NCBI GenBank assembly: GCA_958295525.1
Contig: OY282355.1
Coordinates: forward strand, 1,675,504-1,739,503
Direction: 5' to 3'
Length of the DNA: 64,000 bases
Source: an uncultured Dehalococcoidia bacterium
GTDB lineage: Bacteria; Chloroflexota; Dehalococcoidia; Lucifugimonadales; Australimonadaceae
Shown here: piece after piece, positions 1 to 64,000 of the stretch
Position numbering within the stretch: the stretch's first letter is position 1
Layout of the letters: the number at the start of each line of letters is the position of its first letter
Position numbers and translations under genes: made by a program
The notes under the pieces: generated by a model
The model's database searches: none
Told to the model about the DNA's origin: nothing
Seen by the model: only the letters and a program-made list of their open reading frames with translations

Positions 1-430
1 TCCATTCAGCGGTTTGGGATGCGCGGGGGTCTTCGGCGGGGGCTTCTCCGAACGCCGCCGAGGCGTTGGCCGCCGGGTCGGACACCGCGTCAATGACGAC
101 GTTCATCGCGGGGATGACGGTGAAGGCAGCGATCAGCAGGGGCAGGAGCACGCGCATAGACCGCTGCCGGAGCACGGGGCCCAACCCGCGCTGTTTCCAC
201 AGCATCGCCGTGAAGAAGCCGCTCATTAGAAAGAACAACTGCATACGGAAGCCGTGGATAAACGAGACGAGCAGCCCGAACAGGTCGCCGGACTGTTGGG
301 AATCCTCGACCGGCCATACGCCGGGGATAAACGAGAGTGCGCCGTGGAGCGCTATGCCGAGCAGCATTGCGAACGCCCGCAGCGCGTCGAGATCGTGCCG
401 ACGCTCAATTGCGGGGGGCGGGCCGGTCAA
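1..430 (-). CDS. Acyltransferase-3 family membrane protein, 3' end cut by window edge
   Basis: About 143 N-terminal residues are visible; the C-terminus lies beyond the window. The segment ERRHDLDALRAFAMLLGIALH followed by hydrophobic helices and LFFLMSGFFTAML is typical of the acyltransferase-3/OpgC-like family of integral membrane proteins, which move acyl groups onto sugars or other extracytoplasmic acceptors. The substrate cannot be read from this fragment. The start is taken as TTG at 430, because an in-frame TGA lies 27 bases upstream, no ATG or GTG lies between, and AGGGA precedes it at good spacing. That TGA is the stop codon of the protease gene upstream, so the two genes are almost certainly co-transcribed. 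The family call is fairly firm; the exact role is unknown. Confidence 0.7.
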   Translation of the reverse strand, partial: MTGPPPAIERRHDLDALRAFAMLLGIALHGALSFIPGVWPVEDSQQSGDLFGLLVSFIHGFRMQLFFLMSGFFTAMLWKQRGLGPVLRQRSMRVLLPLLIAAFTVIPAMNVVIDAVSDPAANASAAFGEAPAEDPRASQTAEW

Positions 431-457
431 CGCTTCCCTGTCGGCGGGCGTCCGCCG

Positions 458-2377
458 TCAATCGAGCGACCAGACGCGGAGACCTTCGTACCGGGTCGCG
501 GATCCTTCCCGCTGATTGCCCATATAACTGCCGGTTCCGAGCCAGATCTCGCCGTTCGCCGGGCCTTCGTTGAGGTCGAGTTCGGCGACGAACGCGCCGT
601 TGACGTAGAGCGCGCCCGCTCCCCCGGCCGCGAGGATCAGCAGCGTGTTGCGCCCGCCCGCTCCGAGGCGCAAGGACGCATGCCCATCGCGCCTCTCGTC
701 GGACGCCTCGCCGCCTCCGTCGCGGCGGACGTGCTCCCACATCCCCATATTGCTGAGCAGGACCGAGTGGAAGACGTTGCTCCGGTCGGGGTCGCTTCTG
801 AAGCCGATGCTGTAGTCCCAGCCTCCGGCGTCGTCGGGGTCGTAGGGGTTGGAGAACGTCGCTTCCGCGATGAAGTCGCGCCCTGACGCGCCAGTCCGCT
901 GCAGGGCGGTGTACGGAGTGTCGGCGTGGGCGATTTGGCCGGACGCGGCGACGCTGCCTAGTGGGCGAATCTCTTGGACGGCGAATCCGCTATATTCGGG
1001 CTGCCGTGGCGCGAGGGCGGGGTCGTCCGGGAAGTAGCGCGTCGCGACGGCGACGTCGCCTCTCGCGTTCCCCGGACTCAGATCGAGCGACGCGGTCAGT
1101 TGGCCGTTGACGAAGAGCCAGCCGCGGTCGCCGAACGCGATGACGCGGAGGTCGTTGGCCTCGCCTCCGCCGGAGCGGAGCGCGGGGGCGGGCCCGGTGG
1201 CGAGCGTCCGCGTGCCGATTCCCTCGGTCAGAACGTGGAACCAATCACCGTCGCTCGTGACGATGACGCCTTGGAACCCGCCGAGCCCCGCGCTGCGGAT
1301 AAGCAGGCCGTGATTCCATATCCCATCCGTTGGGGGGAACGGGTTTCGCAGCGTCGCGACCGCGCTGAAGTCGGCGAGGTCTACGTCCGCGCTGAACGTT
1401 CCGAATTGGCCCTCGCCGTTTCCCCTGACGGACGGCGAGGGCAACTCCGTAGGGGTGGGAGTTTGCTGGGGGGGCTGGGAGAAGCCGCCGGACAGCAGCG
1501 TGGGGAGCGCATTGGAGACGGTTTGGGAGCACACGGCGAAGCCCGCGCCCTCGACGCGCTCGCCGCGCTCTCCCTCTCTGACGACGTAGGTGTTGACTCC
1601 GGCGACTTTGCCGTCCAGCGATACGAGGGGCCCTCCGCTGTTGCCGCTGTTCATCGGCGCGTCGGTTCGCAGAATCCACCGGCGGTTTTGCTCGTCGTAG
1701 TCCTTGCCGGAGACGATGCCGCGCGTGATCACGGGCTGGTCTTCGTCCATTGGGTAGCCTATGGTGAAGACGTCCTCGCCTTGTTCCGGGTGCGAAGCGC
1801 GGAACTCGGCGGCTTGGAAGTCGGATGAGCAGCAGACGGACAGCACGGCGATGTCTTGGGATTTGTCGTAGCCGCGCAGCGTCGCCTCGTAGACGGCGCC
1901 GTCGGTGACGCGGACGCGGATGTTGCCTTTCGCGCCCATGACGACATGGTAGTTGGTCACGACGACGGCGTCGCGGCCGGGGTTGACTCGCGCGATGACG
2001 CCGGAGCCCGACGCGTCGGGCGTGGTGACTTTCACGACGCTGGGGCGCAGGCGGGCGACGAGTTCGACCAGGCTGCCTTGCGGGTCGACGGTGGGAACGG
2101 GGGGGCCGGTGTAACTCGCGACGAGCGTCGCGCCGGGAGGAGGAGAAGCGATGGGGGGAGGCGCGGCCGCAGTGGCCGTGGCGGCGACGGCGGCGTCTAT
2201 GCGCGCCTGCTCCGCCTCGCGCGCGGTCACGGTGGCCTGCAGCGAAGCAGCCACGGTGGCCTCGATGTCGGGGAGGTCGGGCTCGGCGCTCGGGCTGCAT
2301 GCGAGGGAGAAGGAGACAGCGAGGAGGGCCGCCGCCAGCGCGAGCCCGTATTTTATTATCGGCGTTTCGTCAGTCAT
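458..2377 (-). CDS. Trypsin-like serine protease lipoprotein with two C-terminal lectin-like (LamG/DUF1080-type) domains
   Basis: A 639-residue exported protein. Residues 8-27 form a lipoprotein signal ending in the lipobox LAC, with the lipidated Cys at 27, so the mature protein should be anchored outside the cytoplasmic membrane. An Ala/Thr/Pro-rich linker (about 30-100) leads to an S1-type protease domain. Its triad is visible as His144 (TNYHVV), Asp175 (SQDIAVL) and Ser247 (NSGNSGGPL), so it should be active. There is no PDZ domain of the usual HtrA/DegP kind. Instead residues ~320-460 and ~485-639 look like two related beta-sandwich modules (repeated pattern FATVEN..., LYVNG/LFVNGQL, ...LDL) that may bind glycans or cell-surface material. 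ATG at 2377 follows GAAGG almost directly. It is followed by the acyltransferase gene with a 27-base gap. Family assignment is confident; the target is unknown. Confidence 0.85.
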   Translation of the reverse strand: MTDETPIIKYGLALAAALLAVSFSLACSPSAEPDLPDIEATVAASLQATVTAREAEQARIDAAVAATATAAAPPPIASPPPGATLVASYTGPPVPTVDPQGSLVELVARLRPSVVKVTTPDASGSGVIARVNPGRDAVVVTNYHVVMGAKGNIRVRVTDGAVYEATLRGYDKSQDIAVLSVCCSSDFQAAEFRASHPEQGEDVFTIGYPMDEDQPVITRGIVSGKDYDEQNRRWILRTDAPMNSGNSGGPLVSLDGKVAGVNTYVVREGERGERVEGAGFAVCSQTVSNALPTLLSGGFSQPPQQTPTPTELPSPSVRGNGEGQFGTFSADVDLADFSAVATLRNPFPPTDGIWNHGLLIRSAGLGGFQGVIVTSDGDWFHVLTEGIGTRTLATGPAPALRSGGGEANDLRVIAFGDRGWLFVNGQLTASLDLSPGNARGDVAVATRYFPDDPALAPRQPEYSGFAVQEIRPLGSVAASGQIAHADTPYTALQRTGASGRDFIAEATFSNPYDPDDAGGWDYSIGFRSDPDRSNVFHSVLLSNMGMWEHVRRDGGGEASDERRDGHASLRLGAGGRNTLLILAAGGAGALYVNGAFVAELDLNEGPANGEIWLGTGSYMGNQREGSATRYEGLRVWSLD

Positions 2378-2432
2378 CCTTCACGGAACGCGGCCTCGCG
2401 GGGACGCCGCGAGCGGTTGGATCATTCCCATA

Positions 2433-2467
2433 AGCATACTACGCAAGCATACCACATACTGAGCATA
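2433..2467 (-). promoter_or_regulatory. Triple TATGCT motif upstream of the protease gene
   Basis: On the minus strand TATGCT occurs three times (2467-2462, 2451-2446, 2438-2433), spaced 16 and 13 bases apart, in an AT-richer patch 55-90 bases upstream of the protease ATG. Each resembles a -10 element, so this may be a set of overlapping promoters or a repeated regulator site. No good -35 is visible. The rest of 2378-2554 shows no gene. Confidence 0.3.
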
Positions 2468-2554
2468 CCACATGCTGAGGGAAATGCGCCAGCGGCCTAT
2501 CTTGACATTCCGCGCTTGCCTCGCTTACGCGGGCGGGCGCGGGCATAGGGCCCC

Positions 2555-2644
2555 GTCATTCCCGCCTGCGCGGGAATGACGGGGCGCTACGCGCTCCGTG
2601 TGGCGCTTGCGCGCCGACTGGATTCCCGCCTACGCGGGAATGAC
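2555..2644. repeat. Two REP-like hairpin repeats
   Basis: Two copies of a near-palindrome, ATTCCCGCCTnCGCGGGAAT, followed by GAC, at 2555-2580 and 2621-2644. They belong to the same family as the repeats near 36.8, 52.6 and 60 kb. The flank GCGCGCCGACTGG before the second copy is shared almost exactly with the first copy of the 52.6-kb cluster, so more than the hairpin has been copied. Confidence 0.85.
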
Positions 2645-2650
2645 GGGGCA

Positions 2651-2727
2651 AGGGGGGCGATGCGCTGCGCGGGAGGGCGAGGCAAGGGGGGCGATGCGCT
2701 GCGCGGGAGGGCGAGGCAAGGGGGGCG
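2651..2727. repeat. 34-bp direct tandem repeat, two and a quarter copies
   Basis: The unit that begins AGGGGGGCGATGCGCTGCGC is present at 2651-2684 and 2685-2718 with no differences, followed by the first nine bases of a third copy at 2719-2727. It lies between the hairpin repeats and the stop codon of the giant glycosyltransferase gene. No coding function is seen in 2645-2770. Confidence 0.85.
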
Positions 2728-2770
2728 GGCTCATAGGTTCGAGCGCGCGGACGACGGCGTAGCGGCCGTC

Positions 2771-5700
2771 CTATCCTGCGCCAAGCACGCGATAGACGGT
2801 CACCTCCGCGTTCGTGAAGAAAACCTCCAGCGACGAGCCGGTCATTGCGTCGAATTTATCGAGGCCGGGGCCGGGGAAGTACACGCGCTCCGTAGGGCCG
2901 AGGTAGACGTACTCGACCCGGTATTTCCGCGCCAAATCGAGGAACAGCGCGGGGCTCTCCGTCTCGTACATACGCCGCGCGTCGGCTATTCGGGCTTGCA
3001 CGGCCTGCGGCTCCGCTCCGCCGATGCCGCGCTGCTGGATCTGGTGCCATTGCCAGCCGACGACGACCGGCAGACCGGCGTATGTCGGCGTTCGCGGATA
3101 CCAGCGGTAGGCGTGGGACGTAACGCCTTCCAAGAATACGGGCGAACCCTCCACGTTGGCCCGGATGAAGTCCAACGCCTCCGCGTCGTGCATCAGCGCG
3201 TACTCCGCGCCCGGCGCGCCTGCGTCGGGATCGCCCGGGTCGCCGTAGACGGCGGATCGCTGGTAGGCGCGCCCGTCCAGCGTGACGCCAACGCCCGTAT
3301 CGAATCGGTCGGCGAGCCGCGCGCGCGTCCCCAGCACGGGATACACGGCGCTGGCAAGCGCGAGCAGCGCAAGCGCGGCGGCCCACGCCTTCCCGCCCCG
3401 CGTTCCAAGAGGAATCGCCTTCGTCGCCCAGAGATGCCACAGCCCGACGCCTCCAACGATTCCAAAGAGCGCCCAAGCGTTTAGGTAGAGTTTGAACACG
3501 GTGTTCATCCGGTCTATGTCGTTCTCGAGCGTCACGAACTCGACCCCGAGGCCAATGCCCAGCGCGAGAACGAGAGCGGCGATCAAGAGCAGATGCATCG
3601 GCGCGGCGGCTTCGTTCCGGCGGGCGAGGCGAACGGCTCCGACCGCCATCGCCGCTGCGATGAGCATCGCGAGGACCGCGGCGGTCGTCCATTGCCGGAG
3701 CGCGTCCACGCTCAAGAAGACGGCGAGCGCGACTGCGGGAAGAGCGGCGGCGGCGGTCAGCGCGCGTTGCCCGGCTCCGTCGAGGACGAGGCGCCGCGTC
3801 TCGACGGCGAGCCATGAGACGGCGGCGAAGAGGAGCAGCGCGTGCGTCGCGGCGTAGCGCCAAAAGGCGGTGCGCCACTGACTCACGGTCACGCTGGACG
3901 CGGCGGCCTCGAAGTTCAGGTGGAAGGGCAGCCACGCGGCGTAGAGAACGGCCCAGAAGAAGGCGAGCGCGAACAATCCCTTCGCAATCGTCATCGGCTC
4001 CGGGGGGCCGCCCCGCGTGAGCAGCGCAATGGCGATTGCGGCGAGGCTCAGCAGAGCGTAAGCGGGAACGTCCCACGTGTTGACGGCGGCGAACGATCCA
4101 ACAACGAACCCAAGCGCGGCCAGCGCGGGGAGCAGGCGGAGCAAGGGGATGGACTTCCTTGCGCTCAGCGCGACGTTCGCCGCGAGGCCGACGGCGAGCA
4201 TCTGGAACGGGAGCGAGATCAGGTGCGCGTGGAGGTCGCCGAAAAGAAACGTCCAGAAAGGGAACTCCGTGACGCTGGCCCACTCGCCGGGGTGGGACAA
4301 GACGCGGCTGCTGCGCCAGAAGTCGAACTGCCCGAAATGCTCCCCTCCGAAACTGCGCCACGCGCCTTGCAGAAGTTGGGCCGCGCCGTCTACGTTGGCG
4401 AACACCGCGACGAGGAAGGCGGCGGCGGCGCCCGCTCCGGCGGCGCTCCACGGGGGCGCGCTCAGTTTGCTCCGCCGGCGCAGAGCCTCGGCGACGTTGT
4501 AGCCCACGCTGAACGCGCCCGCGAAAGTGAGCGCGAAGAGAAGGGATACGGCGAGGTTGTACGCGACCTCCGGCGCGATGCCGGTGAGGCGGATCAACGC
4601 CGCGACGGGAACGAATCCGAAATAGTAGTAGTTGATGAACCCGCCCGCGAACCACGGATCGAACGGCGGAAACACGGACGACTTCACGACGGCGGTGAGG
4701 TAGGCGAGGTCCATCGGCTTCTCGCCCCCGCGCCACGGATGCCAGAGGTCGGGGTTCGCGGCGCGGATCAGCGTGAAAGCGAGGTAGGCGGCGATGAAAA
4801 GCGCCTCGACGCTCAGGATGTAGCGCCAGCGGCGTTTCGCCAGCGCGACGAGCGAGCGGCGATTGCGGAGCAAGACGACGCCGGAGGCCAGCGCGAGCAG
4901 CAGAACGGAAAGCGCGACGCTTCCGCGGGAGAACGTCCATAAACCCGTGCTCGCGCCCATCCATGCCAGCCACGCGACGATCAGCAGCCCGAGCGGCTTG
5001 GCCAAAACGACGCCCCGGTCGGGAAGACGGCGCATCAAACGAGCCGAGAGGGGCAGGGCGGCGAGGAAAATAATCTCGATTGCGATCAGCCAGACGAGCC
5101 ATGGCGCCCAGGCGTTCGGGCCGGTCTCAGTGAAGATGTCCGTCCAAGTTCCGCCCGCGCGCTGCGCCGCGCGCTGCGCGTCGCTCAAGATGGCGCGCTC
5201 AGGCGGAGCGGGGGCGTCCGCCGCGAGCATCAGGCCGCTGATGGCGTCCGCGCTCAGTCGCTCCGCGTTCCGCCAGACGAGCGTGAGCGGGCGGTCGTAG
5301 TTGACGACGTTCTCGTCGGCGTAGCCGAGGTTCAGGGTTACGGGCCCCGTCTCCACGCCTGGGATCGACGCAGGGCGTTCGACGCCCGCCCGCGTAAAAG
5401 GATCGTGAACGAACGACACGCCCGCTAAGGCCGGGTAGCGCGTGAAGCCCTGCGCGAGTTCATAGCCCAGTTCGCCGGAGAAGAGCGCGCGGTAATAGGC
5501 TGCGCTGTAGGGGTAGCGGTCGGGAACGCGGGCGATGCTGCCCCAGGGCCGGTTGCTGTAGGCCATGATGTAGTCGGCGTTGGCGACTTGCTCGGCGACG
5601 TCGCGCGCCTTGGCCGTCGTGTCCCCCTCGTACATTGGGAGTTGAGCGACGTTGAATCTGCCGAGGTTGGGGAATCCTTCGTCCCAGTGGTTGTCCGTAA

Positions 5701-7150
5701 GGATGATGGCTCCGGCGGGGGCGTTCTCGTTCATCCATGCCGACGCCTGCTCGCCCGGGTGGTCGTGGCGGTAGGCGTTCACGAAAGCGAGCGCGTAGAA
5801 GGCGGTCGCGGCGAGGATGACGGCGATGAGGACGCCCGCCGCGTATCCGAGCGCTCTGCTTCGCGCCTGGGCAAATCGGCGCCCTTCCACGAGCCAGCGG
5901 CTGCCCAGCAAGATCAGCACGGGAAGCACGGGAGCGACGTAACGCAGGAACTTCACTTCAAAGAGAGGAACGACGCTGATGAGAAAGACGGCGACCCAAG
6001 ACAGCAGCAGCCACTCGCCGACGCGCGGGCGGAGGAACGCGGCGACGGCGCTGACGGCGAGCCCTCCCCACGCCGCGATTCCGAGGGGCAGCCCCAGCCC
6101 CCAGACGGTGGTCTGCCGCAATTCGTAAAGCCCGGTGAGCGGCGCGCCGACATATTGGAGCGTGAAAGGGACGCTCCCCGCGTTCCCGACCAGATTGACT
6201 TGCCCGGCGAGGTCTCCTAAGTATTGTCGGTAATCCAGTATTGCGTAAGGCTGGAGTATGAAGAACGTGAGGATGCCTGCGCTTGCGGCAAGCGCGGCAG
6301 GCCGGGCAATGCGCTGGAAAGCGAGGGCCGCAGGCTCGTCCATTGCGCGCTGCCGCCAAGCAAGCGTGAGGTATGTCAGCGCAACTGGCGCGAGCATCGG
6401 CAAACTGCTGCCTCTGAAAGCGAAAGTGGCGCCGATCACGACGCCAAGCACAGCGTGGTCGCTCAATCGGTTCCGATCAAGCGCGTTGAGCATCCACCAG
6501 AACGCAAGCGGAGCGAGGAGGAGCACGAACGGCTCGGGGCGGTAGAAGTGCGCGAGTTGGACGGCGACCACGGCGAAAGCGGTCAGCGCGGCGGCGAGCA
6601 GTCCCGCAGCTGATCCGAACAGCCGCCGGCCCAGCAGAAACACGAGCGCCGTCGTGGCGGTGTCAGCGAACGCGGCGAGCAGTCTTCCTGCGAGCGCGAG
6701 GTCGTTCAAACCGACGCCGTCCATAAACAGTCCTAACAGAAAACGAACGGCGACCAGCAAATAAATGAGAATGCTGCCTAGCGGAAACCAGTGCGGATTG
6801 AGCGGGCTTGCGTCTTTGTCAAAGAACGCGCCGACGCCGGGGAAGCCCGGTCGGTCAGGAGGAAGTTCAGGCGATTGGCAAGAATCCCATCCAGGGGATT
6901 CCGTTAGCACGCTGTGCATGCAAGCAGCCCGCAGCAGGAACGAGCGCTCGTCGGGGTGGTAGAAGTTGCCGTTGTCCCAGTCGAGGCCGTACAGCCGCAG
7001 CGCGAGGGCGGCGACGAGGATGAGCGGGAGGATGACGGCCCACCGAGGCGCGACCGCGAGGCGCGACCGCAGCCACGCCAACTCTTCCGAAACGCCGGAT
7101 GGGCGCGCAAGCGGCGCGGCGTCGGAGTTCGGGGGCGTGTCGGCGGCCAT
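2771..7150 (-). CDS. GT39-type glycosyltransferase fused to DUF2298 (Chlor_Arch_YYY) membrane domain
   Basis: A 1459-residue polytopic membrane protein. The N-terminal half (about 1-560) has the layout of ArnT/PMT-like GT-C glycosyltransferases. A first membrane helix is followed by an extracytoplasmic loop with the acidic motif YHPDERS (Asp67-Glu68), which in this superfamily helps bind the polyprenyl-phosphate sugar donor. The C-terminal half (about 700-1459) matches the Chlor_Arch_YYY/DUF2298 family known from Chloroflexota and archaea, including its namesake tyrosine triplet in INYYYFGF near residue 839. The fused protein probably glycosylates a lipid or exported protein; donor and acceptor are unknown. 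The start is ATG at 7150; earlier in-frame codons lie inside GAPDH and give non-membrane sequence. It follows GAPDH by 80 bases. Confidence 0.8.
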   Translation of the reverse strand: MAADTPPNSDAAPLARPSGVSEELAWLRSRLAVAPRWAVILPLILVAALALRLYGLDWDNGNFYHPDERSFLLRAACMHSVLTESPGWDSCQSPELPPDRPGFPGVGAFFDKDASPLNPHWFPLGSILIYLLVAVRFLLGLFMDGVGLNDLALAGRLLAAFADTATTALVFLLGRRLFGSAAGLLAAALTAFAVVAVQLAHFYRPEPFVLLLAPLAFWWMLNALDRNRLSDHAVLGVVIGATFAFRGSSLPMLAPVALTYLTLAWRQRAMDEPAALAFQRIARPAALAASAGILTFFILQPYAILDYRQYLGDLAGQVNLVGNAGSVPFTLQYVGAPLTGLYELRQTTVWGLGLPLGIAAWGGLAVSAVAAFLRPRVGEWLLLSWVAVFLISVVPLFEVKFLRYVAPVLPVLILLGSRWLVEGRRFAQARSRALGYAAGVLIAVILAATAFYALAFVNAYRHDHPGEQASAWMNENAPAGAIILTDNHWDEGFPNLGRFNVAQLPMYEGDTTAKARDVAEQVANADYIMAYSNRPWGSIARVPDRYPYSAAYYRALFSGELGYELAQGFTRYPALAGVSFVHDPFTRAGVERPASIPGVETGPVTLNLGYADENVVNYDRPLTLVWRNAERLSADAISGLMLAADAPAPPERAILSDAQRAAQRAGGTWTDIFTETGPNAWAPWLVWLIAIEIIFLAALPLSARLMRRLPDRGVVLAKPLGLLIVAWLAWMGASTGLWTFSRGSVALSVLLLALASGVVLLRNRRSLVALAKRRWRYILSVEALFIAAYLAFTLIRAANPDLWHPWRGGEKPMDLAYLTAVVKSSVFPPFDPWFAGGFINYYYFGFVPVAALIRLTGIAPEVAYNLAVSLLFALTFAGAFSVGYNVAEALRRRSKLSAPPWSAAGAGAAAAFLVAVFANVDGAAQLLQGAWRSFGGEHFGQFDFWRSSRVLSHPGEWASVTEFPFWTFLFGDLHAHLISLPFQMLAVGLAANVALSARKSIPLLRLLPALAALGFVVGSFAAVNTWDVPAYALLSLAAIAIALLTRGGPPEPMTIAKGLFALAFFWAVLYAAWLPFHLNFEAAASSVTVSQWRTAFWRYAATHALLLFAAVSWLAVETRRLVLDGAGQRALTAAAALPAVALAVFLSVDALRQWTTAAVLAMLIAAAMAVGAVRLARRNEAAAPMHLLLIAALVLALGIGLGVEFVTLENDIDRMNTVFKLYLNAWALFGIVGGVGLWHLWATKAIPLGTRGGKAWAAALALLALASAVYPVLGTRARLADRFDTGVGVTLDGRAYQRSAVYGDPGDPDAGAPGAEYALMHDAEALDFIRANVEGSPVFLEGVTSHAYRWYPRTPTYAGLPVVVGWQWHQIQQRGIGGAEPQAVQARIADARRMYETESPALFLDLARKYRVEYVYLGPTERVYFPGPGLDKFDAMTGSSLEVFFTNAEVTVYRVLGAG

Positions 7151-7230
7151 AGCGAAGCGGTCGCGCCGGCCTGCGGGCTGGCGCGGAGTTCGCTCTCGGC
7201 GGCTCCGCGCCAGCGGCCCGGGCCGCGGGC

Positions 7231-8244
7231 CTAGACGCCTTTCTCCGCGATCATCGCCGCGAGGTCGGAGGTGCGGCAGGAGTAGCCCCACTCGTTGTCG
7301 TACCAGCCCAGCGCCTTGACCATATTGCCTTCCATCACCATCGTGGATTCGGCGTCGAAGATGCAACTGGCGGGATTCATCCTGATGTCGCTGCTCACGA
7401 TGGGGTCTTCGGTGTAGTCGAGGATGCCGTTGAGCGGGCCTTCGGCGGCCTTGCGGAACGCTTCGTTGACCTCTTCCTTCGTGACGTCCCGCCCCACGTC
7501 GGCGACGAAGTCGGTGATGGAGCCCGTGGGAACGGGCACGCGCAGCGCCATGCCGTGCAGTTTGCCGTTGAGTTCGGGGATCACGACGCCGACGACCTTC
7601 GCCGCGCCGGTGCTGGTGGGGATGATGTTCTGCGCGGCGGCGCGGGCGCGGCGCATATCCGGGTGCACCTGATCGAGGATCTGCTGATCATTGGTGTAGG
7701 CGTGAACGGTGGTCATCAATCCGCGCCGGACGCCGAACTCGTCGTTGAGCACTTTGATGAGTTGCGCGACGCAGTTGGTGGTGCAGGAGGCGTTGGAGAG
7801 AACGTGATGCGCGCCGGCCTCGTACTCGTGGTCGTTCACGCCGAGCACGAGCGTTTTGTCCTCGCCGCTCGCCGGGGCGGAGATGATCACTTTCTTCGCT
7901 CCCGCTTCGATGTGTCCGGCGGCCTTCTCCCCCTGGGTGAAGATGCCCGTGGACTCGATGACGATGTCCACGCCCAAGTCGCCCCAGGGCAGGTCGGCGG
8001 GGTTGCGCTCGGAGAGCGACTGGATGCGCCGCCCGTCCACTTCGATGCCCCCCTCCACGGCCTGCACCGAGCCAGGGTAGCGCCCGTAGTTCGTGTCGTA
8101 CTTGAAGAGGTGCGCGTTCGCCTGGGGAGCGGCGAGGTCGTTGACCGCGACGACCTCCAACTCGTCGGGGTGGCGCTCCAAAGCGGCGCGGAGAACCTGC
8201 CTTCCGATGCGTCCGAAACCGTTGATGCCTACTCTCGTGCTCAT
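7231..8244 (-). CDS. gap: Type I glyceraldehyde-3-phosphate dehydrogenase
   Basis: A 337-residue NAD-dependent GAPDH of normal length, making 1,3-bisphosphoglycerate in glycolysis (or the reverse). The Rossmann motif [10 protein letters not shown] starts at residue 6. An acidic residue in AVNDL at the end of the second strand favours NAD. The catalytic Cys154 sits in SNASCTTNC, and the C-terminal [11 protein letters not shown] is present. ATG at 8244 is preceded by GGAGGAG on the coding strand; the longer in-frame extension upstream has no family similarity. Enolase lies 70 bases upstream on the same strand, so two lower-glycolysis enzymes are probably co-expressed. Confidence 0.97.
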
Positions 8245-8314
8245 ACGCGCTCTCCTCCTATGCTTGCAAGCCTCAAACAATTTGACTGTCCGGCTCCCTG
8301 GGCCGGCGCGCTCT

Positions 8315-9595
<1,281 letters not shown>

Positions 9596-9623
9596 CTAGT
9601 CTCCTCCGCCGTCTATTCGCCCG

Positions 9624-10145
9624 TCAGCGCGGCGCCGTTTGCGATTCCCGCTCGTTCCGCTCGCGGGCGGCGGCGAGAGCCTTCTCCACCGCGTCCGCAG
9701 GGGAATCGGCCCGGGTGATCTCCAGCGCCGTTCCCGATCCGCTCGTCAGATCCCACGTGTCGAGGCCGATGACGGGCGCGCCCTCCGCCAGCGCGTGCGC
9801 TATCTCGGAGAGCGTGCCGTAAGAGCCGTCCACCGCGATAACGGCGCGCCCGGACTTGACGACGATGACGTTGCGGGCGTAACTCATTCCGGTCATCACC
9901 GGATAGTCCACCCAGTCGTTGGCGGCGCGCGGGTCGTCGCCCGGCATCACGCCGATGGTTACGCCTCCGGCGGACTTCGCGCCCCGGCAGACGGCCTCCA
10001 TCACGCCCCTGCGCCCGCCGCATACGACGACCGCGCCGCGCTCCGCGAGTCGGCGTCCGACCTCCTCGGCCTGAGCGGCGGCGCTTGGGGGCGGCGAGTC
10101 GCCTCCGATCACGGCGATGATGATTGGGCGCTCAGGGACGGTCAT
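9624..10145 (-). CDS. TIGR00725/LOG-like nucleotide-binding-fold protein
   Basis: A 173-residue protein with the Rossmann-like fold of the lysine-decarboxylase-like/LOG superfamily. The segments VIGGDSPP, VVCGGRRGVMEAVCRGA and VDGSYGTLSEIAHAL match the family pattern. The LOG phosphoribohydrolase signature PGGxGTxxE is altered here to VDGSYGTLSE, typical of the TIGR00725 branch, whose activity is not settled. It may bind or hydrolyse a nucleotide. It is the first gene of the probable eno-gap transcript. Its link to glycolysis is positional only. Confidence 0.75.
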   Translation of the reverse strand: MTVPERPIIIAVIGGDSPPPSAAAQAEEVGRRLAERGAVVVCGGRRGVMEAVCRGAKSAGGVTIGVMPGDDPRAANDWVDYPVMTGMSYARNVIVVKSGRAVIAVDGSYGTLSEIAHALAEGAPVIGLDTWDLTSGSGTALEITRADSPADAVEKALAAARERNERESQTAPR

Positions 10146-10193
10146 CGTTGGGCGCGTTCCTTCCGGCCGAGGTTGCCGACAACTTGCGGGGAG

Positions 10194-10199
10194 ATTCTA
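10194..10199 (-). promoter_or_regulatory. Possible -10 element upstream of the LOG-eno-gap genes
   Basis: TAGAAT on the minus strand lies about 50 bases upstream of the ATG at 10145, in the 110-base gap after nuoN. No convincing -35 is seen at 16-18 bases, so this is a weak call. Confidence 0.3.
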
Positions 10200-10255
10200 G
10201 CAGGATGCGGACTCCGGCGAGCCGGCGGGCAATCCCCCGCATGCATGGATGCGCG

Positions 10256-11701
10256 CTAGAACGGCGCCAAGACGCGCGCCGCCGCCTCAGCCGCTTCCAT
10301 CACCGGGGCGGGATAGACTCCCACGAGCACGGTTCCCGCGAGAAGGAGCCACACGGGAACGGAGGCGGCCACCGGCAGGGGCAGGCGGGATTTCTCCGCA
10401 GCCTCGCCGACGTACATTAGCCGGACGATTCGCAGGTAGTAGTAGAGGGAGACGAGGCTGTTGACGACGGCGACCACCATCAGCCAAGTCAGCCCGCCCT
10501 CCACCGCCGCCGTGAAGAGCAGGAACTTCGTCACGAAGCCTGCGAATATCGGCAGCCCCGCAAGGGAGAACACCGCGGATGCCAGCGTCATCGCCAAGAA
10601 CGGGGAGCGGGAAGCGAGCCCCGCATAGTCCTCGATGTCTTCCTTGCCGGTTTTCGCCTCGACCACGATCACGACGGCGAAAGCCGCGAGGTTCGTGAAA
10701 GCATACCCCGCTAGGTGGAGGAGCGCCGCGCTCGCCCCCGAATCGTTGAGCGCGATGACTCCCACGAGCACAAACCCCACCTGCGCCACGCTGCTGTACG
10801 CCAGCAAACGCTTGATGTTCTCTTGCGCCAGCGCCGTGAGCGTTCCGACCGTCATTGTGAGCGCGGCGAAAATGGCGAGCGGCGTCCGCCATTCATCGAG
10901 CGAGGACGCTCCCGCCTCCGCCAGGAAGCGCAGCGTCAGAGCGAACGCGGCCGCTTTGGAGAGCACGGCGACGAGCGCGGTTACGGGCGTCGGCGCGCCT
11001 TCGTACACGTCGGGCGCCCAGAGGTGGAACGGCGCCATCGAAAGTTTGAAGCCAAGCCCCGCGGTGAACATTGCGAACCCCAGCAGCGCCGTCGGCCTGG
11101 ACAGCGCGCCGATCAGCGAATCCGCGAGGCGGAAACTCGTTTCGCCCACGGCTCCGTAAATCACGCCGATGCCGAAGAGCATCACGGCGGACGAGATGGC
11201 GCCGAGCAGAATGTACTTCACCGCCGCCTCGCCGGAGCGTTTGTCCCCCCGGCCCAGCGCGACCAGCGCGTAGAGGCAGAACGCGAGCAACTCCACCGCG
11301 ATGTAGGCCGTCAGCAATTCCGCCGCGCCGGCCATCAAACTCGCGCCGAGCACGGCGAAGACGACGAGCGCGTAGAACTCGCCCGGATGGTGAATGCGCC
11401 GGTGAACGTAGTCCAACGAGATGAGAACGACGGCTGCGCCGGCGGCGATAGCGAGCGCCTTGAAAAAGAGCGCGTAGTCGTCCACGTAGATCAGGTGGTC
11501 GTAGAGGATCTCCGGCTCGTCCCGCCGGCCGGTCAGCGCGGCGGCGAAGACGGCGGCCAAGCCCAGCAGCGTGAGCGCGGCGAGGGAGCCGTTGCGCGCC
11601 TTCCTCGACCGCCACGGGAGCGCGAAATCGCCCGCGAGCGCAAGCGCGCCGAGACCGGCGAGCATAAACTCGGGAAGCAGAAGCGTGAAATCCACCGGCA
11701 T
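10256..11701 (-). CDS. nuoN: NADH-quinone oxidoreductase subunit N
   Basis: A 481-residue polytopic membrane protein of the Mrp-antiporter-like family, one of the three proton-pumping subunits in the membrane arm of complex I. The typical helix-7/8 region is visible as KYILLGAISSAVMLFGIG with its conserved lysine, followed by LGFKLSMAPFHLWAPDVYEGAPTP and the helix-12 lysine region. ATG at 11701 lies 2 bases past the nuoM stop. It is the last gene of the nuo cluster; a 110-base gap follows before the next gene. Confidence 0.95.
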   Translation of the reverse strand: MPVDFTLLLPEFMLAGLGALALAGDFALPWRSRKARNGSLAALTLLGLAAVFAAALTGRRDEPEILYDHLIYVDDYALFFKALAIAAGAAVVLISLDYVHRRIHHPGEFYALVVFAVLGASLMAGAAELLTAYIAVELLAFCLYALVALGRGDKRSGEAAVKYILLGAISSAVMLFGIGVIYGAVGETSFRLADSLIGALSRPTALLGFAMFTAGLGFKLSMAPFHLWAPDVYEGAPTPVTALVAVLSKAAAFALTLRFLAEAGASSLDEWRTPLAIFAALTMTVGTLTALAQENIKRLLAYSSVAQVGFVLVGVIALNDSGASAALLHLAGYAFTNLAAFAVVIVVEAKTGKEDIEDYAGLASRSPFLAMTLASAVFSLAGLPIFAGFVTKFLLFTAAVEGGLTWLMVVAVVNSLVSLYYYLRIVRLMYVGEAAEKSRLPLPVAASVPVWLLLAGTVLVGVYPAPVMEAAEAAARVLAPF

Positions 11702-11703
11702 CG

Positions 11704-13206
11704 CTACGGAAGACCTCCGAGCACGGCGTCGACGCCGGGCCTGATCACGTCCAAGAACGGCGCGGGCCATACGCCCACGAGCAGGAGCGGAACGGCGAGC
11801 GCGCCCGCCGCCGCTATCTCGCGCGGCGTAAGGTCGGACAGCGCGTCCCATTGCTTGTCGCGCTGCCCGAAGAACACGCGGGCGATGAGGCGCAGGATGT
11901 AGACCGCCGTTATCGCCGCGCCCAGGACGCCGAGCGCGCCCAGCACGGGCTCGGTGCGGAACGCGCCGATGAACACCAGCAATTCCGCGATGAAGCCGCT
12001 CAGTCCCGGCAGGCCGAGCGAGGCGAGCCCCGCTATGACGAAGAAGGCCGACGCCCATCCCATCCGGGAGGCGAGGCCGTTCAGCAGAAGCGTGTCGCGG
12101 GTGTGCGCGCGTTCGTAGATCGCGCCCACGACCGCGAAGAAGAGCGCGGTCATTACGCCGTGCGAGAACATTTGCAGCGTCGCGCCGGTGAGCCCGACGC
12201 TGTCGAGCGTCGCTATGCCCATCAGAACGTAGCCCATATGGCTCACGCTGGAGTAGCCGACGACGTACTTCAGGTCGGTCTGAGCCATTGCGGACACCGC
12301 GCCGTAGACGACGTTCACCGTGCCGAGAATGAACAGCACGAGCGACCAGGCGTCCATTCCCTCCGGCAGAAGCGTCATCCCCACGCGGATGATGCCGAAC
12401 GCGCCGAGTTTCATCAGCACCCCGGCGTGCAGCATGCTCACGGAAGTCGGCGCGGCGACGTGGCCGTCCGGCGACCACGTGTGAAACGGCCAAAGGCCCG
12501 CCAGCAGGCCGAAGCCGACCATCACGAGCGGGAACACTACGCGCTGGAAGTCGCCGGAGAGCGCGCCGTCCTGCGCCGCGTCGCGCAGCGCGATGATGTT
12601 GAACGTGCCGATGTCCGCCCAAACGTAGATGGCGATGACGCCGATCCAGACGAGCACGCTGGCCGCGACGATCATCAGCACGAGTTTGAGCGCGCCGTAC
12701 TCTTTCGTCCGGATGAAATCCTTGAACGTGGAACTGGAGCCCCACACCGCGATCAGCAGGTACATCGGCACGATGGCCAGTTCGTAGAAGAAGAAGAAGA
12801 AGAAGAGGTCGAGCGACGCGAACGTTCCGTAGACCCCCGCGATGAGCACGAACAGCAGAACGTAGTACGTCTTGGCGTCGCGCTCCACGTTCGCGGCGAT
12901 GACCGTTCCGGTGAGCGCGACGATGCCGGTGAGCAGAATCATCGGAGCGGCCACGCCGTCCACTCCCAGCCGGAAGTCTATGCCGACGGACTGCAGCCAC
13001 GGGTAGACCTTCACCATCTGGAAGGTCTCGCCGCCCGCCGAGTAGTCGAACGCGATGAACACCCAAGCCGACCCCGCCATCAGCAGCGCGCCCGAGGCGA
13101 TGCTCACCCCGCGCGTGAGCGTCCGCGCCGACGCGGGGAGCGCGATGAGCGCGGCCGCCGTGAGCATCGGCAGGTAGATCAGCCATTCCAAGAGGCGCTG
13201 CTCCAT
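11704..13206 (-). CDS. nuoM: NADH-quinone oxidoreductase subunit M
   Basis: A 500-residue antiporter-like membrane subunit. Conserved features include LGVDGVAAPMILLT near the N-terminus, FYELAIVPMYLLI with the key helix-5 glutamate, FHTWSPDGHVAAPTSVSMLHAGVLMKLG (quoted here only as the family landmark region, residues ~230-255), and SSVSHMGYVL. It begins with ATG at 13206, 4 bases past the nuoL stop, and ends 2 bases before nuoN, so translation is probably coupled along L-M-N. Confidence 0.95.
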   Translation of the reverse strand: MEQRLLEWLIYLPMLTAAALIALPASARTLTRGVSIASGALLMAGSAWVFIAFDYSAGGETFQMVKVYPWLQSVGIDFRLGVDGVAAPMILLTGIVALTGTVIAANVERDAKTYYVLLFVLIAGVYGTFASLDLFFFFFFYELAIVPMYLLIAVWGSSSTFKDFIRTKEYGALKLVLMIVAASVLVWIGVIAIYVWADIGTFNIIALRDAAQDGALSGDFQRVVFPLVMVGFGLLAGLWPFHTWSPDGHVAAPTSVSMLHAGVLMKLGAFGIIRVGMTLLPEGMDAWSLVLFILGTVNVVYGAVSAMAQTDLKYVVGYSSVSHMGYVLMGIATLDSVGLTGATLQMFSHGVMTALFFAVVGAIYERAHTRDTLLLNGLASRMGWASAFFVIAGLASLGLPGLSGFIAELLVFIGAFRTEPVLGALGVLGAAITAVYILRLIARVFFGQRDKQWDALSDLTPREIAAAGALAVPLLLVGVWPAPFLDVIRPGVDAVLGGLP

Positions 13207-13210
13207 AGCC

Positions 13211-15085
13211 TTACGCTCTCAACCAAAGGAGCAGCGCGAGCGCGGCGACTCCTGCGGCGATGGCTATGCCGTAGTCCGCGAACAAGCCGGTGACGTGGGC
13301 GCGCAGCCGCCGCCCGGTCGCCGCCGTGAGAATGCCGGGGCGGTTCACGCCCTCGTCGTTCACGATTCTCCGGTCGAACCACGCCACGGCCCGGCCGGCG
13401 CCCAAAACAACGTGATCGATCGCCCATTGATAAGCGTGGTCTATGTAGAAGCGCTCGGCGACGATCCGGTGGGCGCGCGCGTAGCGTTCGCGGATTGCGT
13501 CCGTCCGCGACGAGTCGCCGCGTCCGTAGAGCGCGTAGGCGAGCGCGAGCCCTCCAAGCGCCAGCGCGACGCTGACGGCGAACCACAGCGGATTGATCTC
13601 GAATCCGTGCGGCCCGTGGGCGGCGTCGTAGAGGAACGTTCCGATGCCGTCGTAGCCGATGGGCAGCGCGATGAACCCGGTCGTCAGAGCGAGCGCGGCC
13701 AGCAGGCCGAGCGGCAGCGCCATCACCGCAGGCGATTCGCGGACGCCGGCGTTCTCCGGCTTGAGCCGCCCGAAAAACACGACGAGGACGGCGCGGCCCA
13801 TATAGAGCGCGCTCAGCACGATCGCCGCGAGAAAGAGGACGAGGAAGACGGGATTCAGTCCGTCCGCGACGGCGAGGAGGATTTCGTCCTTGCTCCAGAA
13901 GGCGTTGAGCGGCGGCAGCCCGGCGAGCGCGAGCGCGCCGACGATGAACGCGGTCGCCGTTACGGGCATCCGTTTCCGCAAGCCGCCCATTTTGCGGATG
14001 TCCGTCTCGTCGTGGGCGGCGTGCATCACGGACCCCGCCGCGAGGAAGAGCATCGCCTTTGCGACGCCGTGCATCAGCAAATGGAAGATGGCGGCGGTGT
14101 AGCCGCCCGCGCCGAGCGCGAGCATCATAAATCCGAGGTGGCTCATCGTGGAGTAGGCGAGGATGCGCTTGAGGTCGGTCGACACGAGCGCCATCGCCGC
14201 GCCCATCAGCGCCGTCGCGACGCCCACGGAGGCGACGGCGAGTTGCGCGCTCCCCACCGCGTCGTAGAGGGGGAAGAGCCGCGCCACGAGGAACACGCCC
14301 GCCGTGACCATCGTCGCGGCGTGAATCAGCGCGCTGACCGGCGTCGGCCCCTCCATCGCGTCGGGCAGCCAGACGTGCAGCGGGAACTGCGCCGACTTGC
14401 CCATCGCGCCGAAGAAGATGAGGAACGCGCTCGCGGTTACGACGGCCTGATTCACGCCGGAGCCGTCCAGCGCGCCCATAATCGTAGTAATGTCGAACGT
14501 CCCGAACTCGACGACGAGCAGAACGATGCCGATCAGCAAGCCGACGTCGCCGATGCGCGTCGTTACGAACGCCTTTTTCGCGGCCTCCGCCGCCGAGCGG
14601 CGCTCGAACCAAAAGCCGATCAGCAGGTAGGAGCAGAGGCCCACCAACTCCCAAGCGACGTAGAGCAGCAGCAAGTTGTCGGCGAGCACGAGCATCAGCA
14701 TGCTGGCGCTGAACAGCGAGTGCGCGGCGAAGTACCAGCCGATGCGCGGGTCGTCCTTCCCGCCGTGCCGCATATAGCCCAGCGAGTAGACCTGCACCAC
14801 GACCGAGACGAACGTAACGAGGGCGAGCATTACGATGGTCAGCGGGTCGACGATGATTCCCCAGCCGGCCTCCAGCGGCCCGGCGCTGAACCACGCGCGC
14901 GGGAAGTGGTATTCGCCCACGCCCCTGTCCAGCATATCCAGCAGCACGGGCCAAACGGCTGCGAACGCCGCGATGATCGCAAGCACGGAGAGATGCTTGC
15001 CCTGCCCCGGGAGGAAACGGCGGAAAAGGGCGAGGAACGCGAACGCCCCGAAGCCGAACACGGGAATGATCCACGCCTGCTCCAC
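13211..15085 (-). CDS. nuoL: NADH-quinone oxidoreductase subunit L
   Basis: A 624-residue antiporter-like subunit that also carries the long lateral helix of the complex I membrane arm. Landmarks are FVSVVVQVYSLGYM, WELVGLCSYLLIGFW, FPLHVWLPDAMEGPTPVSALIHAATMV (residues ~235-262) and YSTMSHLGFMMLALG. The start is GTG at 15085 (VEQAWIIPVFG), 2 bases after the nuoK stop; the longer in-frame extension runs across nuoK and is not membrane-like. The hydrophobic C-terminus around WIDHV...LLLWLRA fits the usual ending. Confidence 0.94.
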   Translation of the reverse strand: MEQAWIIPVFGFGAFAFLALFRRFLPGQGKHLSVLAIIAAFAAVWPVLLDMLDRGVGEYHFPRAWFSAGPLEAGWGIIVDPLTIVMLALVTFVSVVVQVYSLGYMRHGGKDDPRIGWYFAAHSLFSASMLMLVLADNLLLLYVAWELVGLCSYLLIGFWFERRSAAEAAKKAFVTTRIGDVGLLIGIVLLVVEFGTFDITTIMGALDGSGVNQAVVTASAFLIFFGAMGKSAQFPLHVWLPDAMEGPTPVSALIHAATMVTAGVFLVARLFPLYDAVGSAQLAVASVGVATALMGAAMALVSTDLKRILAYSTMSHLGFMMLALGAGGYTAAIFHLLMHGVAKAMLFLAAGSVMHAAHDETDIRKMGGLRKRMPVTATAFIVGALALAGLPPLNAFWSKDEILLAVADGLNPVFLVLFLAAIVLSALYMGRAVLVVFFGRLKPENAGVRESPAVMALPLGLLAALALTTGFIALPIGYDGIGTFLYDAAHGPHGFEINPLWFAVSVALALGGLALAYALYGRGDSSRTDAIRERYARAHRIVAERFYIDHAYQWAIDHVVLGAGRAVAWFDRRIVNDEGVNRPGILTAATGRRLRAHVTGLFADYGIAIAAGVAALALLLWLRA

Positions 15086-15087
15086 GC

Positions 15088-15399
15088 CTAGCCCCTCATC
15101 ACGTCGATTTCGTCCATATTCACGGTGCCCCGGCTCCTGAACAGGCGCATCACGATGGCCAGCGCGAGGCCGACCTCCGCGGCCGCAATCGTAATGACGA
15201 ACACGGCGATGACTTGCCCCGTGGAACTCTCGAACCCCCGAAAGGCGGCGACGGCGACGACGTAGACGTTCACCGCGTTGAGCATCAGTTCGATGGACAT
15301 CAGGACGAGGACGGCGCTTCTTCTGGCCAGCACGCCGTACAGGCCGATGCAAAAGAGCGCGGCGCTCAGCAGTTGGAAGTGCAGCAGTTGCAGGGTCAC
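15088..15399 (-). CDS. nuoK: NADH-quinone oxidoreductase subunit K
   Basis: A 103-residue three-helix subunit. The conserved acidic residues in membrane helices 2 and 3 are present in MSIELMLNAVN and AAAEVGLALAIV. The start is GTG at 15399, overlapping the nuoJ stop as GTGA. This was chosen because the sequence from it aligns with the family and upstream codons lie in nuoJ. Confidence 0.94.
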   Translation of the reverse strand: MTLQLLHFQLLSAALFCIGLYGVLARRSAVLVLMSIELMLNAVNVYVVAVAAFRGFESSTGQVIAVFVITIAAAEVGLALAIVMRLFRSRGTVNMDEIDVMRG

Positions 15400-15983
15400 G
15401 CGCCCCTCCGGCGGCGCTCGCCGCGCCGCGAGCGGGGCGTTCGGGCGGGCTCGTCTCCGTCCGGTTCGCCGGTTTCCGGGAACGTTTCGTCTTCCTCGCG
15501 CCCCGCCCGCCCGATCACGACCGCGCCGACGAGCGCGACCAGCAGAACGAGCGACGCGATCTCGAACGGAACGGCCCAGACGACGAACAAGTCCTCCGCC
15601 AGCGTTCGGAACGGAACGGAGACGCGGGTCGTCGAGTTGAACCAAGCGGAGTCCGCGACGAACGCCGCCGCCATAACGCCGAACAGCGCCGCCGCCGCGA
15701 GCGCCGCGAACGGGCGGCGGCGCGTGTCCGACTCGCCGAGATGCTCGCTTGCGCGCGTCAGCATCAGCGCGAAGAGAATAACGATGATCACGGCCCCGCC
15801 GTAGATCAGCAGTTGCACCAGCGCGAGGAACTCGGCGTAGAGGAGAACGAACACGCCGGCCACCGCCCCCATCGCCGCAAGCAGAAAGAGCGCCGCGTGC
15901 ACGATGTTTCGGGACGTCACGACGCCGAACGCGGCGAACAGCGTTACGGCGGCGGCGGCGAAGAACAGCAGCATAGAGGCCAC
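15396..15983 (-). CDS. nuoJ: NADH-quinone oxidoreductase subunit J
   Basis: A 195-residue membrane subunit with five hydrophobic segments. HAALFLLAAMGAVAGVFVLL and VQLLIYGGAVIIVILFALML are the family landmarks, the latter including the pi-bulge helix involved in coupling. The C-terminus adds an Arg-rich, acidic cytoplasmic tail. ATG at 15983 follows the nuoI stop by 2 bases, and its stop overlaps the nuoK start. Confidence 0.93.
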   Translation of the reverse strand: MASMLLFFAAAAVTLFAAFGVVTSRNIVHAALFLLAAMGAVAGVFVLLYAEFLALVQLLIYGGAVIIVILFALMLTRASEHLGESDTRRRPFAALAAAALFGVMAAAFVADSAWFNSTTRVSVPFRTLAEDLFVVWAVPFEIASLVLLVALVGAVVIGRAGREEDETFPETGEPDGDEPARTPRSRRGERRRRGA

Positions 15984-15985
15984 GG

Positions 15986-16537
15986 CTACGCGCTCTCCTC
16001 ATTCCCGCCGGAGGCTGGCGCCGCAGGCGCCGCCGCCGCCTTTTTCGCCAGCGCGGCCCCCGCCGAGTTTTTCTCGGGGTTGGCGGGCGTCCAGCCGCTC
16101 GTCTCCACGTACCGCTTGCCCTGCTCGAGCAAAAGCGTCAGGTCGGCCCGCGCCCCGGCGCGGGCGTAACTCGCCAACTCGTGCTCGTAAGACATCTCTA
16201 TCGCGTCGAACGAGCAGACGTCCACGCAAATCCCGCAGAGGATGCAGCGGTTCAGGTTGATCTCGAATTCCTCGATGATCTTGCGGCGGTGGCTCGAGCC
16301 GTCCGCGAACTTGGGGTTGTCATGCATCTGCGCGCTCATGCACTGCGTGGGGCACTCCCTGACGCAGACCATGCAGCCGGTGCAGAACGGCTCGTCCGCC
16401 GTGTCGTCGGTGAGCAGCGCGGGGAAGCCCATATAGCGCTCCTGCACCGGCATGTGCTGCTCCGGATAGTGCGCGGTCACCGGCCGCCTCAGCAGCCAGC
16501 GCGCGGTCGTAAGCAAGCCTCGCATCGTCCCGATCAT
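15986..16537 (-). CDS. nuoI: NADH-quinone oxidoreductase subunit I (2 x [4Fe-4S])
   Basis: A 183-residue peripheral-arm ferredoxin-like subunit that passes electrons to NuoB. The two cluster motifs are Cys52/55/58/62 (CTGCMVCVRECP) and Cys98/101/104/108 (CILCGICVDVCS). An Ala/Lys-rich tail of about 25 residues extends the C-terminus. ATG at 16537 overlaps the nuoH stop as ATGA. Confidence 0.95.
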   Translation of the reverse strand: MIGTMRGLLTTARWLLRRPVTAHYPEQHMPVQERYMGFPALLTDDTADEPFCTGCMVCVRECPTQCMSAQMHDNPKFADGSSHRRKIIEEFEINLNRCILCGICVDVCSFDAIEMSYEHELASYARAGARADLTLLLEQGKRYVETSGWTPANPEKNSAGAALAKKAAAAPAAPASGGNEESA

Positions 16538-17781
16538 GCTTGCGTCCTCTCCCGTCTGCGGCTCGGCTCGACCGCGACGGCGCGCTGGGCGTAACGCTTC
16601 GCCGTCGCCACGGCGCCGCTGCGCTGCGCGCGCAATTGCACGGCGACCGCCGCGCCAAGCGCCGCGAGGGACATCAGCGTGAGCGTCCAAACCGGCCATT
16701 CGTAGAAGCGCTGAACCGCCACGGCGATCACGCTCACGAACCCAAGCGGAATGAGCGCTTTCCATCCCACCATCATCAACTGGTCTATCCGCAGGCGCGG
16801 GAACGTCGCCCGCACCCAGAAGATGACGACCGCGAGCAGATACGTCTTGCCGAGGAACAACGCGACCGCCGCCGCCTGCCCAAGATCGCCGAACGGCCAC
16901 GTCCAGCCGCCCAAGAAGAGAAGCGCGCCAAGCGCGGCGACGACGAACGTGTTGACGTACTCCGCGAGGAAGAACACCGCCCAGTGCGCTCCGCTGTACT
17001 CCACGAACGGCCCGCCGACCACCTCGGACTCGGCGAAATAGATGTCGAACGGCGTTCTGCCGACCTCCGCGAGGCCGGCGATGAAGAACACCGCGAACGC
17101 GAGCGGCGCCAGCGCGATGTAGGGAACGCTCGCCTGCGCGTCCACGACGTCCGTGAAGCGCATCGAGCCCGCGAGCATAACGACGCTCAGCGCGCCGAGG
17201 ATGAGCGGTATCTCGTAACTCACCAACTGCGCCGCGGAGCGGAACCCGCCCAGGATGGCGTACTTGCTGTTGGAACTCCAGCCCGCCAAAATCAGCCCCA
17301 CGATGCCGAGCACGGAGACCGCGATGAAGAAGAAGACCCCCAAGTCGAGATTCCGCACCACGAGGTCGCGGCTGAGGGGGATCGTGAGCCAAACGACGAA
17401 ACTGGGGACGAACACCAAAATCGGGGCGGCGTAGAAAATCGCTTTGGATGACGCGCCCGGCGAGACGTCCTCTTTCGTGACGAGTTTGATGGCGTCGGCG
17501 ATGGGCTGCAAAAGGCCGAACGGGCCGACCCGCGTCGGGCCGACGCGCCCTTGCATCCGCCCCAACTGCTTGCGCTCCAGCCACACGAGCGAGACGCCGA
17601 GCATCGTCACCAGCGTCAGGAGGGCGAGGAGCGCGAGCGCGAGCCGCCCCGCCGTAAGCGGCGTGACCGCGTCGCCAGGGTCGCCGAGCAGCGCGAGCGC
17701 GAGGGCGAACAGCGCGAGCAGTCCGGCGAGCGCGCCCGCCATAACCAGCGCGATCAGCAACTGAACGGGCCTCGACTTCAC
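16534..17781 (-). CDS. nuoH: NADH-quinone oxidoreductase subunit H
   Basis: A 415-residue membrane subunit that forms part of the quinone chamber. Landmarks are [20 protein letters not shown] (residues ~67-86), [15 protein letters not shown], and the acidic loop [22 protein letters not shown] region near residue 250. GTG at 17781 overlaps the nuoD stop as GTGA. The upstream in-frame sequence belongs to nuoD in another frame and was excluded. The C-terminus is longer and more basic than in short NuoH proteins. Confidence 0.95.
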
Positions 17782-18890
17782 CTGTCCACCTCGCCGAGCA
17801 CGATGTCCAGCGAGCCCAGAATCGCAACCGCGTCCGCGATGTAGGCGCCCCGCATCATCGGGCGGAGCGCGACGAGATTGCAGAACGAGGGCGGCCGCAC
17901 CTTGACGCGGTACGGCTTGTCCGTGCCGTCGCTCACCAGAAAGACGCCGATGTCGCCGCGCGGATTCTCCCCGTGCACGTACACCTCGCCTTTGGGCGGC
18001 CTGGCGATGCGGCGCATCTGAGCCATCACCGGGCCATCCTCCATCTGATCGAGGCACTGCCTGACCATCGAGACGGATTCGTAGCACTCCAACACGCGCA
18101 TATAGTACCTGTCCCAGCAGTCGCCGTTCTCCCCGACCGGAACCTTGTAGGAGAGATAAGGATAGACCTCGTAGGGGTAATCCTTGCGGACGTCGTAAGC
18201 GACGCCGCTCGCGCGCAGGCTAGGGCCGGTCAACCCGCAGGAGAGCGCGGAGGGAGCGTCTATGACCCCCACGCCGCGCGTCCGGGCGAGGAACACTTCG
18301 TTGAACGTGAGGAGGCGGTCAATCTCGGCGACGCCGCGCTCCGCGTCGTCCAGCAGCGCTCGGACGCGCGGCGCGAAGCCGGGCGGCGCGTCCTCTTTCA
18401 CCCCGCCGATGCGGATGAAGTTGTGCATCATCCGCGCGCCGGTCACGGATTCGAACAGGTTCTGGATCCGCTCGCGCTCGCGGAACCCGTACATAATCGG
18501 CGTCATCCCGCCCAGGTCTATCGCGTAGGTTCCGATGAAGAGAAGGTGGCTCGCCAAGCGGTTCAGTTCGGCGAGGATCGTCCGAATGTACTGCGCGCGC
18601 TCCGGAGGCTCGACGCCCATCAGCCGCTCGGCGGCCCGGCAGAAGATCAGTTCGTTGTTGAGGTTCGACACGTAGTCGAGCCGGTCGAAGAGCGTGACGA
18701 CCTGCCCGTAACTCTCGTGCTCCGCGAGTTTCTCGGATCCCCGGTGCAGGTAGCCGATGTGGGGCGTCACGTCCACGACGCGCTCCCCGTCCACCGTGAG
18801 AACCATCCTGAACACGCCGTGGGTCGCCGGATGCTGCGGCCCCATATTCAGCATCATATCGACGGTTTCGTATGCCGCTTGCGTTCGCAT
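17778..18890 (-). CDS. nuoD: NADH-quinone oxidoreductase subunit D (49-kDa)
   Basis: A 370-residue catalytic-core subunit that lines the quinone site together with NuoB. The N-terminal quinone-site motif GPQHPATHGVFR includes the conserved His. HIGYLHRGSEKLAEH, LNRLASHLLFIGTYAIDLG and the C-terminal RVKVRPPSFCNLVAL also match. It is a separate gene, not the nuoCD fusion of enterobacteria. ATG at 18890 (MRTQAAYETV) follows nuoC by 11 bases; it is slightly shorter than many homologues but covers all motifs. Confidence 0.95.
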   Translation of the reverse strand: MRTQAAYETVDMMLNMGPQHPATHGVFRMVLTVDGERVVDVTPHIGYLHRGSEKLAEHESYGQVVTLFDRLDYVSNLNNELIFCRAAERLMGVEPPERAQYIRTILAELNRLASHLLFIGTYAIDLGGMTPIMYGFRERERIQNLFESVTGARMMHNFIRIGGVKEDAPPGFAPRVRALLDDAERGVAEIDRLLTFNEVFLARTRGVGVIDAPSALSCGLTGPSLRASGVAYDVRKDYPYEVYPYLSYKVPVGENGDCWDRYYMRVLECYESVSMVRQCLDQMEDGPVMAQMRRIARPPKGEVYVHGENPRGDIGVFLVSDGTDKPYRVKVRPPSFCNLVALRPMMRGAYIADAVAILGSLDIVLGEVDR

Positions 18891-18901
18891 CGCGCCGCCT
18901 G

Positions 18902-19459
18902 CTACCACTCCTCGTAGTCGTGAAGAGGGAAACTCCTGAGCCCGGGATGCCCCTCGAAGCCTTCGTAGAGCAGCAGAGGCGAGAGGTCGGGGTTGCCGGC
19001 GAACTCCACGCCGAACAAGTCGCGCGTCTCCCGCTCGTGCCAGCCCGCCGCCTCCCAGATGCCCGTGAGCGAGTCCACTCGCGCGTCGTCCGGCGGAACG
19101 TCCACCTTCAGCATCGCCTTGTGCCCGCGGGCCAGCGAGAACAAGACGTAGTTCAACTCGATGCGCTCCTCGTAATCCACCGCCGCTAGGCAATGGAGCA
19201 TATCCATGCCGAGATTCGGGCTGGACGCGCAGGCCGAGGCCGCCCGCGCGAGATGCTCGCGGTCAACCCGCGCCCACGGAACGTCGTCCCGTCCGCCGGA
19301 CGCGACCATCATATCCCGAAGCGCCAGCCGGAGCGCGCCCGCAGTGCGCTCGCCGCTCGGGCTCAGCGTCTCCTCCGCTATTTCGACCGGCGGGCCCCGG
19401 TGAGCGGCCGGGCGCGGCGCGGCTTGCTCCTGGTCGCCGGCGGGGGGCTGCTCAGTCAT
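18902..19459 (-). CDS. nuoC: NADH-quinone oxidoreductase subunit C (30-kDa)
   Basis: A 185-residue peripheral-arm subunit. The signature near the C-terminus, [19 protein letters not shown] followed by [18 protein letters not shown], is the family hallmark. The first ~45 residues are Pro/Ala/Gln-rich and probably disordered. ATG at 19459 overlaps the end of nuoB by 8 bases. Confidence 0.93.
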
Positions 19460-20147
19460 TCGCCGCCTCGCCGCCGGAACCGGAAGCCGCAGGCGGATCC
19501 CCCGCCACTACGGGCGCGCTGCGCCTGCCTTCCTTCGCGTCGCGCTTGATCTTCTCCTGCAGTTTCACGATTCCGTCCATCAGCGCCTCGGGCCGCGGGG
19601 GGCAGCCGGGCACGTAGACGTCCACCGGCACGAGATGGTCCACGCCCATCACGACGCTGTAGGAGCGGTAGTACGGCCCGCCGCTCGTCGCGCAGGTTCC
19701 CATTGCGATCACCCACTTCGGGTCGGGCATCTGCTCGTAGAGCAATTTGATCGGGTCCGCCATCTTCTTCACCACCGTCCCCGCGACGATCATCACGTCG
19801 GACTGGCGCGGCGACGGCCACGTGACGACGCCGAACCGGTCGAGATCGTGGTGGGCCATATGCGTCGAGATCATCTCGATGGCGCAACAGGCCAGCCCGA
19901 ACGTGAGCGTCCACAGCGAGTTGCTCCTGCCGAGCGCCGCCAGTTCGTCCAGTTTCGCCGTCACGACCCCGGGCGCCGCGCCCTTGATGAGGTTCGCGGC
20001 GGGCCGGTTGCCTTTGCCGGAGGAAACCGCGCCGCCCTCGGGCGAATCGAAGAAGCGCCCCTTCTCCGGCCTCTCCCAAGAGGACGGACGGAACAACGGC
20101 GCCTCGGCCCCGCGCTCTATTTCCAACGCAGCGCCCCCTTTCGCCAT
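19452..20147 (-). CDS. nuoB: NADH-quinone oxidoreductase subunit B (N2 cluster)
   Basis: The subunit holding the terminal [4Fe-4S] cluster N2. Its ligands are Cys87-Cys88 (GLACCAIEM), Cys152 (MGTCATSGG) and Cys182 (PGCPPRPE). From ATG at 20147 it has 231 residues, with N- and C-terminal extensions beyond the ~160-residue core. That ATG sits 31 bases inside nuoA with no ribosome site. A TTG at 20126 has AAGGGGG in front at good spacing and may be the true start. The core call is secure; the exact start is not. Confidence 0.94.
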
Positions 20148-20494
20148 GCGTAGGCCACGCCGAGCAGCAGCACGGCGATGAACAGCATCATCGCGTAGAA
20201 AACGTAACCCGGAATCCCTGCGTCCGCGAAAACCAGCGCCCAGGGGAAGAGGAACACGGCCTCCACGTCGAAGATCAGGAAGAGGATGGCGTATATGTAG
20301 TAGCGGACGTTGAACTGCGTCCAGTTCAGCGGCGTCGGCGGAATGCCGGACTCGTAGGCGACCGCCTTCGCCTCCGACGGCCTGCGCGGCGACAGCAGCG
20401 CCGACGCGGCGAGCATCGCGCCCATCGCCGCGACGCCCACTACGAACGCAAGCGCGACGGCCGTCCAGTTGACGGCGTATCCCTCAGGGGTCAT
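20117..20494 (-). CDS. nuoA: NADH-quinone oxidoreductase subunit A
   Basis: A 125-residue three-helix membrane subunit and the first gene of the cluster. The family pattern [35 protein letters not shown] (region ~60-86) is complete, including the conserved acidic residue in the second helix. GAGGAG lies in front of ATG at 20494. The usual Cys of the ExG loop is absent (YESGIPPT); this varies within the family. trpB ends 80 bases upstream. Confidence 0.94.
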
Positions 20495-20558
20495 TCGCTC
20501 CTCGAATCCAACCGCTTATCCGGCAAGCCCGTCTATCTTCTTTCGGCGAGGGGCGGCC

Positions 20559-20564
20559 TGTCAA
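20559..20564 (-). promoter_or_regulatory. Possible -35 element for the nuo operon
   Basis: A perfect TTGACA on the minus strand lies in the 80-base trpB-nuoA gap. The best -10-like hexamer downstream is GATAGA, at a poor 21-base spacing. The nuo genes may thus have their own promoter, or may be read through from trp. Weak call. Confidence 0.3.
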
Positions 20565-20574
20565 CGCCGCGCGC

Positions 20575-21771
20575 TCAGGCGGGAGCGCCCTCGCGCTCCA
20601 TCATCGTTCCCATATCCTTGTCGCCGCGTCCGCTCATGCAGATCAGCGCCGTCTTGCCTTTCCCCAGTTCGGGCGCGAGCGCGTTCATCACGTAAGACAC
20701 GGCGTGCGACGACTCCAGCGCGGGGATGACGCCCTCCAGTTCGCACGTAAGGCGAAACGCCTCGACCGCCTCGCCGTCAGTGACGCTCACGTACTCCGCC
20801 CGCCCGCTGTCGCGCAGCCAGGCGTGCTCCGGGCCGACGCCCGGGTAGTCCAGCCCGGCGGATATGCTGTGCGTCTCCTCGATTTGGCCGTCGCCGTCTT
20901 GCACGACGTAAGACATTGAGCCGTGGAGCACGCCTACGCTTCCGCCTCCGATGGACGCCGCGTGCCGCCCGGTCGCCACTCCTTCGCCTGCGGCCTCCAC
21001 TCCGATGAGGCGCACGTCCTCGTCGGGAATAAAGGCGTGGAACTGGCCGATGGCGTTGGAGCCTCCGCCCACGCAAGCGGCGACGGCGTCGGGGAGGCGC
21101 CCCGTCTGCGCGAGCATTTGCTCGCGGGATTCGCGTCCGATGACCGATTGCAGGTCGCGCACCATCATCGGGTAGGGATGCGGGCCGACGGCGCTGCCGA
21201 TGATGTAGTGCGTGCCGCGCACGTTCGTAACCCAGTCGCGTATCGTCTCGCTGACCGCCTCTTTCAAGGTGCGGCTGCCTGCGGAGACGGGGCGGATTTC
21301 CGCGCCCAGCATCCGCATTCGGTGGACGTTGGGCGCTTGGCGGCGCATATCCTCCTCGCCCATATAGACGACGCACTCCACGCCGAGCAGCGCGCAGACG
21401 GTCGCGGCGGCCACTCCGTGCTGGCCTGCGCCGGTCTCCGCGACGATGCGTCTCTTGCCCATTCGCAAGGCGAGCAAGCCCTGCCCGAGCGCGTTATTGA
21501 TCTTGTGCGCCCCGGTGTGGGCGAGGTCTTCCCGCTTCAGGTAGATCTCGGCGCCGCCCGCCCGCTCCGTGAGCCGCTTCGCGTGATGCAGCGGCGTCGG
21601 ACGCCCCACGTAGTCGCGGAGCAGGAGGCTCAGTTCCGATTGGAACGCCTCGTCTTCCCGCGCTTCCTCCCATGCGGCGGTCAATTCTTGCAGCGCGGCC
21701 ATCAGCGTCTCAGGGACGTACCGCCCGCCGTAGCGTCCGAACCGCCCCGCGCCGTCCGGCAAAGCCGTCAT
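20575..21771 (-). CDS. trpB: Tryptophan synthase beta chain
   Basis: A 398-residue PLP enzyme that joins indole and serine to make tryptophan. The PLP lysine is Lys90 in [18 protein letters not shown] and VGGGSNAIG (phosphate-binding loop) are in place. The length and the N-terminal [12 protein letters not shown] mark it as the TrpB1 type that normally pairs with TrpA. ATG at 21771 lies 1 base past the trpF stop. It is the last gene of the trp cluster, and trpA does not follow. Confidence 0.96.
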
Positions 21772-21772
21772 A

Positions 21773-22471
21773 TCATCCTCCGCCCAGCAGGCGCGCGAGC
21801 CGCCCCGGCTTCTTTCGGGCGTCGGCGGCGCGAACCGCCGCGATGAACGCTCGCGCTTTGTCCGGATCCTTTTCGCCGTCCGTCTCGACGCCGCTGGAAA
21901 CGTCCACGCCCCACGGGCGCACTTGCTCGACCGCTTCCCGCGCGTTCTCCGGAGAGAGCCCTCCCGCGAGGGTCATTGGGAACGCCGCCGCGAGGTCCGC
22001 CGCGACGCTCCAGTCGAATCGCCTGCCGGTGCCTCCGTACTCGCCCGGGGCGTCCGCGTCCAGAACGATGCGGTGCCCGGCCAGCGCGTGACGCTGCTGC
22101 AAGACGAGAATTCGCGGCATCTGCGCGGCGATGGGGATCTCCGCGTCCACGCTGATCACTTTGTACACCGGAGCGCCGATCCGGGCGGCGTACTTCACGC
22201 CCTCGCCGCCGCACAACTGAACGGCGTCCAACCCCAGCGCGGCGACCGTTTCGCGCACCTCGTCCGCCGGCTGGTCGGCGAACAGCCCCACGACCTCCGG
22301 CATCGAGGAAGCCGACGCGCGGGCCTCGTCCAGCATTGCGCGGGCCTGCGCCAGGGATACGCGGCGCCGCGCCGTCGGCACGAAAACGAGCCCGACGGCG
22401 TCCGCCCCCGCCGCCGCAGCCGCGAGCAACGGCTCAGCCGACCGGAAGCCGCATATCTGCACTCGCGTCAT
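21773..22471 (-). CDS. trpF: Phosphoribosylanthranilate isomerase
   Basis: A 232-residue TIM-barrel enzyme, third step from anthranilate. The catalytic Cys7 is in MTRVQICGF, where Gln replaces the common Lys of KICG. The catalytic Asp and phosphate loops appear as [18 protein letters not shown] and [13 protein letters not shown] at 22471 overlaps the trpC stop as ATGA. The C-terminus has a basic tail of about 20 residues. Confidence 0.95.
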
Positions 22472-23265
22472 TCCGCCGCTCCCGATAGTTCGCGCGTTTT
22501 CGCCGCAGTGTCCGCCGCGGTCATCAGCGCCTCGCCCACCAGCACGCCGTTCACGCCCGCGCGCCGGAGCGCGCCGACATCCTCCGCCGAATTGATCCCG
22601 CTCTCCGCGACGACCATCCGCCCTTGCGGAATGAGCGGGCGCAGGCGCGCCGAGAGCGTGGTGTCCACCTCGAACGTCCGCAGGTCGCGGTGGTTGACGC
22701 CGATGATTTCGGCGCCGGCGCTCAACGCCGTCTCCACCTCGCGTTCGTCGTGCGCTTCGACGAGGCACTGCAGCCATATCCGCTGCGCCGCGTCCAGCAT
22801 CTCGCGCAACTGTTCGGGCGCGAGCATCGCAACGATGAGGAGAGCGGCGTCCGCCCCGTGCGCCCGCGCCTCCGACAACTGGTAAGGGTCGAAGAGGAAA
22901 TCCTTCCGCAGCACGGGCAACCCCTCGGGCCCAACCGCCGCCTTCACCGCCGCCAAGTGGTCGAGCCCTCCCTGGAAGTGGGCGGTCTCCGTGAGCACAG
23001 ACACCGCCGCCGCGCCGTTCGCCGCGTAGACGGACGCAAGCGCGGCGGGGTCGTACTCTTGCGCGAGCAGACCTTTGGAAGGCGACGCCTTCTTCGTCTC
23101 CGCGATGAGGCGCGGGCGGTCTCCCCACAGCGCGCCCGAAAGGTTGAGGGGGAACGGCGCGGCGCGGACGAGCGCGTCCAGTTCGGACTGCGGCGTCCGC
23201 TGCTTGCTGCGCGCCAGTTCCTCCCGTTTCGCTTCCACTATCTTGTCGAGGATCGTGCCGGTCAT
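22468..23265 (-). CDS. trpC: Indole-3-glycerol-phosphate synthase
   Basis: A 265-residue TIM-barrel enzyme that closes the indole ring. Catalytic Lys segments IAETKKASPSKG and LRKDFLFDPYQ, the Glu segment VEAHDEREVE, and GVNHRDLRTFEVD are all recognisable. It is monofunctional, separate from trpF. ATG at 23265 lies 9 bases after the trpD stop. Confidence 0.96.
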   Translation of the reverse strand: MTGTILDKIVEAKREELARSKQRTPQSELDALVRAAPFPLNLSGALWGDRPRLIAETKKASPSKGLLAQEYDPAALASVYAANGAAAVSVLTETAHFQGGLDHLAAVKAAVGPEGLPVLRKDFLFDPYQLSEARAHGADAALLIVAMLAPEQLREMLDAAQRIWLQCLVEAHDEREVETALSAGAEIIGVNHRDLRTFEVDTTLSARLRPLIPQGRMVVAESGINSAEDVGALRRAGVNGVLVGEALMTAADTAAKTRELSGAAE

Positions 23266-23274
23266 AGGCTTACG

Positions 23275-24303
23275 CTACGTAAGGGTTTGGCTCAGGGCGG
23301 CGAGTTCGCGCAACTTGGCCGCGGCTTTGCCGGAGTCTATCGCCTCGCGCGCCGCGCTCACGCCGGCGGGAAGGTCGGGCGCGGCGCCGCTTACGACGAG
23401 CCCCGCGGCCGCGTTCAGCAGAACGATGTCCTTCTCGGGCGACGGTTCCGGCGAAAGCGCCCGCGCGAACTTCGCTTGCGCGTCCTCCGCGCCGCTGATC
23501 TGCAAGTCGGCGAGTTTGGCGCGGGGCAGGCCGGCGTCTTCCGGCGTGATCGTGAAATGGCGCGCTCCCGCGCCGGACACCTCCCACGCTTGCGACGCGG
23601 CGGTGGTCGTCAACTCGTCGAGGCCGTCGTCGCCGCGCACGACCCACGAACGCTCCGTGCCGAGCGACGCGAGCGCCTCCGCCACCAACTCCGCCAGGTC
23701 GGAGGAAGCGTCCGGGGGTTGCGCTACGCCGAGCAACTGATAGCGCGCGCCCGCCGGATTCGTGAGCGGGCCCAGGATGTTGAACACCGTGCGGATTCCC
23801 AACTCGCGGCGGGGCGGGCCCGCGAACCGCATCGCGGGGTGAAACGCCTGCGCGAACAGAAATCCGATCCCGATTTCCTCTATGCAGCGCAGCGCCGATT
23901 CCGCGCTCAACTCCAACTTCACGCCGTTCGCGTCGAGAATGTCGGCTGCGCCTACGCTGCCCGACGCCGCTCTGTTGCCGTGTTTGGCGACTTTCGTTCC
24001 CGCCGCGGCGACCGTGAGGGCCGCCGCCGTTGAAACGTTGAACGTGCCCAGCCCGTCTCCTCCCGTGCCCACCACGTCCACCAGTTGGCCGTCCGTTGGG
24101 ACGCGGACGGCCTTCTCGCGCATCGCCCGGGCCATTCCGGCGATCACCTCCGCCGTCTCGCCCGTGAGGCGCAGCGCGACGAGGAACGCCCCGATCTGCG
24201 CCGGCGTCGCCTCGCCCGTCATAATGTCCCCGGCCGCCGCGCCCGCTTCCGCCTCCGAAAGCGGGCGGCGCGCGGCGAGGAGCCGTATCGCCTCCTGGAT
24301 CAA
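23275..24303 (-). CDS. trpD: Anthranilate phosphoribosyltransferase
   Basis: A 342-residue enzyme that joins anthranilate to PRPP. The PRPP-binding motif VDVVGTGGDGLGTFNVST and KHGNRAASGSVGAADIL are diagnostic. The start is TTG at 24303, which overlaps the stop of the preceding membrane-protein gene as TTGA and gives the standard N-terminus (LIQEAIRLL). GGGAGAG lies upstream at workable spacing. No in-frame ATG or GTG gives a better fit. The overlap argues for translational coupling with the odd membrane protein. Confidence 0.95.
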   Translation of the reverse strand: MIQEAIRLLAARRPLSEAEAGAAAGDIMTGEATPAQIGAFLVALRLTGETAEVIAGMARAMREKAVRVPTDGQLVDVVGTGGDGLGTFNVSTAAALTVAAAGTKVAKHGNRAASGSVGAADILDANGVKLELSAESALRCIEEIGIGFLFAQAFHPAMRFAGPPRRELGIRTVFNILGPLTNPAGARYQLLGVAQPPDASSDLAELVAEALASLGTERSWVVRGDDGLDELTTTAASQAWEVSGAGARHFTITPEDAGLPRAKLADLQISGAEDAQAKFARALSPEPSPEKDIVLLNAAAGLVVSGAAPDLPAGVSAAREAIDSGKAAAKLRELAALSQTLT

Positions 24304-24869
24304 CGCCGTTTCTCTCCCGACTCTCCGGACTTGCCTTTGCCGTCGGCGACGCGCAAGTCTTCGAGAAGCGTCTGCTCGGACGCCGCTTGCTCCGCGGGGG
24401 TGGACGGCTCCGCCGCCGTATCGGGAATCAACGCGCCTTTCGCCAGAACGCGGCAGCCGCCGTCGGGCATCGGCGAGATCGTGACCTCCATCAACTTGCG
24501 CCGCCGCCGAGCCGGTTCGCGCAGGCGGCTCAGCCCCATCCCTCCGAGAACCACCGCCGCGAGCAGCAGCGGCGGAACGACCGTCCGCTCGCCGCCGATG
24601 CTTTCCGCCATCATCACCAACAGCACGAGCGTGATCCCGACGGCTGCGGCCAGCATCAGTTTGCCGTTCGTCCGCTTCGCGCCGTCGGCGATGTCGTCCA
24701 GCCGCGCCAGCATCGTGTAGACCCCGTCGTCGCTCTCCTTGACGGGCTCGACCAGCCGGTAGCCCCGCGCCGTGAGCCTGTCCTGCGCGATGCTGGAGCC
24801 GACGCTCGCCTCCACGTCCATCGTCCACTCGTCCCACACGGGGTTCGTGGTGAAATCCGCGACTTTCAC
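24300..24869 (-). CDS. Unknown two-helix membrane protein inside the trp operon
   Basis: A 189-residue protein I do not recognise. An N-terminal domain of about 65 residues (with WDEWTMDVEASVGS and RLTARGYRLVEP) precedes two hydrophobic segments at about 70-88 and 97-112. A basic stretch RRRRK and a C-terminal domain rich in charged residues, about 75 residues long, follow. The layout suggests a membrane hairpin with both ends in the cytoplasm. Its ATG overlaps the trpG stop (ATGA) and its stop overlaps the trpD start (TTGA), so it is locked into the trp transcript and should be made in step with TrpG and TrpD. The N-terminal segment loosely resembles small proteins that sense or modify polypeptides, but no function can be claimed. 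Confidence 0.75.
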   Translation of the reverse strand: MKVADFTTNPVWDEWTMDVEASVGSSIAQDRLTARGYRLVEPVKESDDGVYTMLARLDDIADGAKRTNGKLMLAAAVGITLVLLVMMAESIGGERTVVPPLLLAAVVLGGMGLSRLREPARRRRKLMEVTISPMPDGGCRVLAKGALIPDTAAEPSTPAEQAASEQTLLEDLRVADGKGKSGESGEKRR

Positions 24870-25435
24870 GAATGTCCCTCCAAGAAATTCCGCAGCAACT
24901 GCTTGCCGCTCTGCGTCATTATGGACTCAGGATGGAACTGCACGCCTTCCACCGGCGCCGCTTTATGCCTTACGCCCATAATAACCCCGCTGTCGCTCCA
25001 CGCCGTCACTTCCAGCGCATCCGGCACGGAGTCCGGTTGGATGGCGAGCGAATGATACCTGATGGCGCGCAAGGGGTTGGGCAATCCCGTGAACACGCCC
25101 TTCCCGTCGTGGGTTACGGCGCTCATCTTTCCGTGAACGATTTCCCCTGCGCCGCTCACCGCCGCGCCGTAAGCCGCCCCGATGCACTGGTGGCCGAGGC
25201 AAACGCCCAAGATAGGGACGCGCTCTCCGAACCGCCGCGCGACCTCGGTGGACACGCCCGCCTCCTCAGGCGTGCAGGGGCCGGGCGAGATCACGATGCG
25301 CTCGGGCGCCATCCGCTCGATCTCATCCAGCGTCACGGCGTCGTTCCGAACCACTTCCGACTCCGCGCCCAGTTCGCACAGGAACTGATGGAGGTTGTAG
25401 GTGAAACTGTCGTAGTTGTCGATGAGCAGCAGCAT
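24866..25435 (-). CDS. trpG: Anthranilate synthase component II (glutamine amidotransferase)
   Basis: A 189-residue class-I glutamine amidotransferase that feeds ammonia to TrpE. The triad is Cys79 (GVCLGHQ), His167 and Glu169 (VQFHPES). IDNYDSFTYNL at the N-terminus and SPGPCTPEEAG are typical. ATG at 25435 has GGAGAAGG upstream; in-frame sequence further up is out of family. It may also serve para-aminobenzoate synthesis, as TrpG does in some bacteria. Confidence 0.95.
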   Translation of the reverse strand: MLLLIDNYDSFTYNLHQFLCELGAESEVVRNDAVTLDEIERMAPERIVISPGPCTPEEAGVSTEVARRFGERVPILGVCLGHQCIGAAYGAAVSGAGEIVHGKMSAVTHDGKGVFTGLPNPLRAIRYHSLAIQPDSVPDALEVTAWSDSGVIMGVRHKAAPVEGVQFHPESIMTQSGKQLLRNFLEGHS

Positions 25436-25455
25436 CTTCGCCTTCTCCCGCGCCG

Positions 25456-26952
25456 CTAGGCCCGCGCCGCGCCCGCCTCTGCTTGGGCGATCGCCCGCAG
25501 CAGAGCGTTCATCTTGTGAAACGACTCCATCCGTTCCGATTCCGGATCGGAGTCGAAAACGACGCCTCCGCCCGCTTGCAGATACGCCACGCCGTCCTTC
25601 ACGACCATTGTCCGGATGGCGATCGCCGTGTCCATATTGCCGGAGAAACTGAAGTAGCCCACCGCGCCCGCGTAGACGCCGCGCCGCTCGCCCTCCAGTT
25701 CCGCGATGATCTGCATTGCGCGTATCTTCGGCGCGCCCGACACCGTTCCCGCCGGAAAGCACGCCCGCAGCGCGTCGAACGCCGACTTGTCCTCCCGCAG
25801 GCGGCCCGTCACGTGCGAAACGATGTGCATCACGTGCGAGTAGCGCTCCACCTCCAGCATCTGCGTGACCTCCACCGTGCCGGGCTTGCTGACGCGCCCG
25901 ATGTCGTTGCGGCCCAGATCGAGCAGCATCACGTGCTCCGCGCGCTCCTTTTCGTCGGCCAGCAACTCGCGCTCCAGTTCGGCGTCCTCGGCCTCGTCGC
26001 GCCCTCGCCTGCGCGTCCCCGCGATGGGGTGCGTCTCGACCAGCCCGTCCTCGGCGCGCGCCAGCATCTCCGGCGACGCGCCCACGATGGCGAAGCCGTC
26101 CAATTGCAGGAGATACATATACGGCGAGGGGTTCACCTCCCTGAGCGAGCGGTACAGATCGAACGCGCCCGCCGTTACGGGAATCTCCACGCGCTGCGAG
26201 GGCACGGCCTGGATGATGTCTCCGGCGACGATGTACTCCTTGGCCCGCTCGACCATACGGTGGTACTCGTCCGGGGTTTTGTTGGAAAACTCCAGTTGGT
26301 CTATAGCGGAGCCGCTCGCCGGCTGCGCGGAATCGGCGCCGCTCCCCGGCCGCGCCTGCGGCGGCAGCGGACGCGAGAGGCGATCCGCCAGGTCGTCCAC
26401 TTGCTGGACGGCCCGCTCATACGCCTCGTCCGCCGGGCCGTTCACGCGGGCGGTGGCGATCACCTGGATGCGGCGGCGGACGTGGTCGAACACGAGCAGC
26501 GAGTCCGTGAACAGAAAGACGGACTCCGGCAGTTCCGGCGAGGCCGCCGCCGCCGTGGACGCGCGCGGCTCGAAGTGGCGCACCGCCTCGTAGGCGAGAT
26601 ACCCCACCGCGCCCCCGACGAAGCGCGGCAGCCCGTCCACACGGGCGGGGCGAAAGCGCGCCAACTCCGCTTCGACGGCGATCAGAGGGTCGCCGTCGCC
26701 GTCCGGCTCTCCGGGCCCCGTCCGCAGGACGCGGTAGGGCTCCGTCCCCATAAAACTGAACCGCGCGACGCGCTCGCCGCCCTCGACGCTCTCCAAGAGG
26801 AACGACGTCCGCTCCTCGCCGCCGGTGATCTTCAGATACGCCGAAACCGGCGTCTCCAAGTCCGCCGCGACCTCTCGGCACACGGGGATGAGGTTGCAGC
26901 CCTCTCCGGCCAAGCGCGCGAACTCTTCTTTTGTCGGAACGCAGCGGCTCAT
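25456..26952 (-). CDS. trpE: Anthranilate synthase component I
   Basis: A 498-residue chorismate-using enzyme, the first and usually feedback-inhibited step to tryptophan. The LLES element (FLLESVEGGE) and NPSPYMYLL, both linked to tryptophan binding, are present, as are IVGASPEML, HPIAGTRRRG, DLGRNDIGRV and SGAPKIRAM of the catalytic domain. ATG at 26952 is the first good start downstream of the T-box terminator and gives the standard N-terminus. It is the first structural gene behind the tryptophan T-box. PabB is the alternative, but the operon and LLES motif favour TrpE. Confidence 0.96.
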   Translation of the reverse strand: MSRCVPTKEEFARLAGEGCNLIPVCREVAADLETPVSAYLKITGGEERTSFLLESVEGGERVARFSFMGTEPYRVLRTGPGEPDGDGDPLIAVEAELARFRPARVDGLPRFVGGAVGYLAYEAVRHFEPRASTAAAASPELPESVFLFTDSLLVFDHVRRRIQVIATARVNGPADEAYERAVQQVDDLADRLSRPLPPQARPGSGADSAQPASGSAIDQLEFSNKTPDEYHRMVERAKEYIVAGDIIQAVPSQRVEIPVTAGAFDLYRSLREVNPSPYMYLLQLDGFAIVGASPEMLARAEDGLVETHPIAGTRRRGRDEAEDAELERELLADEKERAEHVMLLDLGRNDIGRVSKPGTVEVTQMLEVERYSHVMHIVSHVTGRLREDKSAFDALRACFPAGTVSGAPKIRAMQIIAELEGERRGVYAGAVGYFSFSGNMDTAIAIRTMVVKDGVAYLQAGGGVVFDSDPESERMESFHKMNALLRAIAQAEAGAARA

Positions 26953-26975
26953 CGTCGCCCTCTTTCGCGGACGCG

Positions 26976-27008
26976 AAAAAGCCCCGCTCCTTTGCAAGGG
27001 GCGGGGCT
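26976..27008 (-). terminator. T-box intrinsic terminator of the trp leader
   Basis: On the minus strand AGCCCCGCCCCTTGCAAAGG continues into AGCGGGGCT and five T residues. This strong GC hairpin plus T-run sits 24 bases before the trpE ATG. It is mutually exclusive with the antiterminator that contains the T-box sequence just upstream. Confidence 0.9.
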
Positions 27009-27252
27009 CCCGCGGTGCCACCCTTATTCTCCCTCTCGACGGAGAAGGACTTGAATCGGCGCGCCCGCCTGTTCGCGGGTTACGCCGTCCGCCGGTAACG
27101 GGACGGGCCCGTCGGCGCCTACCTCCCGCGCAAGCGGGCATCGGGCCGAGGCTCAGGGGTCCATTCAACCGCCGCGCAGGCGCCGGATTTCACCATTCCC
27201 GGCTCTCTGCTGCCTCGCCAAGCGGCCTACTACTCCCCATCGCAGCCTTATG
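26976..27252 (-). ncRNA. T-box leader, tryptophan-specific (specifier TGG)
   Basis: The minus-strand leader of trpE contains the canonical T-box segment AGGGTGGCACCGCGG (27024-27010) just upstream of the terminator. Stem I shows AGTAGTAGG at its 5' side, an AG-bulge region (AGAGAGCC) and a distal loop AATGGTGAAA. On the 3' side the frame GAA-TGG-ACCCCTGAG places the specifier TGG at 27163-27161, a tryptophan codon. The TGGC of the T-box can pair with the GCCA end of tRNA-Trp, which normally has a G discriminator. Known T-box logic therefore predicts read-through into trpE when uncharged tRNA-Trp accumulates. Confidence 0.93.
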
Positions 27253-27258
27253 GCTAGC

Positions 27259-27287
27259 ATTATCCAACGTCGGCTTTGGGTTGTCAA
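27259..27287 (-). promoter_or_regulatory. Sigma-70 promoter of the trp operon
   Basis: On the minus strand a perfect -35 TTGACA (27287-27282) is followed at exactly 17 bases by -10 GATAAT (27264-27259). Transcription should begin near 27252, directly at the 5' side of T-box stem I. This is one of the clearest promoters in the window. Confidence 0.85.
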
Positions 27288-27312
27288 TCCGCGACGGGCA
27301 GCCATCTACGGC

Positions 27313-27582
27313 TTACTCGCGCGCGAGATGGAGCCGGTAGGCCGACTCCATCCCCATCCATATCCGCGCGTCAACCCCTAGCGCCTGCTCGAACTGGATA
27401 GCGGCGCTGGGCTCGATGGGAGCGTCTCCTGCGATGATTTGGCTGATCAACTCCGGCGACCTTCCGCACCGACGCGCGAACTCGGCTTGCGAAATCCCGT
27501 GGGCTTCCAAACGCTCCGCGAGCGCCCAGCCCGGGGGAACGGCGTAGTCAGGGTTGTACTGGTTGGCCGTCGCCGTCATCAT
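27313..27582 (-). CDS. HigA/VapI-type XRE-family antitoxin-like DNA-binding protein
   Basis: An 89-residue protein with a helix-turn-helix (ERLEAHGISQAEFARRCGRSPELISQII, about residues 22-50) and the following IEPSAAIQFEQALGVDARIWMGM that characterises HigA-like addiction-module antidotes. No HigB toxin gene is found on either side: the gltB stop is 97 bases upstream and the trp promoter begins 25 bases downstream. ATG at 27582 or 27579 may start it. It may be an orphan antitoxin kept as a local regulator. Nothing else is seen in 27583-27678. Confidence 0.75.
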   Translation of the reverse strand: MMTATANQYNPDYAVPPGWALAERLEAHGISQAEFARRCGRSPELISQIIAGDAPIEPSAAIQFEQALGVDARIWMGMESAYRLHLARE

Positions 27583-27678
27583 TCACTTCCCAGTGGCAGC
27601 CCAGCGCGCCGATGACAGCGATTGCGGCTGCTTCGTCCGTATTGCCCTCCGTCTTCTTGGGAGGACACGGCTCCCCGC

Positions 27679-30600
27679 CTACCTCACGCTTGCGGCGAGC
27701 AGCGCGTCGCGGCGGGCGCGCTGACGCTCACGCGGGGCGGGCGGCGCGACGTGCGGCAAGGGCGCGACGCGCTTGAACAGCGGAAGGTACGCCGCCCAAT
27801 TCTCCAGAACGTCCTCGGCCCGGACGCTGCGCGTCAGTTGATGGTGCCGCGCTATCAGCGCGCGCAGCGTCTCCGCGTCGTCCGGATCCTCGACGGGGGA
27901 CGCGCCCACCATTTCGGGGTTCAGGTTGTCCGCCAGTTCGTTGTTGAGGTCGAGCACGAACGCCGCGCCGCCGGACATTCCCGCGCCGAGGTTGCGGCCC
28001 GTCGGCCCGAGAATCACGGCGACTCCGCCCGTCATATATTCGCAAGCGTGGTCGCCGACGCCTTCAACGACCGCCCACGCGCCCGAGTTGCGGACGGCGA
28101 AGCGCTCGCCGGCCTGCCCCGCCGCGAACAGACTGCCGCCCGTCGCGCCGTAGAGCGCCGTGTTGCCCATAATCACGTTGTCGTGCGCGTGGAAGCGCGC
28201 GTCCGCAGGCGGGCGCAGCGTCAACTCGCCGCCGTGCATCCCCTTGCCCACGTAATCGTTCGCCTCTCCGTCCAGCGTGAGGTGCATCCCGCCTATGAGG
28301 AACGCGCCGAAACTCTGCCCCGCCGACCCGGTGAACCGAATCTCGATGCTGTTGTCCGGGATGCCTTCGTCGCCATGGATGCGGGCGATTTCCCCCGCGA
28401 TGCGCCCTCCGACCGTCCGGTGGACGTTGCGTATCTCGTGCTCGATCTTCGCGGGCGCCTTCTGGTGGATCGCAGGGAGCGCCAGCGGCATCAACTCGTC
28501 GTCCAGCACGTCCGCGTGCGGATCGTCGTTCCGCTCTTGCGTGTGCGTGTGCGGCGCGTGCTCCGTTCCCTCGGGCAGCGCGAGCAAGGGCGAAAGGTCG
28601 AGCGTTCCCGCCTTCGGGTGACCTTCGGGCGTCTTTTGCGTGAGCAAGTCCACACGGCCCACCATTTCGTCGACCTTGCGGAAGCCGAGTTCCGCCATCA
28701 ACTCGCGCAACTCCTCCGCCACGAAGAAGAGGTAGCGCACGAGCATTTCCGGCGCGCCCCAGAACTTCTGGCGGAGCGCCTCGTCCTGCGTGGCGACTCC
28801 CACCGGGCAGGTGTTCAGGTGGCACTGCCGCGCGATCTGGCAGCCCACCGCCACCATCGCCTGCGTTCCGAAGCCGTACTCCTCCGCGCCCAAGAGCGCC
28901 GCGACCGCGACGTCCCGGCCCCGGCGGAACCCGCCGTCCGTCCGCAGCGTGACGCGACCGCGCAGGCCGTTGCGGTGCAGCACCTGATTCGCTTCCGCGA
29001 GCCCCAACTCCCACGGCAGCCCCGCGTACTTGATGGACGCCCACGGCGACGCGCCCGTGCCGCCCTCCGCGCCGGAGATGAGCACGTAGTCGGCGTATCC
29101 TTTCGCCACGCCGGCCGCGATCGTCCCCACTCCCGCCTCCGCGACCAGTTTCACCGCCACCGCCGCGCGGGGGTTCACGACCTTCAGGTCGTAGATCAGT
29201 TGCTTCAGGTCCTCGATGGAGTAGATGTCGTGGTGCGGGGGCGGCGAAATCAGGGGCACGCCGGGCTGCGTGCGGCGCGCGCGCGCGATGATCTCCGTAA
29301 CCTTGTGGCCGGGCAATTGCCCGCCCTCGCCGGGCTTGGAGCCCTGCGCCATCTTGATCTCCAGCACCTCGGCCATCGCCAGATACTCCGGCGTGACCCC
29401 GAATCTGCCGGAGGCGACCTGCTTCATCTTGCTGCCTGTCTGATCTCCGTTGCGGCGTTCGCGGAAACGGCGCGGGTCTTCTCCGCCCTCCCCGCTGCCG
29501 CTCTTGCTGCCCGTCCGGTTGAACGCGATCGCAATCGCCTCGTGCGCCTCGATGCTGAGCGCGCCGAACGACATCGAGCCGCCGTTGAAGCGCTTGACGA
29601 TCTCCGCCGCCGGCTCCACCTCTTCCAGCGGCGCCGGAGGGCCCGCAGGCGTGATCTCCAAGAGGTCGCGCAGCGATATGGGGTCGCCGCCCGTGATCTG
29701 GTTCAGGTAAGCGTCGTATCCGTCTCTGCCGCCCTCGTCCGACACCGCTTTGTGCAGTATCCGCACGCTCTGGGGCGAGAACGCATGCGGCTCTCCGTCG
29801 CGGCGGTAGCGGTAGTAGCCGAAATCGTCCAACTTCCGAGCCTTCCCGTCCTCCGGGGGAGCGAAAGCGGCTGCGTGGAGCGCGAGCGTCTCAGCCGCGA
29901 TGCCGTCGAACCCGATGCCCTCCACCGGCGAGCGCGTTCCGGCGAAGCACCGCTCCACGACCTCGCTTTCGAGGCCGACGGCCTCGAATATCTGCGCTCC
30001 CTGATAGGCCGTCACCGTTGATATGCCCATCTTGGACATAATCTTGAGCAACTGCTTGTTGATCGTCCTGACGTAGGTCGCCAGGGCTCTCTTGGCGCCG
30101 ACGTCCTCGTCGTGCCCTGCTTCGATGAGGCCGCGAATCGTCTCGAACGCCATATACGGGTTGAACGCGCTCGCGCCGTAGCCGATGAGCAGCGCGAACT
30201 GATGCATTTCACGCGCGTCGGCGGCCTCCGCGACCAGCGACGCTTGCAAGCGCTTGCGCGCGCGGATCAAGTGGTGATGCACCGCCCCCACCGCAAGAAG
30301 CATCGGCGCGGCCGCGTGGGTCGCGTCCACCCCCCGGTCGCTCAGAATGACGACGCCGCAGCCCGCGTCAACCGCCCGCTCCGCCGCCGCGCACGCCTCG
30401 TCGATCACGCGCCGCAGCCCGGCGGGCCCTTCCGCTGCGGGGAACAGCACGGAGACCGTCTCCGAGCGCAGCGGACTCGTTCCGCTCCGCAAGGCGGCCA
30501 ACTGCTCGTCCGTCAGCACGGGGGAGTCGAGCCGCACCAGCGCGGCGTGCGCTTCGCTCTCCTCCAGCAGCGACCCGCGAGGCCCCAGGTACGTGTAGAG

Positions 30601-32256
30601 CGACATCACGAGATGCTCGCGGTACGAATCTATGGGCGGATTCGTGACCTGCGCGAACCGCTGCCGGAAGTAGCTGTACAGCAGCCGCGGCTTGAGCGCC
30701 AGAATGGACAGCGGCGTGTCGTCGCCCAGCGAGCCGACCGGCTCGACGCCGTCCAAGTAGAGCGGACGCAAAATGAGGTGCGCCTCCTCCGTCGTGTACG
30801 CGAACGCCTTCTGCGCGGCGATGGACGCCTCCGTGCGCGGAACGGCGTCGGCGTCCGCCCGCAGCCCGTCCAACTGGACCATCCGGCGCGCGAGCCAGTC
30901 TCCGTAGGGCTGCATCCCCGCGAGGCGCGCCTTGATGTCGTCGTTTCGCAGCAGAACCTTCCGCTCCGTGTCCACGGCGATCATCTGCCCCGGCCCGATG
31001 CGCCCTTTTTCGATGACGTCCGCGTCGCTCAGGCGCGCCGCCCCGACCTCGGAGGCCATAACGAAAATGCCGTCGCCCGTGATCTTGTAGCGCGCGGGGC
31101 GCAGCCCGTTCCGGTCGAGCGCAGCCGCGGCGACGACTCCGTCCGAAAACGCGAGCGCCGCAGGGCCGTCCCACGGCTCCGTAAGGCAAGCGTGATATTC
31201 GTAAAACGCGCGGAGAACCGGGTCCATATGCGGCATGTTCTCCCACGCCTCCGGCACGAGCATCGCCATCGCGTGCAGCGGGTCGCGCCCCGAAACGACG
31301 AGCAACTCCAGCGCGTTGTCCAAACTGGACGAATCGCTCCCCTCCTGAATGACCGGAAGCAGGTCATCCGCGTCGCCGCCCCACGCGGCCGACGCCAACT
31401 CGCGGGCGCGCATCCAGTTCACGTTGCCATCCAGCGTGTTGATCTCGCCGTTGTGCCCCAGCATGCGGAACGGATGCGCGAGTTTCCAACTGGGGAACGT
31501 GTTCGTGCTGTAACGCTGATGCAGCACCGCGAGCGCGGTCGTGTAGTCGGGGTTGTCCAAGTCGCGGTAGAACGCCTGCAACTGCGGCGCCACCAGCATT
31601 CCCTTGTAGACGATAGCCCGGTTGGAGAGCGAGGCGATGTATCCGCCGGTTCCCTCGCGCTCGATGGCGCGCTCGGCGGCCTTTCGGGCGAGGTACAGCC
31701 GCCGTCTGAACGCTGTCGCGTCCGGCGCGTCCGGCCAAGTGACCAACAGGTGCTCGATGCGGGGGAGCGTGGCGAGCGCCGCGTCGCCGATGATGGAAGC
31801 GTCTATCGGCGTCTCGCGCCAGCCGAGCGCGGTCAGCCCCGCGCCGCGCGCCGCGTCCTCGATCACCCGCCGCGCGGGGCCGGGGTTGTCGAGAGGCAGA
31901 AACGCCACGCCGACGGCCAGGTCGCCGTCGTTCGCCACCGCCGCGCCGAACCGGGCGGCCTCCGGCACGAATATCGCCGACGGGATCTGCGTCAGCACGC
32001 CGGCGCCGTCGCCGGTTTTCGCGTCCGCCGACACCGCGCCCCGGTGGGTTACGTTCACCACCGCCTGCAGCGCCTTGTCCAGCACAAGCCTGCTTTTCGC
32101 GCCGTTGATGTCCGCCACGAACCCAACCCCGCACGAATCGTGTTCGTACCGCGGGTCGTAGAGCGTTCTCTTTGTTGCTGTCGCGTGTCGCATTGGCGCG
32201 TCCGGGCCGCTCCCTGCGGCGGCTCCCCTTCTAGCGGCGGCTTCCTCTATCGTCAC
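27679..32256 (-). CDS. gltB: Glutamate synthase, large subunit
   Basis: About 1525 residues, the normal size for the alpha subunit. It hydrolyses glutamine and reduces 2-oxoglutarate to make two glutamates. The N-terminal-nucleophile Cys42 is in HDSCGVGFVA after a propeptide that would be removed. THRGAVSADAKTGDGAGVL, the FMN/2-oxoglutarate barrel (ISPPPHHDIYSIEDLKQLI region), the [3Fe-4S] cysteines in CQIARQCHLNTCPVG and the C-terminal beta-helix glycines are all visible. The start is taken as GTG at 32256, overlapping the glnA stop as GTGA; ATG at 32193 is a possible alternative. The small subunit gene gltD is not in the window. Confidence 0.95.
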   Translation of the reverse strand: MTIEEAAARRGAAAGSGPDAPMRHATATKRTLYDPRYEHDSCGVGFVADINGAKSRLVLDKALQAVVNVTHRGAVSADAKTGDGAGVLTQIPSAIFVPEAARFGAAVANDGDLAVGVAFLPLDNPGPARRVIEDAARGAGLTALGWRETPIDASIIGDAALATLPRIEHLLVTWPDAPDATAFRRRLYLARKAAERAIEREGTGGYIASLSNRAIVYKGMLVAPQLQAFYRDLDNPDYTTALAVLHQRYSTNTFPSWKLAHPFRMLGHNGEINTLDGNVNWMRARELASAAWGGDADDLLPVIQEGSDSSSLDNALELLVVSGRDPLHAMAMLVPEAWENMPHMDPVLRAFYEYHACLTEPWDGPAALAFSDGVVAAAALDRNGLRPARYKITGDGIFVMASEVGAARLSDADVIEKGRIGPGQMIAVDTERKVLLRNDDIKARLAGMQPYGDWLARRMVQLDGLRADADAVPRTEASIAAQKAFAYTTEEAHLILRPLYLDGVEPVGSLGDDTPLSILALKPRLLYSYFRQRFAQVTNPPIDSYREHLVMSLYTYLGPRGSLLEESEAHAALVRLDSPVLTDEQLAALRSGTSPLRSETVSVLFPAAEGPAGLRRVIDEACAAAERAVDAGCGVVILSDRGVDATHAAAPMLLAVGAVHHHLIRARKRLQASLVAEAADAREMHQFALLIGYGASAFNPYMAFETIRGLIEAGHDEDVGAKRALATYVRTINKQLLKIMSKMGISTVTAYQGAQIFEAVGLESEVVERCFAGTRSPVEGIGFDGIAAETLALHAAAFAPPEDGKARKLDDFGYYRYRRDGEPHAFSPQSVRILHKAVSDEGGRDGYDAYLNQITGGDPISLRDLLEITPAGPPAPLEEVEPAAEIVKRFNGGSMSFGALSIEAHEAIAIAFNRTGSKSGSGEGGEDPRRFRERRNGDQTGSKMKQVASGRFGVTPEYLAMAEVLEIKMAQGSKPGEGGQLPGHKVTEIIARARRTQPGVPLISPPPHHDIYSIEDLKQLIYDLKVVNPRAAVAVKLVAEAGVGTIAAGVAKGYADYVLISGAEGGTGASPWASIKYAGLPWELGLAEANQVLHRNGLRGRVTLRTDGGFRRGRDVAVAALLGAEEYGFGTQAMVAVGCQIARQCHLNTCPVGVATQDEALRQKFWGAPEMLVRYLFFVAEELRELMAELGFRKVDEMVGRVDLLTQKTPEGHPKAGTLDLSPLLALPEGTEHAPHTHTQERNDDPHADVLDDELMPLALPAIHQKAPAKIEHEIRNVHRTVGGRIAGEIARIHGDEGIPDNSIEIRFTGSAGQSFGAFLIGGMHLTLDGEANDYVGKGMHGGELTLRPPADARFHAHDNVIMGNTALYGATGGSLFAAGQAGERFAVRNSGAWAVVEGVGDHACEYMTGGVAVILGPTGRNLGAGMSGGAAFVLDLNNELADNLNPEMVGASPVEDPDDAETLRALIARHHQLTRSVRAEDVLENWAAYLPLFKRVAPLPHVAPPAPRERQRARRDALLAASVR

Positions 32257-33596
32257 AGGATAGGCAGATACCGCTTCGCCTCATAGTCCGTAACCGCAGT
32301 GCGGTAGCCTTCCCATTCGATCCGCTTGTTTTCGAGCAGCGAGTTGTAGGTGTAGTCGCCGAGCGCTTGCCGCAGCACGCCGCTTCCCTCCGCCTCCTCC
32401 AGCGCCTCGTACAGGCTGCCCGGCAAGCGGCGGATGTCCATGCGCTCGCGCTCGGCGTCCGTCATTTCGTGCGCGTCCCGCTCCGTCGGAGGCGCCGGCG
32501 GGTACGCTCCCTGCACTCCCGCGAGCCCGGCGGTCAGTATCGCCGCGAACGTCAGGTACGGATTGCACGCCGGGTCGGGCAGACGGAACTCGATGCGGAC
32601 GGACGCCTCCTTGCCCGGGCGGTACGCGGGCACGCGCACGAGGTTGGAGCGGTTCACCGCCGCCCACGTCGCGTACACCGGCGCCTCGTAGCCCGGCGCC
32701 AGCCGCTTGTACGAGTTGACCCACTGGTTGCAAACGCAGGCGATCTCCGGCGCGTGGCGCAGCAGCCCGGCGATGAATTGCCGTCCGGTGAGGGAGAGTT
32801 TGTGCTCGTCGCCGGGGTCGTAGAAGGCGTTTTCCCCGCCCTGAAAGAGCGACATATTGACGTGCATCCCGCTGCCGTTCTGATGCTGAAACGGCTTCGG
32901 CATAAACGTCGCGTACACCTGATGCCGCATCGCAACTTCCTTCACCACCTGCCGGTGCGTCATCACCGAGTCCGCCATCGTCAGCGCGTCGGTGTGCCGC
33001 AGATCGATCTCGTGCTGCCCGCCCGCCGCCTCGTGATGGCTGTACTCCACCGGAATGCCCATCGCCTCCAGGAACAGCGCCGTCTCGCGGCGCAGATCCG
33101 CGCCCGCGTCCAGCGTCGTCGTCAGGTCGAAGTACCCCCCCGCGTCGATCGGGGCGGGATCCTCCGCCGACTTGAGGTAGAAGTGCTCCATCTCCGGCCC
33201 GACCTGAAATTCGTAGCCCATCTCCGCCGCGCGCTCCAGCGCCGCTTTCAGCACCCGGCGCGGGTCGCCTGCGAACGGCTCCCCCGACGGCAGCCGCACG
33301 TCGCAGAACATCCGCGCCACCGCGTTTTGGCGCGGGCGCCACGGCAGAATCGAGAACGTCGTCGGGTCCGGCGTCGCCACCATATCGCTCTCGTCGCGCC
33401 GCGCGAATCCCTGCACGGTCGAGCCGTCGAACGCCATGCCGTGCCGAAGAGCCCCCTCCAGTTCCGCCTCCGTAATGGCGAAGCCCTTGAGGATGCCGAG
33501 TATGTCGGTGAACCAGAGGCGAATGAACTTGACGTCGTTCTCCTTCGCGGTGCGAAGGACGTACTGACGCGCCTCTTGGTCGCGGTCAGTGGACAT
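32253..33596 (-). CDS. glnA: Glutamine synthetase, type I
   Basis: A 447-residue GS, making glutamine from glutamate, ammonia and ATP. Landmarks are MAFDGSTVQGF, GPEMEHFYLK, HHEAAGGQHEIDLRH (metal and substrate residues), MPKPFQHQNGSGMHVN and RIEFRLPDPACNPYLTFAA. The short length and lack of the ~25-residue insertion fit the GSI-alpha type of Gram-positives, archaea and Chloroflexota; no adenylylation tyrosine motif is apparent. ATG at 33596 has GGGAGGG in front. It overlaps gltB, so GS and GOGAT are made together. Confidence 0.96.
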   Translation of the reverse strand: MSTDRDQEARQYVLRTAKENDVKFIRLWFTDILGILKGFAITEAELEGALRHGMAFDGSTVQGFARRDESDMVATPDPTTFSILPWRPRQNAVARMFCDVRLPSGEPFAGDPRRVLKAALERAAEMGYEFQVGPEMEHFYLKSAEDPAPIDAGGYFDLTTTLDAGADLRRETALFLEAMGIPVEYSHHEAAGGQHEIDLRHTDALTMADSVMTHRQVVKEVAMRHQVYATFMPKPFQHQNGSGMHVNMSLFQGGENAFYDPGDEHKLSLTGRQFIAGLLRHAPEIACVCNQWVNSYKRLAPGYEAPVYATWAAVNRSNLVRVPAYRPGKEASVRIEFRLPDPACNPYLTFAAILTAGLAGVQGAYPPAPPTERDAHEMTDAERERMDIRRLPGSLYEALEEAEGSGVLRQALGDYTYNSLLENKRIEWEGYRTAVTDYEAKRYLPIL

Positions 33597-33676
33597 CTGC
33601 GGCCCTCCCAAGACCTTTGCGCGGGAACGCGAGCGGCGGAACGCGGAAGCCGGGGGCGTATTCCCCCGCATCGTCA

Positions 33677-33705
33677 ATCGTAGAAGGTTCCCGCCCAAGC
33701 GTCAA
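33677..33705 (-). promoter_or_regulatory. Sigma-70 promoter of glnA-gltB
   Basis: TTGACG (33705-33700) and TACGAT (33682-33677) on the minus strand are separated by exactly 17 bases. Transcription should start near 33670 and leave a leader of about 74 bases before the glnA ATG. Confidence 0.7.
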
Positions 33706-33709
33706 GGGC

Positions 33710-33727
33710 TTGTGAATCCCATCACAA
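33710..33727. promoter_or_regulatory. CRP/FNR-type palindrome upstream of glnA
   Basis: TTGTGA-ATCCCA-TCACAA is a perfect palindrome with 6-base arms and matches the CRP consensus TGTGA-N6-TCACA exactly. It sits immediately upstream of the glnA -35, centred about 48 bases before the predicted start. It could instead be a weak hairpin after ppdK, but no T-run follows. Confidence 0.5.
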
Positions 33728-33747
33728 ACCGCAGCCTCGCCCGCCGC

Positions 33748-36705
33748 CTACTCCACCGCGATCTGCCGCAGCGCGCTCTGCGCCGCCGCCAGCCGCGCGA
33801 CCGGCACGCGGAACGGCGACGCGCTCACGTAGTTCAGCCCCAACTCGTTGCAAAACGCGATGCTCTTCGGGTCGCCCCCGTGCTCTCCGCAAATCCCCAC
33901 CGGAAACTTCGGGTCAACCTTGCGCGCCTCATCCGTCGCCATCCGCATCAGTTTCCCCACCCCCGACGTGTCGAGCGTGTTGAACGGATTGCGCGGCAGC
34001 GCCCCCGTCCGCACGTAGTGATTGAGGAACTTGGTCTCCGCGTCGTCGCGACTGAACGCGAACGTCATCTGCGTCAGGTCGTTCGATCCGAACGAGAAGA
34101 ACTCCGCCTCCGACGCCACCTCGTCCGCCGTCAACGCCGCGCGGGGCACTTCGATCATCGTCCCGAACAGATACGTCACGTAGACGCCCAGCGCGTCCCG
34201 CGTCTCGTGCGCGATGCTCCGCAAGCGGGGGCGCAGCCACTTCAACTCGTTCACGTGCGAAACGATGGGAATCATAATCTCCGGATTGACGCTCGCCCCT
34301 TCCTGCGTCAGCCGGCACGCCGCCGTCACGATGGCGCGCACCTGCATCTCGTAGATCTCCGGCATCGTAAGCCCCACCCTGCAGCCCCGGTGCCCCAGCA
34401 TCGGGTTGGACTCGCGCAAACTCGCCACGAGCGCCAGCGTCCGCTCTTTCTCCTCCAGCGCCGCGCGAAGTTCGGCCTCGTCCGCCTGCTGGGGAAGCGG
34501 AACGTGCTCGGACAGCCAGTCCACGACGCGCTTCCCCATCGCGTGCTTCTCCAACTCCGTCGCGCCCCGCGCCGCCAAGTCCCGCCCCCGGTGCAGCCAC
34601 GCCTCTATCCGGTGGTCGCCCTCGATGCGGCGGCGCAAATCCGTGATCTCTTGCGCCAGTTCGCCGTAGTCCGGCAGAAACTCGTGCAACGGCGCGTCCA
34701 GCAGCCGGATCACCACCGGCAGCCCGTCCATCACCTTAAAGATGTCGTGGAAGTCGTCCGTCTGGAACCGCTCCAGTTCCGCCAGTTCCGCGTGGAAACT
34801 CGCCACAACGTCCGACGAATCCCGCCGCTCCTGCGCCTCCGCCAGCCGCCGCCGCATTTCCTCTTGCTCCGACGCCGGAGCGCTCTCCAGCGCGCTCTCC
34901 AACTCTTGAACGCGGCGGATGAGGCTCGACGCTTCCGGCCCAGTGGCGAGCAGCCTGCGGATGTGCTGCAGGCGCTCCTCCGCGAAGAACATATGCTCCG
35001 TGCGGCAAAGCCCGATTCCCTCCGCCCCGTTCGCCCGCGCCCGCTGCGCGTCCTCCGGCGTGTCCGCGTTCGCCCACACCTGCAGCCGCCGCGCCGCGTC
35101 CGCCCAACCCAGCAGCGTGTTCAACTCCGCCAACTCGCTCGGCTTCGGCGCGACCGCCTGCACCTCTCCCTCGAACACCTCCCCCGTCGCGCCGTCCACG
35201 CTGATCACGTCGCCCTCCGCGAAGGACTTCCCCCGCGCCGTTATCCGCCCGTCTCCCTCGAAACGCAACTCCTCGCACCCCACGACGCACGGCTTCCCCA
35301 GCCCCCGCGTGACCACCGCCGCGTGACTCGTCATGCCCCCCCGGCTCGTGAGCACCCCGTGCGCCTTGATGATCCCGTGAACGTCGTCCGGGCTCGTCTC
35401 TTGCCGCACGAGGATGACCCGCCGCCCGGCGTCCGCCATCTCCGCCGCCCGGTCCGGATCCGTGACCACGACGCCCGACGCCGCGCCCGGCGACGCCCCT
35501 ACGCCTTCCGCCAGCAGCCGGCCCTCCTTCGCCGCCGCCTCTTTCGCCTCCGCGACGAAGTGCGGCATCAGCGCCGACGAAATCTCATCCGCCTCCACCC
35601 GGCCAAGCGCCTCCTCCTGGGTCAGAACGCCCTCGTGCGCCAACTCCACCGCGATACGCACCGCCGCCGCCGCCGTCCGCTTCGCCGAGCGCGTCTGCAG
35701 CACGTACAACTTCCCCCGCTCCACCGTGAACTCGATGTCCTGAACGTCCTTGTAGCGCTCCTCCAACCGCCTCGCCATGCTCTCGATCTGCTCGTAGACC
35801 TCCGGCCAGGAGGAGCGCAGCGTTCCGATGCGCTGCGGCGTCCGAATCCCCGCCACGACGTCCTCGCCCTGCGCGTTCGGCAGAAACTCCCCGTACAGCG
35901 CCCGCTCCCCAGTCCCAGGATTGCGCGAGAACAGCACGCCCGTGCCGCTGTCGTCCCCCAGGTTTCCGAACACCATCGTCATAATGACGCAGGCCGTTCC
36001 CAGGTCGTGCGAAATGCCCTGAAACTCGCGGTACGTGATCGCGCGCGGATTGTTCCACGAATCGAACACCGCCTCCACCGCCGCCCGAAGCAGCGCCCAC
36101 GGATCCTCCGGTAACTCCGCTCCCGTTCCCTCGCGGACGATGCCCTTGAAATCCTCGACCAGCCCCCGCAGCGCGTCCGGCTGCAACTCGTAGTCGAACC
36201 GCGCCCCCGCGCGCCGCTTCGCCTCCTCCAGCGCGTCGCCGAACTTGTCCTTCGGAATGCCCAGCACGACGTCCCCATAGCCCTGAATCAGCCGGCGGCG
36301 CGCGTCCAACGCCGGACGCTCGTCCCCCATCATCGCCGCCAGCCCCTCGACCGTGGCGTCCGTCACGCCCATATTCAGAATCGTGTCCATCATCCCGGGC
36401 ATCGAAACCGTCGAGCCCGACCGCACGGAGACCACCAGCGGGTTCTCCGCTCCGCCGAACGCCCGCCCCGTCTCCTTCTCCAAGACGCGGACGTTCCGAA
36501 CCACCTCGTCCCACAGCCCGTCGGGCAGACGCCGCCCCTGCCGGAAGTACTCCAACGACATCGCCGTCGTGATCACGAACCCCGGGGGAACCGGAATGCC
36601 GATGCGAGCCATCTCGCTCGCGTGCGCCCCTTTCCCTCCCAGCAGACTCGCCATGCTCGCCCCGCCTTCCGTCAGGCGGTACACCATCTTCGGCTTGGCC
36701 GTCAT
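33748..36705 (-). CDS. ppdK: Pyruvate, phosphate dikinase
   Basis: A 985-residue enzyme that interconverts pyruvate + ATP + Pi and phosphoenolpyruvate + AMP + PPi. The ATP-grasp domain (VVSVRSGSTVSMPGMMDTILN, about 91-111), the phospho-His loop GGMTSHAAVV and the PEP-domain Cys (ICGEHGGDP) are intact. It is roughly 100 residues longer than most bacterial homologues. Two charged helical insertions account for this, at about 595-645 before the DDFHDIF segment and about 677-770 before NPMLGHRGCR. GGGAGATTCGG precedes ATG at 36705. Next to enolase and GAPDH in function, it allows gluconeogenic or PPi-linked flux. The next gene downstream, glnA, has its own promoter. Confidence 0.95.
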   Translation of the reverse strand: MTAKPKMVYRLTEGGASMASLLGGKGAHASEMARIGIPVPPGFVITTAMSLEYFRQGRRLPDGLWDEVVRNVRVLEKETGRAFGGAENPLVVSVRSGSTVSMPGMMDTILNMGVTDATVEGLAAMMGDERPALDARRRLIQGYGDVVLGIPKDKFGDALEEAKRRAGARFDYELQPDALRGLVEDFKGIVREGTGAELPEDPWALLRAAVEAVFDSWNNPRAITYREFQGISHDLGTACVIMTMVFGNLGDDSGTGVLFSRNPGTGERALYGEFLPNAQGEDVVAGIRTPQRIGTLRSSWPEVYEQIESMARRLEERYKDVQDIEFTVERGKLYVLQTRSAKRTAAAAVRIAVELAHEGVLTQEEALGRVEADEISSALMPHFVAEAKEAAAKEGRLLAEGVGASPGAASGVVVTDPDRAAEMADAGRRVILVRQETSPDDVHGIIKAHGVLTSRGGMTSHAAVVTRGLGKPCVVGCEELRFEGDGRITARGKSFAEGDVISVDGATGEVFEGEVQAVAPKPSELAELNTLLGWADAARRLQVWANADTPEDAQRARANGAEGIGLCRTEHMFFAEERLQHIRRLLATGPEASSLIRRVQELESALESAPASEQEEMRRRLAEAQERRDSSDVVASFHAELAELERFQTDDFHDIFKVMDGLPVVIRLLDAPLHEFLPDYGELAQEITDLRRRIEGDHRIEAWLHRGRDLAARGATELEKHAMGKRVVDWLSEHVPLPQQADEAELRAALEEKERTLALVASLRESNPMLGHRGCRVGLTMPEIYEMQVRAIVTAACRLTQEGASVNPEIMIPIVSHVNELKWLRPRLRSIAHETRDALGVYVTYLFGTMIEVPRAALTADEVASEAEFFSFGSNDLTQMTFAFSRDDAETKFLNHYVRTGALPRNPFNTLDTSGVGKLMRMATDEARKVDPKFPVGICGEHGGDPKSIAFCNELGLNYVSASPFRVPVARLAAAQSALRQIAVE

Positions 36706-36813
36706 CCGAATCTCCCTCCGTCAGGCTGGAAGCCGCCCTGCGGCCCTGCCCGGTTGCGCCGACACGCGATGTTAGCACAGCCGCCCCTGCCTTGCCCGCA
36801 TCCCCCCTCCCAT

Positions 36814-36916
36814 CATTCCCGCGAAGGCGGGAATCCCACATCCCATGACGCGGAGCGCGCAGCGCATCGTCATTCCCGCGAAGGCGGGAATCCCGCATCC
36901 CATGACGCGGAGCGCG
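36814..36916. repeat. Two long direct repeats carrying REP-like hairpins
   Basis: A 46-bp unit beginning CATTCCCGCGAAGGCGGGAA occurs at 36814-36859 and 36871-36916 with a single difference, separated by 11 bases. The hairpin part is the same family as at 2.6, 52.6 and 60 kb but with GAAG in the loop. It lies between ppdK and the rsmI remnant. Confidence 0.85.
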
Positions 36917-36925
36917 GGCGGACGC

Positions 36926-37426
36926 TTACACGTCCAGGGACGCCGCATACGCCGCCCGCCGCGTCACGCCCATCTCGCGGGCGACCTGCGCCGCGGCGTC
37001 GCGCCGGCTCAGCCCGGACGCCCGCGCCGCCGCCATCGCCTCCGCGACGCGCTCCCCGCTGGGCGGCGAGTCCGCCGGGGCAGGCCGCGCCGCGCCCTCG
37101 ACGACAATCGTGAACTCGCCGCGAGGCGCGTCGAAATGCGCGGCGGCCTCGCTGACGGTTCCCCGAAAAACCTCCTCATGCGCTTTCGTCAACTCGCGGC
37201 AAACGGCGACGCGGCGGTCGCCAAGCGTCGCCCCAATATCGGCGAACGCCGCCGCCAGCCGGTGCGGCGCCTCGAACAGCGCGAGCGGCGCGGCGAACGA
37301 TGAAGCCTCGGCGAGCGCGGCGCGGCGCGCCTTCCCCGCGCGCGGGAGGAACCCCAGAAAATGGAATGCGTCCGTCGGAAACCCCGAAACGGCGAGCGCG
37401 GCGGTGACCGCCGACGGGCCGGGAAG
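36926..37426 (-). pseudogene. rsmI: 5'-truncated rsmI (16S rRNA 2'-O-methyltransferase)
   Basis: The last ~165 codons of an RsmI-type tetrapyrrole-methylase-fold gene: PGPSAVTAALAVSGFPTDAF, FLGFLPRAGKA, FEAPHRL, VAVCRELTKAHEE and EFTIVVEG are clear matches. Everything upstream of PGPSA, about 110 codons including the start and the GDAG-type SAM region, is missing. At about 37421-37426 the sequence changes into a transposase fragment on the opposite strand. The intact enzyme methylates C1402 of 16S rRNA. Without its N-terminal half it cannot bind SAM, so this copy is presumably dead unless a second copy exists elsewhere. Confidence 0.85.
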
Positions 37427-37606
37427 GCGGAGCGGTTGTGGCGGAGGTTGAACGAGGACTTGCTGGAGGGGACGACGTTCGAGACGGCGGAGGAGTTGAA
37501 GGAGGAGTTGGGGCTGTACCTGCTGTACTACAACACGGAGAGGCCGCATCAGGGGCTGGGAGGCAGGACGCCCCTCCAAGCCCTGCAGGGTCTGTCAACG
37601 AATTAG
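37421..37606 (+). pseudogene. IS481/IS3-type transposase, C-terminal fragment
   Basis: About 61 codons matching the end of an integrase-core (rve) transposase: GKAERLWRRLNEDLLEG, LLYYNTERPHQGLGG and TPLQAL are hallmarks. The catalytic DDE domain upstream is lost at the junction with rsmI. The stop codon TAG (37604-37606) lies inside the terminal inverted repeat, as in many IS481-family elements. Confidence 0.85.
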
Positions 37607-37612
37607 TTGACA
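37421..37612 (+). mobile_element. Right-end remnant of an insertion sequence
   Basis: The remnant holds the transposase tail and ends in TGTCAAC-GAATTA-GTTGACA (37593-37612), a perfect palindrome with 7-base arms and TGT/ACA tips like IS481-family ends. The left end is gone. The outer arm supplies a TTGACA that points toward leuS. Confidence 0.75.
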
Positions 37613-37620
37613 TCTACACT

Positions 37621-37644
37621 TCCCGCGAAAACAGGAACCTACTG
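37621..37644. repeat. Degenerate REP-like repeat upstream of leuS
   Basis: CCCGCGAAAACAGGAACCTACTGGG here closely matches the element at 61531-61556. The shared part continues past the hairpin (GAACCTACTGGG), so both derive from a larger repeated unit. Confidence 0.5.
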
Positions 37645-37693
37645 GGCGCTATCGGCTAAACTATGCTCCAAACCGCCCCGCGCCGGAGAACCG

Positions 37694-40174
37694 ATGACGA
37701 CGACTCGCCGCCACGCCGCCAACCTTCGCTACGAGCCCCGCGAACTCGACCGCAAGTGGCAGCGGCGATGGGAGGAGGACGGACTCTACGCCGTCAACGA
37801 CGACGACCCGCGTCCGAAGTGGTACGCCCTCACAATGTACCCCTACCCCTCGGGCGACCTGCATATCGGCCACTGGTACGCGATGGCGCCCTCCGACGCG
37901 CACGCCCGCTTTATGCGAATGCGCGGCTACAACACGCTGCATCCGATGGGCTTCGACGCCTTCGGCCTGCCCGCCGAGAACGCCGCCATCAGCAGGGGCG
38001 TCCATCCGTCCACGTGGACGATGGGGAACATCGAGCGCATGCGCGCCCAATTGCGCTCGATGGGCGCGGTCTACGATTGGGGGCGCGAGATCGTCACCTG
38101 CGACCCCGCGTACTACAAGTGGAACCAGTGGCTCTTTCTGCGTATGTACGAGAAGGGCCTCGCCTACCGCGCCTCCGCGCCCGTCAACTGGTGCCCCACC
38201 TGCCAGACCGTTCTCGCCAACGAGCAGGTCGTGGACGGCAAGTGCGAGCGCACCGGCGACGTCGTGATCCGCCGCGAAATGGACCAGTGGTTCTTCCGCA
38301 TCACGGACTACGCCGATGAACTGCTCGATTTCTCCAGCCTCGTGGACTGGCCGGAGCGCATCAAGACGATGCAAACGAACTGGATCGGCCGCAGCGAAGG
38401 CGTGGACATCGCGTTCGATATATCCGAGCACGGCCTCGACGAGCGCGAGATCCGCACGTTCACCACGCGCATAGACACCATCTACGGCGTGACGTTCCTC
38501 GCGCTCGCGCCGGAGCACCCGCTCGTCGAGCGCCTTACGACGCCCGACCGCCGCGCCGGCGTTGAGGACTACGCCGCCCGCGCCCGCGAGGCGTCCGAAA
38601 TAGACCGCCTCTCCGCCGAGCGCGAAAAGAGCGGCGTCTTCACCGGCGCCTACGCCGTCAACCCGCTCGACGGCTCCCGCGTCCCCATCTGGGTCGCCGA
38701 CTACGTGCTGCTCACCTACGGCACGGGCGCGGTGATGGGCGTGCCCGCCCACGACGAGCGCGACTTTGAGTTCGCCCGCAAGTACGGCCTCGACGTCCGC
38801 GTCGTCGTCGCGCCACCGGGATGGGACGGCGGGCTGCTGCGGGAGGCGTGGACGGAGAAGGGCGGAACGCAGGTCAATTCCGGGCCGTTCGACGGCATGC
38901 CCAACGCCCAGGGCTACGAGGCCATCGCCGACCACGTCGAGGCGCAAGGCTGCGGCGAGCGCGCCGTCGGCTACCGTATGCGCGATTGGCTCATCAGCCG
39001 TCAGCGCTACTGGGGCACGCCCATCCCCATCGTCTACTGCGGCGCCTGCGGCGCGCTCCCCGTCCCCGACGCCGACCTCCCCGTCCTGCTGCCCGGCGAC
39101 GCCGAATTCAAGCCCACCGGCGAGTCGCCCCTGCGCTACCACGACGGCTTCCTGCATACGTCCTGCCCCAAGTGCGGCGGCCCCGCGACCCGCGAGACCG
39201 ACACGATGGACACGTTCGTCGACTCCTCGTGGTACTTCCTGCGCTACGTCAGCCCGAACGACGACGACGCGCCGTTCGACCCCGCCCGCGTCCGCGATTG
39301 GAACCCCGTGGACCAGTACACCGGCGGCGCCGAGCACGCCGTGATGCACCTCCTCTACGCCCGATTCTTCACCAAAGTCATCCGCGACCTCGGCCTCGTC
39401 GAATTCGGCGAGCCGTTCCTGCGCCTCTTTAATCAGGGCACGGTGCTCTCCGGTCGGATGAAGATGAGCAAGAGCCGCGGCAACGTCATCGCGCCCGACG
39501 ACTACGTGCAGGAACTCGGCGCCGACGTCGTCCGCCTCTATCTGATGTTTATGGGCCCATGGGAAGGCGGCGGCGACTGGAGCGACTCCGGCATCAACGG
39601 CGTCGCCCGATGGGTCAACCGCCTGTGGGACCTCTGCCTCAAGCCCGCCGACGCGCTCCCCGAAAGCGCCGCCGAATCCGACCGCGCCCTGACCCGCAAA
39701 GCGCACCAAACGATCCGCGCCGTCGTCGAGGGCTTGGAGCGATTCAAGTTCAACACCGCCATCGCCGCGATGATGGAACTCACCAACGAGATGGCGCCCG
39801 CCTACGAAACGGCGAGCGTTTCGGCGGGCGTCTGGCGCGAGGCCGTCGAGTCGCTTCTCCTCCTCCTCGCGCCGATGGCGCCGCACCTCGCCGAGGAACT
39901 CTGGGAGCGGACGGGCCATCCCTACAGCGTCCATCAGCGTTCGCTGCCGGAATGGCGCGCCGACCTCGCCGCCGTCGAAGAGGCCACGCTCGTCGTGCAA
40001 GTGAACGGCAAGGTGCGCGACCGCATCGCCGTCCCCGCCGCCGTCAGCGAGGACGACGCCAAAGCGACCGCGCTCGCATCCGCCCGCGTCCGCGCCCACA
40101 CGGACGGCAAAGCCGTGCGGCGAGTCGTGTTCGTGCCGGGTCGCTACCTCGTGAGCGTCGTCACGGAGGGGTGA
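37694..40174 (+). CDS. leuS: Leucyl-tRNA synthetase
   Basis: An 826-residue class-I synthetase that charges tRNA-Leu. HIGH is HIGH at 57-60 (GDLHIGHW), the KMSKS loop is KMSKS at 590-594, and the CP1 editing domain with TYGTGAVMGVPAHDERDFEFA is in place. The C-terminal anticodon-binding and leucine-specific parts end normally. ATG at 37694 starts the family sequence (MTTTRRHAANLRYEPRELD); the in-frame extension back to 37607 lies in repeat/IS debris. It is the only housekeeping gene on the plus strand in the first 56 kb. Its upstream region was rearranged by the IS remnant, so its promoter may have been changed. Confidence 0.96.
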   Translation: MTTTRRHAANLRYEPRELDRKWQRRWEEDGLYAVNDDDPRPKWYALTMYPYPSGDLHIGHWYAMAPSDAHARFMRMRGYNTLHPMGFDAFGLPAENAAISRGVHPSTWTMGNIERMRAQLRSMGAVYDWGREIVTCDPAYYKWNQWLFLRMYEKGLAYRASAPVNWCPTCQTVLANEQVVDGKCERTGDVVIRREMDQWFFRITDYADELLDFSSLVDWPERIKTMQTNWIGRSEGVDIAFDISEHGLDEREIRTFTTRIDTIYGVTFLALAPEHPLVERLTTPDRRAGVEDYAARAREASEIDRLSAEREKSGVFTGAYAVNPLDGSRVPIWVADYVLLTYGTGAVMGVPAHDERDFEFARKYGLDVRVVVAPPGWDGGLLREAWTEKGGTQVNSGPFDGMPNAQGYEAIADHVEAQGCGERAVGYRMRDWLISRQRYWGTPIPIVYCGACGALPVPDADLPVLLPGDAEFKPTGESPLRYHDGFLHTSCPKCGGPATRETDTMDTFVDSSWYFLRYVSPNDDDAPFDPARVRDWNPVDQYTGGAEHAVMHLLYARFFTKVIRDLGLVEFGEPFLRLFNQGTVLSGRMKMSKSRGNVIAPDDYVQELGADVVRLYLMFMGPWEGGGDWSDSGINGVARWVNRLWDLCLKPADALPESAAESDRALTRKAHQTIRAVVEGLERFKFNTAIAAMMELTNEMAPAYETASVSAGVWREAVESLLLLLAPMAPHLAEELWERTGHPYSVHQRSLPEWRADLAAVEEATLVVQVNGKVRDRIAVPAAVSEDDAKATALASARVRAHTDGKAVRRVVFVPGRYLVSVVTEG

Positions 40175-40262
40175 GGGGGAGGGGATGAAGAGGAGGAGGG
40201 TTGTGGAGCCCGGCTGCCGCCCAACCGTCGCATGACTCGCCTCGCCGAACTCGCGGGGAGGC

Positions 40263-40273
40263 TGAGGTAGAGT
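40263..40273. repeat. Left 11-bp inverted repeat of helicase cassette
   Basis: TGAGGTAGAGT, a perfect inverted match to ACTCTACCTCA at 42543-42553. It ends 5 bases from the stop codon of the minus-strand helicase gene. The rest of 40175-40262 shows nothing. Confidence 0.6.
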
Positions 40274-40277
40274 GACC

Positions 40278-42536
40278 TCACTGCAACGGCATCAGCACGC
40301 CATCCTTGAACTCCATGTCGGGGCCGTTTTCGACAGCGGAAAGGATGACTTTGGCAAGTTCTATGCCGTACACCTTATCGATGGGAGGTGCGCTCATTTC
40401 GTACCGTTTCGCGGGCTCAATGCAGTTCTGACACCCTTTCTGGCACTTGCACTTCTGAGCGATTTCTACTCCTTTCTTGAGCGCTTCTGGGAAGACTTCG
40501 AAGAGTTTCTTGGCTACGCCAATCCCGCTCGGGTAGTTTTCGTAGTAGTAGGCGGTCGCTCCGTCACGCACGATTGACATAGTACTGACGTCGAAACGGT
40601 CGACCGGCATGACGAACAGCGCTCCGACTCGCACCAAGTGCTCGAGCGCGCCAATCCCAGCCCTAGCCGTTTCGTTTTCAGGCACAGTTATCCAGAACGA
40701 GTGCAGATTTCTGGACGAGTCAGCGTCAGATTCGTTACTGGTCTCGCGGACATCGCCTGTGCGTTCGTCGACCAACTTGTAGCCGTCAAGGTTAGTGGTG
40801 ACATCTATGGCGCCGTAGAAAATCTCCACTTCTCCATAGCCGTTGCCCTTGAAGTGTTTCTGCGTAGGAGGATACGTGAAAAAGCGTGGTTCGGTTTTCA
40901 AGTGCTGGTCGGTTTCCGCCAAGACAACCGCGCTCGCCTCGTGGGCGTGCACCCGATACCGTCTCCCGAAGAACGGGAATATGGCTCCAATATACGCCTC
41001 TCGAAATCGCCTCAATGCGGAAATCTGCCCGATTACCTCATTCCCAGATTTCAGATCGTAAGACGGCCCAATACTCCCTCGTATGTTGAGTCTAATCTGT
41101 GGTTTGTCGCCTTTGGCGAGCCTCCTTCTGAATTCCGCAGCGGCTTGGTAGAACGTCTCGCCTAAGGCAGATTTGTCTTCAGGCAGCAACTGGCCATCAG
41201 TTTCCTCAATTAGAGAAGGGAGGTGGCTCCGTATGAGTTCCTCGTTATTGGGATCTATGACCAAATGATCGAAAGGTTTGTTCAAGAACTCTTGCAGGTT
41301 GCTGACAAAGAAGTTGTCGATGGGGTCGTTCATCGCGTAGAACAAAACGAAAGCGTCCCTGTCCCACCCACGCCCTGCGCGACCGATCTGTTGCCACGCC
41401 GACATAATGCTGGAAGGGAATCCCGCAAGGATCACCCCGTCCAGCGTGCCGATGTCTAGACCCAATTCCAGCGCGTTGGTTGTGAGGATGACGTCGACCT
41501 CGTGCGCCTTGATGCTGCGCTGTATGTCCACGCGCCTATCAGCCCTCAAGTCCGCGTGGTACGCAACTATTCTGTCAGGGTCAAGTCCTTTTGATGCGGC
41601 TTCGCTTCTGCATTTGCCGAACGCCTCTTCCAAAAACTTCTTTGTTGGGCAAAACACAAGCACCTGCAGCCCGTCCTCGAGGGCGGCGAGGGCAGACTGT
41701 TCGACACGGAGCCGGAGTATGTCACGGTATCGATAGTCTGGAATGTCTGGCTTGACGAACGCAAAACGCCTCTCAGGACGCAGCGTGTTCCTAGCGGACA
41801 TCACCTCAACCGTCCGTCCCGTAAGCGATTTGGCGTGCTCTTGCGGGTTCGCGCATGTCGCGGTGGATAGGAAGATCTGGGGCGAAACGCCCAAGCGATG
41901 CAAATGGCGGAAGAACCGGCGGAGGAGAAGGGCCATGTTGCCGCCGAAGAATCCCCGGTATTCGTGCATCTCATCAATGACGACATACCGCAGATTCCTC
42001 AGAAAGCCGTCCCAAAGATCGCGATTACTCAAGAACGACGTGTTCAAGTATTCGGGGTTCGTCAAGAGGATATGGGGCGGATTTGTCCGCAGAGCCTTCT
42101 TGTGCTCCTCGTCCGTATCGCCGTCGTATGTCCATGACTCAATTGAGAGAGGAGCGCAGAGGCTTCTGATCTGCTCGCGCTGATCGAAAGCAAGCGCCTT
42201 CATCGGGTAGATCATCAAGGCGTGAGAGCCGGGGTTGCGGATGAGCGTGTCCAACATCGGCGCGGCGAAGGCCGCAGTCTTGCCGCTCGCGGTGGGAGAC
42301 TCCAAGACAACGTCCGCCCCGCTCAGCGATTTTTCGATGGCGTCCGCTTGGTGTTGGTAGAGGCGCGGTATCCCCGCAGCCATCAGAGCGTCGCGCACTT
42401 GCGGCGACAGGCTGGGCGGCCAGTCGGTTGCGTACTGAGGCTGGATGCGCTCGGCGACGCCTTTGACGGTTAGGTCTTCATCACGCAGCGCATCGTTTTC
42501 CCGCAAACGCGTTATGAGGCGTTCCATATCAACCAT
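40278..42536 (-). CDS. MrfA/YprA-like DExH helicase with DUF1998 C-terminus
   Basis: A 752-residue helicase, close to the size of Bacillus MrfA (YprA). Q-like and Walker A segments (LYQHQADAIEKSL, ESPTASGKTAA), the DExH box (VIDEMHEYRGFFGG), LSTATCANP, and the RecA2 motifs TTNALELGLDIG and QQIGRAGR cover the motor. The C-terminal ~280 residues end in a four-Cys cluster (KCKCQKGCQNCIEP) typical of DUF1998. MrfA works in repair of mitomycin-type DNA damage with the exonuclease MrfB; no mrfB is seen nearby. Base composition is visibly lower in GC than all neighbours, which suggests acquisition. Perfect 11-bp inverted repeats flank it. ATG at 42536 is close behind a promoter. Confidence 0.85.
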   Translation of the reverse strand: MVDMERLITRLRENDALRDEDLTVKGVAERIQPQYATDWPPSLSPQVRDALMAAGIPRLYQHQADAIEKSLSGADVVLESPTASGKTAAFAAPMLDTLIRNPGSHALMIYPMKALAFDQREQIRSLCAPLSIESWTYDGDTDEEHKKALRTNPPHILLTNPEYLNTSFLSNRDLWDGFLRNLRYVVIDEMHEYRGFFGGNMALLLRRFFRHLHRLGVSPQIFLSTATCANPQEHAKSLTGRTVEVMSARNTLRPERRFAFVKPDIPDYRYRDILRLRVEQSALAALEDGLQVLVFCPTKKFLEEAFGKCRSEAASKGLDPDRIVAYHADLRADRRVDIQRSIKAHEVDVILTTNALELGLDIGTLDGVILAGFPSSIMSAWQQIGRAGRGWDRDAFVLFYAMNDPIDNFFVSNLQEFLNKPFDHLVIDPNNEELIRSHLPSLIEETDGQLLPEDKSALGETFYQAAAEFRRRLAKGDKPQIRLNIRGSIGPSYDLKSGNEVIGQISALRRFREAYIGAIFPFFGRRYRVHAHEASAVVLAETDQHLKTEPRFFTYPPTQKHFKGNGYGEVEIFYGAIDVTTNLDGYKLVDERTGDVRETSNESDADSSRNLHSFWITVPENETARAGIGALEHLVRVGALFVMPVDRFDVSTMSIVRDGATAYYYENYPSGIGVAKKLFEVFPEALKKGVEIAQKCKCQKGCQNCIEPAKRYEMSAPPIDKVYGIELAKVILSAVENGPDMEFKDGVLMPLQ

Positions 42537-42542
42537 GCGCGT

Positions 42543-42553
42543 ACTCTACCTCA
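42543..42553. repeat. Right 11-bp inverted repeat of helicase cassette
   Basis: ACTCTACCTCA, the inverted partner of 40263-40273. It includes the -10 hexamer of the helicase promoter and lies 6 bases upstream of the start codon. Confidence 0.6.
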
Positions 42554-42572
42554 ATACGGCGTTCTCTTTCAA
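42543..42572 (-). promoter_or_regulatory. Promoter of the helicase gene, probably leaderless
   Basis: TTGAAA (42572-42567) and TAGAGT (42548-42543) on the minus strand are 18 bases apart. The -10 ends only 6 bases before the ATG, so transcription would begin at or beside the start codon. Confidence 0.5.
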
Positions 42573-42579
42573 CCCCCCC

Positions 42580-43272
42580 TCACCCCACTCTCAGCGCCCA
42601 CGCGCGGGCGTGCGGGTGCGGCGCCGACGCCTCAGCCTCGACGCGCAGGCCCGATTCGGCGAATATCCAGCGCCAATCGTCGAGCGTGTATTTGTTGTGC
42701 GATCGAAACTGCTCCAGCGCGCGACGGTAGCGCGTCTCCTCAGGCTCGCCCGGCTCTATCATTCGCAGCGTCAAATAGTCGCGCATCGGTTGGCGAAACC
42801 AGTCGTACAGCAGCATGCGCCCGCCGGCGCCGATGACGCGCGCGGCCTGTTCGCGCAGAAACGTGAACGGATCGGCGAAGGTGTGCAGAACCGCCGTCAT
42901 CGTCAGCAAGTCAACCGCGCCGTCGGCGAACGGCAGCGGCTCCGCCTCGGCGTCCATCAGACGCAGCGACGGGACGGGCCCGGCGTAGTCGAGCGCGGCG
43001 GCGTTCTCGATCATCGCCTCGTCCGCGTCCAGCCCGTGGAGCGCGGCGTCCGGCAGGCGGGCGGAGAGGTCGCGCAGGAAGAGGCCGGGCCCCGGCCCCA
43101 CGTCGGCGATGACGGGGCGCGGCGGCAGCCCGGGCGCGACGGCCTCGTCCCAGAATCGCCAGAAGGCGTCGTTGAAGCGCACGGCGTAGCGCTCCAACTG
43201 GCGGCGGAGGGCGCGCTCGTCCCGCCGCGCCGGAGCGCCGCCTTGCGCCTCCGCCGCGGGAGCGGACGCCAC
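42580..43272 (-). CDS. Class I SAM-dependent methyltransferase
   Basis: A 230-residue methyltransferase with the SAM-binding motif VIADVGPGPGLFLRDL, the acidic ribose contact in LHGLDADEAMI and the post-II segment VDLLTMTAVLHTFADP. It belongs to the UbiE/methyltransferase-11 type; the substrate cannot be told. It starts with GTG at 43272, one base past the stop of the CMD-family gene, so the two are coupled. Confidence 0.8.
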   Translation of the reverse strand: MASAPAAEAQGGAPARRDERALRRQLERYAVRFNDAFWRFWDEAVAPGLPPRPVIADVGPGPGLFLRDLSARLPDAALHGLDADEAMIENAAALDYAGPVPSLRLMDAEAEPLPFADGAVDLLTMTAVLHTFADPFTFLREQAARVIGAGGRMLLYDWFRQPMRDYLTLRMIEPGEPEETRYRRALEQFRSHNKYTLDDWRWIFAESGLRVEAEASAPHPHARAWALRVG

Positions 43273-43273
43273 G

Positions 43274-43684
43274 CTACGCCTCCGTTTTCGCGCTGACGCC
43301 TTGCTCCGCGAAGACGTCGCTCGCGGCCTGCATGCCGTTGAACGCGGCGGGCAGCCCGGCGTAGGGAATCGCCTGCAGGAACACCTCGGCGATCTCCTCG
43401 GGCGTGATGCCGAGGCGCAAAGCGTAGCGCGTGTAGGCCGCGACTTGCGGCGTCCGCCCCATTGCGGTCAGCATCCCCAGCGTGATCATGCAGCGCGTCC
43501 GGAGGTCGAGCCGCTCTCGCGACCAGATTTCTCCGAAGTTGAAGCCGATGACGAAGTCCTCGAGGCCGGGAACCATATCCAGCCCGGCGGCGTTCCCCGT
43601 GCTGCGCGAGCCTTCCGAACCGCTGATCGCCATCCGAACCTTGCGCCCCCGCGCCTTGCTCTCTTCCGCCTGATGCAACGTCAT
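43274..43684 (-). CDS. Carboxymuconolactone decarboxylase (CMD) family protein
   Basis: A 136-residue all-helical protein. IWSRERLDLRTRCMITLGMLTAMGR, followed by RYALRLGITPEEIAEVFLQAIPYAGLPAAFNGM, is the CMD/PcaC pattern. The CxxC pair of peroxidase-type AhpD relatives is absent, so a decarboxylase or lactonase-like role is more likely than peroxide reduction. GGAGG precedes ATG at 43684. In the 140-base gap upstream (43685-43824) TAGCAT is a possible -10. Confidence 0.8.
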   Translation of the reverse strand: MTLHQAEESKARGRKVRMAISGSEGSRSTGNAAGLDMVPGLEDFVIGFNFGEIWSRERLDLRTRCMITLGMLTAMGRTPQVAAYTRYALRLGITPEEIAEVFLQAIPYAGLPAAFNGMQAASDVFAEQGVSAKTEA

Positions 43685-43824
43685 CGCAACCTCCTTGCGG
43701 GCGATTCGCCCCGTATGCGCCGGCAGGCGAATGCTACACGAGCGGGGCGCCTATGCGCGCCGTGCGATGGGTTCGGCCGTCCCTTGCGGCGCGCGCGCGC
43801 AGAGAGGTTGCGCGTAGGCGCGCG

Positions 43825-45375
43825 CTACACGGCTCCGGCGGCCTCCGGCGAGCGGGCGGCGTCGCCCATAGCGAGCAGGCGGTTGAGGGCGTTCATATAG
43901 GCGCGCGCGCAGGCGACAATGATGTCCGTGTCGGCTCCGCGCCCGATGTAGGGCCTGCCGTCCTGCTCGATGCGGATGCTCACTTCGCCTACGGCGTCTA
44001 TGCCCTCCGTAACGGAGTTGACGCTGAACTCCGTCAGTTCGTTCGGGGAGCCGACGATGCGGTTGATCGCTTGGTAGACGGCGTCGACGGGGCCGGTTCC
44101 GGTCGCGGCGTCGGTGTACGACTCGCCGTCGGCGCGGGACAGACGGACGGTCGCGGTGGGGATTTCGCCGGTGCCGCAAGTGACCTGCACGTGCTCCAGC
44201 GAGTAGGTCTCGGCGACTGCGGCGCGCTCGTTCCCCATCAGCGCGATGAGGTCGCGGTCGGTCACTTCGCGCTTCTTGTCGGCGAGTTCCTTGAAGGACT
44301 CGTGCACTTTGTCGAGTTCCTCGGCGGAGAGCGCGTAGCCCAGTTCCTCGAGGCGGGCGCGCAGGCCGTGCCGCCCGCTGAGTTTGCCGAGCACCAGTTC
44401 GCTCCGGGGAACGCCGACGTCCAGCGGGTTGATGATCTCGTAGGTGGTGCGCTCTTTCAGCACGCCGTCCTGATGGATGCCGGATGCGTGCCGGAAGGCG
44501 TTGCGCCCGACGACGGCCTTGTTCGCCTGCACGGGGAAGCCGCTCACCTGGCTCACGAGCCTGCTGGCGTTGTAGAGTTGCTTCGTGTCCACGCCGGTTT
44601 CCATGCCGAAATAGTCGTCGCGGATGCGGAGCGCCATAATGACTTCCTCGAGGGCGGTGTTGCCCGCGCGCTCGCCGATGCCGTTGATGCACCCCTCCAC
44701 CTGCCGCGCTCCCGCCTTGACCGCCGCAAGGCTGTTCGCCACGGACATGCCGAGGTCGTCGTGGCAGTGCACGGAGAGGCGGACGCTCTCTCCCAACTCA
44801 GGGATTTCTTCGCGCAACCGCGTGATGAGGCGCGCGAACTCCTCAGGAATCGCGTAGCCGACGGTGTCGGGAATGTTGATCGTGGACGCGCCTGCGTCCA
44901 CCGCCGCCCGAACCATATGCACGAGGAATTCCCGGTCGGTGCGGCTGGAGTCCATCGGAGAGAACTCGACGTCGTCCGTGTACTCCCGCGCCCGGGCGAC
45001 GGCTTTCGCCGCCATCTCCACGACCTCCTCGCGATTCTTGTGCAACTGATGCTGGATATGCTGGTCGGACGAGGATATGAACACGTGAATGCGGGGATGC
45101 GCGGCGTCGCGCAAGGCTTCTCCGGCGCGGTCGACTGCCGTCTCGTTCGCGTGCGCGAGCGCCGCGATAATGGGCTTCCGCACTTCGCGCGCGATGCTCT
45201 GCACGGCCTCGAAGTCGCCGGGCGAACTGACGGGGAAGCCCGCCTCGATGACGTCGACGTTCAGGCGCTCCAACTGCTTCGCTATCTCGATTTTCTCGCC
45301 GACGGTCATCCCCGCCCCGGCGGACTGCTCTCCGTCGCGGAGCGTCGTGTCGAAGATGAGCACTCTGTCTTCCAT
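43825..45375 (-). CDS. leuA: 2-isopropylmalate synthase
   Basis: A 516-residue enzyme, first committed step to leucine (acetyl-CoA + 2-oxoisovalerate). [16 protein letters not shown], metal-binding [28 protein letters not shown] and the C-terminal regulatory domain ([28 protein letters not shown]) mark the leucine-sensitive long form. It is last in ilvB-N-C-leuA, 36 bases after ilvC. Confidence 0.95.
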
Positions 45376-45411
45376 TGCATGCCTCCGGATCTTCCGCAGC
45401 CTCGGATGGGC

Positions 45412-46407
<996 letters not shown>

Positions 46408-46450
46408 TTCTGTGCTCCTCTCTCTTGCTCGCGCCGGTTCGCGCGGATCT

Positions 46451-47020
46451 TTAGGGGACGACTTCCGCGTCAGGCGCGCTTCCGCCGGTATGGGCGCGCT
46501 CCCGCCGCGCGCCGGACGCCGCGCCTCTTGTCATTGCGAGCCGCCCCGTTCGCATCGTCTCCCGGACGCCGAACGGCTGCAGCAGTTTGATCATCGCGGC
46601 CACCTTCTCTTCGTTGCCCGTGATCTCGACGATCACCGCGTCTTTCCCCACGTCCACGATGGCCGCGCGGAAGATGTCCACCAGTTGCATAATCTCGGCG
46701 CGGGTGTCCGCGTTGGAGCGCACCTTCACCAACGCCATCTCGCGCATCACGGCGCTTTCGGCCGAGAGGTTGGTGACGCGCACGACGTCTATCAACTTGT
46801 ACAGTTGCTTCACGACCTGCTCGACCACCCACTCGTCGCCCTCCACGACGAACGTCATCCGCGAGAGCCCGGGCGTCTCGCTGACGCCGACGGCCAGGCT
46901 GGATATGTTGAAGCCGCGCCGCGAGAACATCCCCGCGATGCGCGCCAGCACCCCCGGCTTGTCGTTCACGAGCGCCGTGATCGTGTGCACGCGCTCAGTG
47001 TTGAGCGTCACGTCAACCAC
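46451..47020 (-). CDS. ilvN: Acetolactate synthase, small regulatory subunit
   Basis: A 189-residue ACT-domain protein: [20 protein letters not shown] and [14 protein letters not shown] form the valine-binding ACT domain, followed by the usual ALS_ss_C region. GTG at 47020 is preferred, since GGGAGG lies 7 bases in front; another GTG at 47011 would make a GTGA overlap with ilvB. The last ~20 residues are Ala/Arg-rich. It has the longer form with a complete C-terminal domain, called ilvH in some genomes. Confidence 0.94.
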
Positions 47021-48708
47021 GCCAGCGCCTCCCGCCCGGCGGGCGACTCTATCGTCTCGAACACGCTTTCGCCCGCGGGCACGTGGGGATACACGTTCTC
47101 TTCCGGCTCCACGCGAAAGTCAATCAGCGCAGGGCCGTCCACGGCCGCCGCCTCTTCGATGGCCGCCCGAACCTCCGACTCCTCAGTCACCCGCCGCGCC
47201 CAGATGCCGTAGGCTTCCGCGAGTTTCACGAAGTCCGGGTTGCCCGTGTAGCCCGACGCCACCCGGCCGCCGCCGTAGAACAGATCCTGCAACTGCCGCA
47301 CCAAACCCAAGTTGCCGTTGTTCAGAATGGCGAACTTCACGGGCGTGTTGTGCTCCACAATGGTCGCCAGTTCCGACATCGTCATCTGAAAGCCGCCGTC
47401 TCCGGCGATGCTCCAGACGGGGCGGTTGGGCTGCGCGAAGGCCGCCCCCATCGCGGCGGGAACCTCGAACCCCATCGTCCCCAGCCCGCCCGACGTGATC
47501 CACAGGTCAGGCTCTTTGAAAACGTAGCGCTGCGCCGCCCACATCTGATGCTGACCCACGCCCGTCACGACGATGGCCCGTCCGTCCGTCGCCTCGCAGA
47601 TTTCCTGGATGACGCGCTGCGGACGCAGCCCGCCGCTTCCCCCCGGGTACAGCGGATGCTCGTCGCGGAGCGCGTCTATTTCCGCGATCCAATCGGGCCG
47701 CGACACCTTGTCCACTTGCATGGCGAGCGCGTGCAGCACGCGCTTCGCGTCCCCCACGATGGGGACGGTGACCCGGACGTTCTTCCCCACTTCCGCCGGG
47801 TCTATGTCTACGTGGATGACCCGCGCGTTCGGCGCGAACGCGCTCAATCTCCCCGTGACGCGGTCGTCGAACCGCATCCCCACGCCGATGATGAGGTCGG
47901 CGCGGTCTATCGCCCAATTGTTGTGCGCTTGGCCGTGCATCCCGGGCATGCCCAAACTCAGCACGTGGTCGCCGGGGAAAGCGCCGATTCCAAGCAGCGT
48001 TGTGATGACGGGAATTTGCGCCCGCTCCGCGATCTCCCGCGCTTCGTCAAATGCGCCGGAGATGAGCGCGCCGTGTCCGAGCAGCAGCAGCGGACGCTCC
48101 GACTCGCGGATGAGTTGCGCCGCGCGCTTGATCATCTGCCCGTGCCCCTCGAGCGTCGGCTTGTAGGAAGGCAGGTTCACATGCTCCGGATAATCGAATT
48201 CCGCCGTTTCGGTGAGCACGTCGCGGGGGAGGTCCACCAGCGCCGGCCCGGGGCGCCCCGTCCGCGCAATGTGGAACGCCTCCTTCATCACGCGCGGAAT
48301 GTCCTTCGTGTCCATCACGAGGTAGTTGTGCTTCGTGATGGGCATCGTGATGCCGGTGGTGTCAGTCTCCTGAAATGCGTCGCGCCCGATGGCGGCGCGC
48401 GGCACCTGCCCCGTCACCGCCACGATGGGCGTCGAGTCCATCATCGCCGTGGCGAGCGGCGTGACGAGGTTGGTCGCCCCGGGGCCGGAGGTCGCCACGG
48501 CCACGCCCACCTTGCCCGATGCCCGGGCGTAGCCGTCCGCCGCGTGCCCTGCGTTCTGCTCGTGCCGCACCAGCACGTGGCGGAGTTTCGGATACTCCGG
48601 CAGCGTCTGATACAGGGGCAAGATCGCCCCGCCGGGCAAGCCGAAGAGCAGATCGACCCCTTCCCGGATCAGGCACTCGCACACCATCTGCGCGCCCGTC
48701 AACTGCAC
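47008..48708 (-). CDS. ilvB: Acetolactate synthase, large subunit
   Basis: A 566-residue TPP enzyme, first common step of valine/leucine/isoleucine synthesis. FGLPGGAILPLY, the cofactor-activating Glu in RHEQNAGHAADGYARA, QETDTTGITMPITKHN (specific to AHAS) and the TPP motif GDGGFQMTMSEL ... NNGNLGLVRQ are intact. GTG at 48708 follows AAGGATGG. It is the first gene after the leucine T-box terminator. Confidence 0.96.
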   Translation of the reverse strand: MQLTGAQMVCECLIREGVDLLFGLPGGAILPLYQTLPEYPKLRHVLVRHEQNAGHAADGYARASGKVGVAVATSGPGATNLVTPLATAMMDSTPIVAVTGQVPRAAIGRDAFQETDTTGITMPITKHNYLVMDTKDIPRVMKEAFHIARTGRPGPALVDLPRDVLTETAEFDYPEHVNLPSYKPTLEGHGQMIKRAAQLIRESERPLLLLGHGALISGAFDEAREIAERAQIPVITTLLGIGAFPGDHVLSLGMPGMHGQAHNNWAIDRADLIIGVGMRFDDRVTGRLSAFAPNARVIHVDIDPAEVGKNVRVTVPIVGDAKRVLHALAMQVDKVSRPDWIAEIDALRDEHPLYPGGSGGLRPQRVIQEICEATDGRAIVVTGVGQHQMWAAQRYVFKEPDLWITSGGLGTMGFEVPAAMGAAFAQPNRPVWSIAGDGGFQMTMSELATIVEHNTPVKFAILNNGNLGLVRQLQDLFYGGGRVASGYTGNPDFVKLAEAYGIWARRVTEESEVRAAIEEAAAVDGPALIDFRVEPEENVYPHVPAGESVFETIESPAGREALAWLT

Positions 48709-48772
48709 GTTGCTTCACCATCCTTCCCGCGTCCCGTCGTTCCCTTGCACTGACCGCCGCTCCGACGGGTAT

Positions 48773-48800
48773 AAAAAAACCCGTCCCACGAAGGGACGGG
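48773..48800 (-). terminator. T-box intrinsic terminator of the ilv-leu leader
   Basis: CCCGTCCC-TTCGT-GGGACGGG followed by seven T residues on the minus strand, 64 bases before ilvB. It is a textbook intrinsic terminator. Confidence 0.92.
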
Positions 48801-49028
48801 ACAAAAGCGCCCGCGGTGCCACCCTGCTTCCCCGGCGCACGGGCCGGGGCAACTCTGTGCGCGGTAACGGCGCGCTCCGCCGACCCTACTGCGAGTTCAG
48901 GCCAGCCGCTCAGGGGCGAGTTCAGGGAGGCTTGCGTCCATCGCCGACCTTTCACCAACCGTCGGCTCGCTGCGATGCGCTTATCCCCTACTACTCCCCG
49001 TCCGCACGGACGGATATGGGAACTGCTT
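48773..49028 (-). ncRNA. T-box leader, leucine-specific (specifier CTC)
   Basis: The T-box core AGGGTGGCACCGCGG (48826-48812) lies before the terminator. Stem I has AGTAGTAGGGG, the AG bulge and the distal loop GGTTGGTGAAA. The frame GAA-CTC-GCCCCTGAG, aligned with GAA-TGG-ACCCCTGAG of the trp leader, places the specifier CTC (Leu) at 48920-48918. CCTGAACTCGC occurs a second time 25 bases further on (48901-48891). The TGGC in the bulge would pair best with a G discriminator, which is unusual for tRNA-Leu. It controls ilvB-N-C-leuA by tRNA-Leu charging. Confidence 0.9.
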
Positions 49029-49033
49029 GCTAT

Positions 49034-49062
49034 CCTATCACACGCCCCCGGGGATTCGTCAA
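49034..49062 (-). promoter_or_regulatory. Promoter of the ilv-leu operon
   Basis: TTGACG (49062-49057) followed by GATAGG (49039-49034) at 17 bases, or by TAGGAT at 19 bases. Transcription would start just before the T-box. Confidence 0.6.
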
Positions 49063-49168
49063 GCGCAATGCTCGTTCAATGCACAGGAGACAGCGATGGG
49101 TTACGCGGCCTCCATGCGCTCCTCCCGGCAGGCGGAAGTTGGCGGCGCGGTCGACTGGGGAGAGCGGC

Positions 49169-49263
49169 GCGGCGGCGGTCGGGAGTCGCGGTTGGCGTTG
49201 GGGTCGGCGCAGGCCGCGCTGGGGAGTCGTCGCAGGGGAACGGCGTCGCGGTGGGAGTCGTCG
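49169..49263 (-). pseudogene. Decayed copy of the Thr-Pro linker region of the J-domain/protease gene
   Basis: This stretch matches 50946-51035, inside the neighbouring gene, almost base for base over about 90 positions. Read on the minus strand it gives [16 protein letters not shown] plus more TP units, the same peptide as in the gene. It then degenerates and has no start. It lies just past the gene's stop codon. Otherwise 49063-49280 shows no gene. Confidence 0.75.
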
Positions 49264-49280
49264 TACATCATAAGACGCCT

Positions 49281-52200
49281 CTAGCGCGGCCCGCCCCATA
49301 CATGCAATTCATTGCAATAGCCTGGCGTGTTGGAGTCCCACTTGAATGAAAACCGTTCGATCTGGAAAGTCTCGTGGTTGACCTCCACCGTGTATGTGAG
49401 GTGCCTTCCTTCTTCGTATGGCAGGTTGCCTGTCAATTCCACTCGCCCGCTGGACTCTGATCCGCGCACTGCACGGGAGAGTAAAATCGGAATCATTCTG
49501 ATAGGATCGGCCCTATGTCCGACCTCTTGGGCTATCTCTCTGCCGTAGTAATGATAATCATTGCATCCCTGTTCGGCATAAGCCGCTTGGTGATGGTCCG
49601 GCGACGCATCGGGCGCATATCCTGCCGCCTTGGCTTCCAATAGCCATCGCTCCGGCCGGTCTGGAACCAGCGGCGCGTCGGTAATACGCACCAACATCTG
49701 GGCTTCTTGCTTTGTCATCCCAGGCTCCAACGCCGCGTTCAAGGCCAATACCTCTGCATCCATCTGACTAAGCAATGGACTACCCGATTCGGGGTAGTGG
49801 GACATCAGCGAGGTCACCTTCGTGGAATGAGACATATCCAGTACGGCATGCAAGACCTCGTGCGCCATCAGATGCGTTCCAAAACCGTATTTGTCAGCGC
49901 ACGCCGAAGCCCGCATGAAGATAGTCACTTCCCCGCGCGTGACTAAGCCGCGTCTCTCCCAAGCGGAGCCTAAACCACATACTCGCCCATCCGATGCACG
50001 CCGCGGCCCACTAACGATGTGCAGGTCAGCGTCCTGCTCTTCATCAACTCGCTGAAACTGCAATCCCGCAGCTTCATTGATTAGCAGGGCTGCCGCATTC
50101 ATATAACTATGGAGCGACATATCCCGAGCGTACCATTTGACTACGTTGGAATGCCAATGGACGACATAAGGCACATCCCAACCGGAGCATCCCGCTATGT
50201 GGTCTTCTCGGTTCACGCGCGCAGGTCTATCCCAGTAGCAATCCCAGACCTCCCTCTTCACAGAGTACGGCGTTGGAGCGGGAGTAGGCGTTGCGGTTGG
50301 GCGCGGGGTGGGCGAGGGAGTGGGCGTTGGGCGCGGAGTCGCGGTGGGCGTTGGGGTAGGCCGAGGGGTAGGCGTCGGCGTTGGGGTAGGGCGCGGGGTG
50401 GGAGTGGCGGTCGGGCAAGGCGGGAGGGTCGGCGTAGGAGACGGGGGAGGCGCAAGGGCGCTCGCGGGAGGAGACGTCGGAGACGGCGTTGCGGACGCCG
50501 TAGGCGGGGGCTCGCTCGCCGGCGCCGGCGTTGGGGTCGCGGCGGCGGCGCGGGCTTCGCGGCAACGCTGCGCCGGCGCGTGGTCGCGGACGGCTTGCGC
50601 GAACAAGCCGCGCTGATGCCGCAGCCAGAACGACCAGTCTTCGTGGGGGCCCCAGCCCGGGACGCGCTCCCGCTCCAAGCGGCGCGTTTCCACCAAGAAC
50701 GCGGCTATCTCCAACTGCGTCTCCAGCGTTTCCAAGCGCGCGCACGCTTCGAGGATGGGCAGCGCCTCAAGGCCGCCCAGCCCCGTCTCGAAGGCGGCGG
50801 CGCTCTCGGCGAGGGCGTCGGCCGCTTGCTGCGCGCTCCATCCTCGCGCCCACTCGCGCCATTCGTCCGTGAGGGGTTGCGGCGGCCAATCGGGCGTAGG
50901 GCTAGGCGTAGGGGACGGCGCGGCGGTCGGCGTAGGGGTGGGAGTCGCGGCGGCGGTCGGAGTCGCGGTTGGCGTCGGGGTCGGCGTAGGCCGCGCCGGG
51001 GAGTCGTCGCAGGGGAACGGCGTCGCGGTGGGAGTCGGCGTCCAAGTCGGCTCGGGCGTCGCGGTTGGCGTAAAGGCGGGCGTTGGCGTAGCCGTAGGCG
51101 CGGGCGCGGGAGCAGGCGGCGGCTCCGCCTCCTGCAGGTTCAGATAGATGATGATCGCGGCGAGCCCGGCGAGCGTCGCAAGCGCGAGGGCGCCCCAAAT
51201 CCGGTATCGCCAGTCGTCCGAACCGCCGCCGCTTGGCGGGACAGGCTCTCTGGGCGGGGGCGGGGGCGGAGCCGAGGGCTGGCGATACCTCTCCTTGAAA
51301 CGCTCGCTCTCCTCCCTGTCGCGTTGCGCCTGCTCGCGTTGCGCCTGCTCGCGCTCCTCCCTGTCGCGCTCCGCCTGCTCGCGTTGCGCTTGCTCGCGTT
51401 GCGCCTGCTCGCGTTGCGCCTGCGCCCGTTCGGCTTGCTCGCGTTGCGCTTGCGCCTGCCACGGCTGATCGGAGGCGACCGCGCCCCGGCCATTGCAAAG
51501 GGAGCACTCCGTGCCTGCGCGAATGCTCTCGGACTCAACGAGCAAGGCGCGCGCTTCGGAGACTGCCTGCATCCGCGAGGTGGCGTCCGGCGCCTTGTTC
51601 CGGTCGGGATGATGCTCCATCGCCTTCCGGCGGAACGCCTGCGATATTTCCTCTGGAGAAGCGCCTAACGGAATGTCCAACACCCGGTGATATTTCGTGG
51701 CGACTCTGCCTGATCCTCCGCACGACGGGCATTGCGCCGGCGCCGCTCGCCCCGCGTGTCCGCTCCTTGCCGAGTTCGCCTCTTGGCGGCGGCGGCTCTC
51801 TTCCGCTGCCTTACGCGCTTCTTCTGAGCGGCGGCGGGCTTCCGCCGCCCTGCGCGCTTCCTCTGAGCGACGGCGGGCTTCCTCCGCAGCGCGGCGGTTC
51901 TCCTCACGGCGGCGCGCCGAGTTCGCCTCTTGGCGGCGGCGGCTCTCTTCCGCCGCCTTACGCGCTTCCTCCTCGCTGCGGCTCCGCTCTTCCGCCGCCC
52001 TGCGCGCTTCCTCTGAGCGGCGGCGGGCTTCCTCTGCGTCGCGGCGGTTCTCCTCACGGCGGCGCGTCTCTTTCTCTTCTTCCCGCGCCTGCTCGCGCCG
52101 CCTTTCGAGGACGACCTCGCTTTCGTAGCCGACGCCGAAGCACTGCGGGCAGCGCAGCCATTCGCCGGTATGCGATGCGGTCTGCCCGTGCCCGTCGCAG

Positions 52201-52493
52201 AGCGCGCAGACGCCGCCGTCCACGAGCCGGACGTCGCGCCCCTGCCGGCGGCGGCGCATCAGATGCTCGCCGCAGAGCGGGCTATGCGCCTCGCTGAACG
52301 GCTCGTCGGCGCAATAGCCGACGCCGCGCTCTTGGCATCCGGGTTCGCCGCAACGCGCTTGCCGGGGATTGTGGACGTGCATCCGCCAGAGCGTCGGCGG
52401 GAAGGATCGCCCGCACTGCGGGCAGGATCGGAGATGGCCGCCGCCGGACGCGCCGCCCTGCGCTCGATAGTAGCCGCGATTTTCGACGCCCAT
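49281..52493 (-). CDS. J-domain / CxxC zinc / transmembrane / matrixin-like metalloprotease fusion protein
   Basis: A 1070-residue mosaic. Residues 24-118 hold paired cysteines (24/27, 48/53, 61/74, 96/99, 115/118), some of the DnaJ zinc type CxxCxGxG. Residues ~125-242 form a charged coiled coil with a tandem ~50-residue duplication. CPSCGGSG (255-262), a J-domain (~268-320) with His295-Pro296-Asp297, and CSLCNGRG (330-337) follow. Then come AQREQ-type repeats, one membrane helix (~431-453), Thr-Pro linkers (~458-540, ~650-742) around a helical domain, and a C-terminal domain with HEVLH (878-882), third His889 and Met897 in SLMSHY. The J-domain side should be cytoplasmic and the protease outside. 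The last ~800 bases are lower in GC than the rest. I know no described family with this order. ATG at 52493 has no clear ribosome site. Confidence 0.75.
51768..52064 (-). repeat. Internal tandem duplication of the coiled-coil coding segment
   Basis: Residues 144-193 and 194-242 of the fusion protein are near-identical, each opening with RRREENRR and closing with [10 protein letters not shown]. The DNA copies are 52064-51915 and 51914-51768. The first has one extra codon and two or three substitutions. Confidence 0.85.
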
Positions 52494-52602
52494 AGGCGGG
52501 GAGTATATGCGAGGCGGGGCGAGCCCGGCGCCGTGGAGCGCGGCGCCGCTCCATCGTAAGGGGGAGGCGCGACGGCGCGAGGGGCGGGCGGCGCGCCGAC
52601 TG

Positions 52603-52745
52603 GATTCCCGCCTACACGGGAATGACGATAGGGTAGGAGCGAGGTTCCCGCCTACGCGGGAACGACGATAGGGTGGGGGCGAGGTTCCCGCCTACGCGGG
52701 AACGACGATAGGGTGGGGCGAGGTTCCCGCCTACGCGGGAACGAC
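52603..52745. repeat. Four-copy REP-like hairpin cluster
   Basis: Four hairpins TTCCCGCCTACGCGGGAA (first copy with ACACGGGAA) spaced about 40 bases apart, each followed by (T/C)GACGATAGGGT in the first three. The spacer is repeated with the hairpin, so the array grew by tandem copying. The 52494-52795 gap holds nothing else that I can see. Confidence 0.9.
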
Positions 52746-52795
52746 GGGACAGGGGATCCGGCGCGGCGGCAGGGCCGTAACGTCCGGCGCATCGC

Positions 52796-52945
52796 TCATA
52801 AGCCGTCGTTGTCCCGCTTGTTCCGCTCTTCGTTTTCGGAGGTCCTGCCCGTGAAATAGTGGCGCAGAACGACGTAGAGGATAGCGGACGGCACGAAAAT
52901 CGCGCCGAACGATATGGCGTAGGCCGTCAGGTAATAGTCATTCAT
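52796..52945 (-). CDS. Small single-span membrane protein
   Basis: 49 residues starting MNDYYLTAYAISFG. One hydrophobic helix (about 6-26) and a charged tail ERNKRDNDGL. ATG at 52945 is 2 bases past the stop of the next membrane protein, which supports it as a real coupled gene. Size and layout resemble small accessory subunits such as CcmD-like proteins, but there is no cytochrome gene here. Function unknown. Confidence 0.55.
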   Translation of the reverse strand: MNDYYLTAYAISFGAIFVPSAILYVVLRHYFTGRTSENEERNKRDNDGL

Positions 52946-52947
52946 TG

Positions 52948-53346
52948 TTATCGTCCGCGCCCAAACGCTCTCCGCGCGCTCAGCGTCCGCCCCCGTCTCC
53001 TCTCGCCGCAGTACGCCTCTTCCAGCAAAATGACCGCGGGGAAAAGTCCGATGATTCCGGCCCCCGGGACGGGCAAGCATGCGCTCTCCAGCAATGCAAT
53101 CATAGCCGCTAAAGGAAGGGATGCGACCGCGGCTAGGCTGAGGAAGAGTTTCCTCTTCGCCCTTCTTGCAGATGCGCGTAAAAGCGAAACTATGGCGACG
53201 GTCGCAAGCAAAGGAAACGGCAGGAATTTTGGGAATATGCTGGCGTCGCCGTCTACGGGATAAATCGCCAGTATGGCGACCAAAGGGATCGCTAACCCTT
53301 CAAAGCAGATGAAGTACAGCGTCATTTTCAGCGGCAAACTCATCAT
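52948..53346 (-). CDS. Unknown membrane protein, four hydrophobic segments
   Basis: 132 residues (MMSLPLKMTLYF...). Hydrophobic segments lie at about 8-28, 38-56, 67-87 and 93-109. A basic loop ARRAKRK precedes LFLSLAAVASLPLAAMIALL. The second half (…LSLA…LxLAxMxA…P.AVILLEEAYCGE) resembles the corresponding half of the 53439-53903 protein, so the two are probably paralogues. GGCGGTGAA precedes the ATG at 53346. Lower GC than the genes further right. Confidence 0.6.
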   Translation of the reverse strand: MMSLPLKMTLYFICFEGLAIPLVAILAIYPVDGDASIFPKFLPFPLLATVAIVSLLRASARRAKRKLFLSLAAVASLPLAAMIALLESACLPVPGAGIIGLFPAVILLEEAYCGERRRGRTLSARRAFGRGR

Positions 53347-53438
53347 TTCACCGCCGAGTCTGTATTGCGCGCGAGTTGGCCATGCGCGAATCCTACCGAT
53401 GTCCCCATCCGCATGTCAAGCACGAGGAGCCTGATCGT

Positions 53439-53903
53439 TCAGCAGCCGCCTACAGAATCAACGGAAGGGTTTTCTCCGCAGACTTCCGCGCCGTGCGCCT
53501 CACATAGGAACACGGCGGCGGGAACGACGGCGAACACGAGCAGCACCAGCCCCGTTTCAATCCACCAGCGCGCGACGAACGCCATCATTGGAAGCGCGAG
53601 CAGCAGAGAGAACGCGCCCGCCAGCGACAGCAGCGTCCGGCGGCGCCGCCGGCTAATAACCGAAAGCAACCCGAACGCCGCGACGGGCAGCGGAATGACC
53701 GCGTAGAGCGTGAGGAAGAGGCGCTGAACGGGAAGGTCAGGGATGCCCCATCGCGCGAGAACGTAGACGGTGGCGCCCCATCCGATATAGAGCGACATCC
53801 CTATTGCGGCGCCCACGCATGGGGCGCCGCGCAGCCGCAGCCGCGTGAAGAGCGCGCCTGCGGCGCAGGCCCCCGCTCCGCCAAGAAGGAGGAAAACAGC
53901 CAT
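53439..53903 (-). CDS. Unknown membrane protein, paralogue of its neighbour
   Basis: 154 residues with four hydrophobic helices (about 1-18, 29-50, 60-83, 90-130 split in two). RRRRRTLLSLAGAFSLLLALPMMAF and FLCEAHGAEVCGE align with the 52948-53346 protein. No catalytic motif is visible. A 92-base gap separates the two. Confidence 0.6.
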   Translation of the reverse strand: MAVFLLLGGAGACAAGALFTRLRLRGAPCVGAAIGMSLYIGWGATVYVLARWGIPDLPVQRLFLTLYAVIPLPVAAFGLLSVISRRRRRTLLSLAGAFSLLLALPMMAFVARWWIETGLVLLVFAVVPAAVFLCEAHGAEVCGENPSVDSVGGC

Positions 53904-53931
53904 GGGCGCCGACTTGCCTACGCCTTGCCTG

Positions 53932-54885
53932 TCACGCCCTTCCGACCGCCGCGTCTATGCGGGCGGCGAGGGCGGGGTCGAGGGGGCCGTCGGCTTCGGC
54001 GGCGAGGCAGTCGCGGAGTTCGGCGCGGTTCTTGACGCCGAGGACGACGGTGGCGACGCCGTCCATCGAGAGGGCGTATTGGTGCGCGAGGCGGGCGGCG
54101 GACACGCCCATCTCGGCGGCGATGGCGCGGAAGGGCGCGGCGCGGTCGTAGTCGCGGCGCTCCGAGTGGCCGTCGGGCAAGGGGCGGTCTATGGCGTCCG
54201 TGAGCGCTCCGGCCTGGGCGGCGCGAATGCCCATCACAGGGATGCGGTTGGCGTTGGCGGCGGCGATGATTTCGCGTGGGCGCGCCGGGCCGTCGAAGCG
54301 GTGGAGCCCGCCCGGCGAGTCGAGGAGGTTGGCGATGCACTGGACGAAGTCGGGGCGCGGGCCGACCACCATGAGATCAAGGAGCGCGTCCGGCTCGCCG
54401 ATGCCGGTGAGCCCCCAGGATCCGATGCGGCTTTCCTCGACGAGCCGCCTGAATGCGGGAGCGATAGCCCCAGGGAGGGCGAACGCGGGCGTGGTTCGCT
54501 CGTCGCCGGGCTCACGGAGGGCGACCATATTGTGGAGCAGCATTATGTCCACGCGGGAGAGGCGCATCCGCTCGAGGCTCGCGTCTAGGCTTGCGGAGAG
54601 GAGGTCGTAGGCGCGGTCGGGGGGCGCGTCCCCCAGCCGGCATTTCGTCGTTATCCGCACGCCGTCGGGCAGGGCGCCGCCGAACGCTTCGCCGATCACG
54701 GACTCGGCTTCGCCGCCGCCGTAGGAAGGCGCGAGGTCGAGGAGCGTGACGCCGGAGTCCACGGCCTCGCGGACGACGGCCACGCACTCCTCGCGGGTGG
54801 TCGCGCCCCAGATTTGGCCGAGTCCGCCTCCGCCGAGCGAGAGGGCGCTGACGGAGCCGAGTTCGCCGAATGGCCGCTGTTCCAT
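53932..54885 (-). CDS. Aldo/keto reductase family oxidoreductase
   Basis: A 317-residue TIM-barrel NADPH-dependent oxidoreductase. GVTLLDLAPSYGGGEAESVIG carries the catalytic Asp and Tyr, the barrel Lys is in ITTKCRLG, and VDIMLLHNM has the active-site His. The C-terminal VATVVLGVKNRAELRD is the cofactor region. Closest in style to L-fucose/galactose-dehydrogenase-type AKRs; the substrate is uncertain. It lies 21 bases after the dehydrogenase gene upstream. Confidence 0.87.
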   Translation of the reverse strand: MEQRPFGELGSVSALSLGGGGLGQIWGATTREECVAVVREAVDSGVTLLDLAPSYGGGEAESVIGEAFGGALPDGVRITTKCRLGDAPPDRAYDLLSASLDASLERMRLSRVDIMLLHNMVALREPGDERTTPAFALPGAIAPAFRRLVEESRIGSWGLTGIGEPDALLDLMVVGPRPDFVQCIANLLDSPGGLHRFDGPARPREIIAAANANRIPVMGIRAAQAGALTDAIDRPLPDGHSERRDYDRAAPFRAIAAEMGVSAARLAHQYALSMDGVATVVLGVKNRAELRDCLAAEADGPLDPALAARIDAAVGRA

Positions 54886-54906
54886 GCTGCGCCTCCTTCG
54901 GGCGGG

Positions 54907-55980
54907 CTAGTAGCCGCGCGCCCAATCCACTTCGTTGACGAGGGGCTCGCCTGCGAGGAAGCGGGCGATGTTCTCCTTGAGAATGTCCAGCGCGAATGAG
55001 GACGCGACGTCGACGTGCCCGGAGTTGTGGGGCGTCATCAGGACGTTGGGGTCGCGCAGCAGTTCCGGGTCGGGCGGACGAAACCACTCGTCCTCGTAGA
55101 CGTCGAGGTAGGCGCCCGCGAGTTTGCCGGAGCGGAGGGCGTCTTTGAGGGCGGACTCGTCCACCAGTTCGCCGCGCCCAACGTTGAGGATGACCGCGCC
55201 GTCTTTCATCGCGGCGAGCGCGTCTTCGCCGATGACGTGATGGGTGTCGGGCGTGAGGGACGCGGCGAGCGCGACGTAGTCGCATTCGGCGAGCATTTCG
55301 CGGAGCGCGGAGGGCGGATAGAGCGTTTCGACGGGGCCGCCGCCCGGCCGGACGCTCTCGACGGAGCGCCGGGATGCGAGCGTTCGCATGCCGAGCGCAT
55401 TCGCCAGGCGGGCGATCTCCGCGCCGATGCCGCCGAGCCCGACGACGCCCATCGTCCGTCCGGCGAGGAGGCGGAGGCTGTAGGGCGCGGCGTCCAATTC
55501 GCCCGCGACGCCCTGCGCGACGGCGATGCGGAGATTCTTGGCGAAATGGAGGGCGGCGGCGATGACCATTTCGGCGATGGGGGTCGCGTCCACGTAGCCG
55601 CGCGCGGAGGTCAGGCGGACGCGGGAGCCCCAGAGGTCGGAGCGCTGGAGGTCGGAGACGCCGGCCCAGAGGTATTGCGCCCATAGGAGATTCGGCATAC
55701 GCGAGAGAAGGCGCTTCGGGTAGGGGAGCGTCATCACGAGAATATGGGCGCCGCGGAGGAGCCGCTCGCGTTCGTCCGGCGGGAGGTCTGTGCTCCAGGG
55801 GCGCGGCTTCCAGAGGCCGGTGGCGGCGGGGAGCATTCCCGCGCCGTCGTCGAACGCCTGGGCGGGGACGGCGGTCGCGCGGACGCGCCCGGGCGCGGCG
55901 GCCTCGAGTTCGGCGATAGGCGCGCGCTCCGGGTCCATAAAGAGGAGGAGGTCGAGGGTTTGCGGGAGGTCTGCGGGCAT
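54907..55980 (-). CDS. D-2-hydroxyacid dehydrogenase family protein
   Basis: A 357-residue NAD(P)-dependent dehydrogenase. MGVVGLGGIGAEIARLANALG is the Rossmann loop (about 180-200), ILNVGRGELVDE carries the catalytic Arg, and MTPHNSGH the catalytic His. SARGYVDATPIAEMVIAAAL fits the family. It probably reduces a 2-keto acid or its reverse. It leads a two-gene unit with the AKR, transcribed away from the amidohydrolase. Confidence 0.88.
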   Translation of the reverse strand: MPADLPQTLDLLLFMDPERAPIAELEAAAPGRVRATAVPAQAFDDGAGMLPAATGLWKPRPWSTDLPPDERERLLRGAHILVMTLPYPKRLLSRMPNLLWAQYLWAGVSDLQRSDLWGSRVRLTSARGYVDATPIAEMVIAAALHFAKNLRIAVAQGVAGELDAAPYSLRLLAGRTMGVVGLGGIGAEIARLANALGMRTLASRRSVESVRPGGGPVETLYPPSALREMLAECDYVALAASLTPDTHHVIGEDALAAMKDGAVILNVGRGELVDESALKDALRSGKLAGAYLDVYEDEWFRPPDPELLRDPNVLMTPHNSGHVDVASSFALDILKENIARFLAGEPLVNEVDWARGY

Positions 55981-55989
55981 AGGAGCGCC

Positions 55990-55995
55990 ATTATA
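55990..55995 (-). promoter_or_regulatory. Consensus -10 for the hydroxyacid dehydrogenase gene
   Basis: A perfect TATAAT on the minus strand ends 9 bases before the ATG at 55980, implying a leader of only a few bases. No -35 is evident. Confidence 0.5.
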
Positions 55996-56086
55996 CGGGA
56001 GGGGCGCCGTCAGCCCGGCGCGGAGCGGCGGGCAAGCAGGGCGGCGTCTGTTCGCTCGTAGAGGCCCCTTCCGCCGCCATTTCCTC

Positions 56087-56092
56087 TATACT
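56087..56092 (+). promoter_or_regulatory. Possible -10 for the amidohydrolase gene
   Basis: TATACT, 27 bases before ATG 56119; the strong ribosome site AGAGGAGGAG lies between. The -35 is unclear. It is divergent from the TATAAT at 55990-55995. Confidence 0.4.
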
Positions 56093-56118
56093 CCCAACTC
56101 GCCTAGAGGAGGAGCGCA

Positions 56119-57207
56119 ATGACGACGACGGCTGTTGACCTCGAGACGATCATAGACGCGGACGGGCACCTTTTCGAGGATCCGGAGGCGATCAGCGCGC
56201 TGATGCCCGTCGGCTACCGCGAGCGCGGGCCGTTCGACCTGCTGAAGTTGTTTCCGCCGCTCGACCACCTGCACTCGGCTTCGATGATTCAGTTGCCGCC
56301 GGGGTCGTTCGAGCGGTCGGGAACGGAGGGCTGGAAGCGGTTTATGGGCGCGGCGGGGATCAGCGCCGCCGTCCTCTACCCCACGCAGGCGCTCGCCTAC
56401 GGAAAGATCGTCTCCATAGACTGGGCGGTCGCAGTGTGCCGCGCGTACAACGACTGGCTGCACGAGGCGTATCTCCGCAACGACGCGCGCTTCAAGGGAA
56501 TGGCGCTGATTCCGATGCAAGACCCGCCGGCGGCGGTCGCGGAGTTGCGGCGCGCAGTGGAGGATTTGGGAATGGCGGGGGCGATGCTGCCGTCCACCGG
56601 GCTGAAGGCGCACGTCGGCTCGCCGGAGTACTGGCCCGTGTACGAAGAGGCGGAGCGCCTCGGATGCTGCCTGGCGGTGCACGGCGGCTGCCACAGCGGG
56701 CTGGGGCTGGACAATATGAACGTCTACCCCGCCGTGCACGGGTTGGGGCATCCGTTCGGAATAATGGTGTCGTTCGCGGGGATTCTGATGAACGGCGTCT
56801 ACGACAAGTTTCCGGGCATCCGCATCGGGTTCCTGGAGGGCGGCGTGTCGTGGTTCCTGCTGTGCTTGGAGCGGCTGGACGAGTCGTGGGCGACGCACAT
56901 CCCCTATGACCCCGGGGCGAAGTACATCCGGCTGCGCGACGGCGAGTCCATCTTCGACTACACGGTGCGGCAAGCGCGCGAAGGGCGCATCTACGTAGGC
57001 TGCGAGGGCGGAGAGTTCGCGCTGCCCTACGCGGTGAAGGTCGCGGGGCCGGAGCCGTTTATGTATTCGTCGGACTTCCCGCACGAGGTGAACCGCGAGA
57101 GCATCCGCCATGAGATCGAGGAAGTCTTGGAGTGCGAAATGACGGCGGCGGAGAAGGCGATGACGCTGCACGAGAACGCGGAGCGTTTCTACGGGTTCCG
57201 CCCGTAG
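56119..57207 (+). CDS. Amidohydrolase family protein (amidohydrolase_2)
   Basis: A 362-residue metal-dependent TIM-barrel hydrolase or decarboxylase. The N-terminal metal motif is DADGHLFE (Asp15, His17), CLAVHGGCHSG holds the barrel histidine, and MYSSDFPHE the C-terminal aspartate. Relatives include 2,3-dihydroxybenzoate/ACMSD-type decarboxylases and many uncharacterised marine Chloroflexota proteins. Its plus-strand neighbours are a zinc dehydrogenase and a Rieske oxygenase, so a role in breaking down a cyclic or aromatic compound is a reasonable inference. Confidence 0.85.
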   Translation: MTTTAVDLETIIDADGHLFEDPEAISALMPVGYRERGPFDLLKLFPPLDHLHSASMIQLPPGSFERSGTEGWKRFMGAAGISAAVLYPTQALAYGKIVSIDWAVAVCRAYNDWLHEAYLRNDARFKGMALIPMQDPPAAVAELRRAVEDLGMAGAMLPSTGLKAHVGSPEYWPVYEEAERLGCCLAVHGGCHSGLGLDNMNVYPAVHGLGHPFGIMVSFAGILMNGVYDKFPGIRIGFLEGGVSWFLLCLERLDESWATHIPYDPGAKYIRLRDGESIFDYTVRQAREGRIYVGCEGGEFALPYAVKVAGPEPFMYSSDFPHEVNRESIRHEIEEVLECEMTAAEKAMTLHENAERFYGFRP

Positions 57208-57340
57208 GGAGCGCGGGGGCGCCTTCATGGATTTCTCAGGAGCGGGCAGGGCGCGCGCAAAGCGTTGACCCCTGCCGTTGCGGGGCGTAATCTATGGCCG
57301 AATGCGGGCGCGGACGCTCCGCATCGGAAGGAGCCAGCGT

Positions 57341-58462
57341 ATGGCGGAGAAAGCGGTCGTCGCGGCGAAGGTTGGGCCAAACCGGACGGAGCGGATGGAG
57401 TTCGACCTGCCAGAGATTCCGGTGGACGGGGCGTTGCTGAAAGTGGAGGCGGCGGGCGTGTGCGGCAGCGACGTCGGCGGGTACGAACGCGAAATGAAGG
57501 GCGGCCCCCTCGTGATGGGGCATGAGAACGTCGGCTACCTGGTGAAGGTCGGCCACGTGTTCGCCGACCGCTGGGGCGTGCGAGAGGGCGATATGGTCGC
57601 CCTGGAGGAGTACCTCCCCTGCGGGCGGTGCGAGTTCTGCCGCGTCGGAGAGTACCGCCATTGCTTCGCCACCGACGCCTCGGCGAATTCCGCCGCGATC
57701 CGCTACGGCTCGACGTCGGTGGAGGTCGCGCCGTCGCTGTGGGGCGGGTACGCGCAGTATCTGTACGTGCCGCCGAACGCGCCGCTGCACAAAGTCCCTG
57801 CGGGGATTACGGCGGAAGAGGCGGCGATGGCCCTCCCTATGGGCAACGGCATTCAGTGGGCGCTGATCGAAGGGCAGGTCGGCTACGGCAAAAGCGCGCT
57901 GATTCAGGGGCCGGGGCAGCAAGGGCTGGCGTGCGTCGTCGCGTCGAAACAGGCGGGAGCGGACTGCATCATCGTGACGGGCAGAGGCGCGAAAGACGCG
58001 CGACGGCTGGAGGTCGCCCGCGCGCTGGGCGCGGACTTCACGATTGACGTCGCGGAGGAGGACCCGCTGCCGCGCATCAAGGAAATCACGGGCGGCGGGC
58101 CGGAGGCCGGAGTCGACGTCGTGGTGGACTGCACGTCGCACGCGGGCTCCGCGCCGACGCTGCTGGCGATAGAAGCGACGAAGCGCAAGGGCGGGCGGAT
58201 GGTCGCGCAGGCGGAGAGCGCGATCTTCCCGGACTTCCCCATCGGCAGGCTCACGCGGAAGTATATGACGCTCGCCAGCGCGCGCGGCCACTCGTTCGAG
58301 GCGGTCGAACTCGCGCTGCGGCAAATCGCGTCGCATCGCTTCCCCCTGGAACTGATGCGGACGCACACCTACGGGCTGGTTGACGTGCACACCGCGATCC
58401 GCGCGGTGGCCGGCGATGGCGTGGACGACGCGATTCACGTGTCCGTCCTGCCCTGGGCGTAA
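57341..58462 (+). CDS. Zinc-dependent MDR alcohol dehydrogenase family protein
   Basis: A 373-residue medium-chain dehydrogenase. Catalytic zinc ligands are Cys41 (GVCGSD) and His61-Glu62 (MGHENVG). The structural zinc site has Cys94/97/100/108 ([15 protein letters not shown]). The nucleotide loop [10 protein letters not shown] follows. ATG at 57341 has GGAAGGAG in front. The substrate is unknown. It is 52 bases ahead of the Rieske gene and probably shares its transcript. Confidence 0.9.
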
Positions 58463-58514
58463 GCGAGAAGAAGCGACGCGAACTCGCGGCGCGAACGGAG
58501 ACGGAGGTAGAGCA

Positions 58515-59849
58515 ATGCTGTCCGTGCAAGAGAACCAGAAACTGACGCAGGTTGGGGCGGGCACGCCGATGGGCGAGTACATTCGCCGCTTCTGGATGCC
58601 CTTCCGCCTGTCCAGCGACGTGCCTGAAGCCGACGGCGAGCCCGTCCGCGTGCGCCTGATGGGCGAGGAACTGCTCGCGTTCCGCCGGACGGACGGGCAG
58701 GTGGGCCTCATCCAGCGGAACTGCCCGCACCGCTGGGCCGACCTCTTCTTCGGGCGCAACGAGGAGAACGGCATCCGCTGCACCTATCACGGCTGGAAGT
58801 TCGACCTGAACGGCTCCTGCGTGGATATGCCGACGGAGACGGACGAGAGCACGTACAAGGACAAGATACGCATCGCGTCGTACCCGGTGCGCGAGGCCGC
58901 AGGCATCCTCTGGACGTATATGGGCCCGAAGGACCTGCAGCCGGAGATGCCGGACTTCGAATACAACCGGATGCCGGAGGCGCACCGCTTCGTCTCCTGG
59001 AACTGGCAGCAGACGAACTACGCGCAGGCGATAGAGGGCGGGATAGACTCCGCGCACTCCAACTACCTGCACGCGACGCTCGACGCCTACCACAGGACGG
59101 ACGCTTGGCGGTCGCAGTGGGAGCGCTCCCAGAATCTGCGCGACAAGTATCACGCGCGCGATCAGCATCCGAAGTTCTTCGCGGATGACACGGACTACGG
59201 CGTCATCACGGGCGCGCGGCGCGACACGGGCGAAGGGCCGTTCTACTGGCGCTACAACCTCTTCCTGCTGCCGTTCTACACAATGCCGCCCTCCGCGCCC
59301 ACGCAGAAGTTCTTCCACGCCTTCGTGCCGATAGACGATCACCACAATATGCGGTGGACGTTCGTCTGGAACCTCAAGAACCCGCTGCCCTCCTCCTCCA
59401 TCGAGGAGTGGCGCAACGGCTCCGGGCTGCATTCCGCGTCGCTGCCGGGCTACTTCCGCATCGGCTCGTCGGACGACTCGACGGCGCTCTTCGCGGAGCA
59501 CTTCCCGCTCCGCAACAAGGAGAACGACTACCTCGTGAGCCGCGACTACCAGAAGCGGCTCACGTTCACCGGCATCACGGGCACGGGCGAGCAAGACTTG
59601 TCGGTGCAAGAGGGGATGGGGCACATCACGCCGCGCAACAAGGAGCACCTCGGCACGACGGACATCGGCATCATCAAGTCGCGCCGCCGCCTGCTCAAAG
59701 AGGCGACCGCCTTGCAGGACGGGGAAGAGCCCTACGCCGCGTCGCACGGAAGCGTCTATTACGTCCGCTCCGGCGACACGCTGCTCGACCCGGAGGAGAA
59801 CTGGGTGAGCGGCGAGAAGATCAGGGAGTTGCAGACCGCCGCGTGGTAG
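58515..59849 (+). CDS. Rieske [2Fe-2S] non-heme iron oxygenase, large subunit
   Basis: A 444-residue phthalate-dioxygenase-like alpha subunit. The Rieske ligands are Cys70-x-His72 (CPHRW) and Cys89-x2-His92 (CTYHGWKF). The mononuclear iron ligands are His181 and His186 with bridging Asp178 in GGIDSAHSNYLH. GGAGGT precedes ATG at 58515. No reductase or ferredoxin gene is adjacent, so electrons must come from a partner elsewhere. Such oxygenases hydroxylate or demethylate aromatic, alicyclic or quaternary-amine substrates. Confidence 0.92.
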   Translation: MLSVQENQKLTQVGAGTPMGEYIRRFWMPFRLSSDVPEADGEPVRVRLMGEELLAFRRTDGQVGLIQRNCPHRWADLFFGRNEENGIRCTYHGWKFDLNGSCVDMPTETDESTYKDKIRIASYPVREAAGILWTYMGPKDLQPEMPDFEYNRMPEAHRFVSWNWQQTNYAQAIEGGIDSAHSNYLHATLDAYHRTDAWRSQWERSQNLRDKYHARDQHPKFFADDTDYGVITGARRDTGEGPFYWRYNLFLLPFYTMPPSAPTQKFFHAFVPIDDHHNMRWTFVWNLKNPLPSSSIEEWRNGSGLHSASLPGYFRIGSSDDSTALFAEHFPLRNKENDYLVSRDYQKRLTFTGITGTGEQDLSVQEGMGHITPRNKEHLGTTDIGIIKSRRRLLKEATALQDGEEPYAASHGSVYYVRSGDTLLDPEENWVSGEKIRELQTAAW

Positions 59850-59939
59850 CGGTCGGCTGCGTTCCGCCGAACGCGCGCGGAGCGGCGCGGGGAGGCCCGC
59901 GCCGCTCCGCTTATCTGCGTGCATAGGCAATTTCCTGTT

Positions 59940-60223
59940 GTTCCCGCGTAGGCGGGAACCCAGTTGGCGCGCAGCGCCCCCTTGCCCCGTCATCCGCCCC
60001 ATATCCCGTCGTTCCCGCGTAGGCGGGAACCTCGCCCCCTGCCCCGTCGTTCCCGCGTAGGCGGGAACCTCGCCCCCTGTCCCGCCCTGCCCGCGCAGGC
60101 GGGAATCTCGCCCACTGTCCCGCCCTGCCCGCGTAGGCGGGAACCTCGCCCCCTTGCCCCGTCGTTTCCGCGTAGGCGGGAACCTCGCCTCCTTGCCCCG
60201 TCGTTCCCGCGTAGGCGGGAACC
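59940..60223. repeat. Seven-copy REP-like hairpin array
   Basis: Copies of GTTCCCGCGTAGGCGGGAACC start at about 59940, 60011, 60049, 60087, 60125, 60164 and 60203, the last six at a 38-40-base period. The spacers (TCGCCCCCTGCCCCGTC and variants) are also alike, so this is a tandem array with repeated spacers. The 59850-60303 gap holds nothing else apparent. Confidence 0.92.
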
Positions 60224-60303
60224 TCGCCCCCCGGACGGCGCACGCCGTGAGGCGGCGGCGCTTCTCTGATAGAATAGGCGCGCTAGGAGCATCGCTTCCC
60301 GTT

Positions 60304-61068
60304 ATGGCCAACCGCAGCAATCGGCGCCCCGCGCCGGCGCAACAGCCCCCGACCGACGCCGCCTTCATCCGGAGCAGCGCCGACGACGTTCGGCGGCGGC
60401 TCCGGCAGGCCGGACGCAAGGACGCCGCGGAGCGCATCCGCAAAGAGGCGGGGCGCGACGTCCCCTGCTACGGCGTGCCCGCGGCGGACGTTCACCGCAT
60501 CGGCCTCGATCTCGTTCGCAAGTTGCGCTCCCCGGGACTCCCGACGACGCTGGCCGTCGCCGACGTCCTGTTCCGCTCCGGCAACGTGGAGGAGGGGCTG
60601 GTGGGGGCGCAGATCGTAGGGGCGCTTGCGCGGCTAATCACCGGCGGCGACTTCGAGCGGATCGAGCCCTGGGGCGACACGCTGACGGCTCCGCAGACGG
60701 CGGACGCGCTCGGCGCGAGTTGCCTTAGCCCGTCGCTCGCGGCGAAGCCGTCGCTCGTGAAGACGATGCGCGCTTGGGCGCGCTCCGAAAATCCCTCCAA
60801 GCGGCGCGCCGCCATCGCCGCCTTCGGCCCGCTCGCGCGGGAAGGGCGCTTCACCACCGACGCGCTGGAGACGGCGGAGATCCTTATGGAGGACTCGAGC
60901 GAGGAGGCGCAGCGCGGCGTCGGGGCGATGCTCATGGAGGCGTCCCGCCTCAACGGCGACCGCGTAGCGGATTTCCTCGCGGAATGGAAAGACCGGAGCC
61001 CGCGCCTCCTTCTGGAGACCGCCGCCTCGCGGCTGCAGCCGGCGCAGCGCGATCGGGCGCTGGGCTGA
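60304..61068 (+). CDS. AlkD-like HEAT-repeat DNA alkylation repair protein
   Basis: A 254-residue all-helical protein. VPAADVHRIG, FRSGNVEEGLVGAQIVG, FERIEPWGDTLTAPQTADALG and SENPSKRRAAIAAF follow the DNA-glycosylase AlkD family, including the PW..D segment that lines the active cleft. AlkD removes bulky or charged alkylated purines without flipping the base. ATG at 60304 comes directly after the repeat array; the in-frame extension upstream is repeat-encoded and was rejected. Confidence 0.85.
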   Translation: MANRSNRRPAPAQQPPTDAAFIRSSADDVRRRLRQAGRKDAAERIRKEAGRDVPCYGVPAADVHRIGLDLVRKLRSPGLPTTLAVADVLFRSGNVEEGLVGAQIVGALARLITGGDFERIEPWGDTLTAPQTADALGASCLSPSLAAKPSLVKTMRAWARSENPSKRRAAIAAFGPLAREGRFTTDALETAEILMEDSSEEAQRGVGAMLMEASRLNGDRVADFLAEWKDRSPRLLLETAASRLQPAQRDRALG

Positions 61069-61430
61069 TGGCGGACGCTCCGGGGGCGCGCCCCGCGCCC
61101 GGGATCGGGCGTCGGCTGCACCGGGGAATTGTCTTCGCGCTCGTCGTGGGCGCGGCGGGCGCGGCGCTTGGCGGCGCGCCCGCGATCTTCTTGCAATCGC
61201 TCTTCAACGAGGAATCGCAACGCTGCGCGGAAGCCGTCCGAACCGCGAACGAGCGCGGAGACGAGGCCCCGGTGTGCGGCGACGAATTTCTCGCGCCGCC
61301 CGAGTGGCTCCCGCTCTCCTTGCTGTGGGGAGGCGCGGCGGTCGGCGCTTTGGGCGGCCTGGCCTACGGAATCGCCTCGCCTGGCCGCCGCGCCTCCCGC
61401 GACGCCGAGCGGCAGTGGCTGCCGTTCTGA
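61068..61430 (+). CDS. Small membrane protein, two helices
   Basis: 120 residues. Hydrophobic segments at about 19-43 and 83-104 enclose a loop with two cysteines (RCAEAV, VCGDE) that may form a disulfide outside. Start ATG overlaps the AlkD stop (TGATG), so it is translationally coupled to the repair gene. Function unknown. Confidence 0.65.
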   Translation: MADAPGARPAPGIGRRLHRGIVFALVVGAAGAALGGAPAIFLQSLFNEESQRCAEAVRTANERGDEAPVCGDEFLAPPEWLPLSLLWGGAAVGALGGLAYGIASPGRRASRDAERQWLPF

Positions 61431-61530
61431 AGGCGACTTTGCCTAAGAGTCGTCCAATGCACATGCGTGGACAGTATTCGGCAGGCGCCGCGAAGCGTCG
61501 CTCCACTCTCACCCTAGAGCCCCGCCCTGA

Positions 61531-61556
61531 CCGCGAAAGCGGGAACCTACTGGGGA
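61531..61556. repeat. Degenerate REP-like repeat upstream of recA
   Basis: CCGCGAAAGCGGGAACCTACTGGGGA matches 37621-37644 upstream of leuS beyond the hairpin. The rest of the 61431-61754 gap shows no gene. Confidence 0.5.
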
Positions 61557-61705
61557 CCTGGAAGTTATGCGAATGTCTCCGTCGAGGAGCGATCCGCCCC
61601 GCGTCCAAATTCCAAATGCGACACAGGCCCCTTGCGCGGTTGCCTATGGGCGGGTGAGAGACTGCGGAACGGAACGCCGCGCCCCCGCGAGCGATGCGCG
61701 TGTGG

Positions 61706-61738
61706 TAGCATAAATCTGCCTAGCCAGCGGCGGCTAGG
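61706..61738 (+). promoter_or_regulatory. recA promoter and palindrome
   Basis: TGGTAGCAT (61703-61711) looks like an extended -10. A perfect palindrome CCTAGCC-AGCGGC-GGCTAGG (61719-61738) starts where transcription would begin and ends 16 bases before the ATG, so it could be an operator. It does not match the Bacillus or E. coli LexA boxes. Confidence 0.4.
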
Positions 61739-61754
61739 AGACGAGGCAAGAGAC

Positions 61755-62810
61755 ATGTCGGACAAACAGCAGGCGTTGGAACTGGCCCTGGGGCAGATCG
61801 AAAAGCAGTTCGGCCGCGGGGCCATTATGCGGCTGGGCGAAGCGGCCCAGCAGTTGCACGTGGAGGCCATCCCCACGGGCTCCATCTCCCTGGACCTCGC
61901 CCTGGGCATAGGAGGCATCCCCCGCGGGCGGGTTACGGAAGTCTTCGGAACGGAGTCGGCGGGAAAGTCCACCCTTTGCAGCCACATCGTCGCGGAAGCG
62001 CAGCGCGCGGGAGGGACGGCGGCGTACATTGACGCCGAGCACGCCCTCGACCCCGTCTACGCGGAGGCTTGCGGCGTTCAGGTGGACACGCTGCTCATCT
62101 CGCAGCCCGACTCCGGGGAGCAGGCGCTCGAAATCGTCGAGTACTTGGTTCGGAGCGGAGCGGTGGACATCGTGGTGGTCGACAGCGTGGCGGCGCTCGT
62201 GCCGCGCGCCGAATTGGAAGGCGATATGGGCGACGCCCACGTCGGGCTCCAGGCGCGGCTGATGTCGCAGGCGCTGCGAAAACTCACCGCCGCGACCAAC
62301 GTCTCGCGCACCTCGGTCGTCTTCGTGAACCAACTGCGGGAGAAGGTCGGCGTCTTCTTCGGAAGCCCGGAGGTGACGCCCGGCGGGCGCGCCCTGAAGT
62401 TCTACAGTTCGGTCCGCATAGACCTGCGCCGGATCGAAACGATCAAGCAAGGCTCCGAGCCCGTCGGCTCGCGGGTGCGGGCGAAGATCGTGAAGAACAA
62501 AGTCGCCCCTCCCTTCCGGCAGGCCGAGTTCGACATAATGTTCAAGGCGGGCATCAGCAAGGCGGGGGACCTCCTCGACCTCGGCGTGGAGATGGGCGCG
62601 CTCCGGAAGTCCGGCGCGAACTACTCCTTCGACGAGACGCGCTTGGGGCAGGGGCGGGAGAACGCCAAAACGTTCCTGAACGCCAACCCTGACGTGGCCG
62701 CGCTGATCGAGGCGAAGGTTCGCGGCGTCGACGGCGCCGCGAACGGGCATGCCGACGCGCCTGCCCCCTCGAGCGGCCTGCGCGAGCCTGCGATGGCGGC
62801 GGCGAACTAG
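61755..62810 (+). CDS. recA: Recombinase A
   Basis: A 351-residue RecA. Walker A is GTESAGKST (Thr in place of the common Pro), Walker B is [13 protein letters not shown], and [20 protein letters not shown] covers loop L2. It catalyses strand exchange and, with ssDNA, LexA-type cleavage where present. AGGAGACGAGG precedes ATG at 61755. The C-terminal tail is Ala/Pro-rich rather than strongly acidic. recX does not follow. Confidence 0.97.
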
Positions 62811-63029
62811 CGCGAGCCGCCGCGCCTCGTCTCCATAGCCGCCCTGCGCCGGCCAAAACGGACGGCGGGGCTGCGGCGCGCGCGCCGCGTGTTTTCACGC
62901 GGAGAACGCGCTAACCCGCAGCCCGCCCCGGGAAACCGGAGCGCCGCCGCCCAAAACAGCCCTGGCCGGCCTGTCCGGTCCCCCTCGAACGGGGACGCGC
63001 GCGCAGACCGGCCCGAAAGGAGACGCTTT

Positions 63030-64000
63030 ATGGAAGCGTTGATCGGAGTCGCGGCGGCAGTCATCGGCGCCGCCCTCGGAATCGTCGGAATGATGCTCGT
63101 CCGCGCGGCGGGCCGGAACAAGCGCGTGGGCGCGGCGCAGGACGAGGCCGCCCTCATCCGCGCAAGCGCCGAAGAGGAGAAGAAGCGGGCGCTGCTGGAA
63201 GCGAAAGAAGCCGCGCTCAAAGCGAAACAGGAAGCGGATGCGGAGTTGCGCGACCGCCGCCGCGAGACGCAGCGCGCCGAGAGCCGCCTCGCCAACCGCG
63301 AGGAGAGCCTCGAGACGCGCCAGCGCAGCGTCGAACTGCGCGAGGAGCGCGCCGCCGAGCGCGAGGCCGAGGCCGAGCAAGCCGTCGGCGACGCCGAAGC
63401 GCTCAAAGCCGAGCAGTCCGTCAAGTTGGAGCAGGTCGCCGGCCTGAGCGTCCAAGAGGCCAAAGCCCAAATTATGCAGGCCGCCGAGTTCGATATGGAG
63501 CACGACCTCGCCAAGCGCTACTACGCCCTGGAGCAGAAGATGCTCTCGGATGTGGACGACAAGGCGAAAAAGGCCATCGCGCTCTCCATTCAGCGCCTCG
63601 CGTCCGACGTCGTCAACGAGTCCACGACCTCCCAAGTCGCGCTCCCTAGCGACGAGATGAAAGGGCGGCTGATCGGGCGCGAGGGGCGCAACATCCGCGC
63701 CATCGAGGCCGCCACCGGCGTCGACCTGATCGTGGACGACACGCCGGAGGCGGTGACGGTCTCGTGCTTCGATCCCATCCGGCGCGAAATCGCCAAGATC
63801 GCGCTGACCAACCTCGTGTCCGACGGGCGCATCCACCCCGCCCGCATCGAGGAGTCCGTCGCCAAGGCCGCGAAAGCCGTGGACGAGAACATCGCGCGCT
63901 CGGGCGAGCAGGCCGTGCTCGACGCGGGCGTCCGCGGACTCAATCCCGAACTCGTGAAACTGCTGGGCAGGCTGCAGTACCGCTACAGTTACGGCGAAAA
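63030..64000 (+). CDS. rny: Ribonuclease Y, 3' end cut by window edge
   Basis: The first 323 residues of a membrane-anchored endoribonuclease central to mRNA decay. An N-terminal membrane helix (about 3-25) is followed by a long Glu/Ala/Lys/Arg coiled coil (about 35-145). The KH domain has GRLIGREGRNIRAIEAATGV, and the start of the HD domain (GRIHPARIEE, LQYRYSYGE) is reached at the edge. GAAAGGAGA precedes ATG at 63030. The 219-base gap from recA contains a GC-rich hairpin GTCCCC-n7-GGGGAC (62978-62996) without a T-run. It may be a 5' UTR structure. Confidence 0.95.
   Translation, partial: MEALIGVAAAVIGAALGIVGMMLVRAAGRNKRVGAAQDEAALIRASAEEEKKRALLEAKEAALKAKQEADAELRDRRRETQRAESRLANREESLETRQRSVELREERAAEREAEAEQAVGDAEALKAEQSVKLEQVAGLSVQEAKAQIMQAAEFDMEHDLAKRYYALEQKMLSDVDDKAKKAIALSIQRLASDVVNESTTSQVALPSDEMKGRLIGREGRNIRAIEAATGVDLIVDDTPEAVTVSCFDPIRREIAKIALTNLVSDGRIHPARIEESVAKAAKAVDENIARSGEQAVLDAGVRGLNPELVKLLGRLQYRYSYGE

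What the first reader, a model, noticed from the sequence alone, without database searches (positions are those of the whole stretch)
40263..42553. Low-GC MrfA-like helicase bounded by perfect 11-bp inverted repeats
TGAGGTAGAGT and ACTCTACCTCA lie 5-6 bases outside the two ends of a gene whose base composition differs from all neighbours. By chance such a match at both borders is unlikely. The whole may be a 2.29-kb mobile cassette or an integrated single-gene module. MrfB is missing, so the helicase may act alone or in defence.
Basis: partly seen in the sequence, partly recalled or inferred. Interest (0 to 1): 0.6.

Follow-up and report, generated by a model that had tools for sequence, protein, structure and literature searches.

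The report
Horizontally acquired solitary MrfA-like DNA helicase
A low-GC DNA-repair-type helicase gene has been dropped between two housekeeping genes of a Dehalococcoidia-type bacterium and is found in scattered, unrelated bacteria, but the short matching repeats at its ends look like a coincidence and not the ends of a mobile element.

Summary
The sequence observation is correct. TGAGGTAGAGT (40263-40273) and ACTCTACCTCA (42543-42553) frame an intact 752-aa ORF (40278-42536, minus strand), about 55% GC in a 68% GC region. The 'mobile cassette' reading is half right. The gene is clearly an acquisition: all five same-genus genomes have the syntenic leuS-methyltransferase interval without it, and its 58-67% identical relatives are scattered over Chloroflexota, Binatia, Gammaproteobacteria, Spirochaetia and Verrucomicrobiota bins, mostly lower in GC than their surroundings and at unrelated sites. 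The inverted repeats are not shown to be element ends: no relative has them, and there is no target duplication, adjacent recombinase or second copy. One arm covers the gene's start signals, the other a weak hairpin at its stop codon. Random segments of this window show such an IR within 30 bp at about 1 in 2000, i.e. about 0.02 genes per window, before post-hoc choice. The protein is an intact SF2 helicase of the YprA/MrfA family without a conserved partner gene. It resembles the 'YprA-only' repair branch and lacks the extra zinc modules described for defence helicases. Most likely it is a solo 3'-5' ssDNA-translocating repair helicase; a solo defence role is not excluded.

The parts
40278..42536 (-). 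752-aa SF2 helicase of the YprA/MrfA family (DEAD + Helicase_C + MZB/DUF1998), horizontally acquired
   Evidence: Pfam DEAD 115 bits, Helicase_C 62, MZB 48; TIGR03817 380 bits over residues 36-734; motifs SPTASGKT, DEMH, STAT, GRAGRG and Cys4 C-x-C-x3-C-x2-C intact; best solved relative MrfA 6znp, E=3.9e-77; structure match to MrfA, E=2e-42
40263..40273 (+). left arm of the 11-bp inverted repeat; part of the palindrome TGAGGTagagtgACCTCA, which reaches into the stop codon
   Evidence: exact match; in the helicase mRNA it folds as a 6-bp hairpin with no U-run, region z=-1.1
42543..42553 (-). right arm of the inverted repeat; overlaps the helicase initiation region (GAGG, and TAGAGT 6 nt before the ATG)
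   Evidence: exact match; TANNNT 5-8 nt before a candidate start in 5 of 44 window genes against 0.7% of internal start codons
37607..40174 (+). leuS (leucyl-tRNA synthetase), left border of the insertion site, conserved in the genus
   Evidence: 79-84% identity in G001-G005
42580..43272 (-). SAM-dependent methyltransferase-like gene, right border, co-directional with the helicase and 43 nt upstream of it
   Evidence: 68-76% identical and syntenic in G001-G005, where a second, diverged copy follows
40175..40277 (.). intergenic DNA between leuS and the helicase; in all five same-genus genomes a 126-aa membrane-protein-like gene lies in this interval instead
   Evidence: that gene has no match in the window's genome; interval sequences

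Best explanation
This is a solitary, horizontally acquired MrfA/YprA-type helicase gene. It sits in a variable intergenic spot behind leuS, where the genus otherwise keeps a small membrane-protein-like gene and sometimes extra cargo. Shown: the ORF is intact, relatives evolve under strong purifying selection, the gene is absent from the same site in the genus, and its relatives are patchy across phyla with no conserved partner. Inferred from the MrfA family: the protein loads on single-stranded DNA, uses ATP to move 3'-5', is gated by the OB/connector/Zn-binding canopy, and unwinds damaged DNA for repair, leaving the product to host nucleases because no MrfB is linked. The 11-bp inverted repeats are most likely incidental. 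One copy covers the gene's own start signals (GAGG and a TAGAGT -10-like box 6 nt before the ATG). The other covers a small hairpin at its stop codon. The gene probably entered by homologous or illegitimate recombination, with loss of the resident small gene; this step is inference.
For: Absence and synteny: leuS, a small membrane-protein-like gene and methyltransferase genes are contiguous on single contigs in G002-G005 (in G001 for leuS residues 496-855), with no helicase. The small gene is missing from the window's genome. Patchiness: close relatives in 4 of 118 related genomes, none in the genus or family, and 17 loci in Chloroflexota and four further phylum-level groups. The tree puts them in one clade (96/98) apart from the genome's own second MrfA-like copy and from B. 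subtilis MrfA, with a Binatia row paired with a Dehalococcoidia row (95/89). GC of the relatives is 48-57%, mostly below their surroundings. Function: helicase motifs and Zn cysteines intact; dN/dS 0.07-0.08 in the three pairs that could be computed; the only CxxC is that of the MZB cluster. Closest to MrfA in sequence and fold (Foldseek E=2e-42; VIA Z=29, 472 aligned, rmsd 5.4, next non-MrfA chains Z=22). IR incidental: absent from relatives, no TSD, single copy, a 12-bp IR made by neighbouring gene ends, overlap with start signals.
Against: The per-gene chance of such a close IR is low (about 5e-4), so a real role is not ruled out. The leuS 3' end is also the neighbour of the Spirochaetia relative (L047), which hints at a preferred site. 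Some relatives sit near restriction, Hma-like or integrase genes, which would fit mobility and defence. The repair function is inferred from homology only.
Confidence: 0.66

Rival explanations
1. The helicase is a single-gene anti-phage or anti-plasmid defence module: it recognises invading or replicating foreign DNA and unwinds or blocks it, and is passed between environmental bacteria as an accessory gene.
For: Patchy cross-phylum distribution. Accessory neighbours in some relatives: HmaC/DUF499 and AAA_21 (L049), HsdR-like protein and DUF3800 (L045), methyltransferase with Mrr-like domain (L044), integrase (L042). [quoted passage not shown] The same spot in G005 holds a low-GC gene with a weak TIR-effector match.
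Against: No conserved partner gene; most relatives lie among ordinary metabolic genes. Best full-length model is TIGR03817 (380 bits over residues 36-734), while PADLOC models match mainly the helicase core (SngC 162 bits over 43-406). The protein has no CxxC beyond the MZB cluster, whereas defence YprA proteins carry extra Zn modules (PMC12458937).
Confidence: 0.22
2. The two 11-bp repeats are terminal inverted repeats of a non-autonomous 2.29-kb element mobilised in trans.
For: Exact arms 4-6 nt from the gene ends; only 2 of 4000 random segments do as well; the gene is foreign.
Against: Arms absent from the relatives; no target duplication; single copy; no transposase neighbour; the arms overlap start signals and reach the stop codon.
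Confidence: 0.06
3. The gene is ancestral to the clade and was lost in most lineages, with low GC due to relaxed selection.
For: Relatives occur in several genomes of the same order.
Against: They sit at different sites; the gene is low in GC in most hosts; the clade mixes phyla; selection on the relatives is strong, not relaxed.
Confidence: 0.06

Closest known systems
Bacillus subtilis MrfA/YprA (PDB 6znp, 6znq, 6zns)
   Same: SF2 core, MZB/DUF1998 Cys4 domain, near-identical length (752 against about 750 aa), best hit in sequence and fold
   Different: no adjacent MrfB; about 25-30% identity; a separate clade in the tree
'YprA-only' branch of the YprA family (PMC12458937)
   Same: no conserved genomic context, compact architecture without added zinc modules
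   Different: whether this clade is among those described there could not be checked; this lineage looks horizontally transferred and patchy
TIGR03817 DECH_helic (MrfA-like helicase model)
   Same: aligned over nearly the whole length, 378-395 bits for five clade members
   Different: far below the curated cut-off of 874 bits
DISARM DrmA, Druantia DruE, Dpd DpdF/DpdJ, Shango SngC helicases
   Same: helicase core similarity
   Different: matches mostly restricted to the core; no accompanying defence operon at this locus

Membership tests
YprA/MrfA helicase family | SF2 helicase core plus C-terminal MZB/DUF1998 Zn domain with four cysteines | tested here: met
   Pfam above cut-offs; C696, C698, C702, C705 invariant in the clade
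YprA/MrfA helicase family | MrfA-like overall fold | tested here: met
   MrfA chains rank 1-4 in Foldseek; VIA Z=29 against 22 for the next family; model pLDDT 70.6, domain arrangement uncertain
MrfAB repair system | MrfB (YprB) exonuclease encoded next to the helicase | tested here: not met
   neighbours are leuS and a methyltransferase-like gene; RNase_H_2 proteins lie elsewhere in the genome
TIGR03817 DECH_helic | score above the curated cut-off | tested here: not met
   380.6 bits against 874.1
Defence YprA systems (DISARM, Dpd, Druantia, ARMADA, TALON) | conserved operon partners | tested here: not met
   no partner shared across the loci; only L043, L044 and L046 share neighbours
Defence YprA systems (DISARM, Dpd, Druantia, ARMADA, TALON) | inserted domains with extra CxxC zinc modules | tested here: not met
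   752 aa, a single CxxC at residue 702, inside MZB
IR-bounded transposable or MITE-like element | terminal IRs conserved among copies | tested here: not met
   no shared IR at the relatives; single copy in the genome
IR-bounded transposable or MITE-like element | target-site duplication | tested here: not met
   no direct repeat of 4 bp or more in the 20 bp outside each arm
MrfA repair function | 3'-5' DNA helicase activity and protection from mitomycin C | not testable with these tools
   needs biochemistry and genetics

The most novel reading that the evidence does not exclude
A solitary, low-GC YprA-type helicase clade that spreads between phyla as a one-gene defence or genome-maintenance module, with some preference for the 3' end of leuS, outside every described YprA defence operon.
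Probability: 0.18. Interest if true: 0.5.

Novelty: new member of a known kind. Interest (0 to 1): 0.24.

Why it matters
It shows a repair-type helicase behaving like an accessory, horizontally shared gene, in a family whose other branches became anti-phage systems. It gives a concrete clade (about 18 loci) in which to ask whether partnerless YprA helicases do repair or defence. It also shows that a short perfect inverted repeat around a foreign gene is weak evidence for a mobile cassette.

Tried and rejected
IRs as mobile-element ends: rejected on relatives, missing TSD and single copy. Further copies of the arm in the genome: the only other exact copy is in rny coding DNA. Phage, plasmid and viral-contig carriers: no close relatives (plasmids 26-29% identity in the best rows; phages partial matches only; viral scan empty). 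Conserved neighbours: none beyond one group of three related loci. L005/L037, L007/L048 and L008/L049 have identical flanks and are the same loci from two collections, so they are counted once. The tree's long branch L009 is not used for any claim. L052 is a fragment whose ends were misparsed and is excluded. The TANNNT result is rough, since start codons were chosen automatically.

Full report
Observation. The repeats and the gene are as described. The ORF is 40278-42536 on the minus strand, 752 aa. TGAGGTAGAGT ends 4 nt before its stop codon and its reverse complement begins 6 nt beyond its ATG. The region is 54-56% GC in a window of mostly 65-70%.

How unlikely are the repeats? Among 4000 random 2.26-kb segments of the window, 2 had an exact IR of at least 11 nt within 30 bp, 12 within 60 bp and 60 within 100 bp. 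An even longer, 12-bp perfect IR lies just outside, made by the G-rich ends of leuS and the methyltransferase-like gene. The 11-mer has one further exact copy in the 2.51-Mb genome, in the rny coding sequence (rny named from the sequence, not from a family search). The repeat is therefore uncommon but not compelling.

What the arms overlap. The right arm holds GAGG and TAGAGT, the latter ending 6 nt before the ATG. TANNNT boxes 5-8 nt before a candidate start occur in 5 of 44 window genes, against 0.7% of internal start codons (starts chosen automatically and several candidates per gene, so indicative only). The left arm is part of TGAGGTagagtgACCTCA, which reaches into the stop codon; it folds as a 6-bp hairpin without a U-run, and the region is not unusually stable (z=-1.1).

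Is it an acquisition? Yes. In G002-G005 the leuS gene, and in G001 its 3' part, is followed on the same contig by a 126-aa membrane-protein-like gene, then two methyltransferase-like genes and a homologue of the window's 136-aa ORF 43274-43684, with no helicase. The window's genome has the helicase, one methyltransferase-like gene, and no match to the small membrane-protein gene. The spot is variable within the genus: G005 carries an additional 50%-GC gene with a weak TIR-effector match and G001 another extra ORF. Homology with relatives stops at the leuS and methyltransferase stop codons, so the junctions cannot be fixed more closely than 40175-40277 and 42537-42579.

Where are its relatives? 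Only 4 of 118 related genomes carry a close one (62-67% identity), none in the same genus or family; the other matches are the roughly 30-33% identical MrfA-like paralogue or more distant helicases, with one at 39%. A scan of species genomes gives 17 loci in Dehalococcoidia and other Chloroflexota, Binatia, Limisphaerales, Gammaproteobacteria and Spirochaetia bins. Bin assignments may be wrong in single cases, but several contigs are long (184 kb to 3.3 Mb). In the tree these form one supported clade apart from the window genome's own second copy and B. subtilis MrfA; a Binatia row pairs with a Dehalococcoidia row. The gene is 48-57% GC, mostly lower than its surroundings (L040 and the truncated L049/L008 show no difference). 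None of 15 distinct relatives with both borders readable, nor two with only the upstream border, shares the window's IR; their longest IRs within 150 bp are 5-10 bp. dN/dS is 0.07-0.08 in the three pairs where dS could be computed.

Context of relatives. No partner gene is conserved; only three closely related Chloroflexota loci share neighbours. Most neighbours are ordinary genes. A few are accessory: an integrase in L042, a DNA methyltransferase with an Mrr-like domain in L044, an HsdR-like protein and DUF3800 in L045, HmaC/DUF499 and AAA_21 proteins in L049, a PIN protein in L047. In L047 the helicase starts just behind leuS, as in the window but in the other orientation. That coincidence is recorded, not explained.

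What the protein is. Pfam DEAD, Helicase_C and MZB; TIGR03817 over nearly the full length but far below cut-off, for this and four other clade members; all motifs and the four zinc cysteines intact. MrfA is the best solved relative by sequence and by structure; the model is of moderate confidence (pLDDT 70.6, pTM 0.57, 13 sequences), and the region around 480-610 is poorly predicted. PADLOC models hit mainly the helicase core.

Mechanism. MrfA and the related SftH are 3'-5' DNA helicases; MrfA works in mitomycin C repair with the exonuclease MrfB, and its OB-connector-DUF1998 canopy is thought to ratchet on single-stranded DNA (PMC12458937; PMC11194089, abstract start only). By homology the window protein most likely translocates 3'-5' on single-stranded DNA and assists repair of blocked or damaged DNA without a dedicated nuclease partner. 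The family survey describes a repair-related branch with no conserved context ('YprA only') and a defence branch whose members carry added domains and zinc modules (PMC12458937). The window protein is compact with a single CxxC and partnerless, which fits the first. Its formal place in that tree was not tested. The defence reading stays open because of its distribution and some of the neighbourhoods.

'MrfB is missing.' Correct for the locus. The genome has two RNase_H_2 proteins elsewhere, one a ~177-aa protein with similar-length frames in four same-genus genomes, and a second MrfA-like helicase shared by the genus. Whether either exonuclease works with this helicase is unknown.

Verdict. 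A real, foreign, functional-looking gene of a known family. The inverted repeats are real but probably incidental, and the single-gene mobile cassette defined by them is not supported.

Noticed in passing
L047:5940-6010: In a Spirochaetia bin the related helicase also starts directly behind the 3' end of leuS, in the opposite orientation to the window's arrangement.
   Followed up: partly
L066:6247-7194: In G005 the same leuS-methyltransferase gap carries an extra 50%-GC gene with a weak TIR-effector match (33.6 bits), so the gap looks like a variable spot.
   Followed up: partly
L069:6973-7677: In G001 the gap holds another extra ORF, a proline/threonine-rich lipoprotein-like protein with no Pfam or NCBIfam match.
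   Followed up: no
window 42580-43272: The window's genome has one methyltransferase-like gene where the five same-genus genomes have a tandem pair.
   Followed up: no
L042:5950-8300: The helicase of an Anaerolineae bin is followed at 44 nt by a tyrosine integrase gene, and a 10-bp IR (GTATAGTGTG) lies on both sides of the helicase.
   Followed up: partly
L049:2-5512: Relative next to HmaC/DUF499, AAA_21 and DUF4238 proteins, a defence-like neighbourhood; the helicase itself is cut by the contig end.
   Followed up: partly
window 49284-52493: 1070-aa ORF with weak codon bias (GC3-GC2 0.14), with a low-GC dip at 49.0-50.5 kb and a TATACT box 8 nt before its ATG.
   Followed up: no
window 40168-40179 and 42575-42586: 12-bp perfect inverted repeat GGGGTGAGGGGG formed by the ends of leuS and the methyltransferase-like gene.
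   Followed up: yes
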